Positions 1-34,091 of a stretch of 34,091 nt of DNA are shown here, in pieces. The translations under genes and the position numbers were made by a program. The stretch is taken from contig NZ_SMCQ01000030.1 of NCBI RefSeq assembly GCF_004343035.1, positions 1 through 34,091 of the forward strand. The letters run 5' to 3'. How positions within the stretch are numbered: the stretch's first letter is position 1; each line of letters starts with the position of its first letter. Below the pieces are notes generated by a model that searched no databases, was not told the DNA's origin, and saw nothing but the letters and a program-made list of their open reading frames with translations. This stretch comes from Longibaculum muris (GTDB lineage Bacteria > Bacillota_I > Bacilli_A > Erysipelotrichales > Coprobacillaceae).

Positions 1-109
1 ATTTTTCTTCTTTTTTCTTAAAAAAAGTTAAAAAACTTTTCATTCACCCATATTATAGCACAAAGCAAACTTTTATCAATTGCTTAAAGTTAATTCAATG
101 TTTTCATAC

Positions 110-139
110 AAAAAAAGCAAGATCATGATAGACCCTGCT
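110..139 (-). terminator. Terminator of the V-ATPase operon, overlapping the atpD stop
   Basis: On the minus strand a 9-bp stem (positions 131-139 with 116-124, two G-U pairs) encloses a 6-nt loop and is followed by a run of seven U (110-116). The stem begins inside the last codons of atpD, so the stop codon lies in the loop/right arm. No second hairpin of similar quality is seen in 1-109, which is AT-rich. Confidence 0.8.
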
Positions 140-767
140 CTCTTTTTAATCTTTCTTGTTTATCTTTTTGAGTTTTGATGACTTTTTGACGTGAGAATTC
201 TTCTCTATCTTTTTCATCTAATGCTTCACTAATAAACTTAACAGTTCTTTCAAATTCAGGAATAGAAATATTTTTAAGGGCATTTGCTCTCTTTTGTGTT
301 TTACGAATTGCATTAGCTAAACGATACACAGCATTTTCTATTTCTGCAAGTTTAACAGTTAATTCTTTAACATGGTAGAAGCATCGATAAGCATAGTCAA
401 CCTTGGAATTTGCTCTTTCAAAACCATAACCTAAACGAAGGGGTGTTTTTTCGTAAGTGACTTTAGGAATTTCCACTCCCATAACACTTCGATAAGTGAC
501 ACTAATTCCTTCATCAATAGGAACAGCTTCTACAATATCACTGATAATCCCTAAAGACATATTTGCTTCTTGTAATGCATAATATGCTTTTTGATAAGAA
601 TCAGTGATGTCATCTCTAATCATCTTGACATCGTCTAATAAACTCATCATTTCCTTGATTAGAACATTTCTTTTCTTATCCATTAAGTCATATCCTAGAT
701 AGGCAAGTTCTAGTGACTTTTTGGTTGCAATTAAATTCCCTTTAGTAGGAAAAACTTGATTAGCCAT
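123..767 (-). CDS. atpD: V/A-type ATPase subunit D (central rotor stalk)
   Basis: Subunit D is the long antiparallel coiled coil of the central stalk. It turns inside the A3B3 hexamer and passes torque to the membrane ring. The 214-residue product has the usual family length. It starts [20 protein letters not shown], the typical N-terminal helix, and has a long Lys/Glu/Arg-rich helical C-terminus (about 130-210). The start codon overlaps the end of atpB by 8 nt (ATGGCTAA) and no separate ribosome site is visible, so translation is probably coupled to atpB. It is the last gene of the operon and is followed directly by a terminator. Also called ntpD in enterococcal nomenclature. Confidence 0.95.
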
Positions 768-2208
768 TATTAACTGCGTCTTGTAGCTCTTTAATCATTG
801 AATCTTCTTGGAGACCAAATTGAGCTACAGCCTTTTCATGATCATAGAATTGTTCTAATACAGCGTTATCAATACGGTCTAATTCACCCTTAGGAAGAAC
901 TGATAATAATGTCCATCCTAAATCAAGTGTTTCTTCAATAGATCTATTTGTATTAAACCCTTGGTTAAGGAAATATCTTTCAAATAAACGTCCAAATTCC
1001 ATATAAGTTTTATCAACTGCTGATAATTCATCTTCACCAATAACTGAAGTCAATGATTTAACATCTTGTACATGCGCATAAGCTGCGAACAATTGGTTAG
1101 ATACAGCTGAATGGTCAGCTCTTGTATAACCTTCACCAATACCATCTTTCATCAAACGTGATAGTGATGGAAGAACACTAACTGGTGGATAAATACCCAT
1201 TGCATTCAACTCAGAATCAAGTGTAATTTGTCCTTCAGTAATATATCCAGTTAAGTCAGGAACTGGGTGAGTAATGTCATTGTTAGGCATTGTTAAAATT
1301 GGAATTTGTGTTACTGATCCTTTTGCAGATTTCGCAATACCAGCTCTTTCATATAATGAAGCTAAGTCAGAATATAAGTATCCTGGATAACCTTTACGTC
1401 CAGGAATTTCACCTTTACTTGATGAGAATTCACGTAAAGCTTCACAATAAGAAGTGACATCAGTATAAACAACCAAAACATGCATATCATGTTCATATGC
1501 TAAATATTCAGCAGCTGTTAATGCACATCTAGGTGTTAAAGTACGTTCGATGATTGGGTCATTTGATAAGTTCAAGAACATAACAACCCTTTGCATAACA
1601 CCAGCTTCTTCAAATGAACGTCTGAAATATTCAGCAACGTCATTTGTAACCCCCATTGCCGCAAAGACAACAGCGAATCCTGTTCCATCGTCATCAGCAA
1701 CTTTTGCTTGTTTAACGATTTGTACAGCTAATTGATTATGTGGTAAACCAGATCCAGAGAAGATTGGTAATTTTTGTCCACGAATCAATGTTGTTAAACA
1801 GTCAATAGATGAAATCCCAGTATTGATATAGTTTCTTGGATATACACGAGCAACTGGATTTAATGGTTGACCATTAATATCCATTGATTTCTCAGCATAA
1901 ATTTCACCTAATCCATCAATTGGTTTTCCAGCACCTGAGAACACACGTCCCAAGATTTCTTTAGATACTGGTAATTCCATTGGGTGACCTAATAATCTAG
2001 TTTTTGTATTGGCAAGAGATAAAGAGTTTGTTCCTTCAAAAACCTGAACAACAACTCTTTCTCCTTCAATTTGAACAATACGTCCTAAACGAGTTGAACC
2101 ATCTTTACATTGTAATTCGACCATTTCGTCATATGAAGCATCCTTAACATGATCTAATACGACTAATGAACCGTTAATTTCATTCAACCCTACATATTGA
2201 AGACTCAT
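760..2208 (-). CDS. atpB: V/A-type ATPase subunit B (regulatory, non-catalytic)
   Basis: Subunit B alternates with A in the soluble hexameric head and completes the nucleotide sites at the A-B interfaces. The 482-residue protein has the family length. It lacks a functional P-loop, as expected for B: the equivalent region reads [14 protein letters not shown]. Other B signatures visible are [19 protein letters not shown]-type sequence (here [18 protein letters not shown]) and [17 protein letters not shown]. The start is supported by AAAGGAGG eight bases upstream. It lies 14 nt downstream of atpA and overlaps atpD. Confidence 0.97.
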
Positions 2209-2222
2209 AACTTATTCCTCCT

Positions 2223-3974
2223 TTAGTCTATAGATGCAACAGCTTCATCGATTTCTTTATAATAATCATCAAATAAAGCTAAATTATTGTTAGGAACATC
2301 ATATTTCATTTTGATAACTCTATCAAAAATACCTGTTTCCAAAATTAAACGAATTGGTTTTCCAGCATTCACAACTTCTTTACCACGTTTATACAAGTAT
2401 AAGATAACTTCCATCATCTTTAATTGTTTTTCAAGTGGTACATAAGTATCATCTGGATGGAAAGCATTTTGTTGTAAATATCCAACACGGACTAATTTTG
2501 CAACTTCAATAATTAATTTTTGATCATCAGGTAAAACGTCAGATCCCATTAATTTAACGATTTCCATTAATTTTGTTTCTTCTGCAAGAATACTTGCTAA
2601 TTCTTGACGATCTCTTAAGAATTTAGGATCAACATTTTTATTAAACCATCTTTCAAGATCAGGAATATATTCACTATAACTTTGATTCCAGTTAATTGCA
2701 AAATAGTGACGTGCATAAGCTAAAGCTTTATCCAAAGCCCAGAATGTACGAACGAAACGTTTTGTATTTTGAGTTACTGGTTCAGAGAAGTCAGATCCTT
2801 GAGGAGAAACTGCTCCGATAATTGTAACAGAACCTTTTGTTCCATTTAAGTTATTCATATATCCAGCACGTTCATAGAATTGAGATAAACGTGATGGTAA
2901 ATAAGCAGGGAAACCTTCTTCAGCTGGCATTTCTTCCAAACGTCCAGAGATTTCACGCAATGCTTCTGCCCAACGTGAAGTTGAGTCAGCCATAATCGCA
3001 ACATGGTAACCCATATCACGATAATACTCAGCAAGTGTAACACCTGTATAAATAGAAGCTTCACGAGCCGCAACTGGCATGTTAGAAGTGTTAGCAATTA
3101 AGACAGTTCTATCAGTTAAAGGTTTATTTGACTTAGGGTCAATTAATTCTCTAAATTCTTCAAGAACTTGAGTCATTTCGTTACCACGTTCTCCACAACC
3201 AACATAAACAATAATATCAGCATCACACCATTTTGCAAGTTGGTGTTGAGTCATTGTTTTTCCAGTACCGAATCCACCAGGGATAGCAGCTGTTCCCCCT
3301 TTAGCAATTGGGAACAATGTATCAATAACACGTTGACCAGTAATCAGTGGCATAGAAATTGGTAAACGTTTTGTAACAGGTCTAGCTTGTTTAATTGGCC
3401 ATTTTTGTGTTAATGTACATTCAACAATTTTCCCATCTTCAGTTTCAATTTTCATAACCACATCATCAATTTTATATTGACCATTTGGTGCAGCTTCAAT
3501 AACTTTTCCTTTTGTATATGGTGAAACCATACACTTATGAGTAATTAAATCAGTTTCAGGGATAGTGGCATAAATATCTCCACCTTTCACTTGATCACCA
3601 ACTTTAGCAACCATTGTGACATCCCATAATTTTTCCTTATCAAGTGGGTCTACATGACTACCCGTAGGAATAAATGATCCAGATTGTTTAGCTATTTCTT
3701 CTAGGGGTCTTTCAATCCCATCAAAAATATTTCTTAGAATACCAGGACCAAGAGTTACAGAAATAGGTTGACCTGTACCAAAAACAGGTTCTCCTGGTTT
3801 TAATCCTGTTGTCGTTTCATAAACTTGAATTGTTGTGGCTTCTTTCTTAATGGAAATAACTTCACCAATTAATCTTGCATGACCAACATAAACCATTTCT
3901 AGCATTGAAAAGGCATCAGTATCTTTTACTGTAACAACGGGCCCATTGATTGAATAAATTACATTTTCATTCAC
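2223..3974 (-). CDS. atpA: V/A-type ATPase catalytic subunit A
   Basis: Subunit A is the catalytic subunit of the head and binds and hydrolyses (or makes) ATP. The 583-residue protein carries the A-specific non-homologous insertion (about 110-190), a P-loop GGFGTGKT at residues 233-240, the GERGNEM catalytic glutamate region (about 262-268) and the ADSTSRWAEALREISGRLEE segment. The P-loop has Gly where many A subunits have Pro (GPFGxGKT), a mild variant that should not abolish function. Translation probably starts at a GTG (3972-3974), seven bases after GGGGG; no ATG is placed as well. The gene sits between atpE and atpB. Confidence 0.97.
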   Translation of the reverse strand: MNENVIYSINGPVVTVKDTDAFSMLEMVYVGHARLIGEVISIKKEATTIQVYETTTGLKPGEPVFGTGQPISVTLGPGILRNIFDGIERPLEEIAKQSGSFIPTGSHVDPLDKEKLWDVTMVAKVGDQVKGGDIYATIPETDLITHKCMVSPYTKGKVIEAAPNGQYKIDDVVMKIETEDGKIVECTLTQKWPIKQARPVTKRLPISMPLITGQRVIDTLFPIAKGGTAAIPGGFGTGKTMTQHQLAKWCDADIIVYVGCGERGNEMTQVLEEFRELIDPKSNKPLTDRTVLIANTSNMPVAAREASIYTGVTLAEYYRDMGYHVAIMADSTSRWAEALREISGRLEEMPAEEGFPAYLPSRLSQFYERAGYMNNLNGTKGSVTIIGAVSPQGSDFSEPVTQNTKRFVRTFWALDKALAYARHYFAINWNQSYSEYIPDLERWFNKNVDPKFLRDRQELASILAEETKLMEIVKLMGSDVLPDDQKLIIEVAKLVRVGYLQQNAFHPDDTYVPLEKQLKMMEVILYLYKRGKEVVNAGKPIRLILETGIFDRVIKMKYDVPNNNLALFDDYYKEIDEAVASID

Positions 3975-3992
3975 ACTTTTACCCCCTTGTTT

Positions 3993-4589
3993 TTATCTAA
4001 TAATTAATCCAGAGTTTTTATTAAACCATTCTTTTTGATTATTTAAAGCAAAATCTAATGTTTCATCAACTACTAAAGAAGATTCCTTATTTTCAATAAT
4101 AAATCCACCTATTGTAATATCATCACTAGCTTCAACATCAATATCTTGACCAAAAGCTTTCACTAAATCAGCTTTCATGGCTAAATCTTTAGCAGATACA
4201 TACATAATTGAATGACTATCCTTAAAATCATCAGCTACTTTTTTAATCTTTGATTCCATAAAAGATGCATAATCAGCACTCTTTGTAAAAGCCACTAATT
4301 CTTCATGTGCCTTTTCAAAAATAGCTTTAACATATTCATCTCTTTTTTCAATTAATTTCTTTGTTCTTTCAATATGACTTTCAGAAATTTCAGCAGAAGC
4401 ATTTGAACTCATTTCTTCTTCTTCTTGTTTAAGTTTTAAATCAGCATCTCTTTTTGCTTCAGCTCTCATAGACTCATAAGCTTCATCTTCAAGGGCCTTC
4501 ACTTCATCAAGAATAGCTTTTTCTTCATTCTTTGCTTGTCTTTCAATTTCATCTTTCATATAGAGAAATACTTGATCAATATTTTGCAT
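3993..4589 (-). CDS. atpE: V/A-type ATPase subunit E (peripheral stalk)
   Basis: Subunit E pairs with the H/G-type subunit to form the peripheral stalks that hold the head against rotation. The 198-residue product has a long, charged N-terminal helix (about 1-100, rich in Glu, Lys and Ala, including MRAEAKRDADLKLKQEEEEM) and a compact C-terminal domain containing DDITIGGFIIENKESSLVVD, typical of subunit E. A ribosome site AGGAGAG precedes the ATG. It lies between atpF and atpA. Low overall conservation is normal for this subunit, and the assignment rests on domain pattern plus operon position. Confidence 0.9.
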   Translation of the reverse strand: MQNIDQVFLYMKDEIERQAKNEEKAILDEVKALEDEAYESMRAEAKRDADLKLKQEEEEMSSNASAEISESHIERTKKLIEKRDEYVKAIFEKAHEELVAFTKSADYASFMESKIKKVADDFKDSHSIMYVSAKDLAMKADLVKAFGQDIDVEASDDITIGGFIIENKESSLVVDETLDFALNNQKEWFNKNSGLIIR

Positions 4590-4601
4590 AATCTTTCTCT
4601 C

Positions 4602-4910
4602 CTATAGTTTCACACCAATTGCTTCAGATACATAACCATCAATCGTCTCTCCAATTTTAGAGTTTCCATGACGATCAGGTATCTCAGTAATTAATGGTTT
4701 TTGTTGTTTTAATTTAATTTCAGATATAATATCTGGACACATATCGACTAATTTTGTAGTGACTAAGATAATCGCAATAGATGAATCTTTCATCTTTGAT
4801 TGCAATACTTCAAGAAAATCCCTTCTTGTATGCACGACGACACCTTCAATGCCTACAAGTCTTAGTCCCATCAATGTATCAATATTATCGCTGATTAAGA
4901 AGAACTTCAT
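4602..4910 (-). CDS. atpF: V/A-type ATPase subunit F (central stalk)
   Basis: Subunit F binds subunit D in the rotor stalk. At 102 residues it matches the family length. The start MKFFLISDNIDTLMGLRLVGIEGVV is the classic F opening (a CheY-like fold with a Gly-Leu/Arg-Leu-Gly loop), and the later segment SIAIILVTTKLVD followed by PLITEIPDRHG is also characteristic. The ribosome site AAAGG is modest. It lies between the K (ring) gene and atpE. In Enterococcus the equivalent gene is ntpG, so names differ between schemes. Confidence 0.93.
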   Translation of the reverse strand: MKFFLISDNIDTLMGLRLVGIEGVVVHTRRDFLEVLQSKMKDSSIAIILVTTKLVDMCPDIISEIKLKQQKPLITEIPDRHGNSKIGETIDGYVSEAIGVKL

Positions 4911-4934
4911 ATAATCAGACCTTTCTTTTACAAA

Positions 4935-5360
4935 TTATAAAGCGTTGATAATTAAGATAGAAATTAATAACCCGTAAATAGCAACCCCTTCACCTAAGGC
5001 AACGAAGATTAAGGCTTTACCGAAGTTATTGTCATTTTCAGAGAAAGCTCCAATAGCAGCAGGAGCAGCAGCAGCTACGGCAATACCAGCACCTAATGCA
5101 GAACATCCAGTTGATAAAGCAGCTGCGATGAATCCTAAACCTTGAGCTAATGTTCCAGCAATTGAAGCATCACCAGCGGCAAATGCAGAACCCATAGATA
5201 AACATAATGTTAAAGCAACAGCACCAAAGAATCCACCAACATGAGTTAATAAACGCCATTTTGCACTTTCTTTGCTTACTTTAGTAGTAAACATTTTCAC
5301 TAATGGTAATGATAATAAAACAACAGCAATAGCAGGTAAAATAAACATTAATAAATTCAT
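4935..5360 (-). CDS. atpK: V/A-type ATPase subunit K (membrane rotor ring)
   Basis: Subunit K forms the ion-carrying ring. The 141-residue protein has an N-terminal membrane helix (1-22), a second hydrophobic segment ending in SAFAAGDAS (43-63) that resembles a signal sequence, and then the conserved ring hairpin: a Gly/Ala-rich helix (72-103) and a helix with the ion-binding Glu124 in ALGEGVAIYGLL. Only this last hairpin carries a carboxylate. An alternative TTG start five codons upstream (5375) would sit within the ribosome site. The ATG at 5358-5360 lies seven bases after GGAGGAT and is preferred. H+ versus Na+ use cannot be decided safely from these residues. Confidence 0.93.
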   Translation of the reverse strand: MNLLMFILPAIAVVLLSLPLVKMFTTKVSKESAKWRLLTHVGGFFGAVALTLCLSMGSAFAAGDASIAGTLAQGLGFIAAALSTGCSALGAGIAVAAAAPAAIGAFSENDNNFGKALIFVALGEGVAIYGLLISILIINAL

Positions 5361-5387
5361 AATATAATCCTCCAAATATATATTTTT

Positions 5388-7313
5388 TTATCTTTCTTTA
5401 ATAGAAGTAAAAGGTTTTCCTTTACCTTCATAATAACGTGAGAACATTTCATAGAACTCAAGACGTAAAACTTGAATACCAACAATCATACCTTCCAAAC
5501 ACATAACGAAGATATTACCAAGAACAGCAACTAAAATATAACCAAAGTTAATAATTCCAGCTCCACCAGCAACCATTTCAGCTAGTGTATAAACAACCAT
5601 CATCATTCCGGCATGTGATAAAACGAATCCACCAACACGTAAAAATGACATTGTATTGGCAATAAATGTTAACATAACTTCAAATAATTCGAAGAATGAT
5701 TCAGTAAAGAAAGCTCCGAATCCATGAGGGAACATCTTTTCCCCTTCAAGTTTATAAGTTAATGGTTCTTTTAAGAAAATCATCACGACTGGCATTGCAA
5801 TAAGTAATGCAATATAAACTGGTCCACCTAATGGAATAGGGAAATCAACCAACATATTTGCAACTAATAATAAGACTGATACATAGAAAACAAGTCCTGC
5901 AACACCATTTTGAGAGAACAATAAATCTCCCCAATGTTTCTTTTTAATATTTAATATAATATTAAATACAATAGAAATAATAATTAAGACAACCCCTGTT
6001 GCAATAGCCGACATCAATAATGGCATTGTATTTTCAGGTTTCATTGGAAGGAACATTGGTTCCATGAAATGTTCAAACAACGCTTCACTACCAAAGATAG
6101 AACCAAAGACAAATCCAAAGATCGTACTTGAAATACCTAAACGCATTCCAACTGCCCCAAGTTGCATACCTTTCCATTTATAGAATAAATATCCAACTAA
6201 TGATAAAACAACACCTTGACCAATGTCACCAAACATCATACCAAATAAGAAGGTATAACTGATTGCAACTAAATTTGTTGGGTCAAAATCAGTATAAGAT
6301 GGAACACCATACATTTCAACGAACATTCTAAATGGTCTTGAGAACCAGTTGTTCTTTAATTTTGTAGGTGGTGTTAAACGTGAATCTCCCATTGCTGGTT
6401 TGATTTCTACATGTACATCATCTAATGTTTCAAAATCAGCTTTGATGGCTTTTGCTACTTTATCTTCAGCAAATCCATAAACAGCGGCATTTTGTCCAAA
6501 GACAACAACATATTTTTGAGCATCATATGTTTCATTCAATTTCGTAGAAACTGAATAAATATGATTCATTTCTTCTAAATTTTCAGCAAACAATTTTTCA
6601 ATTCTTCCATCAAGAACTTTCAAATAATCTCTTGCTGTATCATCTTCTTCTTTTAATGCATTTAAAGCATCTTGTGGTGTTCCATGAACGAATTCAGGAA
6701 TATGGATTCTTTCAAAGTATAAAGATGAGAAGATATTGTCAATTTCAGGAGCTTTACTTTGGGTTGTAATATAACCACAATAAGTATCTTTTGTTCCTTT
6801 ATGAAGAATCTTAAATAAGAATTGTTGTTCTCCATAATATTTTAATTTATCCAAATTAACGGTTGGAATTCTCCCAAAACGAACTTGTAAATACTTACAA
6901 TTAAACAAGCTATCAAAATCAATATCAGCATCAATCATATGTGATAATTGAGAAATTGTTGATTCATTTTCTTCAATCATCGTACTCAAGTCTTCTTTAA
7001 CCTTTTCAATCTTTGCTGCTTGTTCTAATACATTACAAAAGAATGTATCTGCTTGAATAATGTTAATTCTTGTACTGTCAACATTTTGACATTTTAAATT
7101 TAAATGATATTTATCTCTTGCTTCTTCCATACGAGCAATTAAATCAGCATACGGATTTTCACGATTTAAAACTGATAATCCTTGTACAGAATCAGCAAAT
7201 TTTGAAGCCGGTTCTGGATGAAAATCATCAAGATTGATAAGTTTCATTAACACAGCATCATATTGAGATGCTGGAAATTCAATTTCCAGAAGCTTCAATT
7301 TTGCTATTGCCAT
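5388..7313 (-). CDS. atpI: V/A-type ATPase subunit I (a-subunit, full length)
   Basis: Subunit I is the stator a-subunit. Its N-terminal cytoplasmic half binds the peripheral stalks and its C-terminal membrane half forms the two ion half-channels beside the K ring. This 641-residue protein has a soluble coiled-coil region (1-330) and about eight membrane helices (345-625). The first is in AISYTFLFGMMFGDIGQG. The essential ring-facing arginine is visible as Arg559 in SFLRVGGFVLSHAG, and the conserved last helix and tail include LRLEFYEMFSRYYEGKGKPF. It is the functional a-subunit of this operon. A shorter paralogue lies immediately upstream. Confidence 0.96.
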   Translation of the reverse strand: MAIAKLKLLEIEFPASQYDAVLMKLINLDDFHPEPASKFADSVQGLSVLNRENPYADLIARMEEARDKYHLNLKCQNVDSTRINIIQADTFFCNVLEQAAKIEKVKEDLSTMIEENESTISQLSHMIDADIDFDSLFNCKYLQVRFGRIPTVNLDKLKYYGEQQFLFKILHKGTKDTYCGYITTQSKAPEIDNIFSSLYFERIHIPEFVHGTPQDALNALKEEDDTARDYLKVLDGRIEKLFAENLEEMNHIYSVSTKLNETYDAQKYVVVFGQNAAVYGFAEDKVAKAIKADFETLDDVHVEIKPAMGDSRLTPPTKLKNNWFSRPFRMFVEMYGVPSYTDFDPTNLVAISYTFLFGMMFGDIGQGVVLSLVGYLFYKWKGMQLGAVGMRLGISSTIFGFVFGSIFGSEALFEHFMEPMFLPMKPENTMPLLMSAIATGVVLIIISIVFNIILNIKKKHWGDLLFSQNGVAGLVFYVSVLLLVANMLVDFPIPLGGPVYIALLIAMPVVMIFLKEPLTYKLEGEKMFPHGFGAFFTESFFELFEVMLTFIANTMSFLRVGGFVLSHAGMMMVVYTLAEMVAGGAGIINFGYILVAVLGNIFVMCLEGMIVGIQVLRLEFYEMFSRYYEGKGKPFTSIKER

Positions 7314-7328
7314 AAGTTTCTCCCTTCC

Positions 7329-8858
7329 TTAACGTGTTGATCTTTTTTTCATAATTGATTTAACGAAAATCAATACTAGGCAAGCAACGATTACAATAGC
7401 AAATGGCATGATTGGCAAGTTCATATGTGCCTCAAATGCACATCCCAAATAAACTAATACTGCATAAACAACAATCAAACCACAAATTCCCTTCATTGAG
7501 AGAACTCTTTCAACTGTAGAATTTTGTAAATACATCTTCTTAAATGCATTAATCGTATAAGTTCCAGCAATCAAAAGAACAAGACCATCAATAATTTTAT
7601 AAATTGTTGATAGTGGCAATGCTATTGCAGGATATAGACTGATTGTATAGAATACATCTCCATAAATAAGTCCTCCTAGCAAGGTTGCTATACCAAGAGA
7701 AAGAAATAATGGACCCATTTTTTTCTTTCTCATAAGAAGTCCAAGCAATGCTAACACAGCTCCAACTCCTAAATCCCCCAAAAAGATACCAAAGACAGCA
7801 TAGTATAGGAATGCAAATGCAATTGTTGTATCAATAACATCTGCTTGTTTCACTTTACTAACAGCTTCAAATGGTTTGACAATTTTTGCATTATGCACAA
7901 CAGTTGGTGCAACAACTTGCTGATGATCTAAGATATCAGCTGGTAATTGTTGATATTCCATACTTGATATTGATGAGAATCTTGCTTTAAATTCATCAAC
8001 AATACGCGTTGGAAGGAAACCATAAATTGCACATTTACTCTGATAATCTACAACAAAGACTTTATATGCTTCAATTCTTTGTAAGAAAGAAGCGGTTGAA
8101 TAAAGTTTTAATAAATCAACTTTGTTAGTTTCTCTTAAAATTGTCATTTTTTGATCCATACGCAAGATATATTCTTGCATTGCACGAATCTCATCATCTA
8201 ATTCCTTCTTTGCATCATCTAACTTACCATGCACAAATGAAGGAATTTCAATTTCTTCAAACCCTAACGCTTGGAAGATGTTATCAACTTCTAACAATAA
8301 GTTATTCGTTACAATATAACAACACCAAACATAATTGTGATCTTCACCTAATTTATTGAATATAAATGGTCGACCTTCATAATACTTAATCTTATCAAGA
8401 TTTTGTCTTTTAAAGCGTCCAAATCTTGCTTTCATATATTGACTCTCAGCTAATTGATCTAAATTAACTTCTGATAAAGTCAAACGATTTAACATTTCTA
8501 ATGTTTTTTCATTTTCTTCTTTTTCTTGAATCAATTGATCTTGAACATCTTTAATCTTTTTAATTTCTTCTTCCATTTCTTTAAGATAAGCATCATTCTT
8601 ATCATAATTTAAAGAATAGTCAGGAGACAAATCTCGATTTAAATCTAACTTTATATCAGATGCAATCTGAATCAAACGATCTAACATCTTTGTATAAACA
8701 TTGTCTTCTTGTAAAGCATGTACACCTTTGACGTTATTGACAATCTTTGAAGCAGATTGAGGATAAAAGTACTTTGAATCTTTAAGTTTAAATAAAACCT
8801 GATCTAAATCTTGACGATCAAAAGTCATATTTAACAATACCATTTCTTCTATAGCCAT
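7329..8858 (-). CDS. Truncated second subunit I paralogue lacking the channel arginine
   Basis: A 509-residue protein clearly homologous to the neighbouring subunit I. Shared landmarks include MAI at the start, SASKIVNNVKGV against PASKFADSVQGL, KARFGRFKRQNLDKIKYY against QVRFGRIPTVNLDKLKYY, and EIPSFVHG against HIPEFVHG. The soluble half (1-335) is complete, with a charged coiled coil near 90-125. The membrane half has roughly five or six helices (343-500), beginning AFAFLYYAVFGIFLGDLGVG, and then stops at KSIMKKRSTR. The two final helices of subunit I, with the FLRVG arginine and the FYEMFSR tail, are absent. It ends at its own stop codon 15 nt before atpI, with good ribosome sites for both genes and no frame damage, so it is unlikely to be decay debris. 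It cannot by itself form an ion path. A structural, assembly or regulatory role is an inference. Confidence 0.88.
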   Translation of the reverse strand: MAIEEMVLLNMTFDRQDLDQVLFKLKDSKYFYPQSASKIVNNVKGVHALQEDNVYTKMLDRLIQIASDIKLDLNRDLSPDYSLNYDKNDAYLKEMEEEIKKIKDVQDQLIQEKEENEKTLEMLNRLTLSEVNLDQLAESQYMKARFGRFKRQNLDKIKYYEGRPFIFNKLGEDHNYVWCCYIVTNNLLLEVDNIFQALGFEEIEIPSFVHGKLDDAKKELDDEIRAMQEYILRMDQKMTILRETNKVDLLKLYSTASFLQRIEAYKVFVVDYQSKCAIYGFLPTRIVDEFKARFSSISSMEYQQLPADILDHQQVVAPTVVHNAKIVKPFEAVSKVKQADVIDTTIAFAFLYYAVFGIFLGDLGVGAVLALLGLLMRKKKMGPLFLSLGIATLLGGLIYGDVFYTISLYPAIALPLSTIYKIIDGLVLLIAGTYTINAFKKMYLQNSTVERVLSMKGICGLIVVYAVLVYLGCAFEAHMNLPIMPFAIVIVACLVLIFVKSIMKKRSTR

Positions 8859-8869
8859 AAAATTACCCC

Positions 8870-9907
8870 CTAATAGATTAACATCGATTCGATTTGACTC
8901 GGTGCCTCTCCATATCTTAAACCTTCGATAATATGTTTAAGATTATCAATTTCTACTTGATATACAATTTTATACGTCATATATACCAAAGCACTATCAG
9001 TTGAAAAACGCATAAAGCGTTTAGCTAAATGATATCTAATTTTCTCTGTATAATATTCTATATAGACAAATTCATGATCATCTACATATAACTTATAAGG
9101 AGATTCAGCAAGTTTCTTTAACAATTCGCTTGCATCTTTGGTTTCAATCAATTCATCCATAACACTTTTAGGAATACGACTGTATTCAGTAAAAAGGGTT
9201 TCTCTGATTTGATCTGGTGACGCATTAAAATATTTCTTTAAACGATATATCTTTGTAATATTTTGTAACTCTATAGAGGTATTGATCATTGTTAATAAAT
9301 CTTTACGTTTTTTTCCTTTAAACAATTTATTGACTGTATCAACATACTCTGCGTAATAAATATGTTTTAATTCTAATTCTAACATATTAGAATCAAGTGG
9401 TTTATCATCTTCTGGTTTAAATTTAAGTAATGCATTATAATACTTTGTTCCTCTTAAAACGATTAACAAACTATCATAATCATTAATTGCTAATAAACCA
9501 TACAAATCAAAACTTGCATATTTATTTAAATAGTCGGGGATTTCTATTTCATATCCAGTGTAATAATCTGAATCAATTAATCTTGCTTTTGTTAAAATTA
9601 ATTGTATTTCTAATTCTGTTACACCTAATCGATAGAATTCCAATTCTTTTTTTGAAGCAAATCTCATTAATCGATCTAATCTTAAGAAGATTTCCTTATT
9701 TAATAAAGCTTCTAATTGTCCACGGTGAATATTCACTTCTTTTATATCAGAAAGAATTTCACTATAGGCAGTATCACTCTTGAGATAAGCGACCAAATCA
9801 TTAATACTTCTTCTTTTTAATAGTTCTTCGTAATTCTGCTCTGTTAACCTACGTGAATACATAGCTCTTGCTTTAGCTAGAATCGCATTTGATGAAAAAG
9901 AACTCAT
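8870..9907 (-). CDS. atpC: V/A-type ATPase subunit C (stalk-ring connector)
   Basis: Subunit C (eukaryotic d homologue) is the funnel-shaped cap joining the central stalk to the membrane ring. The 345-residue, largely helical protein begins with NAILAKARAMYSRRLTEQNYEELL, matching the family's opening in which arginine/tyrosine-rich helices follow a short N-terminus, and contains repeated helical blocks of the three-fold C fold. AGGAGAGGTGAG precedes the ATG. It is the second gene of the operon, between the H-type stalk gene and the truncated subunit I. Confidence 0.93.
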   Translation of the reverse strand: MSSFSSNAILAKARAMYSRRLTEQNYEELLKRRSINDLVAYLKSDTAYSEILSDIKEVNIHRGQLEALLNKEIFLRLDRLMRFASKKELEFYRLGVTELEIQLILTKARLIDSDYYTGYEIEIPDYLNKYASFDLYGLLAINDYDSLLIVLRGTKYYNALLKFKPEDDKPLDSNMLELELKHIYYAEYVDTVNKLFKGKKRKDLLTMINTSIELQNITKIYRLKKYFNASPDQIRETLFTEYSRIPKSVMDELIETKDASELLKKLAESPYKLYVDDHEFVYIEYYTEKIRYHLAKRFMRFSTDSALVYMTYKIVYQVEIDNLKHIIEGLRYGEAPSQIESMLIY

Positions 9908-9922
9908 ACGCTCACCTCTCCT

Positions 9923-10234
9923 CTAAATTTCTTTACAACGACTAACAATGGTAGAAACCCATTCATCTTTATTCTTCTCGTAAAGACTTGAGAGTTGGTT
10001 CAGTGATTCTTTGTACTCTTGTTCATTTTTGGCTTTTGTTTCTTGAATCTGTGCTTCTAACTCTTTTTTATGAGCATCAACTTTAACTTGATATTCTTTT
10101 ACAAAAGAGTCATAGATTTCTTTTTTCTTAGCACTCATACTAGATTGAACATCTTGCTTTTTCTTGCGTGCTTCTTCAACCTTTTGGGAGCACTCTAAAT
10201 CTACTGCAACAATATCCTGAATAATCTTGTCCAA
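9923..10234 (-). CDS. V/A-type ATPase peripheral-stalk subunit (H/G type)
   Basis: First gene of the operon. It encodes a 103-residue, almost wholly helical, Lys/Glu/Gln-rich protein with no membrane segment, consistent with the partner of subunit E in the peripheral stalk (eukaryotic G; NtpF in Enterococcus; AhaH in archaea). Such proteins have little sequence identity, so the call rests on size, coiled-coil composition and position. The start is a TTG (10232-10234) placed six bases after GGAGGG; no in-frame ATG is near the N-terminus. A non-ATG start on the lead gene could hold down stalk production relative to the other subunits. Confidence 0.8.
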   Translation of the reverse strand: MDKIIQDIVAVDLECSQKVEEARKKKQDVQSSMSAKKKEIYDSFVKEYQVKVDAHKKELEAQIQETKAKNEQEYKESLNQLSSLYEKNKDEWVSTIVSRCKEI

Positions 10235-10270
10235 AATAATCCCTCCTCACTTTATCCTTTATTCTCAAAT

Positions 10271-10299
10271 AGTTTACTCCTATTCTTTTGACATTTCAA
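10271..10299 (-). promoter_or_regulatory. Promoter of the V-ATPase operon
   Basis: On the minus strand TTGAAA (10294-10299) and TAAACT (10271-10276) are separated by 17 bp. The predicted transcript starts near 10264 and gives a leader of about 30 nt before the TTG start. The rest of 10300-10453 holds no gene that I can see. Confidence 0.65.
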
Positions 10300-10453
10300 G
10301 CAAAATAGCATTTTGTTAATGAGATTAAAATTTATCCTTAATTCACCTTATAAAAAACGCTTATTTTATGCTTTAAATATCATTTTTAAAGAACATTGCA
10401 ACGATAAAATAAAATGTCTTTTTTGCCAATATACAAATCATCATTTCTATCCT

Positions 10454-10483
10454 AAAATTAGACAAACTATAAAATTTGTCTAA
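10454..10483 (-). terminator. Second hairpin behind the formate/nitrite transporter gene
   Basis: A perfect 9-bp inverted repeat (TTAGACAAA at 10458-10466 and TTTGTCTAA at 10475-10483) with an 8-nt loop. It is followed on the minus strand by four U. It lies directly after the first terminator, so the two act in tandem as a barrier before the ATPase promoter. Confidence 0.55.
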
Positions 10484-10513
10484 AAGAAAACATGTGAATC
10501 TGTATCACATGTT
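10478..10513 (-). terminator. Terminator of the formate/nitrite transporter gene
   Basis: Minus-strand hairpin with AACATGTGA (10505-10513 read on the minus strand) pairing to TCACATGTT (10489-10497) around a 7-nt loop, then TTTTCTTTT. The left arm includes the last codon and the TGA stop, the same compact design as at the atpD end. Confidence 0.75.
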
Positions 10514-11278
10514 CTTTTCTTTTGGCGCTTTAAACATCATATAAACTGGAACCGCCAATAAAACACTTCCACCTATGATATTTCCAATTGTTGAAAGAAG
10601 CATATGTAAAGGCATTAAGCTCCAATCAACCGTATTCCCTAATTGAGTCATCCCCATTGCAAAAATTCCACCATTCGCAACACAGTGTTCAAATCCTGGT
10701 AAAACAAATGTCATAACCAAAATCATAACAATAATTAATTTAGCTGTATCATCCTTCACTTTCACACCAGAATAAGCTGCGACACACACAATGAAATTAC
10801 ATAAGATTCCTCTAATCAGCAATTCCACAGCATTAAAATGAAGTTTTGCTTCCATAATTCCTTTTAAATAAGGTGTCATAATCGCCTCTTGAGACCCACC
10901 TTTAATAAATAGAAAACAAATAAAAGCAATTCCTACCATATTACCAATATAACAAGTTATCCACATTGGTAAAATATCTCTCACCTTTAATTCTTTTTTT
11001 AACACTGGCATAATAGTCACAAAACAATTTCCTGTAAACAATTCTGCTCCTAAATAAATAATCGCAACCAAACCAATTCCAAAAGTTCCAGCTACCGCAA
11101 TTTTTCCAACCACACTATGATCACTTAAAAGTGCTCCTAATGTATAAGATAAAATCGCTGCCAATCCTAAATAAGCACCTGCCATAAATGCTCTTACAAA
11201 AAAACGTAATGGATCAGTTTTCATTAACTGATACTTAATCTTCCCTAGCTTACAAAGCATATCAACGTCACTTATCAT
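10505..11278 (-). CDS. Formate/nitrite transporter (FNT) family channel
   Basis: FNT proteins are pentameric inner-membrane channels for formate, nitrite, hydrosulfide or related small anions. The 257-residue protein has six hydrophobic helices and the family's signature segments: GAELFTGNC in the second broken helix region, GILCNFIVCVA, and VLPGFEHCVAN, which holds the conserved pore histidine. Its length matches FocA/NirC/HSC proteins. In a fermentative anaerobe formate or hydrosulfide is the likeliest substrate, but nothing in the neighbourhood (no pyruvate formate-lyase or nitrite reductase) fixes it. The ATG is preceded by AGGGGGAC. The gene is monocistronic between its own promoter and tandem terminators. 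Confidence 0.92.
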   Translation of the reverse strand: MISDVDMLCKLGKIKYQLMKTDPLRFFVRAFMAGAYLGLAAILSYTLGALLSDHSVVGKIAVAGTFGIGLVAIIYLGAELFTGNCFVTIMPVLKKELKVRDILPMWITCYIGNMVGIAFICFLFIKGGSQEAIMTPYLKGIMEAKLHFNAVELLIRGILCNFIVCVAAYSGVKVKDDTAKLIIVMILVMTFVLPGFEHCVANGGIFAMGMTQLGNTVDWSLMPLHMLLSTIGNIIGGSVLLAVPVYMMFKAPKEKNM

Positions 11279-11302
11279 AATGTCCCCCTTTAAACCACAG
11301 TT

Positions 11303-11331
11303 ATTATAGCGAAAGATGCTCTATATTTCAA
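11303..11331 (-). promoter_or_regulatory. Promoter of the FNT channel gene
   Basis: Minus-strand TTGAAA (11326-11331) and a perfect TATAAT (11303-11308) separated by 17 bp, about 25 bp upstream of the ATG. It is divergent from the queuine operon promoter. Confidence 0.75.
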
Positions 11332-11348
11332 TTATTTCCAAATTTTAT

Positions 11349-11377
11349 TTGTCTTTTGTGAATTTGTATGTTATTCT
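11349..11377 (+). promoter_or_regulatory. Promoter of the queuine salvage operon
   Basis: TTGTCT (11349-11354) and TATTCT (11372-11377) with a 17-bp spacer. The predicted start lies near 11384, about ten bases before the riboswitch aptamer. The hexamers are imperfect, and TATACA at 11377-11382 is an alternative -10. Confidence 0.5.
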
Positions 11378-11394
11378 ATACAAGAAATCATGAC

Positions 11395-11433
11395 ACTGGT
11401 TCGAGAGCCAAACCCAGTATAAAAAACTAAGGA
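11395..11433 (+). promoter_or_regulatory. preQ1-I riboswitch aptamer
   Basis: The segment shows the class I preQ1 pattern: a short stem ACTGG (11395-11399) / CCAGT (11414-11419 region), a loop starting TTC, and the invariant A-rich tail ATAAAAAACTAAGGA that folds back as an H-type pseudoknot. It senses 7-aminomethyl-7-deazaguanine, the queuosine precursor. It is followed at once by an intrinsic terminator, so ligand binding would reduce expression of the transporter and lyase genes downstream. Confidence 0.93.
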
Positions 11434-11470
11434 CATAACGATAAGATGGCTCTGCCATCTTTTTTATGTC
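11432..11470 (+). terminator. Riboswitch-controlled terminator
   Basis: AAGATGGC (11443-11450) pairs with GCCATCTT (from 11454) around a TCT loop, followed by a U tract to 11465. An outer helix GACATAA (11432-11438) / TTATGTC (11464-11470) flanks it. The GGA end of the aptamer tail overlaps the outer arm, which gives a plausible switch between ligand-bound and free folds. Confidence 0.85.
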
Positions 11471-11507
11471 TGGCTTCTAACTGTACTTTAGAAGGAGGAA
11501 ACGAAAA

Positions 11508-12107
11508 TTGAATAAAAAAATGAAAGTGCAAATTGTTATTGCAATGGGAATTGTTTTAAATGTTCTAGGAGCATTTATTGCTATGAGTTTTTCCATTCCA
11601 TTCTATATGGATTCCATTGGAACAATACTTGTAGCAGGATTATTAGGTCCTAAATATGCCATGTTAACAGGTGTATTAGGAAGTCTAACAAGTGGAATGA
11701 CATTTGATATGTATTCTTTCTATTATGCCCCTGTTCAATTATTAACAGGATTTTTTGCTGGAATACTTTATCATGGTCCTTGGCTAAAAGGATGGAAAAC
11801 ATTCATCGGTTCTATCTTAGTAGGTGTTCCTACATCAATTGCTAGTGCGATAATTACTGCGATGTTGTTTAGAGGTATCACTTCTGGTTCAAGTAGTGCT
11901 ATCGTTGTTGTTTTAAATCATCTTGGTCTTAATTTAGTATTCAGTATATTTATTGTTCAGATTTTTACTGATTACACAGATAAGTTATTAGCTGTCATGT
12001 TAACAAAGATGATTATTGAAAGAGGTCATCTATATGAGAAATGGGGGATTCCATGGAAAGATACAATCGTATTACCGACAAAATCAAAAGAGAAATTGTA
12101 CTCTTAA
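11508..12107 (+). CDS. qrtT: ECF transporter S component for queuine/queuosine precursor (QrtT type)
   Basis: A 199-residue hydrophobic protein with about six membrane helices, the size and pattern of energy-coupling-factor substrate-binding (S) subunits. Features include AMGIVLNVLGAFIAMSF at the N-terminus and FYMDSIGTILVAGLLGPKYAMLTG. It would bind its substrate in the membrane and be driven by a shared EcfA/A'/T module, which is not in this window. The preQ1-I riboswitch and the downstream queuine-lyase-like gene point to queuine (or a related deazaguanine). The start is a TTG (11508-11510) nine bases after GGAGG; the next ATG (11520) is too far from it. Family name (QrtT versus QueT) is inferred from context. 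Confidence 0.8.
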   Translation: MNKKMKVQIVIAMGIVLNVLGAFIAMSFSIPFYMDSIGTILVAGLLGPKYAMLTGVLGSLTSGMTFDMYSFYYAPVQLLTGFFAGILYHGPWLKGWKTFIGSILVGVPTSIASAIITAMLFRGITSGSSSAIVVVLNHLGLNLVFSIFIVQIFTDYTDKLLAVMLTKMIIERGHLYEKWGIPWKDTIVLPTKSKEKLYS

Positions 12108-12742
12108 AAGCTAAACCTTGTGCTTGGTCTAAATGTACATTCTGTGATTATATTGAAGATAACTCAACCTGTCTTGAAGAAATGATTCAAATAAATGATG
12201 AAGTTTTAAATCATGTAACAGGAGAATATGGTGTTTTAGAAGTCATTGATTCTGCCAGTATCTTTGAATTACCTCAAGAGACATTAGAAAAAATCAAACA
12301 AATTATTATTAATAAACATATTCATACTTTATTTTTTGAAAGTCATTGGATTTATCGTCACCGAGTTCAACAAATGAAAGATTTCTTTGGTATTCAAGTC
12401 ATTGTTAAAACTGGTGTTGAAACTTTTGATGATGATTTTAGAAATAAAGTTCTAAATAAAAATGCTACCTTCCAATCAATTGAAGAATTAAAACAATATT
12501 TTGATTCTCCTTGCCTGATGGTTGGTATCAAAGGACAAACAAAAGAAATGATTGATCGAGATATGTCTATCTTAACCAATCACTTCAATCATGGAACGAT
12601 AAGTATTTATCGTAATAATTCTACACCAATTAAACGTGATGATGAATTAATTCATTGGTTTATGAACAAATATAGTTATTTACAAGTAGATCCTCGTTAT
12701 GATTTCTTATGTGATCCTACTGATTTTGGTGTTGGTGATTAA
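12053..12742 (+). CDS. queL: Radical-SAM queuine lyase (QueL-like)
   Basis: QueL-type enzymes cleave queuine to preQ1 so that bacteria can feed the salvaged base back into queuosine synthesis. The 229-residue protein has a cluster motif Cys23-x4-Cys28-x2-Cys31 (PCAWSKCTFCDY), one residue longer than the usual Cx3Cx2C. Other radical-SAM-like features are KTGVETFDDDFRNKVLNKN and a GIKGQT segment. It overlaps the end of qrtT by 55 nt. The ATG at 12053 has GGGGG five bases upstream; an ATG at 12041 has no suitable site. Riboswitch, S component and this gene form a coherent salvage operon. Function is inferred from family resemblance and context. Confidence 0.82.
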   Translation: MERYNRITDKIKREIVLLKAKPCAWSKCTFCDYIEDNSTCLEEMIQINDEVLNHVTGEYGVLEVIDSASIFELPQETLEKIKQIIINKHIHTLFFESHWIYRHRVQQMKDFFGIQVIVKTGVETFDDDFRNKVLNKNATFQSIEELKQYFDSPCLMVGIKGQTKEMIDRDMSILTNHFNHGTISIYRNNSTPIKRDDELIHWFMNKYSYLQVDPRYDFLCDPTDFGVGD

Positions 12743-12747
12743 AATAT

Positions 12748-12785
12748 GCACATTTAAGAATTATTTCTTAAGTGTGCTTTTATTT
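12748..12785. terminator. Bidirectional terminator between queL and the GNAT gene
   Basis: A 13-bp stem (GCACATTTAAGAA at 12748-12760 with TTCTTAAGTGTGC at 12765-12777, one G-U) with a TTAT loop. A U-rich tract follows on the plus strand, and the AAAATAT side supplies a shorter one on the minus strand. It separates two convergent genes. Confidence 0.85.
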
Positions 12786-12791
12786 TTCCTT

Positions 12792-13475
12792 CTATTCAAA
12801 TAACCAATAAGATAAATCCTCCGAAATCTCTAATCCTAATTTACTTTGTAAATTCAAAGAAGCGATATTTCCCTCAATAACCTGACAATAAGGAATCTTT
12901 CCTTTTTCCAAACAATCATTAATTAAATAGCTCTCTAACAATGTTCCATATCCTCTTTGACGATATTTAGGTACAACCTCTAAGATTCCCATACTCCCTT
13001 CATCATGCATTCCAATAAAACCAGCCAAATCATTATTTTCAAACAATCCCCATAATTCTTGATGATTAATTTTATCCATAATATAATCCAAATCATCCAT
13101 CTGATGATATGCTTGATTGACTTCTTGAGCATAATCTTCAGTTAATAATCGAATGCAAACAGAGGATGGTAATTCAATCACCGGTTTTTCTTTCTTTAAA
13201 TAAACTGCTTGATAACATCCAAATTGCAAAGTCTTGCCATACTCAGCAACTAATAAATCAGCTATCTCTTTTTGTTTAACATCAATAAGATCATATTTCA
13301 CTAAATTTTCTTTTTCATATATTTTTACAAATTTTTCTATGTCATTCATAGAAATCATTAAAGTTTGACTACGTCTCTCGACTAAAATCATCCCTTCCTT
13401 ACCCTCATAAATTATTTCTACATGATTTAAACGTAAGGGTTCTAACATATCTATATCATTCACTTGATTCAACAT
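12792..13475 (-). CDS. GNAT-family N-acetyltransferase
   Basis: A 227-residue protein whose C-terminal half is a GNAT fold: MGILEVVPKYRQRGYGTLLE carries the acetyl-CoA pyrophosphate-binding RQRGYG loop, and EGNIASLNLQSKLGLEI is the usual Asn-x-x-Ser/Ala plus kinked helix near the end. The N-terminal part (1-110) has no recognised motif and may be an additional degenerate acetyltransferase lobe, as in two-domain GNAT proteins. Substrate unknown. GTAGGTGA precedes the ATG. It is transcribed away from the HAD phosphatase gene and convergent with queL. Confidence 0.8.
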   Translation of the reverse strand: MLNQVNDIDMLEPLRLNHVEIIYEGKEGMILVERRSQTLMISMNDIEKFVKIYEKENLVKYDLIDVKQKEIADLLVAEYGKTLQFGCYQAVYLKKEKPVIELPSSVCIRLLTEDYAQEVNQAYHQMDDLDYIMDKINHQELWGLFENNDLAGFIGMHDEGSMGILEVVPKYRQRGYGTLLESYLINDCLEKGKIPYCQVIEGNIASLNLQSKLGLEISEDLSYWLFE

Positions 13476-13560
13476 TTTTTCACCTACTTTTTTCTATTAT
13501 ACAATATTTTTAGAAAAGATATGAAATATTACAAGTTTTCTTTCCTTTTAAGAAAAAAAC

Positions 13561-13589
13561 TTGGGGTTTATAACAAATTCATATATAAT
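13561..13589 (+). promoter_or_regulatory. Promoter of the HAD phosphatase gene
   Basis: A perfect TATAAT (13584-13589) with TTGGGG (13561-13566) 17 bp upstream. The predicted start near 13596 gives a very short leader that begins at the ribosome site GAGGTGAG. Confidence 0.6.
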
Positions 13590-13607
13590 GAAAATCGAGG
13601 TGAGCAT

Positions 13608-14363
13608 ATGAAACTATTAGCAAGTGATTTTGATAACACATTATGGTTTAATGATCATATGAAAGAAGAAGATGTCAAAGCTATCTTAGCATTTCAAAAA
13701 CAGGGAAATCTTTTTGGTGTATGTAGTGGTAGATGCTTACATGGGATTGTTAATCCAAGTTTACCTTATCACCTTAATCATGACTTTTATATTTTACTAA
13801 GTGGCGCCCTTATATTAAATAAGGATAAGGAAGTTATCTTTGAAAGACAAATTCCACTTTCACTCGTTCAAGAAATCTATGATTTTGTAGAACATATTGA
13901 TATGTCAATAGTGTATAACGATACAATGTATAAAATATATCAAGTGAAAAAGAATGATTATCATGGTGTAGAACTTGATTCATTGAATGAACTACAAACC
14001 GATATGGTGAGTGCTTTCTCATTTCATTATGAATTAGATCAAATTGATCAAGCTACATTAACAACCCAAAAGATATTAGCTCAGTTTGGTGACGTGATTG
14101 AAGCTTATCAAAATAATCAACATATTGATTTAGTAGCTAAGGGATGTTCTAAAGGACATGGTATGCAAATTATCCAAGATTATTTTGATTTATCACCAAA
14201 AGATATCTATGGAATTGGTGATTCATGGAATGATTTACCAATGCTTGATGCGATTGAAAATGGTTATACTTTTACTTATGCTCCTAAGGAAGTAAAAAAA
14301 CATGCAAAAAAAGTTGTGACAAGTGTTGCAGAATGTATTTATGATATAAAAAACATAAAATAA
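13608..14363 (+). CDS. Cof-type HAD-superfamily phosphatase
   Basis: A 251-residue hydrolase of HAD subfamily IIB. Motif I is ASDFDNTLW (nucleophile Asp7 and general acid Asp9), motif II VCSGR, motif III the lysine in VAKGCSKGHGM, and motif IV GIGDSWNDLPMLD. The capping region between motifs II and III is of Cof type. Such enzymes dephosphorylate sugar phosphates, nucleotides or flavin precursors; the substrate cannot be told here. An open frame extends 144 nt further upstream, but MKLLASDFDN at 13608 has GAGG seven bases before it and the usual family N-terminus, so the longer start is rejected. Confidence 0.9.
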   Translation: MKLLASDFDNTLWFNDHMKEEDVKAILAFQKQGNLFGVCSGRCLHGIVNPSLPYHLNHDFYILLSGALILNKDKEVIFERQIPLSLVQEIYDFVEHIDMSIVYNDTMYKIYQVKKNDYHGVELDSLNELQTDMVSAFSFHYELDQIDQATLTTQKILAQFGDVIEAYQNNQHIDLVAKGCSKGHGMQIIQDYFDLSPKDIYGIGDSWNDLPMLDAIENGYTFTYAPKEVKKHAKKVVTSVAECIYDIKNIK

Positions 14364-14426
14364 TTTTGCATTTTCCAAAATATGAATATAATTATTTGAT
14401 TATTTCAAAAATATATGATTATAAAT

Positions 14427-14455
14427 TTGACAAATGTATACAAAAATGCTATTAT
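14427..14455 (+). promoter_or_regulatory. Promoter of the hom-lysC-asd operon
   Basis: A consensus TTGACA (14427-14432) and TATTAT (14450-14455) with a 17-bp spacer. Predicted start near 14462, leaving about 160 nt of leader before hom. Confidence 0.85.
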
Positions 14456-14485
14456 CAATGCAATAACAAAGGAGGATGCGTCTCA

Positions 14486-14539
14486 ATGATAAAAACTATT
14501 AACAGTTCCAAAACCATAATGTGTTTGATATATTGTTAA
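14486..14539 (+). CDS. Possible 17-codon leader peptide ahead of hom
   Basis: A short frame MIKTINSSKTIMCLIYC starts ten bases after AAAGGAGG (14468-14475) and ends with TAA inside the right arm of the leader helix. It has four Ile and two Thr codons in 17, including ACT-ATT and ACC-ATA-ATG. That would suit stalling by end products of the aspartate family, although the codon bias is weaker than in classical thr leaders. The strong ribosome site, otherwise unexplained 150 nt from hom, is the main support. Confidence 0.45.
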   Translation: MIKTINSSKTIMCLIYC

Positions 14540-14574
14540 TAGGAGACTGTCTTTGTTTATAGTTGAAAAGCAAG

Positions 14575-14606
14575 AAAGCCTCATTAATAGATATGAGACT
14601 TTTTTT
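14575..14606 (+). terminator. Leader terminator before hom
   Basis: AAAGCCTCAT (14575-14584) pairs with ATGAGACTTT (14593-14602) with one C-A mismatch and an 8-nt loop, followed by more U. It ends 18 bases before the hom start codon, as expected for transcription attenuation. Confidence 0.65.
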
Positions 14607-14623
14607 ATTAGAGGGGGAGTCAT

Positions 14624-15778
14624 ATGAAAATCGGTGTCGTTGGTCTAGGAACAGTTGGTTTTGGTGTTGTTGAAATCTTAACACAACAAAAAGAAAGACT
14701 AGAAAAGCAAATTGGTGAAGAAGTTACTGTTAAATATGGTTGTTCATTAGATGAAGTGACATTACCTGAAGGTATTATTTATACTCAAGATTTTAATGAT
14801 GTCATTAATGATGATGAAGTTGATGTTGTTGTAGAATTAATTGGTGGAACAACTATTGCTAAAAAGATTATTATAGAAGCTTTAAAAAAAGGTAAAAATG
14901 TTGTAACAGCAAATAAAGCTTTAATTGCTCATGATGGACAAGAAATTTTTGAAACCGCTGCTAAGCATCATGCTAAATTTTATTATGAAGCATCAGTTGG
15001 TGGTGGAATCCCAGTTGTTGTCCCAGCAAAAGAAGATTTGATTGCTAATGAGATTGAAAAAATTGAAGGAATTTTAAATGGAACAACAAACTTTATTTTA
15101 ACTTTAATGGAAACTGATAATCTTGATTTTGATGAAGCATTAACTATTGCTGATGGATTAGGATATGTTGAAGCTGATGCAAGTTTGGATTTAGATGGTA
15201 TTGATGCCGCACATAAAATTCAAATTCTGGCTATGAATGCATTTGAAATCTTCTTTGACTTTGATAAAATTAAAGCAACAGGAATCCGTTCAGTCACTAA
15301 AAAGGATATGGATTATGCTAAAAAATTAGGTTATCGTATTAAATTAATTGCACAAGCTAAAAAAATAGAAAATGGATATGGCATTGATGTTTCTCCAACT
15401 TTAATTAGTCTAAAAGACATGGTTGCAAATGTCAATCAAGCATATAATGTAGTAGAGATAACTTGTAACTATTTAGAAAATGTTCTTTTCTATGGAAAAG
15501 GAGCAGGACGTTATGTCACAGCGAGTGCTGTTGTCAGTGATATCATGAAAACACATCAGCAAGATATGTGGAAACATGATTATCAATATGTTGAAAATAT
15601 TTATCCAATTACTAAGTCTAAATATTATGTAAGATGTGATCATTCTTTAGATATTGATTATGAAACATATTTCTCACAAGATCATGATCATATCTATATT
15701 ACAAATCAAATTGAGTTAAATGATCTTCTTGAACAGTTACAAGGTGAAACATATAACTTATTCAAAGTGAGGGGTTAA
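14624..15778 (+). CDS. hom: Homoserine dehydrogenase
   Basis: Reduces aspartate semialdehyde to homoserine with NAD(P)H, the branch toward threonine and methionine. The 384-residue protein has the Rossmann motif GVVGLGTVGFGVVEIL near the N-terminus, VVTANKALIAHDG, the EASVGGGIPVV segment and GILNGTTNFIL, all family signatures, plus EADASLDLDGIDAAHK. After the catalytic domain (about 320 residues) the C-terminal tail is short (about 60 residues) compared with ~100-residue ACT-bearing enzymes, so classical threonine feedback may be reduced. GGGGGAG lies five bases before the ATG. First gene of the operon, behind the attenuator-like leader. Confidence 0.95.
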   Translation: MKIGVVGLGTVGFGVVEILTQQKERLEKQIGEEVTVKYGCSLDEVTLPEGIIYTQDFNDVINDDEVDVVVELIGGTTIAKKIIIEALKKGKNVVTANKALIAHDGQEIFETAAKHHAKFYYEASVGGGIPVVVPAKEDLIANEIEKIEGILNGTTNFILTLMETDNLDFDEALTIADGLGYVEADASLDLDGIDAAHKIQILAMNAFEIFFDFDKIKATGIRSVTKKDMDYAKKLGYRIKLIAQAKKIENGYGIDVSPTLISLKDMVANVNQAYNVVEITCNYLENVLFYGKGAGRYVTASAVVSDIMKTHQQDMWKHDYQYVENIYPITKSKYYVRCDHSLDIDYETYFSQDHDHIYITNQIELNDLLEQLQGETYNLFKVRG

Positions 15779-15779
15779 A

Positions 15780-17009
15780 ATGAAAGTTATTGTCCAAAAA
15801 TTTGGTGGTACCTCAACACGTAGTGTAGAAACACGTGAACATATGTATAAAAATATTATTCGTGAATTAGAAGCTGGAAATAAAGTTGTTGCTGTGGTGA
15901 GTGCAATGGGAAGATATGATGATCCTTATGCAACTGATACTTTGCTTTCAATTGTCAATACTGATGAGTTAACTGATGAAGAAATTGATCGTTTAACAAG
16001 TATTGGTGAAACTATTTCAACACTTGTTTGTAAAAGTGAGTTATCTAAAATGGGATACAATGTTGAAACTGTAACCAATGTAGAACTTGGAATACAAACA
16101 GATTCACATCATATGAATGCTACAATTACAACGGTTGAAGGTCATCATATTCAAGAGAAATTAAGTCGTGCAGATATTGTGATTTGCCCTGGTTTTCAAG
16201 GTTATTCACAAAAAGGTAAAGTTACAACATTAGGACGTGGTGGAAGTGATTTATCAGCTGTTGCAATTGGGGTTGCCATTGATGCGAGTGAAGTTGAAAT
16301 TTATAGTGATGTCAATGGAATATATACAGCTGATCCAAGAATCGTTCCAGATGCGATTAAATTAGATTATATTAGTTATGCTGAAATGCTTGAACTTTCT
16401 AAAAACGGGGCTAAGGTTTTAAATCATAGATGTGTTCAGTTAGCAGCAAAGCATGATATTGTTATTCATGCAAGAAGCTCGTTTGATGCGAGTCAGGGAA
16501 CATATGTGTTAGGAGATGAGAGAATCATGAAAGACCATTTAAATCAATTAATTATTTCAGGAATTACAGGTTCACAAAATGAAGCCCGTGTCACACTTGT
16601 TGGTGTTGATGCAAAGGTCAATGGTGCAGGTCAATTATTTGAAAAGATTGCTGATGCCAATGTTAATGTTAATGTTTTTAATCAAGCACTCGTTGGTGGA
16701 GGAAAGATGGATATTTCTTTAATTATCAATGATAAAGATGTTCCTGCAGTTGTAGAAGTGATTAATGATTTAAAAGAAATATTAAAACCACAAAAGACAA
16801 TTGTGAGAGGTAATATTGGTAAAGTTGCTGTTATTGGTGTGGGTATTAAAAACAATAAGGGAATGTTCCAAAAGGTTTATAATACTTTAATGAGCAATGA
16901 TATTAATGTAGAAATGACATCTTGTAGTGAAATTAATATTTCTTGTTATATTGATAGAGATGATGTAAAAAAAGCGCAAGTTTTATTACATGAAGCATTC
17001 TTAGGTTAG
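15780..17009 (+). CDS. lysC: Aspartate kinase
   Basis: Phosphorylates aspartate, the first step to lysine, threonine and methionine. The 409-residue monofunctional protein opens VQKFGGTSTRS (KFGGTS at 7-12), continues with SIGETIST and the ATP-binding TTLGRGGSDLSAVAIG, and has two C-terminal ACT domains (about 265-409, including NVFNQALVGGGKMDISL and EMTSCSEINISCYID), the usual site of amino-acid inhibition. The ribosome site GAGGGG lies in the last codons of hom, one base before the gene, so it is probably translated together with hom. Confidence 0.96.
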   Translation: MKVIVQKFGGTSTRSVETREHMYKNIIRELEAGNKVVAVVSAMGRYDDPYATDTLLSIVNTDELTDEEIDRLTSIGETISTLVCKSELSKMGYNVETVTNVELGIQTDSHHMNATITTVEGHHIQEKLSRADIVICPGFQGYSQKGKVTTLGRGGSDLSAVAIGVAIDASEVEIYSDVNGIYTADPRIVPDAIKLDYISYAEMLELSKNGAKVLNHRCVQLAAKHDIVIHARSSFDASQGTYVLGDERIMKDHLNQLIISGITGSQNEARVTLVGVDAKVNGAGQLFEKIADANVNVNVFNQALVGGGKMDISLIINDKDVPAVVEVINDLKEILKPQKTIVRGNIGKVAVIGVGIKNNKGMFQKVYNTLMSNDINVEMTSCSEINISCYIDRDDVKKAQVLLHEAFLG

Positions 17010-17022
17010 GGAGGATATAAAA

Positions 17023-18057
17023 ATGAAAAAATATAAAGTTGCTATTGTAGGTGCTACTGGTGCTGTAGGGAGAGAAATGTTGAGATGTATTTTTCAATTC
17101 AATTTTCCTTTTGAAAGTCTTAAATTATTAGCTTCAGCAAGAAGTGCTGGTAAAGTGATTGAATTTGAAGGACAAGAATTTGTTGTAGAAGAATTAACTG
17201 AAAATTCATTTGAAGGTGTTGATGTGGCATTTTGGAGTGCTGGAGGAAGTATTTCTGAAAAATATATGCCTTATGCAGTAAAAGCAGGATGTATCAATAT
17301 TGATAACACATCTCATTTTAGAATGGATCCAGAAGTTCCTTTAGTTGTACCTGAAGTGAATGCTGAGGCATTAAAAGATCATAAAGGAATTATTGCTAAT
17401 CCAAATTGTACTACAATTATTATGGCAAGTGCTTTAAATCGTTTAAATGAATATTTTGATATTGAAAGAATTGTTGTTTCTACATATCAAGCTGTTTCTG
17501 GTGCAGGAGTTGCTGGTATGGAAGAACTTTATAGACAATCACAAGAGGTTTTAGATGGTAAAGAACCAGTTGCTAAAACATTACCTTGTGCTTCAGATAA
17601 AAAACATTATCCAATTGCATTCAACTGTATTCCACAAGTTGATAAGTTTGATTTAGATAATGCTTTTACTAAAGAAGAAATGAAGATGGTTAATGAAACA
17701 AAGAAAATCTTTAATAAAGATATTAAAGTTAATGCCACTTGTGTTCGTGTACCTGTTTTAAGAGGTCATAGTGAATCTGTTTATATTGAAACAAAGAAAC
17801 CTCTTGATATGGATAAAGTCTTTGAATTATTATCTGATTCTCATGGTGTTGATTTATATGATGATATTGAGAATCAAATTTATCCAATGGCAACATTATT
17901 CATTGGTGATGAATTAGTGCATGTAGGACGTGTAAGAAAAGATTTAGATAATGATCATGGATTAAGTATGTGGATTGTTTCTGATCAATTGATGAAGGGT
18001 GCCGCTTATAACTCAGTAGATATTGGTTTAAAAATGATTGAAATGGGTCTATTATAG
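17023..18057 (+). CDS. asd: Aspartate-semialdehyde dehydrogenase
   Basis: Converts aspartyl phosphate to aspartate semialdehyde using NADPH, linking lysC to hom. The 344-residue enzyme has the nucleotide motif GATGAVGREM (10-19), the catalytic Cys129 in NPNCTTIIM, the SGAGVAGM loop and the RVPVLRGHSES substrate segment with its histidine. GGGAGGA is placed seven bases before the ATG. Order hom-lysC-asd puts both enzymes that make and consume the semialdehyde in one transcript; thrB, thrC and dap genes are not in the window. Confidence 0.96.
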   Translation: MKKYKVAIVGATGAVGREMLRCIFQFNFPFESLKLLASARSAGKVIEFEGQEFVVEELTENSFEGVDVAFWSAGGSISEKYMPYAVKAGCINIDNTSHFRMDPEVPLVVPEVNAEALKDHKGIIANPNCTTIIMASALNRLNEYFDIERIVVSTYQAVSGAGVAGMEELYRQSQEVLDGKEPVAKTLPCASDKKHYPIAFNCIPQVDKFDLDNAFTKEEMKMVNETKKIFNKDIKVNATCVRVPVLRGHSESVYIETKKPLDMDKVFELLSDSHGVDLYDDIENQIYPMATLFIGDELVHVGRVRKDLDNDHGLSMWIVSDQLMKGAAYNSVDIGLKMIEMGLL

Positions 18058-19154
18058 TGTCAACTTATTTAATACCTATTCAAGTAGCGATGATTGTTTT
18101 TCCATTCATCGCTTTTTGTTTAACATTACCTTATGTTATTCACCAATATCATAAATATGGTTCCATTCCTATTTTAAGAACTCTTATCATTTTTTCTTTT
18201 ATCTATTATCTTATTAATGCTTATTTTATGACTATATTACCTTTACCATCTGTTGAAGAAGTCTCTAAAATGACTTCACCAACTATGTCTCTTGTCCCTT
18301 TTACTGCCTTAAAAGATATCGTATCTTCATCACCTTTTATTTATAACGACCCTTCTACATATCTTCCTGCTTTAACTCAACCTATGATGCGAGTGACATT
18401 ATTTAATATATTATTAACACTCCCTTTTGGTATTTATTTACGATATTATTTCCAATATAGTTTCAAAAAAACTGTACTCTTTACATTTTTATTATCATTG
18501 TCTTTTGAACTGATTCAATTGAGTGCCCTATTTGGCTATTATCCTCGACCTTATCGCTTATTTGAAGTAGATGACCTTATCACCAATACCTTAGGAGGAA
18601 TATTGGGATATGCGATTTGTCCACTATTTGCTAGGGTTCTGCCAACAAGAGAAAAGTTAGATGTTATTGCATATGAAAAAGGACAAAAAGTTTCTAAACC
18701 TAGAAAATTCTTTGCCTTCTTAATTGATTTTATTTTGATGATAACTTGTTTATTACTTTTTAAATTCTTTCATGTATCTTATCATATAAGTTACTTTATT
18801 GTTGCTATAATACTATATATCATTTTACCATTTATTCATCATGGTCAAACTATTGGTAAATTCTTAACTAAGATTGCTTTAGAAAGCCAAGATAAAACAA
18901 AGAAATATCAATATCTCATTCATTATATTCCATTGTACTTATTGATATTCCCTACCCCATATTATATTTATCAGCTTTTACAATTAACTTCAAAAGTCAA
19001 TCCTATTCTTTGCTATATGAGTATTATTTTGCTTATCATTATTTTCTTTCTTACTATATGTCAATATATTCTTTCATTCTTTTCATCATCACAAATGTGG
19101 TTTGATTATTTTTCACATTTACATCATATTTCACTAACAAAAGCAAAAATGTAA
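18057..19154 (+). CDS. VanZ-RDD membrane protein
   Basis: A 365-residue multi-helix membrane protein with two recognisable domains. The N-terminal VanZ-like part (about 40-195) includes LPFGIYLRYYF and FELIQLSALFGYYPRPYRLF followed by EVDDLITNTLGGILGY. The C-terminal RDD part (about 215-345) includes RKFFAFLIDFIL and GQTIGKFLTKIAL. VanZ proteins are linked to low-level glycopeptide resistance and envelope functions, but the activity of this fusion is not established. The GTG start shares the G... of the asd stop (TAGTG), with only a weak ribosome site, so it is translationally coupled to asd. The link to amino-acid synthesis is unexplained. Confidence 0.85.
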   Translation: MSTYLIPIQVAMIVFPFIAFCLTLPYVIHQYHKYGSIPILRTLIIFSFIYYLINAYFMTILPLPSVEEVSKMTSPTMSLVPFTALKDIVSSSPFIYNDPSTYLPALTQPMMRVTLFNILLTLPFGIYLRYYFQYSFKKTVLFTFLLSLSFELIQLSALFGYYPRPYRLFEVDDLITNTLGGILGYAICPLFARVLPTREKLDVIAYEKGQKVSKPRKFFAFLIDFILMITCLLLFKFFHVSYHISYFIVAIILYIILPFIHHGQTIGKFLTKIALESQDKTKKYQYLIHYIPLYLLIFPTPYYIYQLLQLTSKVNPILCYMSIILLIIIFFLTICQYILSFFSSSQMWFDYFSHLHHISLTKAKM

Positions 19155-19178
19155 TAGACTATTGCCTATTACATTTTT
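19145..19178. terminator. Bidirectional terminator between the hom operon and the GH84 gene
   Basis: A perfect 13-bp stem, AAAAATGTAATAG (19145-19157) with CTATTACATTTTT (19166-19178), and an 8-nt loop. A/T tails on both sides provide U tracts in both directions. It overlaps the last codons of the VanZ-RDD gene. Confidence 0.88.
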
Positions 19179-19184
19179 TATTTA

Positions 19185-22100
19185 TTAATCTTCTTTTTTA
19201 CGACTCATCCAGAATCCTGCCAAAGCTAATAAGGCAAGTGCTACAAAACTAATAATTGCAGTATCATCACTTGTTTGAGTAGATGTATCTGTTTGTTGAT
19301 TATTGTTTTGATTGTTATTTGGTGTATTATTTTGATTATTTCCTTGATTACCATTTGGTTTATTGTTATCAGGTTTATCATTTTGTCCACCATTATTAGG
19401 ATTATCTGGTTTTTCTGGATCTTGAGGACGTGCTTTTAATTGATTAATTGCTTTTTGTAATTGTAATTCTAATGCATCAACATCTTTTTGAGACATTTCA
19501 GAAGCATTTTCTAATTGTTTTTCAATCGCATTCATTTCTTTAATAAGTGCATTATAAGAATCTTCAGTATATTTATTCTTATCTAATGTCTTAACAAGAT
19601 TAATTAATGCTTCTACTCCTGATGTATCTGATCTTACAACTAATTTCTTAGCTGCAGCTTTTAATTCATCAATTAAACTAGAAATTTCAGCTGAAGTACT
19701 TTCATTTTCCTTCACAACTTTATTAACTTTATCTAAAACAGGTTTAAATTCAGCCCAACTTGCTTTTGTATAATCTTCTTCCTTATATACATCAGCTAAA
19801 GCTTCTAATCCTTTTAATTCAGTTGCTGTAGCTTTTAACACTAATTCACCACGAGCTTTTTGTAATGCAGTATGTGCTTCTTTAATTGCATCAGCAGTTG
19901 CACTTTCATCTTTTAAGATATCATTAGCAGCTTTTAATGCTTCTTTAAATGGATCTGCAGTCTTTGTTAAATATAACGTAGTATCTAAATCATTCAATTT
20001 ATTACTATCGATATAAGCTTTTAAACCTTCTTTATTAACTTCTACAATAGTTTTTAATTGTGATTTAGAATTTTGTAAAGCTTCAATCATTAAAGCTACT
20101 TCTTGTTCAGATACTTGAGTTGCATCTTTCTTTAATAATTCATTAGCTTTTTCTACAACAGATTGAAGATTTTTCCATGTATCAACTGTATAATCAGCTT
20201 CTTTTAATGCTTCAATAGTAGTTAATTCATCTTTGATTTTATTAAGATCTCCACGATTAGCTAATGATGCATAAGCTAATTCAAGCTCGCTTTTTGCTTT
20301 TGATAATTCTTTTTGTGTTGATTGTGGATTTTTAAGTAATGTTTTTACTGTATTTAATTTATCTTCAAATACTTTATATGAATCTGCAGTTACCTTATCT
20401 TTATTAACCTCTAATGAATTAATATATTCATTAATTGTTTTAACTAATGCAGTATAATCATTATCTTTAATACCAACAATTTCACTAATTGTAGGAATTT
20501 GATTATCTTCCCATTTAATTTTCAATTCTAATACTTTATCATAACGGAAATAGAATTCATTTAATGATTTATCCAAAGCACCTAATTGTACCCATTCTCT
20601 CTTTCCATCATGTTCAACATAAGCTAACACACTAGCATGAGTTACTGTTCCTTTTTGAACAATATTAAATCTATTAATATCTAAATTATCAGATAATGTG
20701 TATTGGATATATCCAGCTTTTGTTGTATTAGGTTTATAAGAAGTTGTTAAATCACCATCAAACATATTTTGAGGTTGATGACCTTGAACTTCAATAACAT
20801 TTGAATCAAATGTTGGATCATTCATAACTGGTACATATTCACCATCGTTAATAACGATTTCATTAAATACTACTGCACGATTATTGTTTGATGCAGTCAT
20901 TAAAATCTTAACATAACGAGCTTTTGTTGTATCAATTTGTCCTTCAACATAAACTTTATTTGGATATTTGCTTGAAGCTTGATATCCAGCTTTTGAATCT
21001 TTACAGCTTATATTTGCATCATCTTTGTTTTCAATACCATCACCAATTGTAACAACTTTTGTCCAATTTTCTAAATCATTTGAAATAAGAATATCTGCAT
21101 CTCTAATGTAGTTAACAGCACTATCTTGACAGAACATAGCTAATTTAGAAATATCTCTTACTTGTCCTAAATCATAGATAATATATTGTCCCTTTTGAGG
21201 TAAATCACCAAATTCTGTTGTTGTATCAACATTACCATCAAATGCAGCACCATTATAACGTGAATCTTCTGCTACACCCCATGATGACTCAATACCCATA
21301 GTTGTTTCATATAAGAATGGTGCGCTTACTTCATTAGAAGTAACAGTAAATTCTTTTAAAGTAAATGTAACAGTATCTTTATTTAAGTTAATTAAACGAA
21401 CATAACGTGCATCTGGTAAAGATTTTGCATTTAAAGTTTGCCAATCCACTTTATTTTTAGAGACTTGAACTGTCAATTTATCATTAGCAGTTGAATCACT
21501 ATTAATTTCTTTTAAATCTTTAATTCTTGTTAAATCAACACCAATAAATTCATTTTCTTTTAATGTTACTTCACCAGCTGCCATTAATTTAGCAGTTGCT
21601 TCTTCAACATTAGCTTTAATGTTATTTTTTGTATTTGAATAAATATGATCAGTTGTAAATCCATCATCTGTTCCATCTGTTTTTTCAACGACATTAAAGT
21701 TAAATAATTTCCACCAGTAACCATGAACTCCATCTTTCTGTAAATTAAGTTCTAAGTTTCTAACTCTAACAGCTTTTGCCTTAATATTTTGATCACTAAC
21801 ATCTAATGATACTTCAGCATCGCCATTATATGTTTTAATTTCTTTCCATTCTTTTCCATCTACACTATATTCAAAGACATATTTTGTGATTTTATCAGTT
21901 CCACTTGCTTGTTTAAATAAAATATTTCCTAATAATTTAGGTTGATCAAAAGTAAGAGTAACTGTTGCATCAACAGGAATATAATCTTCATGTGTTGCAC
22001 CTGATGCCTTATAAGGATCTTCTGCAAAATGAGCATAAGAATTCATATCTTCATCAATAACATTATTTAAAGCTCCACCATGTACACCAATTTTATTTAA

Positions 22101-24476
22101 TGTAATAGTTGTTTTATTTTCAACTGGTTGTTCTTCTTCAGTTGGATTAACAACGATATCACGAATACCTAACCATGTATTACCCTTATCTGCAGTGGCA
22201 ATCATTCTAATTCCTTTAACACCTTTTAAACCTAAGTCTTTTAAAACAACTTCATTTGGTAATTCATAGATTTTATCATCTAAATCTTTCCATTCTTTTC
22301 CATCAGTTGTATATTGAACTTTAGCTTTTGAGAATGTATCTTTTAAATTTGAATTAGCTCCTAATCTAAAGATAACCTTATCAATATCAATTGCCTTTGT
22401 ATAAGAAATTCCTACATAAGTACCAGTAGAAATACTATTAGGGTTCTTATAAACAATTTCAGTAGATGCTTTATTATCAAATACTGAATTTATATTACCA
22501 TCAGGTGTATCACTACGATTTGTAATATATGATACAATTTGGATATTTGGATCAACAATTGTTGAAACTTTTACAGATAAAATTTGATCTAATTTCTTCA
22601 TAAATGGATAAATATGTTGTCTACCCACTTTAGCATGTTCATAATGATCTACATAATAATATGAATATGTTTGAGATTTTTCAAATGCAGCTTGTCCATT
22701 AGCAAATAAATCCCAAATAGTTGCATTATCATCTTCTGCTTGTAAAGCAATTGCAGCATCTAAATAATTAGTAATAGATACAGTTGTATCTTGCCAACAA
22801 TTTAACCAATAGATAATTTGATCTCTTGTTCTTGCATTACCTGGATTAGCTTTGTAATATGCAGCAGCATCTTGTAAAACTTTAAATTCAGCTTTTAATT
22901 CTTCAGCTTGTGCTTTGATATCTTTACCAGCTTCAAAATCACTAATAAAAGCATTTAATTTTGGTGCTAATTCTTCTGATTCAGGGATACCAGTATTAGA
23001 ATTTTTCATATGTTTACTGATTTCTCTTAAAGCAATTGATGATTTTGTATCTTCAATTGTTCCATGGTCCATATAATTAAATGAATCATGCCAGTTTTTA
23101 TCAGCATCTTCTTGTGTTTGCCAAATCTTCCAAGAATAATCAGCATTTGCAAACAATCCTTGTTTACTAGCTTCAGATTGTTGCATTGGATTTAAAATAA
23201 TTCCCTTAACTTTAGAAGCATCAGTTCCAATTTTTAAGAATCTTTCTGCTCCACCCATAATTAAACCATCTTTTGTGTTATCACTACATGGCCAGTTAAT
23301 CCATAAGAATGGTGCAGTACCAACATTACCAATGAATCTATCTAAGAAATCATTGTTGACAGAACCCCAAACAGCTCCGCCAGTTTGAATAATGCTTACA
23401 TTGCTTGGCATTTCTTTTAATTCTTTTAATTGACTACTTGTTCCATTACCATAATAATCTGATGGACAGAAAATCATATCAGTCTTTAATCCAGCAACAG
23501 TTTTTTGTTTTTCTTTTAACCAATTTGTTAAATCAGTCATTAATCTTACATAGCTAGCTCCTCCACCAATTGGAGTTGCAGCATCATCAGCTAAAATAGC
23601 AAATTGTTTAACACCAACATTCATTAATTGAGTGAATTTTGTTTTTATAATGTTTAAATCTTCGTTATAATCTTCATCAGTGTCAAATCTTAATGCATTT
23701 GTCATAAAAGGATGTAATGCATAAACATAATAACATTTGTTTTGATTTCCAATTTCAGCTAATTTTCCAATGGCTTTTAATTCTTCATCAGTATACATAG
23801 CTTTCCATTGACTGTTATGTTTAGGATCATCTTTAGGTGCATATACATATTCATTAAGTTTGTAATCTCCACCATAAGTCATTAAATCAGCACGATCTTC
23901 ATTTGACCATGGATTTCCATAATAACCTTCAATAAACCCTCTTGATTTTACATCAGCAAAATCATTCATAACTAATTCTTTAATCTGATTATCTTTAATT
24001 TGATTGAAAATATGTTTTAAAGTTGTCACTCCATGGAATGCAGCATCTGTATCTCTACCTAAGATAGCAATCACTCCATCTTTCACACTTAAAATATATG
24101 CATCAAATTTATTAAAGAATTTTGCATCTTTAATTAAAGAATTTTTTGTGAAATAATCATTAACAGCATCATCTTTACCATAAATACCAACTAAAACATT
24201 TGTTTTATCAGCAGCAATGCTTGTTGATTCACTTCCACTTTTCTTAAGTATTGTCAATACATCATTAACATGATTTTTTGTATATTTATCAATATCTTGA
24301 CTATACACAATGTTCATGCTTGAAGATAACGTAAATGATTTTTCATCATTATATGTTATTTCTTGTGGTGTTGGATAAATTGTATACTTTGCATCAGCAG
24401 CTTTAACAGAATTTATTGTTAAAGTACACAATACCATCATCATTGACAATAAAAATTTTAATGATTTGTTAAACAT
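19185..24476 (-). CDS. Secreted, cell-wall GH84 beta-N-acetylglucosaminidase with CBM and FIVAR repeats
   Basis: A 1763-residue surface enzyme of the NagH/NagJ (hyaluronidase/O-GlcNAcase) type that removes terminal GlcNAc from host glycans. Parts in order: signal peptide (1-27, cut after SVKA), GH84 N-terminal domain (30-175), catalytic barrel (178-470; GFIEGYYGNPW and the acid pair Asp297-Asp298 in FAILADDA), helical domain (480-640), about four discoidin/CBM32-like modules (645-790, 790-930, 1050-1210, 1215-1335), about five FIVAR-like three-helix repeats (1340-1685), an Asn/Gln/Pro linker (1685-1735), and a C-terminal anchor: TSDD, hydrophobic helix, RKKED. No LPxTG is present. The start MFNKSL has GGAGG upstream; a 17-codon longer frame is rejected. 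Expression is controlled by a RAT/terminator leader. Confidence 0.94.
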   Translation of the reverse strand: MFNKSLKFLLSMMMVLCTLTINSVKAADAKYTIYPTPQEITYNDEKSFTLSSSMNIVYSQDIDKYTKNHVNDVLTILKKSGSESTSIAADKTNVLVGIYGKDDAVNDYFTKNSLIKDAKFFNKFDAYILSVKDGVIAILGRDTDAAFHGVTTLKHIFNQIKDNQIKELVMNDFADVKSRGFIEGYYGNPWSNEDRADLMTYGGDYKLNEYVYAPKDDPKHNSQWKAMYTDEELKAIGKLAEIGNQNKCYYVYALHPFMTNALRFDTDEDYNEDLNIIKTKFTQLMNVGVKQFAILADDAATPIGGGASYVRLMTDLTNWLKEKQKTVAGLKTDMIFCPSDYYGNGTSSQLKELKEMPSNVSIIQTGGAVWGSVNNDFLDRFIGNVGTAPFLWINWPCSDNTKDGLIMGGAERFLKIGTDASKVKGIILNPMQQSEASKQGLFANADYSWKIWQTQEDADKNWHDSFNYMDHGTIEDTKSSIALREISKHMKNSNTGIPESEELAPKLNAFISDFEAGKDIKAQAEELKAEFKVLQDAAAYYKANPGNARTRDQIIYWLNCWQDTTVSITNYLDAAIALQAEDDNATIWDLFANGQAAFEKSQTYSYYYVDHYEHAKVGRQHIYPFMKKLDQILSVKVSTIVDPNIQIVSYITNRSDTPDGNINSVFDNKASTEIVYKNPNSISTGTYVGISYTKAIDIDKVIFRLGANSNLKDTFSKAKVQYTTDGKEWKDLDDKIYELPNEVVLKDLGLKGVKGIRMIATADKGNTWLGIRDIVVNPTEEEQPVENKTTITLNKIGVHGGALNNVIDEDMNSYAHFAEDPYKASGATHEDYIPVDATVTLTFDQPKLLGNILFKQASGTDKITKYVFEYSVDGKEWKEIKTYNGDAEVSLDVSDQNIKAKAVRVRNLELNLQKDGVHGYWWKLFNFNVVEKTDGTDDGFTTDHIYSNTKNNIKANVEEATAKLMAAGEVTLKENEFIGVDLTRIKDLKEINSDSTANDKLTVQVSKNKVDWQTLNAKSLPDARYVRLINLNKDTVTFTLKEFTVTSNEVSAPFLYETTMGIESSWGVAEDSRYNGAAFDGNVDTTTEFGDLPQKGQYIIYDLGQVRDISKLAMFCQDSAVNYIRDADILISNDLENWTKVVTIGDGIENKDDANISCKDSKAGYQASSKYPNKVYVEGQIDTTKARYVKILMTASNNNRAVVFNEIVINDGEYVPVMNDPTFDSNVIEVQGHQPQNMFDGDLTTSYKPNTTKAGYIQYTLSDNLDINRFNIVQKGTVTHASVLAYVEHDGKREWVQLGALDKSLNEFYFRYDKVLELKIKWEDNQIPTISEIVGIKDNDYTALVKTINEYINSLEVNKDKVTADSYKVFEDKLNTVKTLLKNPQSTQKELSKAKSELELAYASLANRGDLNKIKDELTTIEALKEADYTVDTWKNLQSVVEKANELLKKDATQVSEQEVALMIEALQNSKSQLKTIVEVNKEGLKAYIDSNKLNDLDTTLYLTKTADPFKEALKAANDILKDESATADAIKEAHTALQKARGELVLKATATELKGLEALADVYKEEDYTKASWAEFKPVLDKVNKVVKENESTSAEISSLIDELKAAAKKLVVRSDTSGVEALINLVKTLDKNKYTEDSYNALIKEMNAIEKQLENASEMSQKDVDALELQLQKAINQLKARPQDPEKPDNPNNGGQNDKPDNNKPNGNQGNNQNNTPNNNQNNNQQTDTSTQTSDDTAIISFVALALLALAGFWMSRKKED

Positions 24477-24505
24477 CTTTCTTCCTCCCTCATTTTTAAG
24501 AATTG

Positions 24506-24575
24506 TCAAAAAAAACAAAAAAAGCAAGACTTCAAAAAGATAACACAGAAAAGTGTTTTCCTCTTGAGGTCTTGC
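24506..24575 (-). terminator. RAT-overlapping terminator of the GH84 gene
   Basis: On the minus strand GCAAGACCTCAA (24564-24575) pairs with TTGAAGTCTTGC (24524-24535) with one mismatch, enclosing an inner AACAC/GTGTT hairpin, and is followed by two long U runs (24506-24523). Its first arm shares eight bases with the RAT, so the two folds exclude each other. Confidence 0.9.
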
Positions 24576-24597
24576 CTAATCGAATTAGTAACAATCC
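24568..24597 (-). promoter_or_regulatory. RAT antiterminator site of the GH84 gene
   Basis: The 30-nt minus-strand segment begins GGATTGTTACT and ends AGGCAAGACC, matching the conserved RNA target of BglG/LicT/GlcT antiterminators, with a CTAAT/ATTAG upper stem. Binding by the antiterminator encoded just upstream (24662-25489) would block the overlapping terminator. Confidence 0.93.
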
Positions 24598-24608
24598 TTT
24601 ACGGCACA

Positions 24609-24637
24609 ATGATACCCCTTACAGCGAATATTGTCAA
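24609..24637 (-). promoter_or_regulatory. Promoter of the GH84 gene
   Basis: Minus-strand TTGACA (24632-24637) and TATCAT (24609-24614) separated by 17 bp. Transcription would start near 24602, five bases before the RAT, the usual arrangement. Confidence 0.85.
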
Positions 24638-24661
24638 TAAAAAATTTTCATAATTTGAAAA

Positions 24662-25489
24662 TTATTCCAAATTCCGTTTAATATGTAAATACAAATAAGT
24701 CTGTTCATTTGGTGATAAAATATAGCCATATTTATCTCTAACATGATTAACTATTCTATTCATACATAATGTCATTCTCACATCATCTTCAAAAAAAGTT
24801 CTAATATCTGAGGTTGTATCTTTTAATTCAATTGGATTATTTTTAAAGACACGTTCACCTAAGTATTTTAAATGTGTTGAAATACGTGAATATGCAAAAG
24901 AATCTTGATCTAATGTAATTTTCATTGTTTTTTGAATAATTTCTAATACTTCTTTAGTTAAAGATAAAACTTTAACTGTATAATGTGAATCTGCATTTAA
25001 AGAAAAATTAACAAGATGTAATGCAATATAACCTGCTTCATCTTCATCTAATTTTACTTTTGTACGTTTATAAATATAATAAAGAGCCCATTTCCCAATC
25101 GCATATTCTTCTTTATATAATGTTTTTGTTTCATTGAGTAAAACATTTGGAAGATAAATACCTTCTAATTTTCTTTTAATCGCAAAAGAAATATGATCAC
25201 TGATTGCTAAAAAGATTTCTCCACTAAATTCAGTATGTAACTTTTTTGAAGCATTTGAAACAATATATTCAGCTATTTCAAAATATACAGTAGGAATTTT
25301 TTCTAAGGATTTTTCAAATCTTGTTTTTTGATCATCTTGAAAAACATAAGTTCTTTCTATTTTAGATTCATCAACTTGATCTCCTACCTTTTTATGAAAT
25401 CCAATACCAGAACCAACCAAGATAATATCACTCCCACTATTAGAAATCGCAGCGACACTATTATTATTAAAAACCTTTAATATCACCAT
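24662..25489 (-). CDS. LicT/GlcT-type PRD transcription antiterminator
   Basis: A 275-residue RNA-binding regulator of the BglG family. The N-terminal CAT domain (1-57) has KVFNNNSVAAI and GIGFHKKVGD and binds RAT hairpins. PRD1 (about 65-170) has histidines in AISDHISFA and YIALHLVNF. PRD2 (about 172-275) has histidines in RISTHLKYLGERVF and LYLHIKRN. These are phosphorylated by the PTS and set activity. Context with a NagE-like EIICB and a RAT-controlled GlcNAc-releasing enzyme points to GlcNAc or glucosamine response. The ATG at 25489 starts MVILKVFNNN, the family N-terminus; an in-frame GTG at 25498 is also possible. The ribosome site AGGTAGGTG overlaps the end of the EIICB gene, so the two are coupled. 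Confidence 0.93.
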   Translation of the reverse strand: MVILKVFNNNSVAAISNSGSDIILVGSGIGFHKKVGDQVDESKIERTYVFQDDQKTRFEKSLEKIPTVYFEIAEYIVSNASKKLHTEFSGEIFLAISDHISFAIKRKLEGIYLPNVLLNETKTLYKEEYAIGKWALYYIYKRTKVKLDEDEAGYIALHLVNFSLNADSHYTVKVLSLTKEVLEIIQKTMKITLDQDSFAYSRISTHLKYLGERVFKNNPIELKDTTSDIRTFFEDDVRMTLCMNRIVNHVRDKYGYILSPNEQTYLYLHIKRNLE

Positions 25490-25494
25490 ATCAA

Positions 25495-26955
25495 TCACCT
25501 ACCTAATATTTCTTTCATAACATCTACAATAAATTCAACATCTATACCTAAAATAATTTGCAAACTATCTTTCCCTAATTTAACAATCCCACTTGCTCCA
25601 ACAGCTAAGATTTTATTCTCATCAATACAACTCATATCCTTTAAATCTATTCTTAACCTTGTTAAACAACTATCCACAAACACAATATTACTTGCACCAC
25701 CTAAAGCCTCAATTAAAATAATTGCCATATCATCATAATCAAGTTGATTGACTTCATAATGATATTGAGGCTTTTCCACTTGAATAATATTTTCCTCAAT
25801 TTCTCTCCCTGGAGTCATTAACCGATAATGAACAATCATAAATCTAAATAATAAATAATAAATCAAAAAACATACAATTCCTAAAGGAATCAACATCAAT
25901 ATATCATGAGCAAAAGGTGCTTTAATACTTAAAACATAATCAATAAATCCTGCCGAAAATCCAAATCCTGCAATCCACTTAAAAGTTGCTGCTATATACA
26001 TAAAAACGCCTGTTAATAAAGCATGTATAAAATACAAACTAGGAGCAGCAAACATAAAAGTAAATTCAAGTGGTTCCGTAACCCCAGTCAAAAAAGAAGC
26101 AAAAGCAGCTGATAAGAGAATAGCGCCAACTTGTTTTCTTTTTTCTTTTCTCGCACATTTATATATTGCGACTGCGGCACCTGGTAAGCCAAACATCATA
26201 ATTGGAAAAAATCCTGCTTGATACATTCCAGTTACGCCAACAACACCGCCAGATACTCTCCCCCAGAATTTACCAATATCATCAATTCCAGCAACATCAA
26301 ACCAAAAAACAGAATTTAAAGCATGATGTAATCCTGTAGGTATTAATAGACGATTAAAGAAACCATATAATGCTGCACCAAATGGTCCTAATTTAGACAT
26401 AAATTCTCCAAACATTATAAAAGCATTAAATAAATTTGGCCAAATGACTAAAAATAAAGCTGATATTAAAAGCGTTGTTGCACTACAAATAATTGGCACA
26501 AATCTTTTTCCACCAAAAAAAGATAACGATTGTGGAAGTTGAATATGATGAAACTTCTGATAATAGAAAGCACACATCAATCCAATCATAATCCCAATTA
26601 AAGCATTCGATGAATTATTAAAAGCAATTGGAACTTCTTTCAAAGGAATATCCATAAGTAGTGATACAGTTTTAGCAGATAGTAACTTATTAATGATCAT
26701 ATATGAAACAACTGCACTCATAACTAGCATAGCATCTTTATCTTCTACCATCCCAATAGCTATCCCAATTGCAAATAGTAAAGGCAAATTATCTATGATG
26801 ACACCACCTGACTCAATTAAAAAGGCAGCAATAACATTATTTGCTCCCCACCCCACTGGATCAATCCAATAACCAATGCCTTTTAAAATCGCAGCAATAG
26901 GCATAATAGAAACTGGCAACATAAGGGATTTACCTAATCTTTGTAAATACTTCAT
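25495..26955 (-). CDS. nagE: PTS EIICB, N-acetylglucosamine type (NagE-like)
   Basis: A 486-residue PTS permease of the glucose/GlcNAc family. The EIIC channel (1-375) contains GLHHALNSVFWF (208-219) and GVTEPLEF (291-298), both substrate-site signatures, the GLHHALNS form being typical of NagE. The EIIB domain (405-486) has the phosphorylatable Cys430 in VDSCLTRLRIDL. There is no EIIA domain, and a stand-alone EIIA gene lies divergently upstream. It would import and 6-phosphorylate GlcNAc released by the GH84 enzyme. The ribosome site AAAGGA is 12 bases from the ATG, rather far. Substrate is inferred from motifs and context, and glucose-type use is not excluded. Confidence 0.9.
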   Translation of the reverse strand: MKYLQRLGKSLMLPVSIMPIAAILKGIGYWIDPVGWGANNVIAAFLIESGGVIIDNLPLLFAIGIAIGMVEDKDAMLVMSAVVSYMIINKLLSAKTVSLLMDIPLKEVPIAFNNSSNALIGIMIGLMCAFYYQKFHHIQLPQSLSFFGGKRFVPIICSATTLLISALFLVIWPNLFNAFIMFGEFMSKLGPFGAALYGFFNRLLIPTGLHHALNSVFWFDVAGIDDIGKFWGRVSGGVVGVTGMYQAGFFPIMMFGLPGAAVAIYKCARKEKRKQVGAILLSAAFASFLTGVTEPLEFTFMFAAPSLYFIHALLTGVFMYIAATFKWIAGFGFSAGFIDYVLSIKAPFAHDILMLIPLGIVCFLIYYLLFRFMIVHYRLMTPGREIEENIIQVEKPQYHYEVNQLDYDDMAIILIEALGGASNIVFVDSCLTRLRIDLKDMSCIDENKILAVGASGIVKLGKDSLQIILGIDVEFIVDVMKEILGR

Positions 26956-26993
26956 GATATTATTTAATCCTTTCTTACTTCAAATAGTCCTTT

Positions 26994-27099
26994 AATGTTT
27001 ACTTTTACGGACTCACTGTTTATCAAATTGATAAACAGTTTTTTCATATAATTTAAACAAAATTCTTTTCAAATAGTTAAGTCTTTAAAAGTAAACATT
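26994..27099 (-). promoter_or_regulatory. Structured leader/operator region of the EIICB gene
   Basis: Within the 351-bp gap between the divergent EIICB and EIIA genes, two perfect 14-bp complementary arms (26994-27007 and 27086-27099) enclose a perfect 11-bp hairpin (27015-27039). TGTTTA/TAAACA occurs in every arm and again at 27054-27059. ACTATTTGAA is repeated directly on the minus strand. The whole lies between the predicted start site and the coding region. It matches no riboswitch or RAT that I know. It could be RNA structure or paired operators for a repressor. Confidence 0.6.
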
Positions 27100-27130
27100 T
27101 TTATACACCACAAATTCTAATCCCCATATA

Positions 27131-27159
27131 ATGATATCTATTCTTATTCATAATTACAA
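27131..27159 (-). promoter_or_regulatory. Promoter of the EIICB-antiterminator pair
   Basis: Minus-strand TTGTAA (27154-27159) and TATCAT (27131-27136) with a 17-bp spacer. This would give a leader of about 170 nt holding the structured region. The match is moderate. Confidence 0.5.
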
Positions 27160-27196
27160 GTATTTTTATGACAACCTTAGTACTTTTATGTACTAC

Positions 27197-27225
27197 TTGA
27201 CATCCCATAGAAAAATATATAGAAT
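27197..27225 (+). promoter_or_regulatory. Promoter of the EIIA gene
   Basis: TTGACA (27197-27202) and TAGAAT (27220-27225) with a 17-bp spacer. The predicted start near 27232 coincides with the beginning of a RAT-like sequence. Confidence 0.75.
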
Positions 27226-27231
27226 AAAATT

Positions 27232-27260
27232 ATAATGTGACTATTCAATTAGGCATGAGC
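27232..27260 (+). promoter_or_regulatory. Degenerate RAT-like site before the EIIA gene
   Basis: Aligned to the GH84 RAT with one gap, 22 of 29 positions agree, including TGT.ACT, ATTC and ATTAGGCA. The upper stem is weaker (three or four pairs) and the basal GG/CC pair is lost. It overlaps the terminator that follows, as a RAT should. Confidence 0.6.
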
Positions 27261-27287
27261 AATCTCTATTTTGCTGATGTCTTTTTT
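27252..27287 (+). terminator. Leader terminator before the EIIA gene
   Basis: GGCATGAGCAA (27252-27262) pairs with TTGCTGATGTC (27271-27281) with one mismatch and one G-U, followed by six U. It ends 20 bases before the start codon, so it must be read through for EIIA to be made. Confidence 0.75.
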
Positions 27288-27306
27288 GAGGAAGTGGAGG
27301 CTTAGT

Positions 27307-27771
27307 ATGTTTTTAAAGAAAAACACAATTATTCATGCTATTTGTGGTGGAAAAATTGTTTATCTTGATGATATTGACGATTATGCCTTTTCGCATTATC
27401 TCATTGGTGATGGTATTGCAATTGAAACAGATCAAAGGGAAATTTATTCACCATGTGATGGGATCATAACAACTATCGCTCAATCTGGTCATGCTTTTAC
27501 AATGCAATTAAAAAATGGTATTGAATTACTTATCCATATTGGTATCAATCATCAACACCATTCATCTGAATATTTTCATTATCATATTCAAGTGGGGGAA
27601 CAAGTGACTTCTCAAACACTTATTCTCACTTTAGATAAAAACTATATTTCACTTCACAATCATGAAATTCTTATTCCAATCATTGTTTTAAATTCTCAAG
27701 AGCATCCTATTAAAACAATGACAACTTCTCCAAAAGTAACCTTAGGGCAAAAAATTTTAACATTAAAATAA
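27307..27771 (+). CDS. Stand-alone PTS EIIA of the glucose family (Crr-like)
   Basis: A 154-residue EIIA-Glc-type phosphocarrier. It receives phosphate from HPr and passes it to EIIB cysteines. The two site histidines are His62 (SGHAFTMQ) and His77 (ELLIHIGI), 15 residues apart as in the E. coli protein (75 and 90). GDGIAIE and SPCDGIITT are further signatures. GGAGG is six bases before the ATG at 27307; a longer frame from 27271 would begin within the terminator and is rejected. Divergent from the EIICB gene, which has no EIIA domain, so the two very likely form one permease. Confidence 0.92.
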   Translation: MFLKKNTIIHAICGGKIVYLDDIDDYAFSHYLIGDGIAIETDQREIYSPCDGIITTIAQSGHAFTMQLKNGIELLIHIGINHQHHSSEYFHYHIQVGEQVTSQTLILTLDKNYISLHNHEILIPIIVLNSQEHPIKTMTTSPKVTLGQKILTLK

Positions 27772-27785
27772 AAAATGATAACAAA

Positions 27786-27824
27786 AAAACAAGATAGCCA
27801 ATGGATAAATGGCTATCTTGTTTT
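27786..27824. terminator. Bidirectional terminator between EIIA and the ABC permease gene
   Basis: A 15-bp perfect stem (AAAACAAGATAGCCA, 27786-27800, with its complement 27810-27824) and a 9-nt loop, flanked by A-rich and T-rich tracts. It separates convergent genes. Confidence 0.9.
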
Positions 27825-27827
27825 ATT

Positions 27828-29828
27828 TTAATGTCTAACAATCTTATAATATGTTCTCGCTGTTAAAATATAGACAATGCTATATATAATCGTCAAAACA
27901 ACAACTGAAATAGCTGTACAAATAATAAAGACTTCAGGACCAGATAACACCAAGAAACTAAACATATTCACAATCATCTTGAAGGCAAATGCCATATGAA
28001 TAACTGCAACAATTAATGGTAAGAAGAAGAAAATTAAGACTTGTGAGCGAATTGTCTGTTTTACTTCTTTTTTACTCATACCAACATTTTGCATAATCTC
28101 AAATCGTTTTTGATCTTCATAACCTTCTGATAATTGTTTATAATACATAATCAAAATTGCTGCCATCAAGAACAAGACTCCTAAGAAAATACCTAAGAAG
28201 AATAAACTTCCATACATTTGTGTCAACATATTTTCAATACTATAATGAGATTCCATATAATAATGTGAAGATAATTCTGATTGCCTTACTTCATTTTCTA
28301 CACAATCCTTTAAAACTTCATTAGCTTTTTCAGCATGACTCTCATCTTTATATTGAATAGAAAGGGTTTCAATATAATTCATATGAGGATCCTCAGGAGT
28401 CACTGATAATGTTTTTTCCAATGTTTGAGTATCTGGGAAAACAACTGCGACTTCTTTACCAGCGACTTGTTTTTCATGTTCTAGTAGAAATGGTTTATGA
28501 ACAGCTTCTTTAACAGCAAATGAATGTTTCCCAATTTGAAAATCTTTTTGAGGTTGAAAGTAATTACTACTCATAATAATTTCATTCTTTGCTAGTTTTT
28601 GATTATCGTGATAAGCACGATTATATTCATCAAGAGTTAACCCTATAACTGTAATAGCATCTTTTCCATAATTATCACTTAATGCAACCTGATTTGCTTT
28701 GTTTGAAATTGTATTTACAATAACATAACGTCTATTTACAAAATCAGTATATTCAATATCATTACGATTTAATTGTTGTTCTAGTTTTGCATAAAGAACC
28801 TTTAAATCTTTGTCGCTTGGATAAGCATTATCATCATCTAAATAAAATTTTAATTGAAAACTTTCATCAAGAATCTTATTTGCTGTATCTTGAACTCCTG
28901 AATAAAGTGATACTGTACTTGATAACATAACCAATATACATGTACATAAAATACAAATACTTGCAAGTCCTACAGCATTTTGTTTCATACGATAAATCAA
29001 TTGAGAAACGGAAGTAAAATGTTTTGTTTGATAATAGAAATGTTTATTTGCTTTTAACATCTTTAAGATTGCAATAGAACCAGCTGTAAATAAACAATAT
29101 GTTCCAATAATAACTAAGATAACTGCTATAAAGAACAATAAAATAGCTGTAGCTGGATCTTCAATAGTTTGAGCAATAAAATATCCTCCGCCTAATGTTA
29201 AAACCCCAATAATTGTGAGTAGCCATTTTGTCTTTGGTTCTTTTTCACCAGTTTGACCACCTCTTAAAAGTTCAATAGGATTTGCTAATTTAATTTGAAT
29301 CACATTAAATAAATAAGATACCATAAAGATAGGTGTATAAATCAAAATTGTTTTCACAATCGCATCAGTAGATATTCCAATAGAAATAGCAGTTGAAAAA
29401 CCAACCAATTTGACAAGTAATAAGAACATCAATTTACTAAAGAGAACCCCTAGTAGTATCCCTCCAGCTAAAGAAATCAGTGTTGTTACAATGGTTTCAC
29501 AAAACATCATAATCATCACATGTTTCTTTTCCATACCTAAAATATTATAAAGAGCAACTTCTTTTTTTCTTCTCTTAATAATAAAGCTATTGATATAGAA
29601 TAAGAAAATCACAGAAAAGATAATCACAACATAGACACCCAAACCAAGAATCATACTCATCGTTTGAGCCCCAGCGTCCATCTTTAAAACACCACTATTC
29701 ACTGATAAACTATAAATCAAATAAAACATCATAACAGTAAAAGCACTGGTTAATAAATAAGGAATGTAGACTTTTCCATTTTTCTTAATATTTGTTAATG
29801 CTAAACGAGGATAAAAGAATGTTTTCAT
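27828..29828 (-). CDS. BceB-type ABC transporter permease (FtsX family)
   Basis: A 666-residue membrane protein with about ten helices and a large extracellular domain (about 310-530) between helices 7 and 8, the plan of BceB-like permeases that sense and remove peptide antibiotics acting on lipid II-cycle intermediates. The N-terminus FYPRLALTNIKKNGKVYIPY is typical, and the last helices follow YYKQLSEGYEDQKRFEIMQNVGMSKKEV. The ATG at 29828 is chosen because GGAGGAAAATAAG lies before it; a start seven codons earlier would overlap the ATPase gene. It is paired with the ATPase one base upstream and the nearby BceRS-like system. Confidence 0.9.
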   Translation of the reverse strand: MKTFFYPRLALTNIKKNGKVYIPYLLTSAFTVMMFYLIYSLSVNSGVLKMDAGAQTMSMILGLGVYVVIIFSVIFLFYINSFIIKRRKKEVALYNILGMEKKHVMIMMFCETIVTTLISLAGGILLGVLFSKLMFLLLVKLVGFSTAISIGISTDAIVKTILIYTPIFMVSYLFNVIQIKLANPIELLRGGQTGEKEPKTKWLLTIIGVLTLGGGYFIAQTIEDPATAILLFFIAVILVIIGTYCLFTAGSIAILKMLKANKHFYYQTKHFTSVSQLIYRMKQNAVGLASICILCTCILVMLSSTVSLYSGVQDTANKILDESFQLKFYLDDDNAYPSDKDLKVLYAKLEQQLNRNDIEYTDFVNRRYVIVNTISNKANQVALSDNYGKDAITVIGLTLDEYNRAYHDNQKLAKNEIIMSSNYFQPQKDFQIGKHSFAVKEAVHKPFLLEHEKQVAGKEVAVVFPDTQTLEKTLSVTPEDPHMNYIETLSIQYKDESHAEKANEVLKDCVENEVRQSELSSHYYMESHYSIENMLTQMYGSLFFLGIFLGVLFLMAAILIMYYKQLSEGYEDQKRFEIMQNVGMSKKEVKQTIRSQVLIFFFLPLIVAVIHMAFAFKMIVNMFSFLVLSGPEVFIICTAISVVVLTIIYSIVYILTARTYYKIVRH

Positions 29829-29829
29829 C

Positions 29830-30588
29830 TTATTTTCCTCCTGTCGCAAGTAATGTTAGTGTATCAGAAATACTTTGATACATTTCTTCGTTTGTTTGAT
29901 TTCCTTTATAAAGTTGATGGAAAACTTCACCATCACGGATGAAAAGAACACGTTTGGCATAACTTGCTGCTTTGGTACTATGAGTAACCATAACAATTGT
30001 TTGTCCTTCATCATTGATTGTATCAAAGATATCTAATAATTGATCTGTTGATTTAGAATCTAAAGCTCCTGTTGGTTCATCGGCTAGAATGATTTGTGGA
30101 TGTGTAATCAATGCTCTTGCAACCGCAACTCTTTGTTTTTGTCCACCAGAAACTTCATAAGGATATTTTTCTAATAGTTTTTCAATTCCTAGTTTTGGTG
30201 CTAAGTTATCTAGCTTTTGTTTCATAATAGGATAGGCTTCTTTAGATAAGACTAATGGTAAAAAGATATTGTCTTTAATAGAAAATGTATCTAATAAATT
30301 AAAATCTTGAAAAACAAATCCTAAATTCTTTCTTCTAAATTGAGAAATTTCTTTTTCCTTAATACGAGTAATATCTTTCCCATTCAATAAAACCTCACCA
30401 CTTGTTGGCTTATCAAGTGATGCCAATATATTCAAGAGAGTTGTTTTCCCACTCCCTGATTCACCCATTATCGCAACATATTCTCCTTCTTCCACACTAA
30501 AGGATACATTGGATAAAGCTTGAACCTGTTGATTAGAAAAACGTGTACTATAAACCTTCTTTAAATTCTTAACTTCTAATAGTGACAT
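29830..30588 (-). CDS. BceA-type ABC transporter ATPase
   Basis: A 252-residue ATPase of the MacB/BceA group. Walker A is GESGSGKT (42-49), the Q-loop is VFQDFNLLD, the signature is VSGGQKQR, Walker B is IILADEPTGALDS and the switch histidine follows in MVTHSTKAA. It would power the permease encoded next. GGAGG is eight bases before the ATG. The last codons contain the ribosome site of the permease gene, so the two are produced together. Confidence 0.95.
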   Translation of the reverse strand: MSLLEVKNLKKVYSTRFSNQQVQALSNVSFSVEEGEYVAIMGESGSGKTTLLNILASLDKPTSGEVLLNGKDITRIKEKEISQFRRKNLGFVFQDFNLLDTFSIKDNIFLPLVLSKEAYPIMKQKLDNLAPKLGIEKLLEKYPYEVSGGQKQRVAVARALITHPQIILADEPTGALDSKSTDQLLDIFDTINDEGQTIVMVTHSTKAASYAKRVLFIRDGEVFHQLYKGNQTNEEMYQSISDTLTLLATGGK

Positions 30589-30634
30589 AATAACTTCCTC
30601 CTTTGTACAACCATAGTTTATAAAAAAAAGAGAA

Positions 30635-30689
30635 ATTGTACCATAGATTAATCTTACAATTATCCTCTCTTATCTTACAATCATGTAAG
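30635..30689 (-). promoter_or_regulatory. Candidate BceR-type operator and promoter of the ABC genes
   Basis: A perfect palindrome CTTACA-N4-TGTAAG (30674-30689) abuts the end of the sensor kinase gene. A -10-like TACAAT (minus, 30635-30640) lies about 44 bp downstream with no good -35, as expected for an activator-dependent promoter. TCTTACAAT recurs once more about 22 bp away (near 30652), and a TTGTAC..CATAG.TTA motif is repeated nearer the gene. Confidence 0.6.
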
Positions 30690-31673
30690 TTATTTAACTT
30701 TTAAATCATCAACATGAAAATTAATCGAAACAACCGTTCCTTTTCCTAGTTTTGAATGTAATTCAATATGATGACCCAAATTATCTAAAATTGTTTTACA
30801 CAAATATAAACCAAGACCACTCGCTTTTTTATCAATTCTTCCATTATATCCAGTAAACCCCTTTTCAAACAATCTAGGTAAATCTTCTTCTTTAATCCCA
30901 ATTCCACTATCTTCAATATATAAAGTTTCATCTTTCACATATATTGAAATTGTTCCCTCTTTTGTATATTTTAAAGCATTTGATAAAACTTGTTCAATCA
31001 CAAAAGATATCCATTTTTCATCTGAAAGAATCATCAAATCAATAGGTTCATATTGTAATTTTAATTTCTTTTGAATAAAAAATGTTGCTTGTTTCTTTAC
31101 GACATCATTAACAATATCATTTAATTGATAACGTCTTAAACGTAAATCTGATGCCATATGATCAATCTTAATATAATGTAATACCATATCTACATATTGT
31201 TCAATACGTAACACTTGCATCAATAATTCATTTTGTGAACACTCTTGTGATTGAATAAGTAATCTTAAAGCTGAAATAGGTGTTTTGATTTGATGCACCC
31301 ATAAAGTAAAATAATCTAACATATCATGATAATCTTGATCATTTTGATTTTCCAAAGCAATATGAAGCTGATTAACTTTTAAGAATAATTGTTGATATTG
31401 TTGTTCAATTAATAATGATGTTTTAGGTAAATCTACAACTGAAACATCATTTAATCTTAAAAGATAATCTATTTGTTTTGTTTTTTTATTATATTTATAA
31501 AAATCTACAAGAAAATAAAAAACAAGAATTGCAGATGATAATATCAAAGCATAATCAATTGCATCAATCAAAGCATTATATAAATATAAAATAAAATAAA
31601 AGACTCCCATGATCAATAAAGCAAAAAGATAGAAGAAATAACGATCTTTAAAGTAATGAAGCAGTCTCATCAT
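30690..31673 (-). CDS. BceS-like intramembrane-sensing histidine kinase
   Basis: A 327-residue kinase with two N-terminal membrane helices (about 12-32 and 38-58) and almost no extracellular loop, so it cannot bind ligand itself and probably listens to the BceAB-type transporter. The phospho-accepting His127 is in WVHQIKTPISALRLL. The ATP domain has EQVLSNALKYT, DSGIGI and GLGLYLCKTIL. The start overlaps the response regulator gene by 26 nt. A second Met directly follows the first, and either may be used. Confidence 0.93.
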   Translation of the reverse strand: MMRLLHYFKDRYFFYLFALLIMGVFYFILYLYNALIDAIDYALILSSAILVFYFLVDFYKYNKKTKQIDYLLRLNDVSVVDLPKTSLLIEQQYQQLFLKVNQLHIALENQNDQDYHDMLDYFTLWVHQIKTPISALRLLIQSQECSQNELLMQVLRIEQYVDMVLHYIKIDHMASDLRLRRYQLNDIVNDVVKKQATFFIQKKLKLQYEPIDLMILSDEKWISFVIEQVLSNALKYTKEGTISIYVKDETLYIEDSGIGIKEEDLPRLFEKGFTGYNGRIDKKASGLGLYLCKTILDNLGHHIELHSKLGKGTVVSINFHVDDLKVK

Positions 31674-32343
31674 AAGCCAATTTATAACCTATACCTTTCT
31701 TAGTTTGAATCAAAGAATCCAAACCAAAATCATCTAACTTCTTTCTTAAACGATTCATATTGACACTTAATGTATTATCATCAACAAATTGATCACTTTG
31801 CCATAATTCAATCATTAATTCATCTCTTGAAACATATGTTTCAGCTTTTTCAAATAACATCTGCATAATCTTCAATTCATTTTTAGTTAATTCAATCACT
31901 TGATCATGATAACTGACTGTTGCTTCTAATAAATTTAAAATCAACTCTTTATAGGTTAAAATATGAAATTGCTTAGAAAAAGAGTATGTTCTTCTAATCA
32001 TAGCTTGAATCTTTGCCGTAATAACATTCAAATCAAAAGGTTTATTAATAAAATCATCAGCTCCCATATTCATTGCCATCACAATATTCATATTTTCATT
32101 CGTTGATGAGATAAAAATAATTGGAATTTCTGAAACTTTACGCATTTCTTGGCACCAATGATAACCATTATAAAAAGGCAAAGAAATATCTAATAAAACT
32201 AAAGTCGGCTGGTAATCCAAAAAGACTTCCATGACATGTTCAAAATCTTCAACAACATAAACTTCAAAATTCCATTTCTCTAAATGTCTTTTTAAAGTTG
32301 ATGATATCACTTCATCATCTTCTACAATCATAATTTTTTGCAT
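31648..32343 (-). CDS. BceR-like OmpR-family response regulator
   Basis: A 231-residue regulator. The receiver domain (1-118) has acidic Asp9/Asp10, the phosphorylation site Asp52 in LVLLDISLP, and the lysine in FINKPFD. The C-terminal winged helix (about 130-228) has LTKNELKIMQMLFE and DDNTLSVNMNRLRKKLDD. It is likely to activate the ABC genes through the palindrome at 30674-30689. GAGGTGATGAATC precedes the ATG. It overlaps the kinase gene. Confidence 0.94.
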   Translation of the reverse strand: MQKIMIVEDDEVISSTLKRHLEKWNFEVYVVEDFEHVMEVFLDYQPTLVLLDISLPFYNGYHWCQEMRKVSEIPIIFISSTNENMNIVMAMNMGADDFINKPFDLNVITAKIQAMIRRTYSFSKQFHILTYKELILNLLEATVSYHDQVIELTKNELKIMQMLFEKAETYVSRDELMIELWQSDQFVDDNTLSVNMNRLRKKLDDFGLDSLIQTKKGIGYKLAYDETASLL

Positions 32344-32362
32344 GATTCATCACCTCAGCCCC

Positions 32363-32371
32363 ATTATATCA
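32363..32371 (-). promoter_or_regulatory. Possible extended -10 promoter of the two-component genes
   Basis: TGATATAAT on the minus strand is an extended -10 element with TATAAT at 32363-32368, overlapping the stop region of the WYL gene about 20 bp before the response regulator. No good -35 is seen. Read-through from the WYL gene is also possible. Confidence 0.4.
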
Positions 32372-33359
32372 CATCTTCATAAAGACTGACCATTTTCATA
32401 AGACGTTTTTTTATATCTTCTTTTAATGCCGTTGGAGCAATCACTTTGACTTGATCCTGCAACATCATCAGCCAACCTATCAATCCTTCTGAAATAGGAG
32501 TATTCTCGATTGTTATTAAATAATGATCTTGATATAATTTTTGAATATGAATATCCATACCAAATCTTGATACCAATTCTCTTAATAGCTTATGATCACA
32601 TTCTAACTGTAAAGTATCACGTAAAGTTGATGTATACATATTGGTCATTTTTTCGATTTCATCAATCATATCAAATTGTTCTCGAATATCTTGATAACTC
32701 AAATGTGTAGTTTGTATAAAACGCATACGATCAATACGATATGTTGATAATCTTCCTTGATATTTTTCATTATAGCCAATCACGTAATAGTGATTATTTT
32801 GTGAAACGATTTGATATGGTGAAAGGATGTATTGATCGTTTTTATTTCCTTTAAGTGATGGAACTTCTTTTAAATGATAGGCTTCGATTTCATAATTTAT
32901 GTATTGGAAAGTCAGGACTGTTTTGTTTTCAATGGCTTTCATGATATTTGAAAGATTTAAAAACAATGAAAATGATAATGATTTTTCTGTTGCTTGAAAG
33001 TGAACAAGTCTTTGTTGTTGATGATAAGAAGATAATTGTAATAATTTTAAGACAAGTTGTTTTTTATCTTCACTTTTTAAATCTTGATGAAAAACAATAC
33101 TATCACATAAAAACTGCAATTCACCATCTTCAAAGAATTCTTTTTGAATCCTGAGACCACCCTTTCTTACAATCAATATCAAATTATCTCCAATCCATTC
33201 ATAGAAAAACTCATTAATCCGATGAACACAAGAATGAATCGTCTTAATATCAACTTGAATATCATATTCCTTTAATCTTTCTAAAACTTCCTGACTCGTT
33301 ATTGTCTTTCCTTTTGCTTCCATAATAATCTTGAAAACATAATACATCCTTTTTCCCAT
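32364..33359 (-). CDS. WYL-domain transcriptional regulator
   Basis: A 331-residue regulator. The N-terminal region (1-75) has an HTH of the DeoR/HTH_11 type (KTITSQEVLERLKEYDIQVD, with IKTIHSCVHRINEF as the likely recognition helix). The WYL domain (about 130-235) has YILSPYQIVSQNNHYYVIGY and STYRIDRMRF, the ligand-binding core, and a C-terminal WCX-like extension follows. Such proteins respond to nucleotides or nucleic acid, or to unknown ligands. Two Met codons start the frame (33362 and 33359); the second is five bases after GGAGG. Seven bases separate it from the upstream gene, so they form an operon, possibly extending into the two-component genes. Confidence 0.85.
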   Translation of the reverse strand: MGKRMYYVFKIIMEAKGKTITSQEVLERLKEYDIQVDIKTIHSCVHRINEFFYEWIGDNLILIVRKGGLRIQKEFFEDGELQFLCDSIVFHQDLKSEDKKQLVLKLLQLSSYHQQQRLVHFQATEKSLSFSLFLNLSNIMKAIENKTVLTFQYINYEIEAYHLKEVPSLKGNKNDQYILSPYQIVSQNNHYYVIGYNEKYQGRLSTYRIDRMRFIQTTHLSYQDIREQFDMIDEIEKMTNMYTSTLRDTLQLECDHKLLRELVSRFGMDIHIQKLYQDHYLITIENTPISEGLIGWLMMLQDQVKVIAPTALKEDIKKRLMKMVSLYEDVI

Positions 33360-33368
33360 CATATCCTC

Positions 33369-33974
33369 CTAATGACTTACTGCCAACTGATATCCTCTTT
33401 TCTTTTTTGCATAATGGCGCATTAAAGACACATAATCATAAACACTATAACTACATAATAAATCTAAAACAACCTCATCATCACAATCATTAAGACTTTT
33501 CAAATAAGTATAAGCCAAATGATATTGATCTTCTAATAAACAAATCTTCGCACATTCAATAGCTTCTACATCATAATAAACATGTAATTTATTGATAAAT
33601 TTAGAAAAATCTATGTTTTTAAAATCAATCAGATGTCTAATAATACAATACTCATGGACCGAAATACTTTTTTTACAAATCTTAAAAAGCAATTCATGTT
33701 TAATTTCTTGATAACTTTCATTATCAAATAAAGCATTCATCATAATTAAATGGTATTCTAATTGCTCATAGTCACTTACCTGATATAGAGCTTTTAAAGC
33801 ATAGATAAATAATTTTTTATAGAAAACATCTTGTCTGAGAATCTGTAATAATTGATGATGAGTCATACAATCCTCTAATAAATGTAATAAAGCATCATCC
33901 TGACAAATCTTTAATAAATAATCTTTCTTTTTTCCTAATGTCACATCACATACTGTTTGATAATCTTGTTTCAT
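33369..33974 (-). CDS. Helical protein of unknown function upstream of the WYL regulator
   Basis: Not recognised. A 201-residue soluble protein, predicted to be nearly all helical and rich in Leu, Tyr, Cys, His and Asp, with no membrane segment and no signal peptide. Repeated helix pairs such as YALKALYQVSDYEQLEYHLIM and CLLEDQYHLAYTYLKSLND suggest a TPR- or HEAT-like scaffold, without a clear consensus. Seven cysteines are scattered with no metal-site spacing. AAGGAGATG lies seven bases before the ATG and a TATAAT (minus) is just upstream, near 33995-34001. Its tight linkage to the WYL gene suggests it works with that regulator, but this is inference. Confidence 0.7.
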   Translation of the reverse strand: MKQDYQTVCDVTLGKKKDYLLKICQDDALLHLLEDCMTHHQLLQILRQDVFYKKLFIYALKALYQVSDYEQLEYHLIMMNALFDNESYQEIKHELLFKICKKSISVHEYCIIRHLIDFKNIDFSKFINKLHVYYDVEAIECAKICLLEDQYHLAYTYLKSLNDCDDEVVLDLLCSYSVYDYVSLMRHYAKKKRGYQLAVSH

Positions 33975-34091
33975 AATCTCATCTCCTTGTACTCTTATTA
34001 TAATAAGTATACAAAGATGATGTTTGATATATACCTATAATAACACCGTTTTTTCGGTTTTAATATTAAAAAGTTGAATTTTTTATAAAAA
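33975..34091. other. AT-rich end of window
   Basis: Holds the likely -10 of the unknown gene and, on the plus strand, a weak ACCG-T6-CGGT hairpin (about 34048-34061) followed by T-rich sequence, which could be an end of a gene outside the window. No coding sequence is visible. Confidence 0.35.

Follow-up and report, generated by a model that had tools for sequence, protein, structure and literature searches.

Prokaryotic V/A-ATPases are taught as two-stalk enzymes with one subunit I, and their eukaryotic counterparts as three-stalk enzymes with a collar subunit C. The locus described here poses the question of what a second, shorter subunit I might contribute to a bacterial pump that already encodes an intact one. 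The window, by which we mean the whole stretch of 34,091 nucleotides analyzed (Longibaculum muris, contig NZ_SMCQ01000030.1), contains a V/A-ATPase operon that is complete and lies on the minus strand, in the order G-position protein, C, Is, I, K, F, E, A, B and D, where Is denotes the short subunit-I paralogue. The first gene (9923..10234) encodes a 103-residue coiled-coil protein at the position of the G/H stalk subunit, a first-gene place that is conserved in related operons; the Pfam search gave no match for this protein. It is followed by subunit C, the d-type rotor cap (8870..9907; PF01992, 166 bits), Is (7329..8858) and the full subunit I, or subunit a (5388..7313; PF01496, 90 bits). 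Further downstream are subunit K of the c ring (4935..5375; PF00137), subunit F (4602..4910; PF01990), the peripheral-stalk subunit E (3993..4589; PF01991), two ORFs recurring in related operons that we take from established family knowledge to be subunits A (2223..3974) and B (760..2208), and an ORF at the same place as the D homologue of related operons (subunit D, 123..767). The 146-residue subunit K has a long hydrophobic N-terminal extension, the PF00137 match covering residues 83–142 only, and this form recurs in related operons. A second V-ATPase system in the genome was rejected, because a single subunit E gene was found in the whole genome with PF01991. The genome also has a gene for the F-type ATP synthase a subunit (G000, contig C17:44288-44896), hence the organism probably runs both F- and V/A-type rotary ATPases.

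The two subunit I genes are clean and lie side by side, as described in an earlier note made from the sequence of this locus. Both are intact ORFs with an ATG start and a purine-rich Shine-Dalgarno sequence, which is GGGGG for Is (8866..8870) and GGAAGGGAG for the full copy (7320..7328), also on the minus strand. The encoded proteins, of 509 and 641 residues, respectively, share 28% identity, with residues 1–500 of Is aligned to residues 1–515 of full I at an E-value of 5e-65. Is starts 11 nt past the stop codon of subunit C, and its own stop codon is 15 nt ahead of the start of full I. A frameshift near 7329-7345 that removed a longer C-terminus, which the earlier note had considered, is excluded by this 15-nt spacing, together with the fact that the intact Is of every relative stops before TM7. 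A promoter and terminator scan gave counts at chance level, with no sign of an internal promoter for Is.

Profile databases miss the short copy: no Pfam family matched it at E ≤ 0.001, and the NCBIfam subunit I models matched it at an E-value of 3e-18, far under the model cut-offs. The AlphaFold2 models of Is and full I, with a mean pLDDT of 88.7 and 75.7, respectively, have an identical order of elements up to Is residue 508, beyond which full I has two extra long helices (residues 532–582 and 590–627) that are absent from Is. In the Is model, the cytosolic arm (residues 1–340; 7839..8858, minus strand) consists of a proximal lobe, a coiled coil, a distal lobe (residues 127–212; 8223..8480, minus strand) and a linker, with the predicted secondary-structure elements E6-14/H15-26, H85-126, E142-H197 in the distal lobe, H213-268 and E269-306. 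The membrane part (residues 341–509; 7332..7838, minus strand), defined by the predicted helices and hydropathy, has six helices (residues 345–358, 363–375, 382–399, 418–444, 458–476 and 484–508), in line with the five or six expected from sequence. Structural similarity search showed that the Is model resembles subunit I of Thermus thermophilus (6r0z_N, residues 2–547), with a Z-score of 17.8 and a Foldseek E-value of 1.2e-17, and the cytosolic domain of subunit I (3rrk), with a Z-score of 11.8 over residues 6–305. A search of a viral structure library returned nothing significant. Judged from these models, Is retains the two-lobed arm of subunit I in full.

An HMM alignment pairs full I with Enterococcus hirae NtpI (8wci_P) along its length. 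By residue counting in this alignment, E. hirae R573 (SYTRLM) stands opposite R559 of full I (SFLRVGG; codon at 5637..5639, minus strand), and R629 (ARLQYVEFF) opposite R617 (VLRLEFYEMF; codon at 5463..5465, minus strand). We take the two E. hirae residues to be the channel arginines; R559 and R617 are invariant across 22 full I copies. As R559 and R617 sit on TM7-TM8, beyond the end of Is, the short copy lacks both of them. The channel-bearing helices are thus missing from Is, as had been proposed, but the single essential arginine of that proposal gives way to two. Altogether, Is comprises the cytosolic arm and TM1-6, minus TM7-TM8.

Such a gene might have been peculiar to one strain or crippled in close relatives, two outcomes that the earlier note had named as fatal to its reading. 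Instead, of the 43 genomes of the window's family (f1), to which Candidatus Stoquefichus massiliensis belongs, 38 carry Is, as do 15 of its 20 genera, and in most of the family the gene keeps its place in the operon, in the order C-Is-I-K. Scanning contigs with Is yielded two distant I genes and a single close relative, Candidatus Stoquefichus massiliensis (88%). The f1 copies are either about 495–517 residues long, with six TM helices in the model from the window, or 435–454 residues long, with two or three hydropathy peaks; one genome (G018) has a soluble form of 315 residues. Leaving aside copies interrupted by a contig end or a draft break, Is is intact in all f1 carriers except G001, in which a frameshift splits the gene (L036:9077-9101) and a poly-A run has one base fewer than that of the genus-mate G002. 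Sequencing errors are often of this kind, and the break in G001 is either such an error or a slippage site; its genus-mates have intact copies. Elsewhere, the full subunit I of G022 is split into ORFs of 470 and 179 residues (L047:7349-7382), indicating that single breaks in draft genomes strike I as well as Is. Open frames of 1088 residues pointed to an Is-I fusion, which was rejected since a stop codon separates the genes, as shown for G036.

Three f1 genomes (G011, G030 and G031) carry Is outside the V operon, adjoining shikimate-pathway genes (L042:4039-5349, L065:8029-9336 and L052:7004-8311), with C directly followed by I in the operon itself; the orphan Is is still intact in all three. 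Four others (G007, G009, G028 and G029) have intact V operons and no Is, which was probably lost. The absence of Is from these four intact operons indicates that it is dispensable, and hence accessory. The C–I gap of G028 (L051:2461-2601) is 141 nt, longer than in other operons, and one of its frames reads DNAKIVNLF, similar to HNAKIVKPF of the window Is, which is possibly a remnant of a deleted Is and possibly chance. Where a close V-type I occurs in the sister family f2, the genome has just one I, some 640–655 residues long, and there is no short copy among the matches listed. A phylum-wide profile scan, which covers V-ATPases within the reach of the profile, gave matches only in the five families f1, f2, f11, f15 and f22. 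That a bacterial V/A operon usually has one subunit I, as the earlier note had it, holds for most of these relatives.

A different kind of short copy, of 320–341 residues and with no TM segment, occurs in two further families of Bacilli (f22 and f11), in at least 13 genomes. The f22 carriers (G454, G395, G615, G537, G525, G638, G639, G643 and G644) have the order C-Is-I wherever the neighbor genes are on the contig. Among the f11 carriers, the gene is found in C-Is-I-K in G452 and in G-Is-C-I in G667, G671 and G672. These soluble-only copies stop at the boundary between arm and membrane part, just past an RLxPPKKxK-like segment, and have basic tails. One further candidate, L144 of G668, turned out to be a full I split by a frameshift. 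The V operon of G605 (L076) has a 79-residue subunit C fragment and a truncated subunit I, which looks like decay or an error of assembly.

A tree of the arm alone, comprising 79 rows, placed the 19 membrane-type Is of f1 in one clade (support of 100/100) that is sister to the full copies of the same family (99/95), which points to a single duplication in the ancestor of the family. The soluble-only copies cluster with the full I of their own lineages, except for the long-branched G452 copy, which falls among the short copies of f22; the rows of G452 and G018 have long branches, and their placement is unsure. The supported branches force at least five changes, and a single origin of all short copies was rejected (p-AU of 8e-13), also when the two long rows were left out. 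Moreover, the two insertion positions in the operon support separate duplication events. Alternatively, gene conversion could also pull short and full copies together in the tree. Taken together, the sequences indicate that the cytosolic arm of one subunit has been duplicated repeatedly in Bacilli.

The dN/dS ratios, calculated by the Nei-Gojobori method for the window against its nearest relatives, are 0.155–0.189 for Is versus 0.129–0.146 for full I. Within Is, the arm (0.159) and the membrane part (0.145) are similar, and the orphan pair, from two of the three genomes with orphan copies, has a value of 0.076. Hence Is is under purifying selection in arm and membrane part alike, consistent with the earlier claim that the short copy is selected rather than decaying. 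It is less conserved than I everywhere, relative to I the least at the linker and after TM3, and evolves about twice as fast (mean distance of 2.14 versus 1.07). Seven of the eight columns invariant over 60 short and full sequences fall in the distal lobe, and R145, G147, Y181, D192, F200, P206 and G211 (numbering of the window Is) are identical in all 60 aligned sequences. In a mirror-tree test, the residuals link Is with full I (partial r of 0.46), compared to −0.16 for E and 0.16 for the G-position protein, which is weak evidence that the partner is full I rather than E or the G-position protein.

What could a conserved arm do without a channel? The arm of Thermus subunit a has two globular lobes, each of which binds one EG stalk (PMC7367684). 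Prokaryotic enzymes have two stalks on I, whereas in eukaryotes a third stalk is held by subunit C (PMC6131620). In addition, the kidney V-ATPase can take an extra C subunit that bridges stalks 1 and 3 (PMC9263379), which indicates that a spare collar site can exist. The independent origins of the soluble-only copies suggest that the stalk-binding arm is the likely functional part, and since the arm is kept across independent events while the membrane part is optional, we infer a collar job, namely holding or bridging EG stalks; its presence in the complex, its partner and its mechanism are part of the same inference. Accordingly worded as a model, Is would be an accessory collar (stator) subunit of the V/A-ATPase that binds the EG peripheral stalks, a proposal to which we give about an even chance. 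Its lobes would hold the foot of the EG stalks, as the a_sol lobes do in Thermus. With its two stalks, the single bacterial I leaves the third A/B interface free, and Is might anchor a further, third EG stalk there, or alternatively bridge two EG stalks. Either way, it could work like eukaryotic subunit C, providing a stiffer stator or an adjustable V1-Vo attachment. In the window's family, TM1-6 would tether Is in the membrane without touching the c-ring, and in the other families the soluble-only Is would be held by the stalks alone. The operon position, the purifying selection, the intact orphans, the repeated soluble-only copies, the a_sol fold and the invariant distal lobe speak for this collar model. 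The mirror-tree result, which does not favor E or the G-position protein, lowers our confidence in it, and the faster evolution of Is relative to I and its dispensability also count against the model.

The same arm also has a second known contact. In isolated Thermus Vo, contacts between the subunit a arm and d bring the rotor to a halt (PMC7367684), hence retention of the arm is no proof of EG binding. Is might therefore be a regulatory brake, with an arm that attaches to free Vo or to the rotor cap (subunit C, d) and blocks rotation whenever V1 is off or ATP runs short. The soluble arm would be enough for this role, Is adjoins the C gene in most operons, and an accessory, fast-evolving protein would suit it. 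However, the mirror-tree residual of Is with subunit C is just 0.185 and drops to about 0 after controlling for full I; in addition, full I has the same arm and can already brake, and co-translation with the pump would suggest a stoichiometric over a conditional supply. We thus consider a brake rather unlikely. A stator/collar or d-binding role fits better than an inhibitor in the membrane seat of subunit a, because a soluble-only copy could not occupy that seat.

Being unable to pump without a channel, Is could instead be an assembly factor, a scaffold or placeholder for the EG stalks or nascent full I that is absent from the finished pump. Its covariation is strongest with full I, its gene is directly ahead of I, and it is dispensable in some genomes. 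Yet the repeated origin of the same truncated form and the retention of orphans do not single out assembly, and to our knowledge no V-ATPase assembly factor is an a-subunit paralogue, which counts against this reading and makes it unlikely. The orphan loci beside the shikimate genes, along with the selection on TM1-6 in the window's branch, would also suit an alternative subunit a in an atypical second complex, or a membrane function outside the pump itself, such as linking two pumps. This is quite improbable, given the one E gene in the genome and the one V operon at the locus, the missing channel arginines, the location of most Is copies in the V operon, and the soluble-only versions that have no membrane part. 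Finally, Is could be a dead remnant left by a tandem duplication, or an artifact of a frameshift or of assembly. This reading could appeal to the frameshifted Is of G001 and to the genomes missing Is, but it is hardly credible, as the break in G001 involves a single base of a poly-A run, Is is intact in other carriers apart from contig-end and draft breaks, its dN/dS is 0.08–0.19, it forms one well-supported clade co-inherited with I, and its conservation across genera contradicts such a reading on the sequence evidence.

Returning to the collar model, the repeated separate origins of the channel-less I copies, which were kept intact, suggest that these copies, which many gut-type Bacilli carry, are probably an additional and so far undescribed component of the pump. 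The open-licence literature that we searched gave no description of a second or truncated bacterial subunit I, and given that a channel-less I is conserved in Bacilli and evolved there repeatedly, some bacterial pumps probably have an undescribed subunit. The more specific proposal, that Bacilli repeatedly made a dedicated extra collar subunit from the subunit I arm, with a third or a bridged stalk, is tentative, and we lean somewhat against it. With their several origins, their three sizes and their loss from some operons that are otherwise intact, these copies offer a natural experiment on the origins of collar subunits.

Compared to known systems, Is is closest to subunit I of the V/A-ATPases of T. 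thermophilus and E. hirae (NtpI), to which it is homologous throughout, sharing the two-lobed arm, TM1-6 and the operon. It differs from them in lacking TM7-TM8 and the arginines, in being a second gene beside an intact I, and in lying below the reach of Pfam. The eukaryotic a isoforms (Vph1/Stv1, a1-a4) are, like Is and I, paralogues of one subunit within one organism; however, they are full-length, channel-bearing proteins that substitute for each other, whereas Is cannot pump. The b and b' subunits of some F-ATPases are a duplicated stator subunit with labor divided within one rotary ATPase, but belong to another protein family and another ATPase type. The eukaryotic collar subunit C (Vma5), for which we know of no prokaryotic homologue, would share with Is the role of a non-channel accessory collar subunit, in which two globular ends and a coiled coil hold the peripheral stalks. 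The Is model weakly matches it (1u7l and others; Foldseek E-values of 3.5e-7 to 4e-5, TM-score of about 0.2). A resemblance specific to Is was ruled out, as full I matches Vma5 too, and the match is thus a property of the a_sol fold. Sequence searches gave no sign of kinship to subunit C (no Pfam match and no C chains among the PDB sequence matches), and the window Is differs from Vma5 in its six membrane helices. If the model is true, an extra collar derived from the arm of subunit I would be a repeated parallel to the rise of the eukaryote-like subunit-C position.
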